From Bolinopsis microptera (Eukaryota; Ctenophora; Tentaculata; Lobata; Bolinopsidae), in contig NC_087079.1 of the NCBI RefSeq assembly GCF_026151205.1, positions 14,198,445 through 14,262,444 on the forward strand: a stretch of 64,000 nt of DNA, written 5' to 3'. Shown here in pieces: positions 1-64,000 of the stretch. The number at the start of each line of letters is the position of its first letter. Within the stretch, counting starts at the first letter, position 1. The notes beneath the pieces are model-generated. The model saw only the letters and a list, made by a program, of their open reading frames with translations, did no database searches and was not told the origin of the DNA. Made by a program: the position numbers and the translations under genes.

Positions 1-180
1 ATGTAGGTACAAGGTACGGACTTTCCAAAACCGATCAAAAAATATTTTCGGCTCAGAATGATCAGCGTAGCATGAAACATGAACAAATAAAAAACAAATA
101 AAAAGTAGTTCCCAAAAAACTTTGAAAAATTAAATTTTGACTTCGAAAATTTTCGGTCCGAGTTTGTAACCAGAGCTAGA
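1..180. repeat. Dispersed repeat, partial copy
   Basis: The stretch with the phrase TAGCATGAAACATGAAC followed by an AAGTAGTTCCCAA segment recurs at about 2400-2480. A related inverted form lies at about 60700-60800, where CATGCTACC is seen on the plus strand. The flanking phrase with CAAGCGCG and CACATGG also recurs at 185-300 and 2300-2380. No coding potential is seen. This is an unnamed interspersed repeat. Confidence 0.5.
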
Positions 181-303
181 GCCTTCTTGCTTGCAGTAGC
201 GCGCGACCGCCGCGTATACACATGGTTGCTCTAACCAGAGCCCTCTCGCTTGCAGTAGCGGCAAAGGAAACAAGCTTGTGAAACAAGCGCGTCACGCAAT
301 ACG

Positions 304-383
304 TTACCTGGGGACCTCAGGCTATTATGTTCATAAACATAATAGAGATTCGGCGGAATGACAGGCTGAGCGCGGCCCAGTAA
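304..383 (+). mobile_element. 80-bp MITE, copy 1
   Basis: It begins TTACCTGGGG and ends CCCAGTAA, giving short terminal inverted repeats (TTACYTGGG). It holds an internal near-palindrome around GTTCATAAAC. The 8-bp flanks GCAATACG and GCAGTACG match at 7 of 8 positions, as expected for a target-site duplication. It is too short to code. The TSD length fits hAT, P or Merlin-type transposition; the superfamily is not settled. Confidence 0.8.
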
Positions 384-622
384 GCAGTACGCGTATACAC
401 ATGGCTATGTCAAGGTCCGAGTCATTCTCGAAATTGGGCGACATCTGTCCGACAGCCGAATTAGGGATTTCGGAGAAATGTCGCTGTCGGACAGGAATCG
501 TTTTTGTGTTTTGGCGACATCTGTCCAAATTCCGGATCATATTGTAATTTTGGTTCACATTGGTATTTCACAAGCTCACGGGTAATCTCGTGACGTTGTT
601 TCCAAATTTTTCTAATGCCATG

Positions 623-1149
623 TTAACGGGTGATATAGATACTCGTAAAATATTTGTTCCATATATTACCGTCCAACTCAGCGCGCGTCCTGGTAGGTTA
701 TAAACCTACAAATGCCATGCTGATGTGATCCATTGAGAATTGATCCATCGACGCGATACGTGTTTGACTAGTTGAGGACAGGAGCGTGCTAGCCGTACAC
801 TAACAAGCTGTCGATCACATCACAGGACACAGCCTACATGAGTATATATAGGACAGAGGTATGGAGTTCAGTTATCACAATCCACAATGGCAACCAATCT
901 TCAGTTTATCCCTGGACACAAACAAGGCTCGGAGAACCCTATCCTGAATGGCTTTCGATACGTACCGGAGACTGACGTCCCTCGAATCTGGAGGCACCTG
1001 AAGCCCCTCCTTCCTAAAGACATGGCTGAGTTTTGTTTATTATACTACGAAAACATTTGGATCGGGACATTGTAGGTTTACAACCTACCAGGACGCGCGC
1101 CGAGATGGACTCGTCGACGGACAGATATTTTACGAGTATCACCCGTTAA
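623..1149. mobile_element. TTAA-bounded TIR element (0.53 kb) with small ORF
   Basis: The left end TTAACGGGTGATA is the reverse complement of the right end TATCACCCGTTAA. The arms stay similar for about 80 bp, both carrying GCGCGCGTCCTGGTAGGTT or its complement. TTAA at both ends suggests a TTAA-targeting transposon such as a piggyBac-type relative. The centre holds a TATA-like sequence and a 62-codon ORF. A related end is seen near 58655-58860. Confidence 0.65.
887..1075 (+). CDS. Small unrecognised ORF inside a TTAA element
   Basis: A 62-codon ORF starts with ATG in the context CACAATGG. A TATA-like stretch, GTATATATAGG, lies about 45 bp upstream at 841-851, so it could be a short transcription unit. 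The product has no signal peptide, membrane segment or motif I recognise; it is rich in Pro, Leu and Trp. It sits between the inverted repeats of the 623-1149 element and may be its cargo or a remnant. Its length alone does not prove it is a gene. Confidence 0.3.
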   Translation: MATNLQFIPGHKQGSENPILNGFRYVPETDVPRIWRHLKPLLPKDMAEFCLLYYENIWIGTL

Positions 1150-1359
1150 ATCGGGACATCAACCACCAATCCTAACTTCGCTCCCACATGTGGAATCAAC
1201 ACGAAGCCGCACAGATGATGATTCCTCGCTCATCCAATATCGCAGAAGGTTGGCATCGCCATCACGGCTTCCATTCAATTCTCTCCTGCTCGAAGCCCAC
1301 AATTTGGAAGTTCCTTGATCATTGATTGCCTTAAACATTAAAGAAGAACAAGCCTTTAC

Positions 1360-1527
1360 TTACTGGGCCGCGCTCAGCCTGTCATTCCGCCTAATCCCTA
1401 TTTGTTGTTGAACTTACCTGGGGACCTCAGGCTATCATGTTCATAAACATAATAGAGACTAGGCGGAATGACAGGCTGAGCGCGGCCCAGTAATTGTTGA
1501 ACATGATAGCCTGAGGTCCTCAGGTAA
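1360..1527 (-). mobile_element. 80-bp MITE, copy 2, split by a nested copy
   Basis: The inverted MITE starts TTACTGGGCCGCG at 1360 and continues to 1413, then resumes at 1494 and ends CAGGTAA at 1527. A second full copy (1414-1493) sits inside it. The sequence TTGTTGAAC occurs on both sides of the inner copy, showing insertion of one family member into another. Confidence 0.85.
1414..1493 (+). mobile_element. 80-bp MITE, copy 3 (nested, with 9-bp TSD)
   Basis: A full-length copy runs from TTACCTGGGG to CCCAGTAA. It is flanked by TTGTTGAAC at 1405-1413 and 1494-1502. It interrupts copy 2, so it is the younger insertion. Confidence 0.88.
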
Positions 1528-1619
1528 GCCTTTACAGGCGTAAAGAAAACCAAAAGAGACGGGCGGGAACTACCTTAGCCACATGCACCCAAATGGATCC
1601 GTTTTGATCGACAACTTCA

Positions 1620-1706
1620 TTACTGGGCCGCGCGCCGCTCAGCCTGTCATTCCGCCGAATCTCCATGTTTATGAACATAATAGCCTGTACTGAGGTCCCC
1701 AGGTAA
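1620..1706 (-). mobile_element. 80-bp MITE, copy 4 with exact 8-bp TSD
   Basis: The inverted copy begins TTACTGGGCCG and ends CCCCAGGTAA. The exact 8-bp duplication CAACTTCA lies directly before and after it. A few extra bases (CGCGCCG and GTAC) are inserted relative to the other copies. Confidence 0.88.
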
Positions 1707-1991
1707 CAACTTCAGAGAATTTTAGGTGATTACAAAAACTACAGCAACCCTATGAACATTAATAAAACATTTAAACTATTGTCTAATTTATCGACATCAA
1801 ATGAAAATAAACTATGGTACAGATCAGATCTCAGATCGGATGGCTCAGATCATCTCTGATCTCAGATTGGATGGCTCAGATCATATCTCAGATCGGAGAT
1901 GTTACGTATACAAATTAGCAAGTAACAGTTCAGAACATGTCTCTAATAGTAATTGGAAATGTGATGTATTGAAATCAGATCTACAATTTCG

Positions 1992-2078
1992 TTACCTATA
2001 CCTGGGGACCTCAGGCTATCATGTTCATAAACATGAATAGAGATTAGGTGGAATGACAGGCTGAGCGCGGCCCAGTAA
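1992..2078 (+). mobile_element. 80-bp MITE, copy 5 with exact 8-bp TSD
   Basis: It ends CCCAGTAA and is flanked by CAATTTCG at 1984-1991 and 2079-2086. The 5' end carries a small partial repetition of the terminus (TTACCTATACCTGGGG). Confidence 0.85.
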
Positions 2079-2091
2079 CAATTTCGGACAG

Positions 2092-2400
2092 ATGTCGTTT
2101 TTTTTTTGTACCCTGAGTGAGAGTCGGACAGATGTCGCTGTCGGACAGGAGTTAGTGTTACCATTCTCGATGCGTACCTCTGAAAGCAGAGCTCCCGCTT
2201 CCGAGCTCGTATTGCGAAGGGGAAGCCTGCCTTCCGACTCCGAGATCGCATTAAAAAGGGGAACCCTTGAGTCCAAAATCGTATATCGAACTTTGCTCTA
2301 TCCAGAGCCCTTGCGCATGCAGTCAAAACAAGCGCGCCCGCAGCGGCGCTGGGCGCGAAAGCACATGGTCAATGGTTAGGCCCTGAAATCATCATGTCAG
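2092..2400. repeat. Dispersed repeat related to 60545-60935
   Basis: The segment with GAGCTCGTATTGCG, GATCGCATTA and CTTGAGTCCAAAATCG resembles, in inverted orientation, the sequence at 60560-60680 and its partial repetition at 60830-60910, which has TTTGGACTCGAGG and GCGATCTCGGAAGGCAGG. ORFs across it are incidental. Confidence 0.5.
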
Positions 2401-2559
2401 GGTAGCATGAAACATGAACAAAAGTAGTTCCCAAGAAAATTTTGAAAATATTTGACTTAGAAAATTTTGGTTAGCCCTTTTTGGCCCCTTGCTCAGATTT
2501 CATGGGGCCGGGGGCATTGGCACCCCCCCTGCCCCCCGCTTTCTACACCCCTGGTTCAG

Positions 2560-2682
2560 GTACCTCTATCTATGGACTGTGGCACAACAGTGAGAGTAGA
2601 AATGTCTGGTGGTAACGCAGCACTGAAAGGAGTCAAAGCTTGTGGAATCTCACACACCGCAAAAAATATCCTAAAAATGAAG
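2560..2682 (+). CDS. Possible isolated exon, unrecognised
   Basis: An open stretch of 41 codons, phase 0 at both ends, sits between an acceptor-like CTGGTTCAG and a donor-like AAG/GTCAGC. The translation reads like an ordinary soluble protein segment (VPLSMDCGTTVRVEM at the start). No neighbouring exon could be linked and the family is not recognised. It could be a stray ORF in repeat-rich DNA. Confidence 0.25.
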
Positions 2683-4084
2683 GTCAGCAATGCCTACAAA
2701 GACTTTTACAACGTCGAAATGTTCTTGTATACGTCCATCAACAACATGACGTACGAGGATTAAAGAAGAAGCACACTATTTTAAAAAACCGTACTAGCAT
2801 TTTTATTTTTGGGTAAAAACTTTTAAAATATAGAGCTTAAAATTATTTTTATTATTTTCATCGTGTGGGTCTTATTATTTAGCAATTCTATATTTAATAT
2901 CAACTGGTACATGTATTTCTTTAAAAAATTTTACATTTTAAAAACGATTGTAATTTCGATTCTAAAATAGTATTAGTTACGACCTCCAAATATTAGTTAC
3001 GACCTCCAATGTCCAAATTTCAAAACCTCGAATGTTTCTCGGAACCTAAATTCTTGAAACCTGAAATTCGACCATATATAATTCTAGAACCGAATATTGT
3101 AGCTTAAACATCTTGGATGGAAGTGACAACATTCTAATTCACATCAACATACGACCAGGCTCGCAGCAAATACAAAATAGGTGAGTCAGATCAGTTTTTC
3201 CGAAGCTCTATTAATGAAAGCATCTACCATTCACACCATGGTTTGGTGGCCGACCTGCATCCGACCGAATCGGTTCTCACTGGGAATCGAACCCCGGTCG
3301 TCCACGTGATAGTATTCATTAGTAATTATTCACTATTTTTATCCCAATTGTCACAGTAAAGAGGTCGTGCCTAAAATCATGACAAATGGCAGTTTATTTA
3401 GAGGCCGTGCCTGTACTCGTGACAACAGTCATGGCGACAACAGTCATAGTATGGTCTGCCCCTAATTCCTGGAAGACATGGTACTACAAAAGGGTGTACG
3501 TAAGACGTTAAACTTAAAGTGACGAGTAAAATCCGTCAATTAAGTTTAACAAAAGTTAAAGTTTATGAAAAGCTCTGTCCATCGGACGTAATAATCAATA
3601 AAACACAAACATAATATGATGCCCCCGTCATGATTAAGTTTACTAATTATAAACAAAAAACACTTTAAAAACATTTTTACAACAGTAATTACAAACTCAT
3701 TTCTTTTTTAACTGTTCATTCCCAGAAAACATTTCTTAAAACGGCATAGTAACAGTCCATAAACTTGAAAAGGTCTGCCTTGTAGCTTGAATAGTTGATC
3801 ACGCTAAGAGGTGATACTGATATGAGACAGAGACTGAGAGATAGAGATGACGTCACGTGAGTAAGCAATGACGTCACACTTATTGTCACGTGGACAGAAT
3901 AGCGTGTTTCTTTAATATTTTCCAAGCTTCAGACTTCGATTCCTTGTCTGTACTTTCCTCGTCCTGAACCTGAACGATGTGTGAGTCTTAAAATGGGGAA
4001 AATGCTGGTGTAGATCAAAACATTGAACGTTTCAAATAATATGTCACACGACTTTACATCAGGATTAATAAACAAATGCAACGT

Positions 4085-4165
4085 TTATCTGGGGACCCAG
4101 GCTATAATGTTCATAAACACCGAATAGAGATTCAGCGGAATGACAGGCTGAGCGCCACCCAGTAA
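4085..4165 (+). mobile_element. 80-bp MITE, copy 6 (diverged)
   Basis: It begins TTATCTGGGGAC and ends CACCCAGTAA, with the same interior as the copies near 1-2 kb but more substitutions. No clear target duplication remains, so it is the oldest copy in the window. Confidence 0.7.
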
Positions 4166-4307
4166 AGGCAATACAAAGTAAGAGGCCGTCAATTTTTAAA
4201 ATTTCATAAACACAATCCACAAATAACCTTAGTAAATCCAAACAATATCACAGATAATATATAAATATTCAGAGTCATCTTTTGTAAGCATATCACAACT
4301 CCACATC

Positions 4308-4437
4308 GCACATCATACATCACACATCACACATCACACATCACACATCACACATCACACATCACACATCACACATCACACATCACACATCACACATCAC
4401 ATATCACACATCACACATCACACATCACACATCACAC
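4308..4437. repeat. Microsatellite, 7-bp unit (ACACATC)n
   Basis: The run consists of tandem ACACATC units with one variant unit (ACATATC). It ends about 40 bp from the presumed 5' splice site of the minus-strand exon at 4477-4578, that is, inside the start of its following intron. Confidence 0.85.
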
Positions 4438-4476
4438 TGGCAATAGTTAAATAGTTAAAACCAGTTTTACTCTTAC

Positions 4477-4578
4477 CTGTTGTAAGACCTGTAAAATCTC
4501 GTATTTATAATGAGAGTGATCCTCATACTCCGTATTTGAAATAACCCGATCTAGGAGCTGCATGTAATACACTCGGTC
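4477..4578 (-). CDS. Single exon of an unrecognised minus-strand gene
   Basis: On the minus strand TTTCAG/GACCGAG gives an acceptor and CAACAG/GTAAGAGT a strong donor. The 102 nt between them are open and phase 0 at both ends, encoding 34 residues that start DRVYYMQLLDRV, a likely helical segment. I do not recognise the family. A possible C-terminal exon near 3716-3820 (ending YAVLRNVFWE and a stop) lies downstream, but its phase does not match directly, so the two are not joined here. Confidence 0.45.
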
Positions 4579-4699
4579 CTGAAACACAAATGTCAGCACT
4601 TGCTCGCAACTAGTCGTGGTCTCAAAAAATGGGCATGTGGTAAGCCACAGGCCACTGACAAAATAATCATGTTCAATCAAACTAAATTTTTTCAAATTA

Positions 4700-7600
4700 T
4701 GATTTATTCATTAAAAATTTGGTCGGCACCCCTGAAATGGTACGTATCAAGATAAATTATTGAGTTGTCTTGTCCTTAAAATTGATCGCGGTGAAATCTT
4801 ATAATAATACGCTGGTGTAATTTCTACACAATTATTGCTATGTGGGGGTCTATGACTATATTCTATAATGGCCAAAATATGGCTTACGTAATAATTGTGA
4901 ATGATTCCTTGGCCTTATTGCCATTCTGTGTGGGGTGCTAGGGCGCCATAGTCAGTCTTATAAAAGAAAGCTATCAGTGTTATTTACTTTACTGTATACA
5001 GCAAAACTTGCGACCCTGGCCCCCGCACCAGTTAGAAATTGTTCGTTAGACATATTTTAAGTATATTAAATTATATTGGCCATCGGGTTGACACTTATAA
5101 TTATATAAGATCCGCACTATGGGAATCGATTACGGTTTCGTAGCAGATTCTCACATGATTACCAATCAATTTGCTTGATAACTTCGTCATTTTAAATCCT
5201 TTTCGCGTCATATTTTCAGTACATATTCCACATTTAATGATCTATTGCAATATATTGCAATGGAATTTCGTCGCAAACACGAGTATAAGCAATTCAATAT
5301 TGATGGGGTTTGGTCTCTAAAAATCTAACGGTCAAATTTTGGCGACAGAATCCTCGAATGAGTAGTTACAGTATACCTACGAAGGTCTCAAATATGAAAC
5401 ATGACTATGCATATGTATAAGAACCCCCCCCCCCCCCCCCGGCCCCTGCAACATTAACACAGTTTTATTCGCCTATATTATCTGATTATCACTATTATGC
5501 CATTCCAAGTCATTTAATTTATGTCATGCATCCAGGCTTTAAATCTGCGCTAAGTATATGTAAATTTTTAGCAAATTCTGATCGACTGTTTTTTTTCTTC
5601 TTTTTTTCTTGCTTGGCTCATTTCGTTAGCGGTGTATAAATCGATATTATATACCTTGTCTTGTTTTAGAACAGTTTGATTAAACAGGAAGTGGTATTAG
5701 CCGTTGTTTTTTCATGTGCTTTGATCGAGCCTTTTAGTTGTCATGGTATGGTAACCGGGATTACTGTGCTTCATAACAAGGTAGGTTTAAATGATTCTAC
5801 ACATGGATCTATGTTCATATTTAAAGTTCTTATACGAGATGATTTTTGTGGAAAATATAAAAGAAACTTGAGTCTGAAGCGGTTTCTAACAAACATCAAC
5901 ACGCCAAATGGGTCGACTGTTAAAACTGTTAGTTACGCTATACAGGGCTTCCCAGCGACTATTCTAGTACGTCAGAACTGCCGGGTTGGAAGAGAAAAAG
6001 GGCCAGAGTGATATCGAATGTCTGGCACTTCCTGTCCGTCAACACGGAGAGAGTTGGAGCTGAGAGTTCGCAAAACTCTATAACATTCTAGATATTAAAC
6101 TGGTGTTTTCCACTCTTTCCAATCTTCTTGTGAAACCCCTTCAGTACATCTAAATTGTAGTGTACTGTAAACATAATACTGTACTATTCCACATGTTGCC
6201 TAATGCCTCGTAAGCATTTGCCAGTTACCATAGTAACCATTTGCTAGTTACCATAGTAACCATTTGCCAGTTATCTACTTTTCTTAGTTGCGGTTTGCTC
6301 CCCAAGCCTCAAAGCCTGAAACTGATCTTTAAGTCTTGCTGAGGGTTAAGAGATTTGTCTGTTTTAATGACACAACAGGGATGGTAGGATGAGTGAGCCC
6401 AGGTAAGGGTGTAATTGAAGCCACCATTGAAAATATCTTCATAAAGTCAAAGACAAACATTTGCTTTCTTCTTTCTCTAGACATTTAGGGTGCAAATCGA
6501 GTTTTATTTTTCTACTTCTTCTTCAAGTATGTGGTTTTGGGAATTCGATTTTCAGATGGCTTGTCTTTCAAATGTTCAGCCTTTAAAGATAAACTGATGC
6601 TACAAATTCTCATTGACCATAATATTTATTCCGTTGCATAAGTTGCTGATTTAAATACAGTTTCAACGACAACAGTGATCACATCGTACAGCGACAAGAC
6701 AAAAAAGTTTTATAAGTGAGATTCGAAAAATTTTTCAAACAGATTCCATGGGAAAAAAGATTTAAACTCTCGGCACATCGCATCACACCTTGTCGCTTTT
6801 AATTAAGACTTACTTTTGGCGCTTGGATTTTGAATGTTGTTTTTATGTGAAAAGGTAAGGGTTTTGATAGGTATCATCGTGAAATGAAACGTGGTGTAGA
6901 TGATTGAAAACTACATAGTAACACTAGCACCCACTAAACAATTAAGAACAACAGAGCCTGGTTGATAAAACTATCCCAAAAATTTTCGCTCTCTTTTTCT
7001 AACAAAGCTTCAATAATCAAAATCACAGAACAGTTCCATCTTTGAAGGAGGCTGGAGGCCCCGTTTAGCTGAAACGTAGTTTTACAGTATTAGCTTTAAC
7101 ATGCCCTCATTGCCATTTTTAGCCTATAGTATGCTCCAACTTGACACCTAGTATGGATTATCGACCGCGCCTGATGAAGCCCTACGATTTGGTACTACTG
7201 GTCTGCTTTTGGCGATTACTCCTCAGAGTACCCAGTTGAATTATGTCTCTACTCTGCTTCGCACGTAATTTTCCCATTTCCTTTGCATTGTATAAAGTTG
7301 AAACTCACTCTTTACACTCTTCAGTGATACATAAACACATACATAACAACCTTTTTCATTTCAAAAGTCACAAAAAATAGAAGCCAAAAAGTCCAATTCG
7401 AAATTATCATCTGATTAGAGATTCTTGGACTTTTTCAAACAGAGTCAATGGGAGAAACATTTCGTCCCTCAACATTTAAACTTTTGTCGTTTTAAAGTAA
7501 AGCTTCGAAGTTGTTTAAGAATGTGACTTAGTTCTCTAGGGTTAGTGTTCGTACTGTATTATAATGCGTACAAATTTCCTTAACCAGAGGAATCACCAGA

Positions 7601-7940
7601 AATTTTCGTCAGAAACACTTTCTTTTTACGTTTGATCATCTTGCTGACAGGTATAACGTAAGGAAAATAAAACATCACACTTAATAAAACATCACACTTA
7701 ATAAATAACATAACTTAATAAATAACATAACTTAATAAAGCCTGAGACTGAACCGTTTTTTTTTTCATTTTGTATTTGTTTATTTCTTGTAATAATTTTC
7801 CTATCTTTTTACTATCTATCAATTGTATTGACGTTCTCATCCTGATTCCAGTACCTGTTTCGTAAATCCGAATCCCCTAGTCTAAGGGAATCGCCTAGTA
7901 TAGGCCTCTTTTGTTGCTCTATTTGTTACTCTATTTCTAG
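4700..7940. other. No gene seen; AT-rich spacer
   Basis: This stretch has a poly-C run, short A/T-rich simple repeats (for example around 7670-7740) and a small repeat of AGTTACCATAGTAACC near 6225-6265. The ORF at 5676-6011 has no recognisable domain, no convincing splice sites and no initiation context, so I do not call it a gene. Confidence 0.5.
5424..5440. repeat. Poly-C tract
   Basis: An uninterrupted run of about 17 C residues. Similar runs occur near 53947, 55356 and 62401, usually at the edge of an inverted-repeat element. Confidence 0.9.
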
Positions 7941-8362
7941 ACTACTACCATAATTGAGTGCTATGTCATATAATCCTGTCATATGCTATGTCATATAATC
8001 CTGTCTACGACATTAGGTTTTGTCCATGGTGCGATGAGTACATTCATAAAAAGTGTTTTAGAGATAATTTAGGCTGCATAAAGTGCTGTGAGTCGTTAAT
8101 CCCAGGTTATTATGTGACATCTTATGATCTTTTTATGAACTGTAGCATCCGAATCACTGCTCTTTTCAATCCATACGACCGCTCACATGGTTTAGATTTG
8201 ATCGGTAACGCTTTAGATCAGGATAACGATGAAAGTTACCAATACTGGAACGAAATCAGCGATATATTAACCAATTGCAAGTATCAGCAGCCATCGAACA
8301 TTAAAAGTTCCTCCCGTGATGAACTGAAAGTGTTTTCTCTTAATGTGCGATCATTAGTAAAG

Positions 8363-8836
8363 AACATCGGTAACTCGGTAATCTGCCGATGCACATCTGG
8401 GGCACACCTCGGGCACACCTGGGGCACAAACTCGGGCACACCTCGGGCACACCTCGGGCACACCTGGGGCACAAAGCACACCTCGGGCACACCTCGGGCA
8501 GAACCACCTGGGGCACACCTCGGGCACACCTCGGGCACATCTCGGGCAAAATTCGGGCATGGTAATTGGGAAACCTTGGGAAAAGAATCTGCATCGGCAG
8601 ATTACCGAGTTACCACATCGGTAACTCGGTAATCTGCCGATGCACATCTGGGGCACACCTCGGGCACACCTGGGGCACAAACTCGGGCACACCTCGGGCA
8701 CACCTCGGGCACACCTGGGGCACAAAGCACACCTCGGGCACACCTCGGGCAGAACCACCTGGGGCACACCTCGGGCACACCTCGGGCACATCTCGGGCAA
8801 AATTCGGGCATGGTAATTGGGAAACCTTGGGAAAAG
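8363..8836. repeat. Two tandem copies of a GC-rich repeat with internal hairpin
   Basis: Two copies of a roughly 230-bp unit (about 8368-8600 and 8618-8837) are nearly identical. Each is built from degenerate GGGCACACCTC/GGGGCACA motifs. Between them lies an inverted repeat: GCATCGGCAGATTACCGAG is followed, after a short loop, by its complement, giving arms of about 25 bp at 8591-8645. The unit interrupts the retrotransposon endonuclease frame without adding a stop codon in the frame of the downstream ORF. Confidence 0.85.
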
Positions 8837-10680
8837 AACCAGAGCAGTTAAGACTTAAAGGTTCGGACGGGTCGATTTTGAGTTCTGAAGATACCGTGGC
8901 TGAAAGGTTTAATGACTATTTCTCGAACATTGCTACGAACATCAAAACTCAGATAAGTGCCCGTCAGACCTTTGACCCTGGGGGGTTCCAGGAATATCTG
9001 CCCACATCCTGTTCTCAATCAATCTATCTCCAGCCTGCTGAAACGATCGAAATTCAAAGAATTATTATTGGTTTGAAGAACAAAGCGACTCTTGACACAA
9101 AAATTGAACCACTAAAAGTAGCCAGTTCCAGCGATAGTTTCCTTGCTATATTAGCAAAAGTTATCAACGAATCCTTAAGTACAGGCATATTTCCACAGGC
9201 CCTTAAAATTGCCAAAGTAACTCCCATCCATAAAGGAGGCTCTAAACTTGACGTTGAAAATTATAGACCCATCTCTCTCTTAGGTTCCTTCTCAAAAATC
9301 TACGAAAAACTGATGCACCGACGTGTCTTAGAATTTCTCAACAAAAATAGTTCTTTATTCGAAAATCAGTATGGGTTCCGTCCAGGAAGGTCCTGTGAAC
9401 ATGCTCTTCTTAATGCACAAAGTACAATTTTACACTCTCTTAGCAAAAACCAAATTTCACTACTGCTATTATTAGATTACAGTAAAGCGTTTGACGTCCT
9501 GGATCATGCTACACTGCTAAATAAATTACAGCACTACGGCATCCGGGGAATAGCTCTAAAGTGGTTTGAGTCATACCTAAGTGATAGAAGCCAATATGTA
9601 GCAATAAATAATTCACATTCGTCCCACAAGCCTATTGTGCATGGTGTTCCACAAGGGAGCATACTAGGTCCCTTACTTTTCGTCATATACATCAACGATC
9701 TTCCCGGTATTTCTAACATGATGGTAAAATTCATACTTTATGCAGACGATGCAAATATAATTATTAACGGTTCCAATGTCCAAGAACTAATGCTAAGGGT
9801 CAACCAACTAACGGAAACATTATCACGGTGGGTTAATAGCAACGGATTAGCACTAAATCTAAAAAAGACGTGTTATATGATTTTCTCGAAAAAGCGCATA
9901 GAACCATCATTGATTAAAGTACAAATAGAAAATACAGTATTAGAACGTAAAACTGAAGCCCGGTTTCTTGGTGTAATTGTAGATGAAAAGCTTAACTGGA
10001 GTAGCCACATAAAAGCACTGAGGAGCAAGATGTCAAGATTTATTGGGGTGATGTACAGGATAAAACATAAACTGCCAATGAAGGCCCGTTTACAGATTTT
10101 CCAAAGTTTTGTTCAGTCCCATTTAAACTTCTGCTCACTTGTCTGGGGATTTGCTTCAAAATCTCTTATAGAATCTCTTTTTGCTAAACAAAAACAAGGT
10201 ATGAGGGCAGTTATGGCCGGAAATGTGAACTACTACTACAAGGACGGAAAACTGCCAGAGCACACAAAACTAGCATTTAAAGAACACGAGGTCTTAACCG
10301 TTCAAGGGGTTATCGTTAAAAACGCACTTATTTTACTGCACAAAGTTCGAAATATGTCTAGTTTGTTACCTAAATCGATTTCAGAACTTTTCCCTCCTAA
10401 CACACCCAAACAAGGAACGACACACGAACAAAACTTAGACTGGTTATCAATTTACTCACAGACTGACCTGAGATCTAGCATCTTTTATAAAGGCCCACTG
10501 CTCGCTATTTCAGAGCATAACACTCGCATTACATGCCCATCCAGTATATTTTCTATCAACATATATAAGAATTCGTCAAAAAAAGTACTACTAGACTTGC
10601 AAAGTGCTGGCTGCAACGACGAATGGCCACCATTTTTACTCCACAACCTACCTGGATTACGTAAATCACAAAGAACATAG
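8566..10680 (+). CDS. Reverse transcriptase of a non-LTR retrotransposon
   Basis: The 704-codon ORF begins inside the tandem repeat, so its first ~85 residues are not genuine. The RT domain follows, with ENYRPISLL, YGFRPGRSCEHAL, DYSKAFDVLDH, GVPQGSILGPLLF and the catalytic YADDANI box in order. After it come the thumb and a C-terminal region with FCSLVWGFASKS, as in CR1/L2/jockey elements. All catalytic residues are present and no frameshift is seen over roughly 600 residues, so this copy is fairly young even though its endonuclease is gone. RTs of this group act on nicked chromosomal DNA in the nucleus. Confidence 0.9.
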   Translation: MGNLGKRICIGRLPSYHIGNSVICRCTSGAHLGHTWGTNSGTPRAHLGHTWGTKHTSGTPRAEPPGAHLGHTSGTSRAKFGHGNWETLGKEPEQLRLKGSDGSILSSEDTVAERFNDYFSNIATNIKTQISARQTFDPGGFQEYLPTSCSQSIYLQPAETIEIQRIIIGLKNKATLDTKIEPLKVASSSDSFLAILAKVINESLSTGIFPQALKIAKVTPIHKGGSKLDVENYRPISLLGSFSKIYEKLMHRRVLEFLNKNSSLFENQYGFRPGRSCEHALLNAQSTILHSLSKNQISLLLLLDYSKAFDVLDHATLLNKLQHYGIRGIALKWFESYLSDRSQYVAINNSHSSHKPIVHGVPQGSILGPLLFVIYINDLPGISNMMVKFILYADDANIIINGSNVQELMLRVNQLTETLSRWVNSNGLALNLKKTCYMIFSKKRIEPSLIKVQIENTVLERKTEARFLGVIVDEKLNWSSHIKALRSKMSRFIGVMYRIKHKLPMKARLQIFQSFVQSHLNFCSLVWGFASKSLIESLFAKQKQGMRAVMAGNVNYYYKDGKLPEHTKLAFKEHEVLTVQGVIVKNALILLHKVRNMSSLLPKSISELFPPNTPKQGTTHEQNLDWLSIYSQTDLRSSIFYKGPLLAISEHNTRITCPSSIFSINIYKNSSKKVLLDLQSAGCNDEWPPFLLHNLPGLRKSQRT

Positions 10681-10689
10681 TCAATAATC

Positions 10690-13600
10690 ACTCAAAACCA
10701 AACTCATACAGCTCAAATTAAACAATCTGAATCAGGACAACATTTCAAACCACCTGCCATTCTAACAGCACATTCCTTATTTCACTGCCACATAGCGCAT
10801 ATCTACACTGATAACACACCTAATTGCGGTGAGGCAGCATCATAAAGTTACCAATATCAAATATGTTTGCAGATCAGGGCCAGTCGACTCGACCAATAAA
10901 ATTTTAATCGAATAGTTTTAATAGATAACGTCACAATTATAATCTGCGTGCCCCTCGGGGATGAATATTTAACTTATTTCAATTATATATTACTTTTGAG
11001 TAAACATTGGCTGGTACTACGGACCAGTCCCCCAACCAACCAACCACTGTATTCAAAGCCGTACAAATGTATATTAATATGTAGGTTCACTACAATTACC
11101 AATCTCACCCCTTGACACGTATACAACAGTGCAGACAGACTGTATGTATCCAGGAAATTACCAGCGCCAAAGTAAGAACAGATCGTGGTCACGTGGTGTA
11201 TTCTGAGGACACGTGACAGCAACACACGTGACCAAACAAACACTTAATACTACCAAAATTGGACATTACTCTACAACTGTCTCAGCCAGGAGTTCTAACT
11301 CCACACAGTTATAACGTCGTAATACCCCTTTGGCTTTATGTTCGAATGTTAGGTCTTTTATGTGTTCGTTCATAATATGACGTACATACCAATTACCAAA
11401 GCTAGTAAATTACCGGATGTTTTATTATAATTTTTGGCATCGTTCAGGTTATTGCTATTGTTTCTCGTTTACTGTAATCAGCTATATCAACGACTCTAAC
11501 AACTTCCAGTGAAGCAGCAAGGACTCCAAAAATTTCGATAAGACATGCCAGGAAATCAGTGTGATCCAGGCTTTGAGAGAAACACTACAAAAAGGTGCTG
11601 ACAGTAAAACATACACATATCGATAAGTCCCTGAACGGAGGAGTTAGGACTAAGAGCCGTGTTTATTGGTTGTTTGGAGGGTCTCCAGTCACCTGATAGG
11701 TCCGTAGCCCTGATAATAGCACCTGATAGGTCTATATATCCCTGATAGAGCCGTCTGTATGGCTGATATCCTGGTTAGACTCGCCTTGTGGGCTAGTGTC
11801 TCGGATACAGGCATCGTTCACGATATCGTCACTTTAATACAGTCGTAATGTATCTATTAGATAGTATCTACTTTGAACTAGCCTAAATTAACAGCAGTTT
11901 TACAGTGCTTCTAGTCCCCGCTACTCGTGGGGAAAGCACACACATTATTTTTTCTAGTCGTATTAGTCCTAAACTCATCTCCTGATCCGGTTATAATACC
12001 TCTAAAAGAGTTAAAGTGTGTCACTGCTGTGTACTACTTATTATTTCAATGTTTTCCTCCCCGGAAGTCGTCATGATATACGACAGTCTGATCTCGTAGA
12101 TGTGCACTGTGTATGGGGTATTCTGGTAATATGTGATATGTGTAGAGGCCAGTGTAGAGATTACAATGCCCATACCAACATGCCAGCTCTACAACTGATC
12201 AATTGGCGCTTGTTTTTATGTCACTTTGTGTAAGTAGGCACTTCAATATGACGTGGTAAACTGGTGTAGTTATTTTGTATTTTTATTAAATTAATACATA
12301 CTTTATTTAAAGCTTGGTGTTTCCATGGTGGTAGTTTTTATTGATGTCTTGATTCTAGATCCCCTAACGTTATCCACTTAACTGTTGATGGACTTAATTA
12401 AGTATTAATTAATTAATTAAGTATTTTAAACCTGTTCTGCCACACTGAATTCGACAAACCCCTGCGTTCATTAAGAAAGCTTATTCGTATAGCTTACTAC
12501 TCTGTTCTCGGCTCTTTTACTACTCTAACTTACTACTATGTTAAAAAAACTTAATAAAGTCTTAAAAATTTCACCTAAAGTCGTACACATTTAAACTTTT
12601 CCCAATATAATAATTGGATCTCTGCCACACTGAACTTGACAAACCGAATCAGCGAATACCAAGCAATAATTATTGTGATCTAATACCCCCGCGTTCTTTA
12701 AGAAAGCTTATTCCTATACAGTCGGGCCCTATACTACAGCTTCCTACCCTGTTCTTGTCTCTTTTACCACTTACCACTAGGTTAAACATTACACCCAATC
12801 ACCTATATTAAAGGCTACTACCTGTAAATTCCTGTATCATCTGTGATGTACCAACTTCCAACAAAGTATTTCGCAAATTAGGTGCAGTCCTTCAGAATAG
12901 GTTCACAGGAAAATTCTCAAGGATTCTCTTTGCTTCGTGCTACGGCCAGGAATACCATTGGAATGTTAGAAATTCGAAATTACAACACCCGAGTTATTGG
13001 ATAACTTAAAGTTTTATCTGGGTGTGCTTAATTTTGTACTATTTTTAGTTAATTTTAGAGCTACACGGTTCATCCGGGGTTTGGTACTATCTTCACCTTA
13101 CTTATATTACTTTGCGTACCCTATATAAATGCAAAATAATTTAATTTAAAATTCCAGATCATCGGGAAGGGTACTAATTGTTATCGCTAATTATGTATGA
13201 ATTCAAATTGACAGTGGACCAACATGCCCACTCGCTGTCAGTTATTCTGGACTCTCACTTTATGACGGACCTTATATGACCGATAGTATGACCGATATTA
13301 CATTTGATGTTCAACTCCATTTGGGAGCATTCAGAAACTTTGCATTTGATATCTGGTATAGTATTGGCTTTTAAGTTTTATTGTCCTGGCAATTTTGCAG
13401 TATTTAGCAATTAGATTTATTCGCTAGCGGCTAGTGGCTCGTTAGGCTCTTGACCATTTTTAACAGGTGGTATGGAACGTGATTTAATAGTTGTACCTTC
13501 CTGTATATATACAGGTCTTTTGGTTGTGTTACTACGTTTTAAACTGAAATTCCAATCAGTCACCAGATGTCAATAACTTAGCGACATTATCAAAGTGGAA

Positions 13601-14270
13601 AATTTTGGCTTCCACACTTTGAACGTAGACATTTTAGAGACACGTTATTTATTTTGATTTCATTGATTTTCAAAAAGCCTTCGATTCTGCCAGGCATTAG
13701 ATTAATATATTATATCTAATTCGCAGTTTTTAAGTTGTTAAAAGCATCCATTTCACATTGTACCAGCTTTTATACATTAACACGTTTAATAAAGTATCGG
13801 TCTGTCGCCCGTCCAGACTCGTGCTGTACAACGTGCCGTACAACGTGCCGTAGAACGTGCTAATTGCTATCAAGGTTCGAACATCAGTTTCCAGGCAACA
13901 ACCATACTCTATCTTTCTCTTAGGGTTTGGGCACCAAAACGGCTTCCTCTCTTTTCTTTTGAGTTCGGTTACCCAACAACAGCGGTACCCTATTTTAACC
14001 TGAGGGTCCGGTTGTTTGGGACTCGGAATGAGCGTAAACTGTGCGGTTCAACATGGCTACAATTCAAGTAAAGGTCATTGCCTGAATTTGTATTATTATC
14101 ATTTATATTTATAACCTTTTAACGTATCAATATTATTGCGAGTAAATGCTAGTCACTATGTTAATACATCTGGCATAGTAACTAGTATTGTGATTTTCAT
14201 TGCCAAGTTTAATATAAAGCTAGAATGTTTAAGGTTATTTTTGGCTTCGTTGGATAACAGTCACAACTTT
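10690..14270. other. No gene supported; AT-rich spacer
   Basis: I see no exon with splice sites and coherent phase here. The segment GACAAACC...CTTTAAGAAAGCTTATTC occurs twice (about 12440-12490 and 12640-12715), marking a local duplication. Near 13825-13860 the motif ACAACGTGCCGT is repeated in tandem. The ORFs at 12018 and 12614 lack domains. Confidence 0.5.
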
Positions 14271-14275
14271 CACAG

Positions 14276-15083
14276 GGTAACAAAAACAGTAATAGAAACG
14301 AGTACAATCAGAAACGTCTGGTAACGCGCCGTAAGAAGAGCTCAAGTCGCCTAATATCCGAGGACACAGCGCTAGGTATGTTGACGGATTACCTTTAAAC
14401 ATTGTGTCTCGTCTTTATTCCATGTTTTGTTTCGGAGCTGAACCAGTAGATCTTGAGAAGCAAACCACATGTCTCATAGTGAATATTTCAACTTTAAACT
14501 TATACCTTAACGGAATGTTAACCCGCCAGGTATAAGATCAGAGAGGAGCAGCAGTTCTTCTTCAGAAGAGGAGGAGCTAATCAAGACCCGTCTTGGTGAC
14601 ACCCTAGAAGACATCAGATCTGATACACCACGCACACAAGGCAAGCATTGGGTCCCTACTCAGTGTTGTTTTGTTCTCGGCTAAAACTTTATGTATTATA
14701 TTATGTATTATATTATTATTAAACTGAGCTGGTATTCTGTTGTCACATTCCAGGAATAACTTCTCCTGAAGATGATGTATTTGTCTGTACTGCCGAATAC
14801 TAAGTTTACCTGTCTGCTTCTACCAACTAGTCATCAAATTAGTTCATAATCAACACTAACACGTACTGCAAATTTTCCTTACAAATTTAACGTTTACCTA
14901 AACGATTACTCTCAACCAGGTGACAAGAACCTAAACAGTAACCTAAACAGACAGCAGTCAGAACGGCGGATATCTCGGCGAGACATAGTCGCACTGCTGG
15001 ACGAACAGAGATCTTTTAGGGAGGAACTTGAGGACATCAACAAAACCAACTTCAACCTAGAACACCTTCTGTCAAATTGGTAG
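14276..15083 (+). CDS. 3' exons of an unrecognised Ser/Glu-rich gene
   Basis: Three exons join in phase: 14276-14375 (acceptor TTTCACAG, donor CTAG/GTATGT), 14530-14640 (acceptor CCGCCAG, donor ACAAG/GCAAGC, a GC-type donor) and 14920-15083 (acceptor CAACCAG, ending in TAG). They encode basic Lys/Arg/Ser-rich sequence, then a run of six Ser and four Glu, then a charged helical tail (RRDIVALLDEQRSFREEL) likely to form a coiled coil, ending LLSNW. A separate exon at 14754-14803, also in the right phase, would end the protein early. The 5' part was not found and the family is not recognised. Confidence 0.55.
14754..14803 (+). CDS. Alternative terminal exon of the 14276-15083 gene
   Basis: The acceptor TCACATTCCAG is followed by 16 in-frame codons ending in TAA, in the same phase as the 14920 exon. 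If spliced to the exon ending at 14640 it would replace the coiled-coil tail with a short acidic end. It fits as an alternative last exon, but nothing in DNA alone shows it is used. Confidence 0.35.
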
Positions 15084-15951
15084 GGGATATACTTTAATCT
15101 GGATGAATTCCAACGTTCAATATTATTATTCCAATATTATGGCTCGTCACATCCCGCATATCAGCAGGACATTCCAGAGAGAATGCTGCTGACGTGCTAA
15201 TTCGTAAAGGAGGATCTACAACTAAGACGCGATATAAATACCTTAATATCCAAATAGTACTACAAATTGTGTGCTCCGAGTAGTGTGAAAACATAAAAAT
15301 TTAAGGAGGGTTGCCCTGATACAAAACTCAAAAGTGCTGGACTTAATTGATAGTGTTTGGAACTCGGCCCGTTTAAGAATTCAAGAGACTTGCCAAAGAA
15401 CTCAAAAGTGCTAGCCGTAATTGACAATTCAGGAACTCAGCACTCCCTCGACACACTAACCCAACCCTGCCTCAGTGCATTGAAGGTAGAAAATCTCAAC
15501 AGAAAACTACTGCTTGTTGAGTACGAACTGTCCGATATCAACGGAGCAGATTTCAGCAACATTAACAGAGCTGACTATAACAATCGTGATCAGCCGGAGA
15601 TGAAGTGGGTAGGTGATATTGGGCTACTAGTTGGTGATGTGCCAAGATTATTGTGCCAAGATTATTGCTCTACTTAAACTTTAGTTTTTGAAAGAAAGGT
15701 TCAATCTGTGGTTGAGTAGCGATATTAAGAACTCAGCTCGATATCTAATTAACTGTTATCAAGTTTAGTGATAACCTGTTAGCACGAATTATTATTTGTA
15801 TCGTATGCACAACAGTTAATGGATCTAATTTAGTATACCCAGACGGTGCCACACCAAACTCGCCTTATTTCTAACGCAACCCAAAACGTGACCTTACATT
15901 CCAACTACTTAAAAAGCGATCAACGCATTTCAAAAGTAAATATGTACTCTG

Positions 15952-16133
15952 CAGAAGGAAAGCAAGGAGAAAAGAGAAGAGAAGGGGAAGGAAGGGTGTG
16001 TGGAAGAGGAGGAGGAACTCCCTAGAAGCGGCCCACTGAGAAGATCGGAGGAGAAATGGGACTTAGCAAGTCCCAGTCCAACTTTCGACCATGGCAGACA
16101 CAAGTTGGAGAAATACGCCAAAATCCACGGTTT
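15952..16133 (+). CDS. Possible exon, Lys/Glu-rich, unrecognised
   Basis: After the acceptor-like TACTCTGCAG an open frame runs to a possible donor CACG/GTTTGT (phase 0 to 1). It encodes a Lys/Glu-rich part followed by SEEKWDLASPSPTFDHG and a basic helical end. The purine-rich sequence could be chance, but the second half looks like ordinary protein. It may belong to the gene upstream (14.3-15.1 kb) or downstream (17.1 kb); phases did not allow a firm link. Confidence 0.3.
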
Positions 16134-16149
16134 GTATATATAACACCCT

Positions 16150-17110
16150 CGAGACTGCTAAAATTAGTGCCGAGCCCATAACATATTGGCCATTAAGTCT
16201 GCATATTACATGGTTGAGGTTACGCTTTACAATTTCCTGAGGTCATAGAAATTGCAAATATATTATATTGCGCAGAGATGAGAAATAGCACGATTGTTGG
16301 TCTATCCTATCTCTAGCATTACTGACAGAGTACACTGCAACATTCCTTTAGGTTCTCCAGTTCTGTAATTGCGGGCATTTGCACATTCTATAGCATTTGC
16401 CTAGGGTATGGGGATGAGGTTTTTTCTCTTACGTTTCTACTGCGCAGTGCTAGAACATGCTTTAAGATGTATAAGTTGATAAGTTTTTTGACGTTTGGTA
16501 GTGTTGTAAACACGCTGTGCTTTCATCGCTAAACTTAAAACATCCCTGATTTAAGAGCATGACGGTTACTACGGGTTTGCGATAATCTTACAACGTGTTT
16601 GTATGACTACGTATCACTACATCCCCATATATACGAATAAGTATTAAGTAACTCCTGGCTCTTACAAAACTTTAACACATTTCATTTACACCTGACTTGT
16701 TTGCTGTGTTATTAAGTTTGTTCTTGCTCCGCATCGTTACACCAAACTGGAGACCCTGCCACTCTAACTAAACGAGCTTTAGATGTGGATACTGGTGGGG
16801 AGGTGAAACCTATTTTCCTGGCAACGTGACAGGGGTTAACCAACCACCTTCCAGCATTGACCAATCAAATACCAGAATCACTGTCACGTGTCAAAACAAA
16901 TATTTTTCACCTCCCTACCAGTATCCAGATGTGTAATTGAACAAGCTCTCCTGCCCTCTGTTTGCCCGGCCGTTTATTCCAAAGAAAGTGCATCTAGTTA
17001 GTAATTATCTGCAGTCTTTAGTTCGATATCTCCACGCGCTTACAGTTATACTTTGTACTGATACTTACGGCCGTCAACAAGGATTCAACCGCCTTAACGG
17101 TCTGAGTATC
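16150..17110. other. Presumed upstream region of the 17121 gene
   Basis: No exon is seen. The near-palindromic pair at 16787-16830 and 16905-16930 (ACTGGTGGGGAGGTGAAA versus TTTCACCTCCCTACCAGT) brackets about 100 bp and looks like a small inverted-repeat insertion. The region contains a CACGTG core at about 16884. Confidence 0.4.
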
Positions 17111-17120
17111 TGACGAAAAC

Positions 17121-19182
17121 ATGCCCGTAGGTATTGTAAAGGTTGAGATCGAGATGTATAGCAGTGCTGACGATTTCGAGACCACCACTGATAACAAGGA
17201 GTCGGAGGAGTTAGAGAATTTTCTTGAAGATTTTAAGACAAACAGCGATTCTGAAAACACCTTTTCTTATGGTGACAAGGACAAAACCAATGAACGTAAT
17301 GGGGGCGTCCTCGAGAAAAAAGCTGAATTGAGGAAAGAAATTCCATCAACCAGCAAACCTTTCCGATTTAGCACTCGAGATGAACTTGATGGACCCAAGG
17401 ACACGTTCAAAATTGATCACAACATTCATCCTAATCCAGTTGATGATTCTTCTGAAAGATCAAAATCCGATTCAGTTCACCATCAGCCCTCATCTGCAGC
17501 TGTCGAGTACAGTCTGGTTGATCCAGACAAAGATATCTTCAGCCAAAGCATTCACAGCAATGACACTTTAGAGCAAATCAATATAGTATTCCCAGCTGAA
17601 GATCCACCTCCCAGTAGTAGAATGGCTAAAACAAGCAGTACTGTTGACATGGCAACAGTTATACCGGACAAAGAGCAAGACTTGTTGGCTGGCTGGATGG
17701 ACGTAGGTACCACGCTGCTGGGGGAGGAGGACGGTTTGGGAGGAAGTTGGGTGGACGATGTGTTGAGACAGTATGACAGGGAGAGCAGTAGAGAAAGAGA
17801 GAGTCTCTCTGAAACTGCGCTCAGTAACGGCTTAGATTTTAGACTGGTGAGTTATTACTTTAACTCACTTGGCGAGTTATTATTTTTTGCCTAGCACAAA
17901 AAACTTTGATGGTTTTCTAAGCACCTCATGTTTCCAGCCTATGGCAATATAGCATGTTGTAAATTATCGCAAGATCAATTATTTCAGGAAACGATGTCAT
18001 CCTCTTCATTTTTCTCGGAAGGTGATGATCGAGTCAGACATGGAGAAGAACCATCCTCGCTAGAGAAACGGATATCGGATAAGAATAATGGTTACTCTGA
18101 GCCAGAGATGTCAAGACATGAATCACCAGATTATGACTCTGTCTTCAGTCCAAATGCAGATAACGATTGGCCAGGTCCTGGAGAATTTGATCTCTCACTG
18201 GAGGCTGGGAAGATTAGTCCCGATAAACCATTTATGACTCCAAACTCAACGAGATCCTCGGTGGGCAAAAAAGATTCGAACTCAAGACGTTCATCAGCTG
18301 ATCATGCGAAGATTCCGGAGTCGAATTCAAGAAGATCTTCCGTCGACAAAAAACTTTCAACTTCAAGCTCCAGACGATCTTCACTTGATAATCGAATTTC
18401 TACTCCTGATTCCTCAAGGTCATCTCCAGGAAGACGAGGATCCTCGCCAGACTCACGAAGACCGACTCCGGATATACGGAGCTTCACTCCGGACGTGATA
18501 CCGGAAGAAACCATTGCGGATCTTCCTGAAGCTGATGACAATCACGAAACTGCTAAAGCGAAATATTCAACCAGTGACGTATTCAACGATCCTTGGCTAA
18601 ACTCTATTTCTAGCATAAACGACCTGAAGAAATACACGGAGAAAGAAGAAGTTGTTGCTGACGAGGCTGAGATAAAACAACAAGAAGATGACGAATTGGA
18701 TGCGTTATTGGCGGATCTTGAAATAACAGTAGAGGACATAAATAAGTCGTACAACACCCCGACTATTAGGATAGAATCTGGTGTTGAGGATGGTGCCAAT
18801 CTTACTCTTAAAAGACACAGGGTAATAAAAAAAATTATATGTTTTAAAAATAGATCCTAAACAGAAGAAATTTCTAAATTTCTATCCAAAATTAAGAAAA
18901 CTTTTAGAATTTGTCGAACCCTTCAACAATCATAACATTACTCTCTAGGACGACGAGATAGAACCGAACTCTCCATCACCCTTCACGTCACCCATGACAG
19001 AAACAGACGGGTCCGAGTCGATGAGTAACTTTGGACTGGACAGACAAAACTCCCGATCTCACAGCATCTTCGACATGGAGGACTCGGACGAGGAACGGCG
19101 CCGCAAGTGGAGGGAACGACCCTTCCCCAAGCGGGCAGCTCGCAGCTTCTTTGCAAGGTTGTGCGCATGTTGGCACCATTGA
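17121..19182 (+). CDS. Ser-rich acidic protein with a paxillin-like LD motif
   Basis: Three exons read through in phase 0: 17121-17846 (donor CTG/GTGAGT), 17988-18821 (acceptor TTATTTCAG) and 18949-19182 (acceptor CTCTCTAG, ending in TGA), giving about 597 residues. The protein is mostly disordered. An Asp/Glu/Ser-rich N-terminal third is followed by a region of repeated SRRSS and SSRRSS boxes, which look like basophilic kinase sites. Near residue ~495 it carries DELDALLADLE, an exact fit to the LD-motif consensus LDxLLxxL used by paxillin to bind FAK, vinculin or GIT. No LIM domain is present. An ATTAAA polyadenylation signal lies at about 19325. The family is not recognised. Confidence 0.7.
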
Positions 19183-19475
19183 AGCAAGGTCTGTGCATCT
19201 TTTGGGAACGAAGCTGTGTTGAATGTTGGAAGAAGTATTTTCATGAATGTTATTTGTGTTTTTGTTGCCCATGCCCTGCATAACTGCATAGTACTGTAGT
19301 AGTATGTAGTGCACACTGCATAGCATTAAAGCATCCGAGCATTATGTTGGATTATGTTGCATCGCAGTGTATATCTAGGTTTAGTGTTACTGTTTAAACA
19401 AGCAATTTTATTCTGTAAATGACATTTTTAGTACAATTATTGTAAAACGCAAATCTGTAATTCTCCAACAACCTG

Positions 19476-19587
19476 CAGGATTGGTAGAGACTGACATTAT
19501 GAAGCTAGCGAAGCCATCTGCCTATCACTGGCGTCAACAAATTCAGCTCAAGATAATCCAACAGATATACGACATGCTCAAAATGTA
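19476..19587 (+). CDS. Possible alternative last exon of the Ser-rich gene
   Basis: After the acceptor ACAACCTGCAG at 19475, the frame GGA TTG GTA is open for 36 codons to TAG. It encodes a basic helical segment (KPSAYHWRQQIQLKIIQQ). It would extend the Ser-rich protein if exon 3 ended at a donor before its own stop, for example GCAAG/GTTGTG at about 19156. With that donor, however, the phase is wrong for this frame. Either another donor is used, an indel separates them, or the exon belongs elsewhere. Confidence 0.3.
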
Positions 19588-20011
19588 GCAAACTTCATTT
19601 CGTCCTCTTTCCGAGACCTAACTAGGTGGAATCTTGCATGTCATAGCCATGATGTATTTCTGACTTCTAATTAATGTACAAAGATAACAAAGAAAAGATC
19701 AGGATCGAGTAAAGAATGTGTGTTATTAACGCTGCTCAAATAATATCACTCATTTCGAGATTTGGTATAAATATAAAGATATTTTAACAATTTGGTGAAA
19801 TGAGTATCATCATCATATGCCTTGCCTTTCACTCTGGATAGAGAACCTTTTTTTCCATAAAAAGGATTATCTATAATTCGTCTGCACACCTGCACTCAAC
19901 TGATGAGCAGTGCCTACCAGCACTGTGATGATATAAACAATGGTATTTTACGGAAATTCTTCAACGACAGAACACGCAACTATTCCAAAAATTCAATTCA
20001 GAATTGACTCA

Positions 20012-20130
20012 TTAGATGACGTAATGGTTAGGAATGTCGAATGTGCTCACTGTCGTTTTCTGTCGTTCATCACGAATGATTTTCAAGTTTCTTGAGTATT
20101 CTTGGAGCTCATAAAATGGTGACAGACTTC
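20012..20130 (-). CDS. Probable last SPIN90 exon
   Basis: After the acceptor-like ATATTGAAG the minus strand encodes SLSPFYELQEYSRNLK and continues to a stop at 20012-20014. This aligns in order and spacing with the vertebrate SPIN90 segment around PYLQHRHRLPDLQ near the C-terminus. The acceptor has a poor pyrimidine tract. The protein ends about 25 residues earlier than the vertebrate one. Confidence 0.5.
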
Positions 20131-23100
20131 AATATTGATTGGTAAAGAAAAATTTGTTTTTTGTGCAATTTTAGCTTTCAATTTTGATTCGAAGACTTGA
20201 TTTTTGTGATGATAATTTATTATTTTCTAGAATTTATTTATTTGTTATGTTAATTAACCGTTAATTAAGTACAAAAATTTCGATATTTTATATATAAAAC
20301 TGGTATTTTCGATTGTTAAACGTTTTTCAAGGTGGTACGGACTAACGGGTTGTCAATGGAATTTATTAACAGTTGATTAAATGTGACAGATTAAAAGTTA
20401 AAGGTTGACTAAAAGTTACAAAACTTGTGGAATTGATTCTGAGATCAACACATACCTCTGTTAAGACTGTTATACATGGCAGCCTTTAACGTGGTGTGAT
20501 TGCTGGCTTTTAAAGCCTAATAGTACGAAACCGTTGCCAATAGTTAAATCCAGCAAGACGACTAGACTATTGCTTCATATACTCAGTATATGAAGCAATA
20601 GTCTAGTCGTCTTGCTGGATTTAACTATATGATATACTGTTATATATGATATACTGTTAATCGTCATCATCAGTCATAATTTAACATGTAAACACTAAAC
20701 ATCCCCAGCTTCCCTTAAATTTTCCAACAGTTTTTAAATTTTTTTATACGAGTGCTGTCTTTTCGAATAAAATAAGTTAAACTCACAGGATCGCCCTCTC
20801 CTCTGTCAATAACATTCCGATGAAGGACCTCTATGAGCACTTTGACATCGTTCGTAAAGAACAGCTCTCCTGTATCAGGACTACTGAACAAGTCTAACAT
20901 TATCTTCCTGACTCCGTCCTTTGATTCGGGGAAGTATCCCGTCAGGTTTTCTGAAGGGCATGGATTATTACAACTTGAGCACGTGACTTTTCATCGATTT
21001 GTCCGAGGTTTTCAAATGTTTTTCAAGGTAAACTAAGCATCTTAGTTTTGTGCTCGAACATTCCAGGATTTAATTCTCCAATAGAAGGGCTAAGAAATTT
21101 AATCATGAAAGTATTACTTAAATCAAATAACATTTTGCTAACCTGCCCTGTTGAAAGAAACTAGTAAAGTCTCTGAAAGTACAGTCGCGTGAGCTCGGCT
21201 CTTCAAAACGTTACAAACTTTGTTATTGCGTAAATCTGAGAAAATCGATTAAGCCTTTTAGATTATTACACTTGTACTTTGCAGTCAGATAAGTAAAATA
21301 AAGCACTTACAATAATTCGTCGAATTAAAAATAAGAAAAAAGGATCGAATAAGAATTTGTGCCGCAAGCTGTATCTAACAAAAGAAGCGCTCATGACAAA
21401 ACGTGTTGCCCTACCAGCCGCAGCAATCCAAAAATAAGTGTATCGTAATAGCTTAATATTTGAGCGAACGAATCATTTCGTATCTCTCGCTCTTGCAATC
21501 GGTCCAATACAAACCGTACAATCGCTCATACCAAAAACTTAGATATATCTTTGCCATTGTACAAGGCAGAATCAATTCCATGCGCTTATAGAGACAACAC
21601 CCAACCCGAGGAGAAGGCAAGCAGTATAAAAGTAGCCCTATCACTAGAACATCCTCACAAACAGTTTGATCTACTTGGATTAGCTAGTTCCTGCCACCGA
21701 AATCATGACTTTGCTTATCAAGATTCTACCTCTGCTTTTAGTAGGAGCTCTGGTGACCTTGATGCCCAGCAAGGTGGAAACTGCATTTCCTGTCCGGTGG
21801 GATGCACAGCTTGAGACTGCCGAGGTTGAGGCTGCCGTGGCTGCCGAAAGTGAAGAGGATCAGTTTCCAGATTACATGTTCGGTGATTGGGGCAAATCTG
21901 TGGAGTCACATGCAAAGTAACCCTGGTCTGTAGAGAGACCTTGGCACTGGCTGGATTTAGAGTGGGACGAAGACGATCTTGAAGCTTCCAGCATGAATGC
22001 AGCGATCACAAATTCGGTCGAATGATGGCCGATGGAACTACTTGGGGGAGAAAGGACTCAGACTGAATATTTTCGATATTTTTGTTGTTCTTTAAATTGA
22101 TTTCCTCTTTGTTTAGATTCCTTTCACTTTATAGATTATTGTATTATTTGTGATACGAACCATGTGTGCAAAAAATGAAGTTACTGTACAAAAATCATAC
22201 AAAAAAATACGATCGTCAATTCATGTTGACAAAATTAGTGTCTAAAATTCTAATTTCAAGCCTCAACAGCTTCATCGAAATTAAATCCATTAAATCTCAT
22301 TTCATAAACCAGAATGGGAGCCAGCATCTTCATAACCGTATATAAGCTGATAAATCACAAGTATTGTATTGTATCAGATGCCATCGTGGAGTAGGTGGTC
22401 TCCTGCACCTTTTCCGCCTCGATATAAAAGAAAAAACATAGACATACAACCTGCAATCCGAAGGTGATTGCAGCCCTTACGGAAGACTATCAGGTCTTCA
22501 TGCTTATATGTTACATAACGATAACTTGTAAACCCCAGAAGTTTCCAGTATCGTCATGAATCGATATACTTACTGAGCTTAGTGTCACTTGGCCATGAGA
22601 AAAGCTGGGATTGACCGTAAAATTGTATAGAGATAAATGCCCTTCGTAACATTTATTCCTCTGAATTAAAAACAACGTAGGTGTAAAGTATGAATCAGTA
22701 TGAATCGTGGTGTGAAGTAAAATTACAAGCAGCTGGCCTTTAGTTCCTAACCACATGAATGTGTCAGTTTACTTCAATCACTCATGATCACATATTGATG
22801 CACTACACAATTCAGGTAACTATGAAGTTAACATTCCACAATCGGGGCAAACAGATAATCCACATTCCATATCACCTGTGTAGTGGAGATTGAGAGACAG
22901 AACGCACTTCAGGAACATGACCGGTATCAGGTTCTCTGGATCGTAGGGACTCTCTTCAGCTTCAATAGCAGTCATCAGATACGATATAAACACTTCGTCT
23001 AGTTGATCTGTGACGGTAAAATTTAGTTAATTAATTAATACAATCCCTTTTTTATTCTTAGAGACAGTTTTTATCGCTTACAGAGTGCAGAGGAAGAACT

Positions 23101-26100
23101 TGGTTTAGTTTCAAGTTTGTAACTTTAAGACGATTTATAATATTCAGATATGCACAGCATAGGTCATAGATTTAAGATTACCTTACAATTGCACTAATTC
23201 TTGAGTTTTGTGAGTACTCCAAATAAGCTATATATAGCATTTTGCTCCTTTATAAAATATTTTATTGTTTTTTTAAATCGGGACATTATTTTTGAAACAC
23301 CCTGTATTTAGAGTACTACTAGATCTTGAAGGTGCAGTTTTAAAACTAAGAATTATAAAGTTAGTACCGTAGTGATTGCGCGGCATTGCGTTTGGGTACG
23401 AGAGACAAGCACAGAACACATTACACTGCTGCTCCAGTAAGCTCATGACTTTGTTCGCCTGGGAGCAGGGTCGGTTACAGTCTTAATTCGTAAAATATCA
23501 ATGATACCTTGTAAAAACTCGACAGATTTTGCAGGGTATCAGTCACATTTTCAATGTTCATAATCTTTAAAACATCTAGAATTCTTGACTTATTAGGAAT
23601 GTAAGGTTTTAATATGATATGACAATTACCAAATCTAATCAGTAACTATGTGCTCCTCTTGGAGATGTTAGGTTGAAATAGACAATCTACGAAAGAGTAA
23701 GTGTCTATTTTGACCTTAAATAGTTGCAAACATGATGTCTATTTCAAACATGAAGCTGAAGGACAGATAATATCCGTACCTGGATATCAGAGGCAAGTTG
23801 TACAGGAAGCCGGGAGGTTAGAAGGATAGAGCAGATAGGATCAGGTTGTATTAACATACTTTCGTGTAGAACCTGCAGTGCTTGCTTCTTCAGCGGCTTT
23901 CGTGTCTCCTGCAAACTATCAGGTCAAATACCAGTGATGGGGGCCGGCCGCTGGGGTGCAGGTGGCCCAGGGGTGTTGAGGCATGTGTACATTGGGAGAT
24001 TTCTTACAGGGTGGCCCAAAAGTGACTACCCACACGCAACCTCTTAATAACTCACGTAATTCGTCTCCAAATTGCACCAAAATTTCAGAGATTATAGATA
24101 TGGGTCAAACTTAGATTTCCTGAAAGTTTCGTAAGCCACGCCCAATTACATTGGGCGTGGCGTGACACTCCCTCTTTTTCACTATTGTCTTCATAAAATG
24201 AGAACACTTTAAGCTAAGAACTCAAAATTTTTTGCACACATTTGGCTTGATAATTGAAAACCTTTCCCAAAGTTTCAAGTTCATTGGTTAAATTATGGCT
24301 GAGTTATGACCATTTCAAAACTCATCGGATACGTGATCCGAGCACTTAGTCAGTGATCTTTGCACTCAATTAGTGATCTCGTCACCCAATCTGATCAAGA
24401 GTAAGGCGTTAGCGTTTATTAATGAGGTTCATTAGGCTTTGATTGGATACCGATAATGACTTGTCGTTTGATCTGAGGGTAGAACTCCCCATTTTCTTTC
24501 TTCAGGTAGACGAACAATCGTTGTTCTGCAGTAAAGGGAGAATAGTGAACCATTTTCTGCGGGGCCCTAAGTTACGCCACTGCTAACAAGCCCTGAAATG
24601 GTGACACCACCATTAATTCGTGTGATAGCGTTTTAGGTGCTGTCAGCTGTATAGGCCGGCCCATAAGCAGGCTGCAACCAATCAAGCGGTGCATGTGAGC
24701 CAAACAGGCCATTAACCAAGTGCAGAGATCACTGACTAAGTGCTCGGATCACGTATCCGATGAGTTTTGAAATGGTCATAACTCAGCCATAATTTAACCA
24801 ATGAACTTTAAACTTTGGGAAAGGTTTTCAATTATCAAGCCAAATGTGTGCAAAAAATTTTGAGTTCTTAGCTTAAAGCGTTCTCATTTTATGAAGACAA
24901 TAGTGAAAAAGAGGGAATGTCACGCCACGCCCAATGTAATTGGGCGTGGCTTACGAAACTTTCAGGAAATCTAAGTTTGACCCATATCTATAATCTCTGA
25001 AATTTTGGTGCAATTTGGAGACGAATTACGTGAGTAATTAAGAGGTTGCGTGTGGGTAGTCACTTTTGGGCCACCCTGTATTTCAGCTGATAAATATTCA
25101 AAATGTATTTTTTGCGCGGCCAATTTATTAAGTTATTTCTGAAAATCAAGTAGGATGATCACAGTAGGATGATCAAGTAGGATGATCACAGTATTTCATC
25201 TCTCACCAGTTGATAGTACTCCACAAGAGTAAGCAGAGGCTCATATTTCACAGACTGTAGCACTTGTATTACCACTTTAGGGTTAGCGTTAGTTAGCAGT
25301 CCCAGTAGGTCAGTTAACATTGTACTGATTTCCTCAGTGTCATCTTTACAGCTCCAACCTGGCGGTGGTAAAAGGTAATGAGATAAAACACAGTGTTTGT
25401 TTCCCACTGGTATCAATAATGGATATGTAAAATTTAAATTGCCCTTGTCACAGCAGCTCTCCGTCAAAGTATCTATTATAGAATGTAGGTTGACTAATTA
25501 TAATCAGGAATTTGCTGACATACATGGGAGTTGATAAATAATCAAAAGTAGTACATTCGGCAAATTAAAATTACCATTAGCGATACCACAGGACAGTTTT
25601 ACTTTTTTATAGATTGATTTGGAATACAAATTCAGGAAAGCTTTGGAGACTTCAAAATACAAATCCAACTTTATTTTTTCTTGATTTTTCACACCTCGCT
25701 GTTGATCATCCTCCGTCAGAGCGATCAGTTGTTCGAAAAGCTGCTCCAATTTCAAACTATCCACACTGTTGCTCTGGAGATCTGCCTGATAAAACATGAA
25801 CGATCATTCTAGAGCGAACCCCTATTTTCGGCAGTCGGTCGAGTGACAGACAGGAATATTAAAGAGGAAGCCAACCAACATTAATACTCTCGATCTCTGA
25901 TACCAATAACCAAGTGTTCCGTAGAAATAAAGTACAATTATGTGGGTAGTATTCAAGATAGTATCAACTTATCAATTGATGATCTTCATTTGGACCGTGA
26001 CTTGTAAAACGTGACTTGTACAGCGTTTCGAGCAGTATTAATATGATATGGTGTTATTAAGTGCCAGAAGAATGCAGTGACATATGTATTTGTATGTACA

Positions 26101-29100
26101 AATAATGGGCATTATTTTGTGACAGGCACTTGTGAAAAGCATAAACCACCTCTAGTGAACGTATAAGTGGGCTGGATAAGTGAAAGAGAAATCGAAAGTG
26201 AAAGTGAAAATGAAAGTGAAACAAACCTCCTGATTAAGAGCTCTACACAATCCTGCTAGCTTTTCATCCCAATCTGGGTACTCCTCACTTAGTCTTTCTA
26301 ACACTGTCTGTACTATATTCTTACTGAAATAGACTTAATTTGGAAACATTTCCTTGTGTTTCATAGAATTGTTGTTGGTTTAAAAGTATAAATTCACGAA
26401 ATTCTTCTTAAGAGCATCTCTTTTTAGACAGTACCTAGTCTGGTACTTGACTCCATTCCTCCGTACACCTTCCACAAGGCTACTCGATATTCTGACACAC
26501 TCCGCTTTTTTGCCTTTCTGCATTAGGGACGGTCCTGAGGCACAGTATACTTGAGTAAATTATATGATAATTTACATATTTATAAAAGTGTTATATATTA
26601 TGTAACACTTTTTAAATAAATAGATTATCATCATGATATAATCGAATAGTATAATATACATATATAACTTACATATGTATATTATATTATTTGATTACAT
26701 CATGATGAGCTCTGCTTGAGATTATAAAGCTCCAAAATTGATTCAGCTAAATGTGTAAAAAGGATCGGGCTTCATATATAAAAATAAGATTAATACATAA
26801 TGAATTTAATTTTAAAGAAATGTATATTAAATGAGAATGACTCAAAAGGATACTAAAAGAGTGAAGTTAAATTAAACGAGAAATTATTAATAGTCTGGAA
26901 TATATAACATAAATTATTCAACAAGCTTTTTGAACATTTTTAAACGATTAGCAGAACAATTGTAACAGCTTTTATCAGAAATCTTATTGAACTTATAAGC
27001 TTTTACAACTTGCCAGCATGCGTATTTTTAAACAGACATGCAGAATACCTTTGGAGCCTCCTCCTTTGCGATCCAACGTCCTATCAATTTGAAACAGCCT
27101 TGCTCTAATCTGATCAGGGGAAGCAGGAACCAAGTCCTTTCTGTCTCCCGAGCTGGGGATCAGCAAGTTGTCCTCATCGTCCAGGAACATTTTACTGAAT
27201 CTGATATCGTCTAGTTCATTAAGAAACTGGTCCACTTGCCGGTTAAATGCCTCTGTGTCATGCAGAATACCTTTAGAGGGCGGAATGTTCTCTTTAGAAC
27301 TGTCAATAATAAGAGCTGTCTGGGTACTTCCTCCGAAGCTATTGTTGGCTTTTTCTGAACCCGGCTTTATTCCACTAGTCTGGGTCGCTGGAAGTTGTGA
27401 TCGGCGAGCTTTAAGCGGTCGACTGTAAGGACTTTTTGAGAGCTCGAACGGATTGAAAACGCTCAACTGTTCACTGGACAAACCGACAGATTTGCTGATT
27501 TCTTGATACACCGGCAGATTCTTAATCACTTCAACTTCAACAGATCTCCCAGAATTCCCAGTAGGACCAGTAAGACCAGTAGAGTAGATGCCTCCATCAG
27601 GACACTTAACACAGGAACATGAGGAGCACGTAAAGGTAAGATCAGTAGTGCTCGTCTCCGCTACCTTAAACTTAGGCTCCCGGTCAACTCTCTTAGATAT
27701 CGGAGAAGCGAAGACTGTCCTGAAGAACTGATGTGCATCTGTGGGAGCCCGACGATGTCGCTGGACCTCTTGGTAAGTAGTATCTGCCCCCTCGTAGAAC
27801 ACATTGTCATCATGATCTCCTTCGTGTAGGACGGACATGTTCTGAGCGGCAGACAAAGAGTTGGTGCACGTGTAACTGTCTAGTTGTGTGGATGTCTCTG
27901 TGGAACCAACAGAGCTGGTGAGGGAGACGTCCACTATTTTACCCGTTTTAAAGTCGTATCTGGCGGCTCTGATACTCCGCTGCTGTTTTCTTGATCTGTA
28001 TCTGGACGAAGGCTTGGACCGGCGTGTTTTATGCGGTGTGGACTGTCGGATTGAATCATATAAAATCACTGGCTCAGGTCTTTCAACCAGTTTGCCACTT
28101 TTATTGGGGCTTTGTTCGGGATTTAAAAGGTAAACTAAGCTGTAATCTTCCCTGACAAATTGTGACAATTCCTGTGCTGAGAGTTTGTTAAGTGCTTCAC
28201 ACACAATTGTTTGCTGCTGGTCAAATGGTAGCTCTGAAAACTGCACAGCATAATCAGTCGAATCATAACCCCCAGCTGCAGCTTCACAACAATCAGTACT
28301 AGTAAGATCAGCTTGATTTGTGGTGACGTCACAGGATTGTTTGGTGACGTCATCATCGAATAGTTTGTTACCTGAAGTGCGGTCAATGGTGGATGCACGA
28401 GGGATGGAGCTGATGTCTGCTTTGACGAGTGGAGTCTGGTGACTTTGTGTCCTGGAGAGCGGGGGCATATCTCGACTGAAATAATATTGGGGGTTTCAGA
28501 ACTGTTGCAGGTTACTAGTTAGACGACTCCTGGAGTTGATTGTTATGGATAAATACGTTCATTCGTTTTCAAATTACAATCAATTTTGATCTTTTCAAAA
28601 TTTCAATCAATTTTGATCTTTTCAATTAAAATTTGATAAATTTACCTATTATCATCCACACTGTCAGAGAACAAATTTGAAAACCAAGAACCCATCAACT
28701 CAATTATTCAGCAGATAAAAAAAGAAAAATACATAAACAGAATGTGAGCCAAGTGTAATGATTTCCATAAAGTGAGCGCAGTGTAACCATGGTTACGCAG
28801 TGTAACGCTAACTTCACAGAAACCAGCACTGGCCTGGATAAAGAGTTTAAAGACATGTAACTTACTCCTCATCAGTGTACCTTAAAGAGCTGAAATCAAA
28901 ATCGTATCCTCATTTGTATTTCAGGTGCAAATAGCATAAAATTGTAAAAACAAGTTTACATTCAATACCAAATAACTAGTGAAGTCCACTATACCTTACC
29001 TCCAAACCAGAAAAGTCTGTTTCTTACCTAATAACGATATCAGGTGATTCTATGGGAGTATGGACAGTGACCTCTCCTTCAGTTGATCCGTTCATTATCT

Positions 29101-32100
29101 TGAGGAATTTAGCAGGAACTTGACCCCACTTTCCGGAGTCCGACCGCACTGTCCACCATTGGACATCGTTCTTTGCTGGAGAATTACTTTTTATACGACC
29201 TCAGTATTTTCTTGCGAACTGTATTTTGTACCATACAATTATTCAGTTTTTAGATCTCATTTGAAAGACCAACAATAAAACAGGTATTTTAGAAATAAAA
29301 TGCACTGTATAATTCACATATTGCACTTTAAGTGTTACATTAACCCTGCAGCAATGTGCTTGATTTTAGTTAGCTTACCTATGACCGATACAACCTGTCC
29401 CTCGTATATTTTGAGTTGGCCCGAAGTTGCTCCCTCGAAATCTTGTCTCACTACTACTCTTGCACAGCTGTCTAGCTGAAAAGTAACACTTTAGCTACCC
29501 TCGCGTGTTCAGGGGGTTAAGTGGTTAATGTCTTAAACAATCTGCAATACAATGTTCCAAAGAAAATGTTGAGTATCTCGTTAGTTCGTTAGGTAAATAA
29601 GTTACTTAGATAAGTTTAAGTTTTAAGAAAATATCTCACGTCAACTTTTACGAGGTAACCGTTAGCTGGCAGAAAGCCAGCTTTTCCATGTATTCTGCCT
29701 CGGTGCCAATTGGCACTTGAACTCGCTTTGGTGACCTAACAATAATAACTTATAATTCTGCTGTGTTGTGTTTTAAAGCTTCCAGTTTAAAACAACATCA
29801 ACACTATTCTATTGGAATTATTAAGTAACACTATCTAATCGAGAGTCGAGACTTTGTGATTTAACCTTTTAGCAGGGTATCGTCACAACGATGTGTTCCA
29901 CTTGTTCGATATTATGAATAAAAGTATGAGGAACACAAAACTTCCTAAGTCTTGTAATAACTCTGCCACACAACCCCTTACTCTGCCACACAAACCCCTT
30001 ACTCTGCCACACAAACCCTTACTTTGCCACACAAACCCTTACTCTGCCACACAAACCCTTACTCTGCCACACAAACCCTTACTCTGCCACACAACCCCTT
30101 ACTCTGCCACACAAACCTTACTCTGCCACACAACCCCTTACTCTGCCACACAACCCCTTACTCTGCCACACAACCCCTTACTCTGCCACACAAACCTTTA
30201 CTCTGCCACACAACCCCTTACTCTGCCACACAACCCCTTACTCTGCCACACAACCCCTTACTCTGCCACACAAACCCTTACTCTGCCACACAAACCCTTA
30301 CTCTGCCACACAAACCCTTACTCTGCCACACAAACCCTTACTCTGCCACACAACCCCTTACTCTGCCACACAACCCCTTACTCTGCCACACAAACCCTTA
30401 CTCTGCCACACAACCCTTACTCTGCCACACAACCCCTTACTCTGCCACACAACCCCTTACTCTGCCACACAACCCTACTCATCCACACAACCCTTACTCT
30501 GCCACACAACCCCTTACTCTGCCACACAACCCCTTACTCTGCCACACAAACCCTTACTCTGCCACACAAACCCCTTACTCTGCCACACAAACCCTTACTC
30601 TGCCACACAAACCCCTTACTCTGCCACACAAACCCTTACTCTGCCACACAACCCCTTACTCTGCCACACAACCCTTACTCTGCCACACAACCCTTACTCT
30701 GCCACACAATCCCTTACTCTGCCCCCTTACTCTGCCACACAACCCCTTACTCTGCCACACAACCCCTTACTCTGCCACACAAACCCTTACTCTGCCACAC
30801 AACCCCTTACTCTGCTACACAAACCCCTTACTCTGCCACACAAACCCCTTACTCTGCCACACAAACCCTTACTCTGCCACACAACCCCTTACTCTGCCAC
30901 ACAACTCCTTACTCTGCCACACAAACCCTTACTCTGCCACACAGTCCCTTACTCTGCCACACAGTCCCTTACTCTGCCACACAACCCCTTACTCTGCCAC
31001 ACAACCCCTTACTCTGCCACACAAACCCTTACTCTGCCACACAGTCCCTTACTCTGCCACACAACCCCTTACCTCAACTATTTGGTCCTTCTTGAAAGAG
31101 AGGCAATGTTGCTGGTTGCACTGAAAGTCGTGTAGAGCTGAGTAAAGCCCAGACATTTCATCAATACGATCTGTAATGTTAATTAGATAATTAATTACAC
31201 TTACACTAGATCCAAGATAGTCTTAGTTTATAGCTACCTAAGTTTATGGTGACTGTACTGTTAAAAGTTAACGTAAACATAAAGGACCTGTAATAACTTC
31301 AAAAGAGGCCGGCTTAACTCCAGAAAGTTTTTTACATTCGCAGACTTGGCAAGGACAAACAAACAGCGCTCTAACACTAATAACCAGCAAAACAGGTACA
31401 ACTGAGTACAGACTTTTAAATCCAAGACTGAATGAATCGAAGTTTAACTTCATACATGTACGTAACACAGAAAAGTAAAAATAGCAAAACGCTACATTCT
31501 CTTTAATCTCAGCATATCAAAAGAGACAAAACAGAACAATCATAATATCACAACAAAACACCATTGCAATCTGAGATGAACAGGACAAAATAGCACTTAA
31601 ACCGATAACCCGAGTGTACTGCTGGCCAGTATACAACTCCAATAATTACGTCACACACAACAACACGATCACACAAAGACACAATGAGAGAGAATGAGCT
31701 CCCGAAGGAATGTGAGCTCCTTTTCTAATATATTCTCAGTGTGCGTGTATGCAAATAATAATATTCAGTTTTGTTTACGTGTGAATGTTGGGACTGTGTT
31801 GGCGGGAAATAGAGTCTGTGTGGTTAATTAATTTGTTATTAATTACGTGGATTTACGTAAAATTGATTAGTAAGTACACAAACTAATGTCGATTAAAATT
31901 TAAATGGTACCGCAAAAAATCGGGTAGATTGAAATTTGAACATTAGCAGGAGCATTTAAACATAAGATGACCCCACGAAAAAATGTAATCCTAACAGTAA
32001 CGTAACGAAATCTGTGTGATATTACGTATTTCATATGTGAGATAATTCTAATTTGAAATAGTTACAGAGAAGCGCATAAACTATTTGTTAACATATGATA

Positions 32101-32526
32101 ATGCAGCTAGGTACATTCAATTCACAAGATAGAATACACAAAAGATACTTTCAATACGATATCAAACATTTTCAGGATCTCGGGATATAAACGGTTTAAA
32201 GCAGCGTCTTAACTCTTACTTATAAAATTCTCGGTTGTAATGAACAGTACAAATTATTTACACGGCACAAACTTACAAACCAACTACAGCTACAGATAAA
32301 AGATAAATTTTAGACTTTATTAAGTTTTGACAATAAAAAGAAAGATAAATTCAAGTCATTCAAGGCTCAATATAATTAAATATCACAAAGCGCTTGGCTT
32401 AGATAAAATGTATTAACCGCACATTCAAAAAATTCAATAGCATCTGTGTGTTTGACCAGACAACTCACCATCACTGTTGTTGGCTCTTAAGGAAGATCCG
32501 GCATCTTTCCGAGTAGAACTGCCCAT
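20012..32526 (-). CDS. NCKIPSD: NCKIPSD/SPIN90-like actin regulator, two SH3 domains
   Basis: Minus-strand exons joined by eye with matching phases: 32469-32526 (ATG), 31073-31170, 29640-29735, 29379-29475, 29028-29175, 27049-28475, 26435-26534, 26227-26323, 25695-25785, 25207-25358, 23780-23908, 23368-23458, 22876-23007, 21143-21172, 20787-20950, and a last one ending at 20012. About 1,000 residues result: two SH3 domains, a long disordered linker, then the SPIN90 helical domain that in animals binds and activates Arp2/3 at the cell cortex. Residues matching vertebrate SPIN90 include LLTNANPKV, VEYYQ, RLPVQLASDIQ and LDLFSSPDTGELFF. Two gaps remain: about 18 residues between 22876 and 21172, and the phase of the exon before the last. 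Vertebrate SPIN90 has one SH3 and about 720 residues. Confidence 0.85.
20450..20511 (-). CDS. Possible penultimate SPIN90 exon
   Basis: Between the acceptor ACTATTAG and the donor AACAGAG/GTATGT about 62 nt are open in a frame containing TTLKAAMYNSLNR. Its start phase fits the end of the exon at 20787-20950, and the position fits the vertebrate segment after the GDK turn. Its end phase (1) does not match the last exon, which needs phase 2. The call is therefore tentative. Confidence 0.3.
20540..20628. repeat. Perfect hairpin, 43-bp arms, 3-nt loop
   Basis: Positions 20540-20582 are the exact reverse complement of 20586-20628, separated by TCA. The tip reads CTTCATATAC/TCA/GTATATGAAG. No mismatch is seen. 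It lies in an intron near the 3' end of the SPIN90-like gene. It may be a very young foldback insertion or a source of double-stranded RNA; the loop is too small for a typical microRNA precursor. Confidence 0.9.
21625..21632 (+). promoter_or_regulatory. TATA box of the small secreted-peptide gene
   Basis: TATAAAAG lies 80 bp before the ATG at 21705, which places a start site near 21655 and leaves a 5' leader of about 50 nt. Few other genes in this window show a canonical TATA box. Confidence 0.6.
21705..21920 (+). CDS. Small secreted acidic peptide, nested in a SPIN90 intron
   Basis: A single-exon ORF of 71 residues. It begins MTLLIK, followed by a hydrophobic stretch of about 14 residues (ILPLLLVGALVTLM) and a small-residue region ending ETA, as expected of a signal peptide cleaved near residue 27. 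The mature part is acidic (EEDQFPDYMFGDWGKS) with no Cys. A Gly-Lys pair after DW could serve as an amidation site, which would suggest a neuropeptide-like or host-defence product, but there is only one copy and no dibasic site. A TATA box sits upstream. It lies on the strand opposite to SPIN90. No homologue is recognised. Confidence 0.55.
   Translation: MTLLIKILPLLLVGALVTLMPSKVETAFPVRWDAQLETAEVEAAVAAESEEDQFPDYMFGDWGKSVESHAK
24005..25080. mobile_element. Mariner-like foldback element with TA ends
   Basis: The left end TACAGGGTGGCCCAAAAGTG is the reverse complement of the right end, and the arms match closely for about 365 bp (24005-24367 and 24717-25080). TA at both ends and the CAGGGTGGCCC terminus fit Tc1/mariner-derived MITEs. 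The spacer holds a short sequence (CCCTAAGTTACGCCACTG at about 24565-24585) like the end of the hAT element at 47425-47758. It lies in a SPIN90 intron between the exons ending at 23908 and starting at 25207. No transposase is present. Confidence 0.85.
26632..26707. repeat. Imperfect AT-rich palindrome
   Basis: CATGATATAATCGAATAGT on the left pairs with the right-hand ATTTGATTACATCATG, with TATAATATACATAT against ATATGTATATTATA near the middle. Arms are about 33 bp with a few mismatches. It is intronic in the SPIN90-like gene. Confidence 0.7.
27049..28475 (-). other. NCKIPSD: Large disordered linker exon of the SPIN90-like gene
   Basis: This 1,427-nt exon (acceptor TTATTTCAG, donor CCAAAG/GTATTC) encodes about 475 residues, rich in Ser, Thr, Gln and Arg, with SRYRSRKQQ, a Cys cluster CSSCSCVKC and the acidic helix VDQFLNELDDIRFSKMF. 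It takes the place of the Pro/Ser-rich middle of vertebrate SPIN90, which recruits Nck. No clear PxxP cluster is seen. The 15-nt sequence at its donor also occurs about 225 nt upstream within the exon. Confidence 0.75.
29028..31170 (-). other. NCKIPSD: Tandem SH3-coding exons of the SPIN90-like gene
   Basis: SH3-1 is split between 31073-31170 (ALHDF box, then LSFKKDQIVEV) and 29640-29735 (NWHRGR, then GFLPANGYL). SH3-2 is split between 29379-29475 (RVVVRQDF, then LKIYEGQVVSVI) and 29028-29175 (QWWTV, then GQVPAKFLKI). Both have the ALYDF-like strand, the Trp that stacks on proline ligands and the final P-x-x-Y/F-like position, so both could bind PxxP peptides. SH3-1 keeps the better ALxDF box. 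SH3-2 has a Phe where the usual Tyr sits after PA. Confidence 0.85.
29970..31072 (-). repeat. Minisatellite (~54 x 20/21 bp) starting at a 5' splice site
   Basis: Read on the minus strand, the unit is GTAAGGGGTTGTGTGGCAGA, with variants such as an extra T or G. The first unit is the first 20 nt of SPIN90 intron 2: the exon ends TTGAG at 31073 and the array begins with the intronic GTAAGG itself. Each later unit repeats GTAAG preceded by CAGA, so the intron opens with dozens of donor-like sequences. Open frames of 366-400 codons across it on the plus strand exist only because the unit lacks stops; they are not genes. Confidence 0.9.
31180..32460. other. SPIN90 intron 1; no other feature seen
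   Basis: This is the first intron of the SPIN90-like gene (donor GATG/GTGAG at 32468, acceptor ACATTACAG at 31171). It is AT-rich. The only ORF (31268-31468) has no recognisable feature. Confidence 0.6.
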
Positions 32527-32539
32527 ATAACATCACATC

Positions 32540-33170
32540 AGCATATTACTAGTTGATAATGTGTTAGAATTTCCGTCGGATCACCTTGTTTGGATGTAAC
32601 ACCATAACAGTTAAGATATATCCAACCGATATATAAGACACATTTATGCTTTTACAACTCGATATGATACTTGAGAATACATTATATACACAAGTAAAAG
32701 GTTTAGAAAACTACAACATTATGAAAAATAAAGAATAAAAAATATGTTTTATCCGTATTTTCAGCAAAACCTTAATAGTGGGATCTAACAAGTACATTAA
32801 AACTGATAACAACTTATTAAATCAAGAACTAGAATTCAAGCTAGAGCACAAGCCTTTAAAAATGTGTATGCCTTGGATGTCAGCTGTTCTTTGGTAAAAC
32901 ACGGATCATAAGATTGATCATCAAACAAATCGAAAAACACAACAATGATGGAAAAATAATCAAATTTGTGTAACAAATTAGAGCTACACGAAAATTCAGC
33001 ATACAAAATCAATACTATAATCTTAAATCAGCTGAAAATGTAAAATGGTCTAAATTGGTCGTTCAACTATCTAAGAAATTTAAAAACTAAAACATAAAAG
33101 ATGATTACATTCAATAAAAAAAGATTCCAGAAGACGTCATATAATTATAAACGGTTAAAAAAGAAAACTA
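32540..33170. other. Intergenic: SPIN90 upstream / EEP gene downstream
   Basis: AT-rich sequence between the 5' end of the SPIN90-like gene and the 3' end of the EEP-family gene, both on the minus strand. No TATA box or conserved element stands out. Confidence 0.5.
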
Positions 33171-33177
33171 AACGATC

Positions 33178-34139
33178 TCAGTCCTGATTAAAACCCTTCC
33201 CTTCTTTAAAACGGATTGTAGAAATAATCCCCAAATGATCGCTCAAAGATCGAACCTTGACCCCCTGAAATATGGACATACCCTGGTATTTAGGGATAGG
33301 TTCAGTCCCCACTAAATAATACCCTCCAGTTGGTTCCCAGTCTGTCCCCCGCAGCAACATCCTATCAAGTCGCTCCTCGCGTGGTATGTACGTGAATTTA
33401 AGAGTAGACTCAGGGCCAGAGTCAAACAAATCAACAAAAGATTTGTCTCTGGTTTCCTCCTCTTTCCCTCTGATCACGTCGTAGTTGAAATCTCCCATAA
33501 TCATAACGTTAGTGTGGTGTTCCAGAGATGAGAAGGCTATCTCATCTGTTTGCATCTCAGATCGTACCCTTGTTGGCCGTCAGAGCTTTCCAAGTGAGAA
33601 GTTGAGATGGTGATAGGAACACTGTTTATAACAGTAGAAGCAAGTAACAAGGATCTGGCCATAACTGTGTGTTCCTTGTACGGTATTTTAGTAACCCGGC
33701 AAGGCCACTTGCTTAGAATCTGTACCGTGTACCAGTTCCCGGTATTTTCAGAGAGAAAGTAATTCTTGACGATTATATCGCTCTTACGTAACCGTTCAGA
33801 AAACTTAACAATACACTCTTGGAGACAGATAAAATCAGGTTGAAACTCTTCAATAAATCCTACGATCTCCTCAAATCTCTCCGCTTGGTCAGATTGTGAG
33901 AACCAAATGTTCTGTGTGTAGATTGTGAGATAGCTAACTTTTGTTTTCGTTTTGTTCACTTTAAGACGATTTATTAACCGTCTGGGGTTGGGATTTATAC
34001 CGCCATGTGACATCGGTATGGAAAGCGAACCCGGAACTGTTGGTGGTAGAAGTTTGGAAAAGTGTTTGTCGAAAAATGGAAGGACAGAGGAATCACAATA
34101 TTCTGGAGCTTCATTCTGGAACTCTTTTAAAGATTCCAT
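33178..34139 (-). pseudogene. EEP-family phosphodiesterase (TDP2-like), intronless, one frameshift
   Basis: ATG at 34139 opens a 200-codon frame with TIYTQNIWFS, FICLQE and TSHLESSDG. The frame ends at 33537, and the rest continues in another frame from about 33555 with MIMGDFNYD, RLDRML and VRSLSDHLGII to a stop at 33178. Together they give the full endonuclease/exonuclease/phosphatase order (N, E, H, D-x-N, D, S-D-H). TDP2, the closest relative I can name, removes tyrosyl adducts from DNA 5' ends. The break lies in about 20 nt around the sequence for CKQM. It could be a sequencing error, a recent mutation or a retrocopy; the absence of introns fits a retrocopy. All catalytic motifs remain. 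Confidence 0.7.
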
Positions 34140-34159
34140 GATACCAGGACTGGTAGGGT

Positions 34160-36340
34160 AATTGATCTTAAATAGCTTTCATATTTTCCATTTCATAATT
34201 CATATTCATTTTATTAATTAACTAGAAAGCCCGTGGTAAAAGGGACGAAGCTAGTAGTATTCTTTGAAAGAAAGTTTTAATCGCATCAAAAAATATCCAT
34301 CTCAACCGAAGATACAGCCGATTTAAATATAAAACACTTTAAACGCAACGTAATTACCACAAAACCGATCAAAATGACGTTAAAACAATCTTTGCACGTG
34401 CATGTGTGCATTAAAACACCGTTGCTATGGAACCTTTTGGTTGTTACCTAAATACCTATTTCTCGCCTTATTCGCACGTGGGCGGTCGTACAAACAAACA
34501 AAAATAATTCTTTGAAATATAAGTAAGATTGTATCTGGCTACCTAGTATGTTGCTAATAACAGAAAGCCTGAAGGGTATAAATACAAGGCAGCAGCAGCA
34601 GTACTAGGAATGCAGTATTACAGCTCCCAGACTGCTTTAGTGGGGGTAACCCCACATTTAACACTCTATCCCTGGTCTTGGTTCCCAAAGAGAGCCACCT
34701 TATTAATGGTCTTACGCCACAATTGTACCAGATACCTATACTAATGGGTATTGGGTACAACTACAAAAGGTACACACAATGCGAGCAAATGGTTAGTAAT
34801 TAGTATCACTAGTTGCCCTTTAACCGTCTGGTAATGCGTGCTGATATTTTACCGTCAGCAGCATTTACTGTTGAACAAATGGACAAACCAAATACACGCA
34901 AGTCTATTAAATTGTCAAAAGAGCAGATTTTTAAAAACTGCCACAGTTGTGGCTCAAATTAATGATATCAATAATTAACAGCTTTTGATTGCTTCATCGT
35001 GAGGTTAACTAAATGCCATATTAACAATAACAACTCCTAATTATTATTAATCGGTTAATTTTGACATACCACTCAAAGTGAGATGTCACAATTCAAGGAA
35101 AACGTTTAAATTTAATTGACTGAACGATGCGATGAAAAAGAAAATTTTCATCCCAGAAAAGAAGGCACTCACATGGTCTGTAAACTACGCAAATATTCAG
35201 AGTTAGAAACCCGAAAGTGCTGGAAAAGCCAATGCCTTGGGAAAACAACACATCAGACGAAATAGACAAGGAAGCTAGGGCTAACAAGTCTAAGTTGGGA
35301 AATTCAATTAACACGCAATAATACATATGCTGGCACTAATTACTTCCTTTACTTACACAAACATGAACCACACTGGCAATGTGTTTTATTAATTATTAAT
35401 TAGTTTGTATAATTGTATCATTAATATTACTGGAACGTGACTAATTGTTATCATTATTTCCTGCCAGATTAGGCTGGGCGATCTGTCAAAAATCAAGTTT
35501 GCTGCCGTCATACAATCAAACGAGCCTTGGTGAGACTCCAGCAAATTCCGGACAAAATAAGAAGTAGAATCCGACCAGTAAAATTGCCGCATTAGACTAT
35601 AAAATATGCAATTTCCCTACGTTCGGGCAGTATATGGACTTTAGAGCTAAACTTGCAAAAACTTAAATAGACAGATAAAGTGATAAACACGCACAACGAA
35701 GCCCCACTCCCTAGGTGGGAAAGCATGAACTTCCTTATAGTAGCTACTACTGGCCTTCTACGTTCCTTACTTTCCTGTACTTGTTCGGATACGTAATGAC
35801 AACCCAATTTTAGTTTTTCTTTTAAACAAATCTAGAAATTTAAGATTTTGGAGAGGTTCGCTGTTTATCAGTCTCATGATAAGATAATGATTTTAGGAAT
35901 AATATCCGGTAGTAGAGAATATGTAGGACAAGTGGAACTACTGTTTAGGAGGAAACGGGAACTTTCAGTGTACTAAACTTTCATCAGGCTTAAATTATTT
36001 CTTATATAGTAGTGTTGAAAGTATTAAAATACTTTTATTTTAATACAAATCGAAGCGAGAAATCGAAGCGTACAAACCTATCTACTGATACATCTAACCC
36101 TTCAGTTTGGGCAGTAACCGGAACAACAAACACGTTAACCATTATTACGCAGCTGACCAGTGACGCAATGCAATTATTTAACAGTTACCGCTCTGATAAA
36201 ATTCAATATTAATTGTGTGGTTTGTGGCCCTATCACGGGGTTCGGCCACGAGAAATTCAACTTAAATTGAATTACAATTCCAAATAACAACAAGTTATTG
36301 AAGATTGCTTCATAACAAATTTCAGCAATGCCTTTTTATT
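34160..36340. other. No gene supported; AT-rich spacer
   Basis: ORFs of 66-77 codons occur (for example 35389-35592 minus), but none has a recognisable domain with clear splice sites. TTAATTAA-rich simple sequence is frequent. Confidence 0.45.
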
Positions 36341-36344
36341 ACAG

Positions 36345-36511
36345 TCGACGGTGACAGTGCGGCAACAGTGGTCACGTTGACTCCTAAGTCAATATTGAGT
36401 CAGTTGAATGACAATATCGTAACAACCCAAACCTTGCAGCAGTGCCAGTCCACCATAGTTCTTCAACAATCAACACAATCAGTTCTTATCAACATGCATA
36501 GCCATACCTAA
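36345..36511 (+). CDS. Possible terminal exon, Thr/Gln-rich
   Basis: After the good acceptor CTTTTTATTACAG the frame is open to a stop at 36511. It encodes DGDSAATVVTLTPKS and then a Thr/Gln-rich part. The composition resembles low-complexity activation regions of transcription factors. No upstream exon could be linked, and the family is unknown. Confidence 0.25.
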
Positions 36512-36663
36512 CAGGATGTAAGTTAATATTTTAATTTTTTAAATCATCAAGCAAAATCTAATTTTAGAAAATAAATCATGATTTTACGGCCCAATATGAA
36601 TAATAATCAGAGCGAATATATCGTAAGAAACAAATATTAACAGACCCAACCAAAAAGGGCACA

Positions 36664-36752
36664 GCACGGAGGATAGCACAGCTAGCACGGAGGATAGCAC
36701 AGCTAGCACGGAGGATAGCACAGCTAGTACGGAGGATAGCACAGCTAGTACC
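36664..36752. repeat. Tandem repeat, 22-bp unit x4
   Basis: Units of AGCACGGAGGATAGCACAGCT or close variants (AGTACGG...) follow one another directly. Confidence 0.85.
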
Positions 36753-37444
36753 CTGTCTTACTTGTACAGGAAGCGATTAAGTCCTGTACTTAGCACAGCC
36801 GTGTGTGAGGGAGAGTTAGCTTGTATTTAGAGCTGAGGTATGATTGTAAACACTGCGCGGCTTCGAAGTGATACAAGCATAGAGATAAAGTACAAAGAAA
36901 TATGTCCCTTGCTAACAGTGCCCCAAATACAGTGAACTGATTCTAGAATTACGGGGTTGGGACTTGGGAGTAAAACAAATGAATTTTACAGAAACCTTCC
37001 GATAAAAATATAACACAAATCAATTATAGCACAATGAATAACAACACCGCAGTACAGATATTGCGATAAATAATATGGAGTGAAATTTTGGTGTCCCCCA
37101 GCAATTACAAAATAGAACGGATCATATCATCATAAAATTAAAGAGTGGTTCCAACTCAGAACCCAGTTATGAAACCTCCTCCGATGAAAACTTATTTCTC
37201 AAAATGACAAAAGATCATCAAATATATATATAGATATAATGATAAAATATAAATAATAATGACGTGACATATATGTACATAAACTGAAAATCAGAGGGTT
37301 TGGCGATCTTCGTCTCAAACACTACAGATTCAGCGAATGAGAGACAACAGTGATATTCCACAGCTCATACAAACTTATTTAACTCTGTCCTTTTACATTA
37401 AATCACTTACAAATTTTCAATTTTAATCTAAGAATTAACCGTCG

Positions 37445-40400
37445 TCAAGGCAGCAGGATCAATCCTTTCTTAGCTTTGGATTTTCCTCTTTTTTTCTTTG
37501 CCCCCGGCGCCCACGTGACGTCCGTTGTTAGGGAACTGTCTGAATTGTGTTCCGAACCTGGGAAGAGGAGGTGAAGCACACAAATTATTGTAACGAGTAA
37601 AATTTCAGGAATAAGCCAAGTAAGTAATAGGCTATCCACTCCGATAACCGTTACCGATAATTATCTTCGATAATTCGTTAAAAAAGTTATCTGTTTATCT
37701 AGATAAAAGCTAAATCTTTATCTGTTTATCTAGATAAAAGATTTCATACCGATAGTGGATAGCCAAGTAAGTAAGTATGGCAACTGAAATCAGATAGAGC
37801 GAAACACACATTTGTATGGAGTTATAGCCGAGCTAAGCTGCAAATTATGCTTGTTGTCACCATAACTTTAAAAGGGCATATTTAATTTATATCAATTACG
37901 AATTTACTGACGGCTTCAAAAGCCTGAATTTCCGGATTCAGTACCAAATTAACAGCGACTTCTTTACCATTACGATAGTAGGAAACAGGAAAACTCGGCA
38001 ATAACGTATATTAAATTTCTAATAGTAAACTTCTCGTCTATCTCTTAGATAAGTGAAGTATCTATTTCTATTTAATTCTCTTGTCGCTTTCACAGTGCAG
38101 AACTTTGCGTATGTGCACGCAACACAAAACAAGCGTAGGAGAGTCAACACGCTGCAAATAGACAAAAACTGCCGACCCAAAACTAACTCAAAAACGAAAC
38201 TAAATAGACGCAAATTATTCAGTATCCCAGCGCTGCGAGACCTATGCTCATTGTAACCACCTGAATATTAATGAGCATACCTCACTAATTCAACAAAGCA
38301 AAGCTCCCAGCAAAGCTAAGATTCCAACTCCGTAGTTTGTTTTGATGAAATTGAGGGACCAGAGAATATTGCTCATTTCAACCGAAATGTCTGGGTTATG
38401 GTCCATGTTCCAACCATTCAGGAGTGTACAAGGTTTTACTGTATACTTGGATACTGAGAGCCTAGTTTGTGTATATACATTATACAATACTTATGAGTTG
38501 CTGTACTTTTCCACATAGTGCTCCACAGACTTGCATGATTATAATCGAAATTTTTTTCAGCTTCATGACAATGATAACACAATACTAAAGATCGTGGCAA
38601 CGTTGGCTAGCATTATTTTACTATTACCACGAAATGGTGTTTTTTCCCACAAAGTTAAATTGTTTCAATTGTTCTATAAACATGAAAAAATAGCTGCGGC
38701 CTGCGAACAATCGCGTTATTACAACAGGCGCAACGAACAACTTCTTTCAACAATCTCTCGACGGTGATTCGAATATATGATTGTTACTCCACATGTAGGG
38801 ATAATGATTATGCAGTTAACGAATCTAGATAAGAACTGATTAAGTACGAATCTAGATAAGAACTGATTAAGTACGAATCTAGATAAGAACTGATTAAGTA
38901 CGTACCAGTTTCCTCACTGATAAGACTTGACATGCTAGGGAGAAGGAGGGACCGGGCTGTTGCACGCTGTTCATCTGAGTGTTGTGGGCATCGTAACGAT
39001 CTCGTGCACAGCTTCTTTGTGTACTGATGAGGAGGTATTAGAGGGTCGTGTATTACACTCATTTTAACTTGAAATATACAGAATAACCAAGTTGAGTTCT
39101 CTGAATATGAAGCAGCGAAAGAGTTGTAAACTGTAAACTTCCGTTTCTCACTTTTCAGAGAGACATACCTTAAGGGGACATACACCAAAAGCTTTTATGC
39201 CCTGGCCCTGCTGTTAACTTCATATTAAGAAAGTATACATCAAAACAATAAGATTTGATACATTAAAAATTATTTTTGAGGACCCGCTCTTTCGAAAAAA
39301 TAAATATTTTCTTTTTCGAAAGTTTTGGAAATTTTGAGAAGTCTGTCACTGTAATACCGATATTTCAGTCATTTGAAACGTTTATTGACTGATTTTGTAA
39401 CTGAACATTATTTACAATCCGTACAAGAAGCCCTTCAAAGGATTTTATAATTAAAATATAGATGACGAAGTTAGAGAACCAAACAAGGTCGAGAGAAGCA
39501 AAATTGAAATTTTTGTAAAAATCAAGGTTGTATATTTTACCATTCACCCAGGTCATAAGATATCGCTTCAACAATTCTTGTGAGTGTAGCTGATGATCAT
39601 ATCCAACTTTGTGGAACAGGATTTCTCTCAATTTTGAGTTTTAAGGTATGAAATGTGGCCTCAAACGACTTAGTAAAATTCATCGTAAAAAGGGCCAAAC
39701 ATGGCAGATTTAAGGCTTAAAATGCCTATAACTCAAAAAGTATCAGTTTTTTTGAAATAATTTTTACAGGATCGTAATCAGCTTGGTAAGACGAATCTTT
39801 TAGTACCAAATTTATAATAGTTAAAGACACAAAATTTGTAAAAAAATGTGTACAATTTGTACAACATTTATGCAAGGGGGGACCCTTGTGTTCGAGCTAG
39901 AAAATTATTTAAGACAATTTGTCTTCTAAAATCACTTATTTGGTAGTAATCTTACATACCTCAGATACAACCCCACACATAGTTCGGAGGAACTTCTCCT
40001 TGGACTCGGGCGAGAGTGCTTCAAACGTTTCCCTGTCACTTCCCTCCGTATCTGTTATCATGACAGGGGGTGATGAAGACAGATCGCTTTTCAGCTTTAA
40101 TGCCTTCTTCTTTACCAACTTCGGTGACCTGAAAATAGAGAATTGACTATGATTTAATGAGTAATGATTTATTCATCCCAAATGACGTCAAATTCTAAAT
40201 ATTTTCTCGAATCAGTTCCACGATTCTATAGGTCTACAAACTTGACTCTTACCCATTTCTCTTGACTTTAGGGCGTTTAGGTTTGCTGGCCCACAGGTCA
40301 GCGTCCTCCTCGTCCAGAGTGTCCTCATCAGCAGGGTTGTTGGTGTTGGCGATACGGCGCCGTGCCACACGGCTACTGTTCCTACCCATACCTGGAGGGA

Positions 40401-41127
40401 GGCGGTTCAACAGATTTACAAACAACAACAAATTTTTGTATGTCAAATTTTAAATGGGTTCTATAGACACAATATGTAATAATCAAGAATAACCACAAAA
40501 GTCTGTGAAGAACTGACCCATGCATTTCTCAAGATGTGGAGCAAATCGAGTAGCAGCGACACATCTCAAACATTCAGGACATTGAATGTCCTCAACTTTA
40601 ACCTGACGATTTGAAGTAAAAAAGGCGTGAAGAAAATATCTGTTAATATCACTTTAGTAGTCGTAAGAACTTGATGCCTAACGATTACTAAATAAGTAGG
40701 ACTCGCAGTCAGCAAAACTCCAATAAAGACAATACCTCTTTAGGTTGACCGAAAATATCACACCCCTCCATATCGATAATAGCATGTTCACCTCCATCCG
40801 GAGTATCTTCTAGTTCATCAAAATATCCCAACACTCTCGCTCTGGGCAATGAATTATGAATGAGTTACAAATGTGTTTTAAACGATATTTCAATATCTCT
40901 GTAAGAGGTTTTATATTCGTTGATTTCGTTACAATGTGATATCAATAGCAAACATGAAATATGTGCAAAAAATTCGATCAAAAATGGAACAAGATCAGAG
41001 GAGAAGTTAAACTCAGCCTTTAATCTTATTACCTGTTGTAATGAAGCAATATACCAAGGGTCAGTTCTCCGACGTACTGATCGATAACGGACTTAAGAAT
41101 ATCATCGCTAACTATGGTGGTAGGCAT
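37445..41127 (-). CDS. ATXN7L3: ATXN7L3, SAGA deubiquitinase-module subunit (Sgf11 homologue)
   Basis: Seven exons join in phase on the minus strand: 41033-41127 (ATG), 40736-40841, 40518-40602, 40253-40391, 39960-40128, 38906-39023 and 37445-37557 (TGA), totalling 825 nt or 274 residues. Exon 3 encodes the Sgf11 zinc finger ([20 protein letters not shown]), followed by [15 protein letters not shown]. Exon 6 encodes the SCA7-type zinc-binding segment ([19 protein letters not shown]). The tail ends in a Lys-rich stretch, as in vertebrates. In the SAGA complex this subunit activates the USP22 deubiquitinase toward histone H2B in the nucleus. The protein is shorter than the human one (about 350 residues). 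All zinc ligands seem intact. Confidence 0.92.
37640..37765. repeat. Short direct and inverted repeats (TTATCTAGATAA type)
   Basis: TTATCTGTTTATCTAGATAAAAG occurs twice and is itself partly palindromic; CCGATA and ATTATC motifs pair across it. It lies in the last intron of ATXN7L3. Confidence 0.5.
38816..38905 (-). repeat. 27-bp tandem repeat x3 abutting a 5' splice site
   Basis: On the minus strand the exon ends GAAACTG and the intron opens GTAC, followed by three near-identical 27-bp units starting GTACTTAATCAGTTC. The array therefore begins four bases into ATXN7L3 intron 6. Each unit starts GTAC, the same four bases as the splice donor. Confidence 0.88.
39170..39650 (+). mobile_element. 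TTAA element, solo left arm, in ATXN7L3 intron 5
   Basis: It begins TTAAGGGGACATACACCAA and matches the left arm of the 42865-44129 element over about 400 bp, up to CAGGTCATAAGATATC. Its right end was not located. It lies about 150 bp upstream of ATXN7L3 exon 6. Confidence 0.75.
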
Positions 41128-41954
41128 CCTACCCTAAGTTCTTGTAAGAACTGCTTAAACTGTAGGTATCATTTTATAACGTCATCCTAAAACAAGATCT
41201 GTTGTTAGATAGAAAATAGATTAAAAACACGTGCGAATATTATATCAAGTAATCTACACTTCGCCGCGCAAAAACGCGCGTGAAACGGAAGAATTATCTG
41301 AAGATATTGCACCGCGCCTTACAAAACATAAGTAATTGCCACGGGAAAGGGAACAGTCCATCAGATATGAGACATACGCGGACAGCTTCCCATGATGTAT
41401 GTACTACCACATTACTATTTTACTTTGATTTGGTAACTAACTAATTAAATTACTATTACACTGCACTAGGTGAGTCACATTAACATTATTCAACACGATA
41501 TTCTTCAGGGTGATCAAATTATGGGACGATATTATGGCATATTTAAGTTTTCTTAGACTCAATAAATGTGTATAAATAAAATTAATGATCTCTATTGACA
41601 CGGTGCGTAGCTGTGAAAAACATCTTTGAATGTCGCTCATCATGCAAATCGTTCGGAATGAAATTCAGAATTTTAAAAATTGTCAAATAAATAGTCATAC
41701 AGTGGCAATACTGAATAGTCCATAACAACGCTCGTCTTAATTAACATAATACATCAATAGGTTCAATAGGTTCAATACCTAACACATATATCTTCAATGT
41801 TTGTTCATGACACTTGATTCTCCATGCTTATATCGGTTTATACATTACAACATTAATGCTGGCAATCGTTCAAATTCATGTGATTGATTATACAAAAAAT
41901 GGTTAGAACTTTCAAAATAGAATTTAATAAACTAGTTAAACTGTCAACAAACAC

Positions 41955-42149
41955 TTAAGGGGGTATACACCAAAATTGGCCAATTTCAGCTTTTTGACTT
42001 TGAAAAAATGCACTTTGACCAGGAAATGGTCGATTACAGAAATGAGTGTTCTCGAAATCAATTTTTGGATTGGAATCGGTCACTGAACTTCCTGTTAGGT
42101 CATTTGGGTTGGCCGACACAAACCCTTGTTTTGGTGTATACCCCCTTAA
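41955..42149. mobile_element. 195-bp MITE with TTAA ends
   Basis: The ends TTAAGGGGGTATACACCAAA and its complement form near-perfect terminal inverted repeats of about 20 bp, with TTAA at both borders. The spacing and TTAA site fit a piggyBac- or Kolobok-type MITE. The TIR is clearly related to those at 39170 and 42865. It ends 24 bp before the stop codon of the unknown gene at 42173. Confidence 0.85.
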
Positions 42150-42172
42150 TGGTCTTAATCACTTAAGGGACA

Positions 42173-42832
42173 TTATAATTGTAATTTCCACTGTCTGGGA
42201 TATGTTTCCAAATTTCGATATCTACTGATGTAACCATAGGAGTCCGTTTTAGGTCTTGAAGCATGGTCTGGATCTTGTAGTCGACTTATAAACTGAAATT
42301 GTAAAAGTATGAATTATTAAAGAGATTACTGAGTACATACTACTTCCGTATAATTAACATCGATTACTAATTACGTACTACTTCTGCATAATTAATTAAT
42401 AAAGAGATTACTAACTACATACTACTTCTACATAATTAATGACGATATTAACGTTTTACAATTATAACTTAACTTGGAGTTGTAAAATAAATTCATGGCC
42501 ACATAAAGTTTACTATACCCGCTGACAACGTCATTTCCATAATAACAGCTATCTATTATACACATCCGAGTGTAAGATATACCTCTGGGCCCGTACCACG
42601 TGTCGTACCACGTGTCGTACCACGTGTCGTACCACGTGTATACCACGTGTGTACCACGTGTCGTACCACGTGTGTACCACGATCCATGTCGACTTACCTT
42701 TGTCAAGCCGACATCCTTATCAGCTAGCACTTGACAATGTAGCGAACTTTGCCCCTTCTCAGTTAGAGGGTGCTGTTGGGAGTGGTAGGGAGCTGGTACT
42801 AAACGGTCCATGATCATACAATCTGATTCAAA
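42173..42832 (-). CDS. Two terminal exons of an unrecognised small gene
   Basis: Exon 42698-42832 (acceptor CCCTCTCAG, donor ACAAAG/GTAAGT) and exon 42173-42292 (acceptor AATTTCAG, stop TAA) are both phase 0 and join cleanly. If translation starts at a Met within the first exon (MIMDRLVPAP), the protein has about 79 residues. It contains HPLTEKGQ and ends SYGYISRYRNLETYPRQWK, a style reminiscent of short ciliary microtubule-associated proteins, though I cannot name one. The TTAA foldback element directly upstream may have separated it from an earlier exon. Confidence 0.5.
42592..42681. repeat. 12-bp tandem repeat with about eight CACGTG cores
   Basis: Units of GTACCACGTGTC or variants repeat about eight times. 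Each carries the palindromic E-box CACGTG. The array begins roughly 17 nt into the intron that follows the exon at 42698-42832 (minus strand). Confidence 0.85.
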
Positions 42833-42864
42833 CTGAGAGGGATACAAAACTTATCAGAGAGGGT

Positions 42865-44129
42865 TTAAGGAGACATACACCAAAAGCTTTTATGCCCTGG
42901 CCCTGCTGTTAACTTCATATTAAGAAAGTATACATCAAAACAATAAGATTTGATACATTAAAAATTATTTTTGAGGACCCGCACTTTCGAAAAAATAAAT
43001 ATTTTCTTTTTCGAAAGTTTTGGAAATTTTGAGAAGTCTGTCACTGTAATACCGATATTTCAGTTATTTGAAACGTTTATTGACTGATTTTGTAACTGAA
43101 CATTATTTACAATCCGTACAAGAAGCCCTTCAAAGGATTTTATAATTAAAATATAGATGACGAAGTTACAGACCAAACAAGGTCGAGAGAAGCAAAATTG
43201 AAATTTTTGTAAAAATCAAAGTTGTATATTTTACCATTCACCCAGGTCATAAGATATCAGGCACGTAGCCCCGGAAAAAATCGAACCCCAGAAAAAAGAT
43301 AAGCCCCCTAGTCCCCATGGTCGCCTGGTAACTGGGCTGTGTTTATGACTGCAGTCAGTCAAAGATTTGAACTGTGGATTAGTAAATATATGTCATTAAA
43401 TCCAAGCAAACATTCTAGAAGACTTCTATAATTATAGTCAATAGTGTCCCCTAGACCGTAGGAAATGTAAAAATCTTAAGACGATGAGGCCTGAGTAAGT
43501 CGTAAATTCTGATTGGAGAATGCAGATTGCTGTTGTGAAGTTACCAAATTTACGTGAGTACTTGATTCTTTTCAATCCCAGTTTATTGCTGTCCTACAAA
43601 TTTCTTTAATGCCAAATGTCGTCTAAAACACCCTGTTTCGCAAAAAATTTCCGGGGGGCTGCGCCCCCCTAGCCCCCGCCAAGGGGCTCCGCCCCTGGAC
43701 CCCGCTGGGGGCTGCGCCCCCAGACCCCTGCCATTAAATCTGCCATTAAATCATAGTCACTTGTTGCCATTAAATCATAGTCACTTGTTTTCAATTCTCT
43801 ATTTTCAGGTCACCGAAGTTGGTCTATGGAAAGGGCTTCTTGTACGGATGTAAATAAATGTTCCTTACAAAATCAGTCAATAAACCGTTTTCAAATGACT
43901 GAAATATCGGTATTACAGTGACAGACTTCTCAAAATTTTCCAAAACTTTCGAAAAAGAAAAATATTTATTTTTCGAAAGAGCGGGTCCTCAAAAATTAGA
44001 AGATTGTAAGTTTCAATGTGAATGACTCAAATCTTCTTGTTTTATGGTGATGTATATGTGAGGCTTTCCCTTAATATGAAGTAAACAGCAGGGCCAGGGC
44101 ATAAAAGCTTTTGGTGTATGTCCCCTTAA
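42865..44129. mobile_element. TTAA foldback element carrying an ATXN7L3 fragment
   Basis: It starts TTAAGGAGACATACACC and ends GGTGTATGTCCCCTTAA. The arms (about 42865-43125 and 43833-44129) are inverted copies with some indels. The middle holds unrelated sequence: a GC-rich block at about 43645-43735 built on GGGGGCTGCGCCCCC, a tandem CATTAAATCATAGTCA, and at 43791-43823 a 33-bp exact copy of the ATXN7L3 intron 4/exon 5 junction in reverse orientation to the gene. TTAA at both ends marks the target site. No transposase is seen. Confidence 0.85.
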
Positions 44130-44203
44130 GATTTGGTGTACAACGGAAAAATAACTTAAATGTGATTATAAGCTGGAACCTCTAATCAAATCGAGATTAT
44201 GAA

Positions 44204-47200
44204 TTAAGCTTTTAAAACACTATATACCTTTGATTTAGCCTCCTTAAACTTGACGAGCTTATCTTTAAACTCAGGGGGCATGTTATCTAATCTTTTTAGA
44301 AGTTTAGCACTAAAATGATTGTAGAGTTTAACATCAGGAGTCAACACTTGTGTTAGACGAACTTTAGTAGAATCAGAGAGAATTTCGTGAGATCTGATGG
44401 CAAAGTCGGTGAGCAAGGAAAAGGAATAGATATAAAAATCAAAACATTTTCTAATTAGATAAATATACTCCTAACAAGATACGTACCAGATAGGTAAAGA
44501 GTACAATAATATGGACTTAGTGCAGCGGATAACTCCATATTATTCACAACAACTGATTAGCGTATTCAAGAGAAATTCCTTACATGAATATTGAATATAA
44601 AAGCTTGGAAGAGGGGAACGGATTATATATTACCTGTTAGATTTGGACACCATACGGTTAAGATAATAAATATCAATGAGTCCTCCACACGGTCCTTTGA
44701 AGAAGAAGTAGTGACTCGTCAAGATGCTCGAGGGTCATCAGCAAATCAAAACGGTCGTCCAGCATTTTTATATAGTTATTGATAGTGTCGTCAGTTATAA
44801 TCATCGTACTGTGGTATTGATCTTTAAAAACAGTTTTTGGACCTTGGCAATTCGGGGAAAAATGTGCTGTCTGATAGATGACTTGTCTCTAAAGGCGAAT
44901 GACAAATGGCGATAATTTTAATTGAACAATAAGTTAGTGCTTGAGTTTTTTGGGGAACTTGATAAAGAAAGATCTTAAATTGTCACTTCTTAGAGCCAAC
45001 TTGCTCTAAAATTATGAAGAAAAAAAAATGGTAGATTTAATATTTTGATGATCAAACCTTCCCTGAGACATTCCAAGATCGTAGCTCATAGAGTTTAGAT
45101 TATTTGCAATGAGGTAGCTTCCCATCTTTTCTTCTCGATTGGATTCCTCATACTTCAGGTCAAGAAATCTATTTATAGATTCATCAAGTGTTATCGGGCT
45201 GCCAGCATCAGTCTGCATTCTGAACAATTGAGATTGAAATACATAATTAATTGGTGGTTACTGGTTAATTTTCTGCAAAGTGCTCAACTTGATCAAAACT
45301 AAGACCATCATCAAAACTAAGACCATCATTTTCTGCAAAGTGCTCAACTTGATCAAAACTAAGACCATCATGAACTAAAGATAACAAGGTTTCATGAAAA
45401 AAATCTTCAAATGAGAAGATTAACACCTGTTTTTAACTCTTTTGTAACAAAGAAACTATTGTATAATTTACAAGAACCCTCTCCAATCCGCAGGGAAGTA
45501 GTTATAATAATTTCATTAGAACTATTCATCCTCTCAGATTGAAAGTTCAAGTTAGGAAACTACTGTTAGTTCCAATTGTTATCATAAGACATACATGATT
45601 AAGATAAGTTAATTCTAAAACCCCTTAATAATCACTTGTTCAACCTATGCAGTGTTGGTAGATTACATTGAGTAGCGAAATCATCATAATTAATCATACA
45701 AGGTTTACAAGGTTTACAATCTAGGTAAACTATAGGTAAAAATATAATATTAATCATAAGCTAAAATGTACTAATCTTTGTATTCTAAATGGGGAAAAAG
45801 AAGAAACATTGTCAGTCAATCGAGAAAATTGTCAGTCAGGCTATATGGCAGCTTTGTAGATGTTGCTAGTAGTGGTCCCAGGCTTGCAACTGGAATTGCG
45901 GTTTACAAGGTTTACAAGGTTTACAAAAATAGATCTATATTACAGTGAGATATTGTCAGATCAGCATAGCTAAAGCAAAGGTCAAAGTCCGAAATCCAAA
46001 TAGAAAAAAATCCGTTACCATTAAGGTGTTTGATGAGTGTAAAGAAAAAGTGAAAATGAAGGGGCTGTGGAGGAAATGTGATATCCCGTACTGAGACACT
46101 AATGTTCGTGTTTCTTCTTTATAGGGAAATATGAAATGTTATACTATGTGTGGAATGTGAATATCATTATTATGACGAACTTATTAAACATAATTTATCA
46201 TAACAACATTTTGCAGTATTTACACTTACAAAATTTCTGTGTCTTAACAAACTGAATATACGTCCCCAGCCATGATTGTAAACAGTAAACAGTAAACACA
46301 TTACCATAAACAACCTACCAGGTCACAGTAGTTTACCTGTAGTAATTACCTGTGATCATTATTGTAGAAAATATAGAAAGACACAAAGGCCTTTAAGGGG
46401 CTCCTTATCAAGGAGAAATAATAGGAATCATGAGGCATAACGGATTCCACAGCTCTCTTATCAAATACCATATGTTGGCACATGATGTTGTAGGTCTCAT
46501 TAGATGCTAGCCGCATTAACCTGAAATATCATCCAGTTAGTTATCTTCCATTAAACTATTCGTTATTATACTAACTTGAACCTTCGGAATTTTATCTAAA
46601 TATCCTGTTCATGCTTTCTAAAAGCTCAACTGACAAATTCAACTGAAAATTCGACTGAAATTCATAAAATGAAAACTCAAGAATTTGAATATAAAATGGA
46701 AAGTGGAATAACTGTAATGTTAAAGAAAAAGTAAGAAAAGGGCGTGTTGCCAAACTAAAACTACTAAGAGATTTAGTAAAACTGTTTATAACATTCATTT
46801 ACCAAAACATAACCAATATCTATATCTCATGTGTTTTGTAATGAGCAATAATCAACATACTTTTCAGGTCTAATGAGATGTAGCTGATGAGAATAAGGAT
46901 AGACAGCATAGTTTAACCCATGAATTATCCCAAAATGATACAAAATATTGACTGTAGTCGAAGTCCCTGTTTTATGAGTTTTTACAAATAAAAAGTTGGT
47001 ATGCTTTTTAGTACAGGTTTTGTTTGATTCCAGCACAGTTTTACTACTGATCTGATTAGTGTCTGATGAGTCAAGCTGTATCCGCTGAACCGTAGTTTGC
47101 TCTATTCCGGGGAGATAGGTAATAATGTCGCTCATAGATGGGCTGTGCTGGTATGTTATCCACAGTATAATCCCTGCAGCAATGCAGTATAACAGGTACT

Positions 47201-47213
47201 TCACAGCCTTCAT
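44204..47213 (-). pseudogene. Galactose 3-O-sulfotransferase, frameshift in exon 4
   Basis: Five exons: 46861-47213 (ATG), 46350-46520, 45058-45219, 44634-44808 and 44204-44393 (TAA), about 350 residues. A single N-terminal membrane segment (YLLYCIAAGIILWITY) makes it a type II Golgi enzyme. The 5'-phosphosulfate loop is FVKTHKTGTSTTVNILYHFG; the 3'-phosphate motif is YYFSLIRSPLKAFVSFY; MTLEHLDESLLLLQR and LYNHFSAKLL follow in family order. Such enzymes transfer sulfate from PAPS to galactose on lipids or glycans. In exon 4 the frame meets a stop right after TVWRTH, while the next frame (IDIYYLNRM) continues to a good donor. One extra base or two missing ones near 44690 would explain it; a sequencing error is possible. 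Confidence 0.82.
45258..45372. repeat. Direct duplication in a sulfotransferase intron
   Basis: TTTTCTGCAAAGTGCTCAAC followed by the TTGATCAAAACTAAGACCATCAT phrase occurs twice (about 45270 and 45329), with a further partial repeat of the second phrase between. It lies in the intron between exons 2 and 3 of the sulfotransferase gene. Confidence 0.75.
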
Positions 47214-47424
47214 TTCGTTCTTGTCAGTTCAATGAAGTCATCCTGATGTGAAAAGTAACTTAGACTATTAAATTAGGAACTTTGGGAAGCTAAATTGGAG
47301 ATAGTAAACGGCAAATCATTCATTATATTAATTGTGAACCTGGTTTAAAGAAAACAACAATTTCAAGAAAAAAAGGTTTTTTACAGAGAGATTGAGTTGC
47401 TACAAACATTTTGCCAGGTGGATG

Positions 47425-47758
47425 CAGTGGCGTAACTTAGGGCCCCGCAGACCCCGCTGTGCGGGGGGGCGCCGTATAAGGGGGGCGCAATTTTCCTGAA
47501 TTTTAGGCCCTTTCACTGAAAAATCGCCTTGTTTGTGTGTATTTCCCTGTCCAATTTAGCGTTCGGTCGACGCGAAAAAAATATTTGGGGTACGTTTTTT
47601 GCTTCAGGGGGCGCAAAAAGCTGTAGGGGGGCGAGAAAAAAAGTACCCGACCTTTTTTTTTTTTTTCTTCTTTTTTTTTTTTAAGGGACACAAAAATTTT
47701 AGGGGGGCGCTTTTCGTCACTGAGCGGGGGGGTACCAACAGGCAAAGTTACGCCACTG
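47425..47758. mobile_element. hAT-type MITE with 8-bp TSD
   Basis: The ends CAGTGGCGTAACTT and AAGTTACGCCACTG are inverted repeats of a widespread hAT type. The exact 8-bp duplication GGTGGATG flanks them (47417-47424 and 47759-47766). The interior is G/C-rich near the ends and contains long T runs. It lies about 200 bp upstream of the sulfotransferase start codon. ORFs across it (47503, 47599) are incidental. Confidence 0.92.
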
Positions 47759-47999
47759 GGTGGATGAGGTCATTTTCTTCAGATTTGGAGACAGTACACT
47801 TTCCTGATTGAACAGGGATAAAATGACCAAACTTTAGAACAATTGAAATTATTGACTTTATATACCCAATAGCAGGTCAGGCTGATTGATTATGCTGTCT
47901 GACCAAAATTAACACATAGGTGACGATGCTTGAGGACCGGGCGCCTTCACAGCAAATAATTCAGAACACCACTCCTACTTAGTTACGGACTAGAGCCGT

Positions 48000-49000
48000 C
48001 CAGAAATTATAGTTACAATTACCATTACCCAGTAGTCAACATTCTCCAATTCAATGGAATCGTTTTTCTGTTTTGATATGATTCGATTCAACAGCAATCA
48101 AAACTAAATTAAACGATAAATCCGGTCATTCAAAGAAATAAACATATAATTTCAGCAATGATCAAATGATCAATAGAACAGGAAGGTTAGAGAACATAGA
48201 AAATCGAATATACAGACTCGGAGTCAATGTCGAAGTTTGCTAATATAATATATACACATTTTTCAAACAGTATACACATAATGCAATGTTACAATGACCC
48301 TATATAAAAATAACCCTTCAAAAACTCAATATTTTGAAAATGACCCTTGGCCTTGTGGCTCCAAGTTTAATTTTAAACTGTCTATATTGTGAAGTTCTTT
48401 TTCGCCCCTCTGTCTCCCCGCAGACCATAATTAAAAGATGGTGTTATACATGAACATTTCCATTAAGCATTTTGTGCGCGGCGGGTCATACAACTTATGA
48501 CAAAAGTGGTCGGACATACAACAATTTTTAGATCGCACTCAATTCTAATTTCTATCGTATATTGCTCCAGGTGTACGTGCGGCTTGTCATAAAAACCGAT
48601 CCTACTAAATTTATTTTCAACAGTCAAACATTTAAATTTTAAACAAAATTTAGTACACTATGTACGCTTAAATTATATATAACTTTTAATTTATGCTAAT
48701 ATAGCGTTTGATCGCAATTTATGATGCCCTGCGGTTTCTTCGCGTTCGCGACTATACCCGTTTGCGATGCCACTGTGTGGACGTAGCTGTGATAAATCTT
48801 ACATCCTCTTAAAGTACATGCTCTAACTCGGACATCGCAAGCTTAATCAGTTCTGGGGACTGTTCCTGTGTAGAGTTATGAAGGTTTAAAGCTTTCGTGC
48901 TGCGCAATCGCCCCAAAATGGCTAAAAATTTGCACCGTCGAAGAATAACTTTGCGCAGGGAATGCGCAAGGTCTACAATATGGTAGTTAATATTGATTTT
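48000..49000. other. No gene seen; contains a shared repeat end
   Basis: AT-rich. The phrase GCGCGGCGGGTCATACAAC at about 48475 recurs near 58785, so at least one interspersed repeat is present at both places. Confidence 0.45.
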
Positions 49001-49011
49001 CGACCTCCAGC

Positions 49012-49080
49012 AGGATAGCCTAGTTCGCTAAGCAGGCGATTGGCTGTGGTAGCTGAGGGTTCAAATCCCTGTCTAGACTT
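49012..49080 (+). repeat. tRNA-like sequence (SINE head or tRNA relic)
   Basis: GGATAGCCTAGTTCGCTAAG resembles a pol III A-box region, and GGGTTCAAATCCC about 35 nt later is a good B box with a T-loop. The acceptor stem does not pair (GGATAG against CTGTCTAGA), and the anticodon arm is unclear, so a working tRNA is unlikely. It may be the 5' head of a SINE. Confidence 0.45.
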
Positions 49081-50606
49081 TAATTTTGTTTTAACTGAAA
49101 CAAGTTTTCAACAAAAACTTTCTAGTGTTTGGTTAATATTGATTAGTTAATTATATTAAAAGTTATACTCTAAGATGAAATTCATAATTAGAAATGGCAA
49201 AGCAGCTATAACTATAAGTATAATACGCAGAGCATCATTATACTAGAATTTTATAGAAATAACATTGTCTGTCTCTGATTATTTTTAAATACAAGTAACA
49301 GACGTGACCAGTATTGCATCTGCATCGATTAGTATTCAGTTCGGAGTCGTCGATATCAGCTATTACATAGATTTTAAATTGCTGCTATTATAGCTGCAGA
49401 TATGATTATGAGCAGTTTTTATCCGTCTGATTTGGTCCGTTTTGGGCTGGGCCCAGTTTGCTAAGGATTCTGTTTCTATCTGGTGTAAAACTTGGTATGC
49501 TGCGAAAAGAACATTCTGAAGGCAGAAAGCTCTGGATTGGTCTTTAAGTGCCTCTCTCAACGACAATCCCTCTTTAGCAGTTACTAATACTTGATAGCTC
49601 TATTAATTCTGCCTGTCACGGTGGGAAAGGAAGGTCAAGACTGCTTGTTTTGTAACTTTTTGTTGGGACTATTGACATGTAGTGTTTGGAGAAGGAGGGT
49701 AACGAAGGAGCACTTCTTAGTTGTCCATTGGGCATTACTGTCCACATCTGAAACAGATTTTAATAAAAGGAACTAAATAATAATACGGTTGAGTAAAATC
49801 AAATCTGAGACTTGAGTGGCGAGTGCAGTAGGGAAAGAAAATCTATAAGTGCATCTCAAACTGCCAAACTTACTGTTGAAAAATACTGTTTGACTACACT
49901 TCAATCCACCAGCCTCTCATCATTTTCAATGTGTGAAGCAGCTGGCGTGAGTTTCGTGGAATTCGTGAAAATCTTCGATAATCCCAGCCTCCAGGAGTTG
50001 CTTTTATTTTAGGGTCCTCTCAGAGCTTTAGAGGTTATCGATATTCCAGATTATGTCTGCTTTGTTGTCTGTACTTCCGGGGGTTGTATAAACCTGAGAA
50101 ATTGAACAGTTCAATACCAGAGAGAATGCTGAAGACTTTGAAAGTTCTGCCAAAATGTTTATTTTCTGTACACAAATCCGAATTTGTCTCTTTAGTGGCG
50201 ATTTTAGACAAAATTGACCTTCTTTCGGACTAAACTTTGAAACTGAATTGAAGTTTAAACGATTACCTCTAGAATGGTATTAATGAATTAACAAATTTAT
50301 CATCAGAAGTCAAGTTATGGTCGATTTTGGAAGCTTGGATATGCTAAAATTATTAATTACATATTATTATGCGCGGCTCGGTTATATTGCGCGCGCGTGG
50401 TCGCTAGGCGCTAGCGCAAAAATTGCTTACATTTTTTTTTCCGTTCGGCAGAAAGACAATCGTGACTGACAAACATGTAGAAAACTCACCCAGAACTTCT
50501 AGCATATTCTTTAGGGCGGGAAATACTTAGTATGCAGGGTCTGTGATTATCCCGCCAAATCCGAATTTCTTCCTAATAACACATCACAAAGGCGCGTTCA
50601 CAATTT

Positions 50607-50981
50607 TTGCGCGTTATAAACAGCAGAAGAATCCTCAACATCAGATGGCCTACTGGGGTTATTTCTAATGAGGCACTCTATGCTCGTTGTTATGTCACTC
50701 CCTTGTCTGTGAGAGTCTCTAAGTTTCGATGGAGAATGTTAGGACATATCTTAAGAGGACAGGAAGACTCACCAGCATACACCTCTATGTTATTTGCTAT
50801 AAATTCTGATATTTTTATGGAAGGGAGACGGGGTAGACCATGTTTAAACTTATTAGATGTTATTAGAAAAGACTTGACTAGTAGAAATCTTGATATTAGA
50901 CTTAAGAATTTGACTGATTTCGAAGACCTTAGATTTTTGGCTTTAGATAGGGAGGAATGGAAGAAGTTAGAAGATGGTTGA
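50607..50981 (+). pseudogene. 3' end of a non-LTR retrotransposon ORF2
   Basis: The 124-codon frame has the typical tail of RTE/R2-like RT proteins: FRWRMLGHILRG, then GRRGRPCLNLLDVIRKDL, then ALDREEWKKL near the stop. The catalytic core is not found upstream, so only the 3' part of the element survives. Confidence 0.65.
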
Positions 50982-51659
50982 TGTTTTTGTTTTCTTTTTT
51001 ATGCGTTTTGATATCTATAAGGTGCCTAGGATGCTCTTTTAAAGAGATATTTCGTACTTTGAAAGATTTACTACTATAAACAGCTAGATTCCTTTTAAGT
51101 CGTTCTATAGTTAATCTCACTAATTCAAAAGGGGGAGACTGATTGGAGAAGAATTGAACCTTTGGTTTCTTCACAAGTAGAAGCACTAAGAAAACACCCA
51201 AGTTGTCCATGATAGAGACAAGAAACAAACTTTGCAAAGCAAACTAAACATGCTGACAGCAAATATAACTGAGAAGGAACCACTGATCACCAAGAACAAA
51301 CCCAGGGTAACATATTGGTAATGTCGAACTAGAAGGACCAGCTGTTTCACTACTATCTAAAGACCCTAAATTTGCGTTGCTAGACAACAGGGGGGGGAGG
51401 TTCAACTACATTTTTGTACATGTACATTTGGCAAAAATCTTATGGCCATGTACATAAATGTACAAAAAATCGGAAATCCCTGGAAAAGGATTGAAAAATT
51501 TCCAAATCGTGTTTAAAATGCTAACAATGCTAGTACATTATGCAAAAACAAAGCTCGGGCTAGGGTATCAAGTGGCTAGGGTACTAAGTGGCTAGGGTAC
51601 TAAGAGCTGCAACAACTAAGCAATTGTGGTCAGGATAAACTAAGGACTTCATCCCTCAA

Positions 51660-52300
51660 TTATATAATATAGTACTCACTGTACTCACTGTATTTGATCC
51701 TTCCCTGGATTCTTCTGTCAAAATCTCTAAACTGGCCAAGGTCAACAGAGGCGAGCTAGACGCTCTTGGAAATTACCTTAAGTTGCCTCTAGTTAGCAGA
51801 GGATTAAAGAAGAAACTTTTCAGCTCACGAGAGAAACTAGCTAAACGGATTGTGTCAGAGATCATTTCTCTGTACCCTGCTGTTTGTTCCGAGTGTTCAG
51901 AAGAGTACACAGTGATGCCGGGCTTCCAGCCCAAATACAGATGTTGGAGTTGTCTTCATGAAGCTCACGACTGTGAAAACTTCACAGCCCAAATGGAGCT
52001 TTACGAAAGTCTCCCAACCCAACTCAGTGGTTTGGTATGGTTATGCTCAGACTGCATAGCAGTCAACAAAAACAACAACATTGGGGAGTGTGATGAACCA
52101 CCGTCTGGAATGGGAACGCCAGGTCACACTAAGGAAATCAACCAGGCTCGACCAGATACCAACACTTCGCTAGAAAACAGCACTAATCAGAACAACGGTG
52201 CTGCAAGTCTTGAAGTAGTGAAACTGGCTGAAGAGTTGGAGAAAATCAAGAAAGAACAGGAAAAGTCTGAGTCGCCAAAAATCCGATTTTACTATATACT
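51660..52300 (+). pseudogene. Retrotransposon ORF1-like zinc-finger protein, truncated
   Basis: The open frame can be followed upstream of 51783 (VFDPSLDSSVKISKLAKVN). It encodes a helical segment, then a PHD/RING-like Cys/His cluster: CSECSEEY, CWSCLHEAHDC and WLCSDC. A Glu/Lys-rich helix (AEELEKIKKEQEKSE) follows. This order is typical of ORF1 in CR1/L2-type elements of invertebrates. The frame runs into the 52306-53722 foldback repeat and stops there at 52355, so the element was probably cut by that insertion. Confidence 0.55.
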
Positions 52301-52305
52301 AGCAG

Positions 52306-53722
52306 TCTCGAGAGTAACAATTATCACACTTATTTCAAGATATATCCGCTTCTGATTGGAGCTAAGCGCTCATCTTGAGCATTATTATGGTCAGAATTAT
52401 CACATTGAGTGGGGTAGAGCATGGTTTTAAAGTCTTCAGACTTCAGGTTGTTGAGTTATTTGGTCAGATCCCATTTTTACGCTCTCGCGAGTAGCAATTG
52501 ATGTACTTATTTCAAGATATCTCAGCTTCTGATTGGAGTGTAACGCTCATCTTAGGCATTGAAATGGTCAGAATCATCATATTGAGTGGGGTGGAGCATG
52601 CCGCATGGTTTCAAAGTCTTCAGACTTCAGGTTGTTGAGTTATTAGTTCAGATCCCATTTTTACGCTCTCGCGAGTAGCGATTGATGCTACTGATATATC
52701 AGCTTCTGATTGGAGCTAAGCGTTCATCTTGGGCATTGAAATGGTCAGAATTATCACATTGAGTGGGGTAGGGCGTGGTTTCAAAGTCTTCAGACTTCAG
52801 GTTTTTGAATTATTAGGTTAAAACATATTTTTACACTCTTGCGAGTAACGATTGACACACTTATTACAAGATATCGCAGCTTCTGATTGAAGCTAAGTGC
52901 TTATCATGGGCATTGAAATGGTCAGTATGGTCATATTAAGTGGGGTAAAGCATGTTCCTAGTGCTAGAGGTTTTAGTGAAATTTTACTGATATTTTACTG
53001 ATATTTCTTGGCAAACAACTTTTTCCTGACGATTAATTACAGTTCATCCAATAAATATTTTCAACATTGCAGTAACCATTCTTGCGAGAGCATAAAAATA
53101 GGGTTTAACCTAATAATTTAATAACCTGAAGTCTAAAGATTTTAAAACCATGCTCGATTCTACTTAATTTGATATTTTAATGCCCATGATGAACGCTTAT
53201 CTCCACAACTCCACTCAGAAGCTGAGATATCTTGAAATAAGTGCATCAATCGCTATTCGGGGGAGTGTAAAAAGGGATCTGACCTAATAACTCAACAACC
53301 TGAAGTTTGAAGACTTTGAAACCATGCTCTACCCAAATCAATATGATGATTCTGACCATTTTAATGCCCAAGATGAGCGCTTAGCTCCAATCAGAAGCGG
53401 AGATATCTTGAAATAAGTGCATCAATCGCTACTCGCGAGAGCGTAAAAATGGGATCTGACCAAATAACTCAACAACCTGAAGTCTGAAGACTTTGAAACC
53501 ATGCTCTACCCAACTCAATATGATGATTCTGACCATTTCAATGCCCAAGATGAACGCTTAGCTCTAATCAGAAGCTGATAAATCTTGAAATAAATGCATC
53601 AATCGTACTCACGAGAGCGTAAAAATGGGATTTGACCTAATAACTCAACAAGTACAACCTATAGCTCCAATCAGAAGCGGAGATATCTTGTAATCTTGAA
53701 ATAAGTGTGATAATTGTAATGA
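52306..53722. mobile_element. Foldback element built of ~170-bp tandem units
   Basis: Four direct units (each with CTTCTGATTGGAG, GAGTGGGGTAGAGCATG, CTTCAGACTTCAGGTTGTTG and ACGCTCTCGCGAGTA) run from 52306 to about 52980. Four inverted units run back from about 53040 to 53722. Outer ends match: AACAATTATCACACTTATTTC at the left against its complement at the right. Units differ by scattered substitutions. No ORF is present. This is a large composite inverted repeat. Confidence 0.85.
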
Positions 53723-54680
53723 TTCCTTTACAAAACTTAGCAAGTGCTATTAACAATATCCTAATGGATCATGGAAATTGAAATGTTCAATTTTCTTTTC
53801 ATAAATAATAATTTTTCATCGAATAAAACTTTTTTGTCTCTAAAATAGGCTCAGAAAACTAGATTAATTTACATCATTTTACCTCATTTCACCTCATCCC
53901 AATTTTGTCTTTTTTGGCTGCCCGAATGAGGTAAAATGAGGTTGACCCCCCCCCCCCCCCTCCCCCCCATCATGCACCTGTACACCGTTGTAACATTCCA
54001 TGCTTATGAATCATGTGTAGTATATTTACTATATAGTACATTTACTGTGTATATTTATGTTTAGTACTTGTAGTAGGTTTAGGATTGCACGGTATTTACT
54101 ATAAAATAAAAGTTTGTCGTCATATGAACTAATTTGTTATGAATTTTTGTTATGACTTTTATATAAGGCCCACTGTCACTCAGGCGTGAGGTTCTGGGGC
54201 ACATCACTTGAGCGACTAATGGATTAGAAGTTTTACTCCACGTTTTAGAGTCCGAGTAATTATCAAATATTTAGTCAGAACTTTCAATGAAAGGAAAAAA
54301 TCATGAAACTAAATAATAATACACGATTAAACCAGATTGCTATTGTGTATTCAATACGGTTATTATCACCTTAGTATCCTGGTTTCCTACATGTGTAATA
54401 ACTCACCCAAGAGGGATATAGCAATCAGAACTGTTGGAGTATTCCAATACCGCCAGAATGTGTCGCCATACACTTTACTACCATTTATAACCTAAGAAAC
54501 ATGTAATTTAGAAAGGACTAGGATTAATAACTCATTAGATTCGAAATAATGGCGCATAATAAAATCGAGTATCTTATTGGGTTATTAAAATAAGATATCT
54601 TTTGCTAGAATTTTAAAGTTTAAGCCATAGAGCAATCTTCTCAGTTTTAAAATTTAAAAGTAACATTTTACCCTAACTAT

Positions 54681-55375
54681 GGGGGGGGCCAACCATATTA
54701 AAGTATATTAAAATGTAGGATTTTTCCCGATTTTGACCCGGGGATATACTTTAATATACTTTAATATACTTTAATATACTTTAATATATCCCTATCTCCT
54801 TGGAGGCCTACATCAAAAATTGTTGCCCAAAATAAGCTTGAAATGCAATTCGTAATCGATTCCAAAAAGTTCTTGAAAAAATATTTAAAACTGATGGAGT
54901 TATTTCAATTTTAATGAAGTCATTTTGGCTAGTATTCCGAACCGAGATATTATGTGCAATTTTCCCAATTTTGTTCATGGAGGTCTTTTTACTTAGTATC
55001 CACTATATTCAACAAACACTGAGTTATATCTTTCACATAGAGTTAGTCTCATTAAAAAATATTGAAATTTTATCGAATTTGGGCAAAAGCGAATTTGGGC
55101 AAAAGCGTATGCCCAAATATGGGCATATTTTTTAAAGCTCATAGCTCAGCCAATTTTTGACCAATCTGGATGGAAATTCATGTACTAGTCCTAAAACAGG
55201 CTTATCTTGCGAATCTGAGTGAAAAATATAGTTCTTCATGTAAATCTTAACGAAGAATATAAATCTTCTAATTGTAGGTATATTAAAGTATATTAAAATG
55301 TAGGATTTTTTCCGATTTTGACCCGGGGATATACTTTAATATACTTTAATATGGTTGGCCCCCCCCCCCCCCCCC
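54681..55375. mobile_element. Inverted-repeat element with poly-G/poly-C ends
   Basis: It starts with a G run and CCAACCATATTAAAGTAT and ends ATACTTTAATATGGTTGG followed by a long C run. Near both ends the same direct phrase (AATGTAGGATTTTT...GACCCGGGGATATACTTTAA) occurs. A 10-bp repeat, ATATACTTTA, is present four or more times at 54750-54790. The interior ORF (54914-55135) is not recognisable. Confidence 0.75.
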
Positions 55376-55951
55376 AACTATGATGTGGTGGCATTTCATA
55401 CTTAACTAAAATTCAACTTTGAAAGTCAATAGATTATTAGTCACAACAAAATTATAGTTTAAGACATCCATTTTGCATTGTGTTTCCAATATTAGAATTT
55501 ATGATATGTATTGATTGAATAATTGGTAATAAATTTAACTTTTGTTTTATTAACTTTTGTTTTATTAAACTAACTTGCGTTAAACTTCACTAAAATTTTA
55601 TAATCCAAGGGTATTTAGCATGAATAATAACAGGATTACTGTTTCATCTGGTTTAAAATGTTAGATCAGCACAAATTTCTAATTAATTAACGTTTTTATA
55701 TCTCTCAAGCTATATTTATCACAAACAGAAGTGAGTAACTGTTTTATGCTGTTAAATCTGATATAGACACTAGTACACTAAACTTCCTCTGAACTTCGAT
55801 TTTTTAAGGTGTGATAGACCTCATGATAAGGGAAGAGGGGGATGTGGTATATTGATTACCCAAAGTGTCAATTACAACTTACTCAACTTAGATATAACAT
55901 ACTCTGATGTATAGAATACTTTGTTAACCAAAAACTTACCCATTATGTTGA

Positions 55952-56285
55952 AACAAATAAACTACTAACCAACCATCAGTATGGATTTAGGAAAGACCAT
56001 TCAACCACTTTCCTTATGCTTAATCTATTTGACAAAATATTTATGTCTAAGGAATCGTCGAAGAAACCTGCAATTGCATTCTTGGACATAAAAAGGCTTT
56101 TGACACACTAAGCCATAATATTCTATTGAGAAAAACTTAAGTATTATGGCGTGGATGGCTTTGTCATTAAGTGGTTTTAAAGCTACCTTGGAGGCAGAAA
56201 ACAGTGCACCAAAATACGTGGTAATGTAAGTAAACTGCTTCCTGTAAACACAGGTGTGCCACAGGGCAGTATATTAAGTCTATTC
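55952..56285 (+). pseudogene. Decayed non-LTR reverse transcriptase fragment
   Basis: In shifting frames the translation gives HQYGFRKDHSTTFLMLNLF, then PAIAFLDIK, LKYYGVDGFVIKWF and NTGVPQGSILS, the order of RT motifs. Stops and frameshifts interrupt it (near 56098, 56138 and 56180), and the catalytic YADD region is missing. The copy is dead and older than the one at 8-10.7 kb. Confidence 0.75.
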
Positions 56286-56299
56286 AGAAACGATCTTAA

Positions 56300-58640
56300 C
56301 TTATAATTTATTACCTACTATATGTTTTGATTCTATGTCCTTAGAAGGGTATTCTTCTAACAGTTTTTGACTGACTTGAATGTACTGCACAGCATCTTGA
56401 AGCTTCTTTAAATTATTTTTATCCTTCTTGAATTTCTATGTAAATTTCCCAAATTTAATTCTAATTCTAATTCTAATTGTAAACAATTCTCAGAAGTTCA
56501 TATTGTGGTTAATTTTTTCCCACTGTTTTCACTGCCTTGTTCAACAGCCTAGCAAGTCATATATCCCTTTTAACCAATTTTATGACAACATTTCTCGATA
56601 ACTTTTATCAAAACCCTTGAAGTGTCCTTTGTTGACAATAAAATGTTCAAGACTAAAACCATGGAAACATGTGCGAACTTTAAATAAGGTTTAAATGCAA
56701 ATTTGTATGTAACTGTAAGTTGTAACAGAGCTTTTCATAGATCGAAGTAACGAAATATAATTATAAGTTATAACTGATTAGTAAATACCTCATATTTGTA
56801 AAATAATCTGAAGAGTAAGGGCTATCTGCTGATGTATGCTGAGGTTGCCTTTCACCGTGTTGAGTGCCGATCTTTTTTTCATTCTTATTGAAGATCTATT
56901 GATTTTGCAGTGAATTAAAATAACTTAAGTTTTCATGCCACGTTAATCTTAATTAAATGTGTTTAACAAGGACATGAATGTATTTAAATCCCAAAACTGA
57001 GTTGATCCTGTAAATCAACACCCAACGGTTCTCAACTTATCATAACCAGCTGCACACATACATTTTTGAATTCTGTAATTTCGATATTCAGAAGTAAATT
57101 TATGACCCGTCGAAAAATTTTGATTTCATCATAAAATACACATAAAATTTCTTGACACCCTGCTGTACATGGTCTGAAGATAAAGGAAATAAAATTAAAG
57201 AATGTGTAACAATCCTTCGACAGATTATAACTTTGTTTTACTGATGAAATATAAATTAAAATCCGTTTTAACTGGATTCAAATCACTGAAGCTGCAAAGA
57301 CTTTACATCCCAAACTAACGAAAGATGACTACATTCATTTCAGCGGACTCTAAAAAAATTAAATCACGATTTGCAATTTCAGCTACATCTGATTTAGAGA
57401 GTGAAGTTTGTGGCAATAGTTTAAATTCGGACCATCTAAAGTCATTCCAAAGGCCCTGTAGCAATACTTGATAATTTTCATGAAACCGAAATCAAACTAT
57501 CGTTTTGACTCGCCAAGTCAATTGAAATAATTATTGAAGAAGAAACAACTTAGTTAAAATGAATGTAATCAAATTTGTGTTTGACAAAACAGGTTTTTAA
57601 TTCGTTGGTACTACACAGCTACCAACACAATTTTGTAACTTCGAAGCCAAAGTTATGCGGAGGGTAGTCTTCAACGATTGCAGATTGTAAAATCTAGCAA
57701 AACACGCGCCCCTCTGAAAATAAAAAATCCATCTTGGACTAAAATTCAACGAATGATACATGCAGTTAATATCAAATCATTATTTCACAAAAGTTATGTT
57801 CAATACTAATTATAAGAAAAATGAACTGGGTAGAATTTATGGCATTTAAAAGGTTGTTATAATGACGAAATGCCGTACAAATCGGCGCGTGGCTCTGTGT
57901 TTTCAGTTTACTGATTTATACATTATAACTTAAATATGATCGCAGAAAGAATATTTGCTACCTCCCTTTTGATGCAAACAATTGAACCATATTGCATATA
58001 TTTATATAATTATAATGTAATGTAAGAATGATACTTGTATCAAATATATATCATATTACTACCATATTTATCAACACACAACACTGAATTGAACGCCGCG
58101 CGTATTTGACGGTAACAAATAACATTAACATAAACTATTATTACTAATTAATTCTAATTATAAATTGGCTCATCATACAAAATAATCTAACAACACAATA
58201 TAATATTAAGTTGTAAGTGTTGACACATAATTGATCGCTATTCTATTTATATTTCGCGCGGCGCAAGCGACCGTCCGTTAACACACTCGCTGCTTATAAT
58301 GTATGCGTCTATTGCATCATTAATGGAAGGCGCGCCAGTGAACTTTTTGCGCGCGAATTTACGATTTAAACGAAAAGAAACTGCAGGGTGTCAACCTTTC
58401 AAATTGTTGCTCTGCAAATTAAAAAACACAAAACAACGATCTTCAAGGAAAATAATTTTTTTTTTCATGAGCAAAGAAAATGTTAATTAAATTGTTCATA
58501 TAACCATGGTTCTTTTGGCGGACGATTCCGATTAAAATTTCATCAAAAACATGACAAAAAAGTGTGCTAATGCGCGCGGCGCGTCAAAGAGACAGTGCGA
58601 CAGCGCGAGCGTTTTCCAATTTGATAGTTTACTAATTGAT
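56300..58640. other. No gene seen; AT-rich spacer
   Basis: Long AT-rich stretch. Around 58250-58350 GCGC-rich motifs appear (ATTTCGCGCGGCG, GGCGCGCC), and the ORF at 58299 runs across them without recognisable features. Confidence 0.45.
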
Positions 58641-58654
58641 GCAAAAGTATTTGT

Positions 58655-58870
58655 AGGTGTATAACCTACCAGGACGCGCGCCGAGTTGGACTCATCGACG
58701 GTCCTGGATAAAATTTGTATCACGTGGTGACCCCCACTGTCGCTTCACTGTAGAGTTTCAACGATACATGGGGAGCCGCGCACTCGTGCGCGGCGGGTCA
58801 TACAACGTGTGACAAGATAATATATGCAATATGGAACAAATACTTTACAAGTATCACTTGTTAAAAAAGT
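58655..58870. repeat. Partial copy of the 623-1149 element
   Basis: GTATAACCTACCAGGACGCGC, CGAGTTGGACTC and the ending CAAGTATCACTTGTTAA match the right arm of the TTAA element at 623-1149, with a different segment inserted between. Confidence 0.6.
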
Positions 58871-59119
58871 ATCCGTTAAAAATCTTTAAAATAGTTTTTA
58901 TTTATTTGATCAAATTTATTGTCAATTTCCAAAAAGAATTGAAAGACGAATTAATGATAAAATAAATCTTTAAAATAGGATAATGTTTTTGATAATTTAA
59001 AAAAACAACATAGTATTTGATAAATATTATATTTTTAAAAAGGTGCGAGAAAGAACTTTGTTGATATAAACAGTTTAGATTTGAATTTGGAGCCACAAGG
59101 CCAAGGTTAAAATTCAAAT

Positions 59120-60540
59120 GCTTCTCCCAAGGATTTCAAAGGATTTCAAGGATTTCAAAAGGATTTCAAGGATTTCAAAATAAAATGATCATTACAATAA
59201 ACATTGTGTCGGATCTAAATTTAAAAAATAAAGATAAAATGAAAGTCAAAAACGAAAAAACCGAAACCTGTCCTGAAAAATGCACGGTTGACGGTTATAG
59301 TCTACGGTTATAGTCTACGGTTATAGTTGACGGTTATAGTCCAAAGAGTTTAAAAACCGAGCTATTCTAAAAAGGAATGTTCATGACGCGAACAACCAGT
59401 CCTTTGTGTCCATGCCTAAGATCCACACAAAAATTCCACACTAAATCAAAAGTGTGAAACGCACACGAAAAATAACACACTGTCGGATCCACGTTTCGCA
59501 TGTTGAGTCCGTGAGTCATGTTGTAGGTCCTTCCTTTTCTTTTCTGTCACTCGGGGGGAACCTCCGCTTGTTCACTTTACTCAAGAATCTGGCAGTTTCT
59601 CTGATCAATAGGATATCCTTGAAGAGGTCGGCAAAGGTCTCCGCTCCAGAGGTGATCATGGTTCTCGCCTGCTGACCTATGTTTCGCCTCAGGTCGTCGT
59701 AAAGCGAACAATCCGTGAGATAGGGAATATATTGATTTTTTGAAGGGTTGTTTTTATATAGGGTCATTGTGACAATTATGTGTATATCGTTTAATTAATT
59801 TTACACTCTTAATATAACAACAAATATACTTAGCGATTTTACATAATATTGAGCTCTTTATATAGTATAGGGTCATTGTGACATTATGTGTATACTGTTT
59901 GAAACAATTTAACTAAATTAGGTATAGTGCCCCAAAAAAAATTTACATAGCATATCTAATTTTCTTGAGTGTATTATCGGATGTTCAAGTTTAACTATGC
60001 TATTTAAGATTTAATTATAATAATAAGGGTAGTGGGGAAATATTTAATATACTTTTTCACACAGTGCGATGATATTTGGTAAACATGTGTGATGTCTTAA
60101 ATTTTACTTTGCTTTACTTTACTTTACTTTACTGTACTTTAGTGTAAAAAAAGCTTTTGTCAGGAAAGGAAATAAAACGTCTTCAACAATGGGAGTTCTC
60201 ACATATAATTTATACTATCTTGAATATTATATATCTTTTTTCTTGGATTATTTTAATGCAGTCACACAGATAGACTTAATACCAGGACAGTGGTCACTTC
60301 AACAAGTAGCATGTTGACATTTACAGGAGACATGTTCTATTCCCAATGAGTGGCCATAATTGTTTCAATCATTTAACTACAGATTTACTATTATTACAAT
60401 TTCTTAAAGATATATCATATCTCAGAGAAGATACATATCGATTTATGTCAGTTCCGCTGGTTAACTCCATAATTGAGGGTGAAAAGAGGAGAGGCTCCGT
60501 TAAAAGATTTTGAATCTTAAGGCACCCTGCAGTTGGACTG
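59120..60540. other. Simple repeats, no gene supported
   Basis: It holds GGATTTCAA units (59130-59180), TCTACGGTTATAG units (59290-59340) and TTTAC units (60105-60140). The phrase TATAGGGTCATTGTGACA occurs at about 59757 and 59867. The ORFs at 59454/59516 have no recognisable domain. Confidence 0.5.
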
Positions 60541-60544
60541 CCAA

Positions 60545-60935
60545 CCCAGAAAATTACCCCTCGGTACACAATTTTGGACTCGAGGCTTCCCCCTGGTAAT
60601 GCGATCTCGGAAGGCAGGCCTCCCCTTTGCAACATGACACGAGCTCGGAATCGAGAGCTCTTGATACGAGAGGTACGTATCGAAAATGACTCCGGCCGAA
60701 AATTTATAAGTCAAAATTTTTCGAAGTTTTTCGAAAAACCACTTTTCTCCACGTTTCATGCTACCCTCTTCATTATTAGCCGAAAATATTTTTTTGGTTT
60801 TTCGGTTTATCGAAGTCTGCACCTACCCCTCGATACACAAATTTGGACTCGTCACTCGAGGCTTCCCCCTGGTAATGCGATCTCGGAAGGCAGGCCTCTC
60901 CTTTGCAGTGCGAGCTTGTTTCGACTTTCGAGGAT
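60545..60935. repeat. Two partial copies of a dispersed repeat
   Basis: ATTTTGGACTCGAGGCTTCCCCCTGG with GCGATCTCGGAAGGCAGGCCT occurs at about 60568-60630 and again at about 60840-60905. It is related in inverted form to 2160-2290. ORFs over it are incidental. Confidence 0.65.
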
Positions 60936-60959
60936 ATAGGTCTCACTTCTCAGTGCCTA

Positions 60960-62560
60960 CCAAATTATTATAGGGCACAAGAACAAATTTGTTTACAATT
61001 ATCAAAATTTGTTGAGCCCAGCAGCTTACTTCCTTTCCTCTCTTCCCCCGTCGTCTGGAGCATGTGATTTTTGTTGATATCCGAGCTCTTGTTTTTATCT
61101 TTTGGTTAACTTTCTGTGATTGGACTCGGTATTTTCGTCCCCGCCGAGTGGGACGATGCTTGCTCGCCAGTTAAGCTATACTTTAGATGACACTAATTTC
61201 TACAAACCACAAAATATTAAATATAAAATGTGTCCAGTATGGCGCAAATGCATAATTTGATAATTTCTCGACGCCGTCGTCGGGGTGAGAGTTATCTGAA
61301 CCAACTACATGCCCCTACGATTGCGTCACCACTGGTGAGCAAGCATTTGTTTGTTGTTTAGTTGTGTTGAAAGGGAACATTACTTGATTAATTCATCCAT
61401 TCGGATTTTAATAACGATGAGCTATGATATACCGTTCATCTTAGACTATTGGATCAATCTTATTATATGATTAGATTTTATAAACGAACTTGGCACACAA
61501 AAGATTATAATGCGGAGGTTGGCTGGCTCTTCTATAATAAATACGACACTTCAATTTACAGAATGCTTGCTAGAGGTAAGACAAAATATTATCAGACTAT
61601 ACATGCAGCATGAGTAACTGGTGGATAAGCCTTCGGTAAAAACGGATCCGGAAAAGTCAATGCGGCACTCGGGTCCTTGGTATTGTCGTTGATATATTGT
61701 CCATTATCTACGTTCTGCTTTCGTAGTTTAAACAATAGTGAGTTCTAAATATACAGCTTTAAACCGATTAAGTATGAATGAATGAAATACCTGACAATCC
61801 GCACTCTAATAATCCAAAAGCATGAGTAACTCGTAGTGATGTATGATTTTTAGAAACTTTAAATTAATTTTGGCGCTCACAGGTCCTCATGAATATGTGA
61901 TTGCCGCATAAGGTTCTGTAAATGCGCAGGGCACCTTCAAGCTTAAATTATTCACCTTACTGAGGCAGTCAACCAACGCGTGGCTTTATTTTTATGATAT
62001 GATATGTTTTGATTGTTATTAATAAATACCAAAATTTAAATTTGTTTTCCTAAAATTTGTTTTCCTATTACTCTCCCCTATTACTCACTCCTGCTTTAGC
62101 CTGTAGAAATAACTTTACACTAGGCTTGAGTAATTATGAGTTTGCCTGAAGTGTGCCTCTACTAACCTAGTATAAGCATCTAGTAGCATACTATGACCTT
62201 TCATAAGCTTTTTACGCCCCTAGTAAGCGTAAGTAAACATGTTAGGATGTCCAATTTAGGTGTTAAATGGTGTTAAAGATGAAATTTCGAAGACAAAATT
62301 CATGGCATAAAATGGAGTAAATGGAGAATTACTCATGCCATGGGTTTTTCCATTTTCTGCATAGAAAAAGTCTCCATTTTATGCCATTTTATGCCATTGG
62401 CCCCCCCCCCCCCCCCCCCCCCGATGCACACATTTCAATTTCTTTTGCAATTTAAGGGTATTCGATCTGACCACGCCTCAAATTGCTTGTGTTGTTCTTA
62501 AATCAATACTGTCTCTTGACTCTTTTGATAGTGAATTGATCTGTATTTGTAATTTGAATG
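60960..62560. other. No gene seen; poly-C run and short repeats
   Basis: A 22-base C run lies at 62401-62422, next to repeated CCATTTTATG units and a near-palindrome around ACTCATGCCATGGG. No exon-like segment is recognisable. Confidence 0.5.
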
Positions 62561-63295
62561 TTAAGGGGGCAGGGGGGGGTCTTTATGAAATTTCTCTCGA
62601 AATTGATTTTATAGTTGTTTCTGATAGAGGGGAGTAATATCTACCAGATGTTTTTGGTCCCATGGAAAAATTTTGTTCCTAGCCGAAATTATTGCCGGTC
62701 AAAGGTTAGCGCTCATGTGTAATTGTATTACGCGAGCGATTTTCAATCGCGCGCCCTGAAAATCGAGTCTAAAAATCTATCCTCTCCTACATTTTTTGAG
62801 CAATCACCTTGAAACTTTCAGGATATGTCCTAAGGACCATTTAGAAACTTCTGGTCTCTCAGAATTTTAAGATAGGCCTTAGAAAAGTTTTTATTCGATT
62901 TTGAAAGTCTTGGACCTGAAAAAATCGTCAAAAAATGAGGTCCAAGATTTTCAAAATCGAATAAAAACTTTTCTAAGGCCTATCTTAAAATTCTGAGAGA
63001 CCAGAAGTTTCTAAATGGTCCTCAGAACATATCCTGAAAGTTTCAAGGTGATTGCTAAAAAAATGTAGGAGAAGATAGATTTTTAGACTCGATTTTCAGG
63101 GCACGCGATTGAAAATCGCTCGCGCAATACAATTACACATGAGCGCAAACCTTTGACCGGCAATAATTTCGGCTAGGAACAAAATTTTTCCATGGGACCA
63201 AAAACATCTGGTAGATATTACTCCCCTCTATCAGAAACAACTATAAAATCAATTTCGAGAGAAATTTCATAAAGACCCCCCCCCTGCCCCCTTAA
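62561..63295. mobile_element. 735-bp near-perfect palindrome with TTAA ends
   Basis: The left end TTAAGGGGGCAGGGGG is the complement of the right end CCCCCTGCCCCCTTAA. The arms, about 357 bp each, match almost base for base to a 20-nt centre at 62918-62937 (between TTGGACCT and AGGTCCAA). Differences are a few single bases. TTAA borders and the TTAAGGGG terminus relate it to the elements at 39170, 41955 and 42865. No ORF is present. It ends 21 bp before the PDCD10 start codon. Confidence 0.92.
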
Positions 63296-63316
63296 CATCA
63301 CCTCCAAATTAGGATA

Positions 63317-64000
63317 ATGAGTTCCAGTGAACCCCCTCCCTCGCTAGCATTTTCAACTGTTATTGCTCCACTACTTTCAACGTTCTCAAAAGGTTAGTGT
63401 GATCAAAAATTGAAATGGGAATAATATACTTCTATTTAGATATTGTCTTTGAATGTGCAATGTTATGATTCAAGAATGAGTGGAAGTTCTAGGGTTTTAT
63501 CTTTCAATGAAACATGCGTAAATTTTAGCCTTATTTAGGAATTCATCTCTAACAAATTCTACTTTCTCAGAACAGTCAAAGTCTATGCGTGAGGCCTTTG
63601 TTTTTGCCGAAAAACAGAACCCTGGTTTTCTACATGACTTTGTAGCTGGAGTTATTCAGAATGAAGACATGACAGAGATTTTGCTACGTCTGGGATCAAC
63701 GGAATGCACGGAGTACCTAATTTCTCCAAATATTGAACTGCATGCTCAGCTGAACAGAAAAGCTCAATCTCTTCGTATGTTGTTAAGCAGCATACCAGAT
63801 CAAATTAAAGAGCGGTCAGTGTTCTTACAAACAATCAAAGATATTGCTCAAAGCATAAAAGATCTTCTGAATTGTGTGAACAACTTTTATCAGTCAAACA
63901 CGAACAACCCAGCTGTCATGCAGAACAAGAGGTTATTTGATCACCACAAGAAGAATTTTGTGAGATGCAGCAAAGCATTCAGTGATAGTTTACGTAATTT
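63317..64000 (+). CDS. PDCD10: PDCD10 (CCM3), 5' part, cut by window end
   Basis: Exon 1 is 63317-63392 (ATG, donor AAAAG/GTTAGT), encoding 25 residues that include STVIAPLLSTF. Exon 2 starts at 63571 (acceptor ACTTTCTCAG) and stays open to the window end. It matches PDCD10 in order: REAFVFAEKQNPGF, then LLSSIPDQIKERSVFLQTIK, DIAQSIKDLLNCVNN and FVRCSKAFSDSLRN. PDCD10 is an adaptor whose N-terminal part dimerises with GCKIII kinases and whose C-terminal FAT-like domain binds paxillin LD motifs and CCM2. About the last 40-50 residues lie outside the window. The 5' flank is almost entirely the palindrome at 62561-63295. Confidence 0.92.

Follow-up and report, generated by a model that had tools for sequence, protein, structure and literature searches.

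The array intron of a SPIN90 gene

The gene at the centre of this analysis lies on the minus strand of the window (the whole stretch of DNA analysed, 64,000 nt), and its model is in frame over seven exons, including across an intron that is filled for the most part by a 20-nt minisatellite. The first-pass annotation had called it SPIN90 (NCKIPSD, NCK-interacting protein with SH3 domain). That identity is borne out by the match of the spliced 3' part of the gene to NCKIPSD chains in the PDB (4e-22), together with the SH3 domain. Both parts by which SPIN90/NCKIPSD is recognized, an N-terminal SH3 domain and the SPIN90 C-terminal domain, were found, the C-terminal part by way of the PDB match; Pfam returns two SH3 stretches in the model and, for the C-terminal piece of the gene, no SPIN90-specific family. 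The features of the array intron and of its surroundings are:

31073..31156, minus strand: upstream exon, coding part; MSGLYSALHDFQCNQQHCLSFKKDQIVE, first half of the SH3 domain
29736..31072, minus strand: intron of 1337 nt, phase 0, of which the array consequently makes up 83%
29962..31072, minus strand: 20-nt minisatellite, 56 units, consensus GTAAGGGGTTGTGTGGCAGA, 22 exact copies
31053..31072, minus strand: first unit; its GT is the predicted splice donor GAG/GTAAGG
29736..29961, minus strand: non-repetitive remainder of the intron, with acceptor TTATTATTGTTAG
29640..29735, minus strand: downstream exon; VTKASSSANWHRGRIHGKAGFLPANGYLVKVD, second half of the SH3 domain
28866..28889, minus strand: micro-exon of 24 nt, deduced from the frame; donor GGA/GTAAGT
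28646-28660, minus strand: in-frame SPIN90 micro-exon of 15 nt, deduced from the frame
28566-28625, 26178-26221 and 25145-25193, minus strand: further short SPIN90 intron arrays found by Tandem Repeats Finder (TRF)

When the translations of the two exons flanking the array are joined, they match Pfam SH3_1 (2.6e-10, residues 7-52), with the exon junction falling after residue 28. Protein homology is what places the borders of the array intron and its putative genuine donor at 31072. The name "intron 2", used in the first-pass annotation, would presuppose a non-coding first exon. The coding stretch of the upstream exon is 84 nt long and ends ...ATAGTTGAG at 31073; this last exonic base directly adjoins array base 31072, which is intron position +1. 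At the other end, the non-repetitive remainder of the intron starts GTTATTAC and has only its GT in common with the start of the repeat unit.

Two further features of the gene are noted in passing. An out-of-frame ATG at 31161 (minus strand), 5 nt upstream of the start codon of SPIN90, begins a frame of 27 codons, closed by a TAG just before the donor. An inverted repeat at 24005-25080, with 371-nt arms that are 98% complementary and 334 nt apart, occupies part of a SPIN90 intron and looks like a palindromic transposon.

Structure and extent of the array

Read unit by unit, the array spans 29962-31072 of the minus strand as 56 units of approximately 20 nt (1111 bp); the TRF call is 29960-31072 (period 20, 56.1 copies, 93% matches, score 1866). 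Head-to-tail units of tens of bases, with variants among them, are what is generally understood by a minisatellite, and that is what is found: 44 units are 20 nt long, five are 21, five are 19, one is 18 and one is 13; fifteen have GGGTTTG replacing GGGGTTG, and the remainder beyond the exact copies are small variants. Fourteen unit types can be told apart, and on either side the array passes without a break into its flanking sequence. The edge at the exon is sharp: the exon ends ...TTGAG and the unit ends ...GCAGA, mismatched at five of the five final positions. That the array begins exactly at the exon border, as the first-pass annotation had it, is agreed upon by the sequence, by TRF and by the unit-by-unit reading; its estimate of "about 54" donor-like sites is also right, GTAAG opening 54 of the 56 units. 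The coordinates that it gave (29970-31073) are correct to one base on the side of the exon; on the other side the array extends 8 bases beyond the stated end, to 29962.

The array looks private to the SPIN90 locus, to judge by searches of the assembly. A 124-nt query has the SPIN90 array as its sole match. When as many as 3 mismatches are tolerated, the 20-mer occurs at 56 sites assembly-wide, 44 of them inside the array and the remaining 12 all at 3 mismatches, while the reversed control pattern at the same tolerance occurs at 14. A dispersed satellite or a mobile element as the source of the array is rejected because no other close copies were found in the assembly by a DNA search that skips very common words. 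Chance is excluded for an array of 56 units; that it abuts the exon to the base could be coincidence.

Open frames of 400 aa (29893-31095) and 366 aa (30024-31124) cross the array on the plus strand; these probably arise mechanically, because the 20-nt unit lacks stops in the frames concerned.

Donor strength and pairing with U1

The organism's own U1 genes have ATACTTACCTG as their 5' end (three of the ten assembly matches were read). In silico, the first donor forms seven contiguous base pairs with it (-10.1 kcal/mol); 52 of the 55 inner units reach -7.9 kcal/mol with the A that stands between CAG and GTAAG (position -1) bulged, and the other three only -4.7 to -5.0 kcal/mol. Position weights give the first donor a score of 9.38 vs 4.71 for the inner consensus. 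The exon-proximal donor is, on these computations, the strongest site of the array, and among 33 predicted donors (the sample is described below) it ranks second by leave-one-out position weights and is tied for second by U1 duplex energy. A U1 duplex as weak as that of the inner units, or weaker, is found for 20 of the 32 other donors; position weights as low as those of the inner consensus, or lower, are found for five of these 32, the other 27 scoring higher.

What does the base at -1 contribute? It is G in 24 of the 33 donors and A, C and T in three each; one of the three with A is the donor of the 24-nt SPIN90 micro-exon, which resembles the inner array units in this position. Since nine of the 33 lack -1G, and three of them have A, G at -1 is dispensable in this genome, and the exonic GAG would favour the first site without making the inner sites impossible. 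Use of any of the 55 inner sites would lead to a stop codon (54 at codon index 35, one at 63), and all 55 would truncate the protein. The proposal of the first-pass annotation that the GTAAG of each unit could pair with U1 is upheld by the duplexes computed with the 5' end of this organism's U1. Its suggestion that the array is simply tolerated because only the first site follows GAG fares less evenly: the first donor is indeed the strongest, but the nine donors that do without -1G weaken the argument.

If the inner donors mattered, selection might be expected to show in the units. Across all 56, GTAAG is kept in 54, the GGG that follows GTAA in 52, and the tail GTGTGGCAGA in 52. The other unit positions are preserved almost as well as GTAAG, so that no selection on the inner donors is visible, and the notion of the array as a trap for U1, also raised earlier, finds no support in these counts. 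(A note on the alignment: gaps within the G run can be placed otherwise than in the automatic version, in which ten of 13 variant types touch unit positions 6-10, five touch positions 1-5 and four touch positions 11-20.) As far as the units themselves can tell, their variation fits slippage and the shared descent of a few unit types rather than donor maintenance. A strong fold, together with G runs as possible splicing enhancers, may nevertheless make the array something other than neutral: the first 220 nt (20 of them exonic) fold better than all 200 dinucleotide shuffles, with a z of -7.56 that tandem repetition alone inflates. There is no sign of a G-quadruplex: for the first 200 nt, the computed folding energy is the same (-53.5) whether or not one is allowed.

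Arrays in other introns

Is contact with a donor special to this array, or do arrays in this genome generally grow from donors? The sample bearing on this question comprises 33 introns: 21 deduced from myosin hits and 12 of SPIN90, the array intron included. (The myosin introns come from 57 of 73 myosin hits, the others lying outside the fetched stretches except for two inside, one of which is full of stops; 37 exon pairs passed the order filter and 16 were dropped for want of a clean junction. The best kinase matches are mostly single uninterrupted frames and were left out of the sample.) TRF arrays with a score of at least 36 are present in 17 of the 33 introns, 19 arrays in total. Their positions do not depart significantly from an even spread over the introns (KS p 0.50), nor do those of the 15 arrays scoring at least 50 (KS p 0.31); the largest KS deviation is on the donor side. 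Five of the 19 start no more than 20 nt from the donor and one ends no more than 20 nt from the acceptor. General growth of arrays from donors is accordingly not supported by these 33 introns, which show no significant donor bias. With the 18 arrays other than that of SPIN90 placed uniformly, a start at exactly +1 is expected 0.0016 times per intron; at an assumed 50,000-100,000 introns this would come to approximately 80-160 exact starts genome-wide, with 1-kb arrays much rarer.

SPIN90 itself may be a different matter. Of its arrays with a score of at least 50, four of five (the main array included) start within 20 nt of a donor, vs one of ten in the myosin introns; they lie 0, 20, 5 and 13 nt downstream of the donors at 31072, 28645, 26226 and 25206. 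Such a cluster on the donor side runs contrary to what neutrality predicts, in a small, post hoc comparison.

Across the genome, AGGTAAG with GTAAG following it at 5-22 nt has 2213 matches and the reverse order 1752, while the same patterns read backward have 850 and 836. The first two counts are swollen by arrays, with the composition of introns and exons uncontrolled, and no conclusion is drawn from them. Among five repeat loci taken from the first 100 of these matches listed, inspection by eye showed none whose sense-strand start coincides with the end of a coding exon (at one of these, L005, 500 nt upstream were covered).

Several other repeats were noticed. At locus L007 (717-790, plus strand), a 13-nt array of AACTTACCTCCTA reaches, by eye, the acceptor CAG of an intron that interrupts a C2H2 zinc finger, a 3' splice-site counterpart of the SPIN90 donor array. 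At locus L004 (831-1731, minus strand), a 22-nt array of 41 copies seems, again by eye, to start 12 nt inside the donor ATGGAG/GTAACC. Locus L006 (886-1004, minus strand) has 56 nt duplicated in tandem, with DYKSLPDSLT-APPYD encoded by the copies; the duplication may include a splice acceptor and is possibly a border-spanning "mirage" of the kind described below. Locus L005 (1016-8496) is a 57-nt satellite of approximately 131 copies whose consensus unit contains AGGTAAG at two places; it stops no more than 5 bases short of where the fetched stretch ends. In the window, a reverse transcriptase frame at 8566-10680 (RVT_1, 9.2e-38) overlaps a tandem region of the GCACACCTCGG type (8364-10680, plus strand) that has a 251-nt duplication, and two arrays of a 177-nt unit, approximately 86% alike, lie in opposite orientations at 52306-52954 and 53209-53651.

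Comparison with known systems

The nearest relative is the human gene IFI6 (6-16, G1P3), whose minisatellite is described as providing multiple splice donor sites (Turri, Cuin, Porter 1995), two downstream repeat units being used as donors (PMC4526556). Like that repeat, to go by its published title and short description, the SPIN90 array has units with donor sequences and holds the genuine donor, as placed by homology; as far as those descriptions of IFI6 go, the two would appear to be of the same kind. They part company in that the downstream units of IFI6 are reported to be used, with three mRNA species, whereas the inner SPIN90 units are predicted sites and weaker than the first.

The "mirage" minisatellites of amphioxus, in Adh3 and in the globin genes BflGb6 and BflGb9, span exon-intron borders; many of them have AG/GT splice signals, regular splicing is suggested to be undisturbed, and that of BflGb6 has 6 and 3 units in two haplotypes (PMC3087553). 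The SPIN90 array is likewise a tandem repeat at an exon-intron border with splice signals. The mirage unit, in the account available, spans the border and holds exon sequence, however, while the SPIN90 unit starts at +1 without exonic bases, as the five mismatches between TTGAG and GCAGA make plain. Internal tandem repeats at exon-intron boundaries in human segmental duplications have been linked to putative novel introns (PMC2812944). The SPIN90 array resembles these as summarized there, being a minisatellite that touches an exon border and of a kind able to change gene structure, but they belong to recent paralogs with putative novel introns and the SPIN90 case is one without demonstrated intron gain. 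A precedent for the pairing rather than for the repeat is the donor of SMN2 exon 7, where -1A is bulged in the U1 duplex; bulge registers are linked to the choice of alternative donors (PMC9311317). The CAG-A-GTAAG of the inner units, here a repeat within an intron, is predicted to pair in the same way. Within the literature on donor-bearing or border repeats, mostly as represented by titles and the beginnings of abstracts, no report of the SPIN90 array was found.

Origin of the array and use of its donors

The array is probably an ordinary, locus-specific intronic minisatellite that grew from the start of the intron, is mostly neutral, and leaves the first donor dominant; donor seeding, neutrality and use of the first donor are all three what we infer. 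The course of events might have been as follows: 1) The first 20 nt of the intron would have been duplicated in tandem by slippage or by end-joining, the latter via the 2-nt GT common to the unit start and the right flank. 2) The array would then have been enlarged by unequal exchange or slippage into tolerant intron sequence. 3) The inner units would be weaker sites whose duplex with U1 contains a bulged A, and dominance would stay with the donor next to the exon. Copies that start at +1 take no exonic bases with them, which is why GCAGA and not TTGAG precedes GTAAG in the inner units, and the right flank of the array starts with GT like the unit, as a simple tandem duplication would leave it. 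Alternatively, an older intronic array might have been brought up to the exon by deletion of the original donor, with the GTAAG of its first unit adopted in its place; the exact border would then have been imposed by selection for a working donor. Donor capture of this sort leaves the same sequence as seeding; it accounts for the exact join at GTAAG without coincidence, and for the lack of exonic sequence within the units, at the price of an extra deletion event. The GT common to the right flank and the unit start fits duplication, but two nucleotides are weak evidence. Capture is a possible but rather unlikely origin, and seeding by duplication is preferred as the likely one, without proof.

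Whichever origin applies, some inner units may be used as alternative donors, the resulting truncated or decay-targeted transcripts tuning the dose of SPIN90. Such use has its precedents in the downstream units of IFI6 (PMC4526556) and in the association of bulge registers with alternative donor choice (PMC9311317), to the extent that these are described, and it is compatible with the many other donors of this genome (20 of 32) whose U1 duplexes are no stronger, and with the -1A donor within SPIN90 itself; but the inner consensus falls below 27 of the 32 by position weights, and every one of the 55 sites would yield a truncated protein, which makes the proposal a doubtful one. Splicing can be enhanced by U1 bound downstream of a donor and by intronic G triplets. 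The array could in principle be a functional element of that type, an intronic enhancer or a U1 landing platform that helps the SH3 exon to be spliced or prevents premature polyadenylation: for 52 of its 55 inner units a duplex of -7.9 kcal/mol with the organism's U1 is predicted, and GGG directly follows GTAA in 52 of 56. The real donor is, however, already among the strongest of the 33, and conservation of GTAAG does not clearly exceed that of other unit positions, so that a function of this sort is quite improbable. Its most specific version, a retained U1 platform in which approximately fifty bulge-register sites reinforce the first donor and protect the transcript against early polyadenylation, cutting at these sites being prevented by the bulge, is the least probable of the readings considered here; if it were true, array length would tune SPIN90 output. 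Finally, the array may be real and its unit number or its contact with the exon distorted in the assembly. Tandem arrays are prone to such errors, and an aberrantly assembled boundary repeat is among the amphioxus cases as reported (PMC3087553), but 14 distinct unit types and contiguous flanks make a distortion here very improbable. The favoured reading remains that of a mostly neutral minisatellite which probably arose from the first nucleotides of the intron.

Implications

Otherwise ordinary repeat biology, the array offers a natural test of how donors compete. A single strong site is followed by 55 near-identical weaker ones, and the first differs from the inner donors mainly in the sequence preceding GTAAG. 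Counts of splice junctions along the array would measure how far the authentic donor is protected by its position and by its exonic context. The host is probably a ctenophore, perhaps a lobate one: a receptor frame has the ligand-binding chain labelled ML032222a (Mnemiopsis) among its matches to kainate- and AMPA-type receptors, though several of these rank higher (among the best 60 of 268). If the host is indeed a ctenophore, minisatellites at exon borders extend far outside the chordate cases cited above (human and amphioxus).
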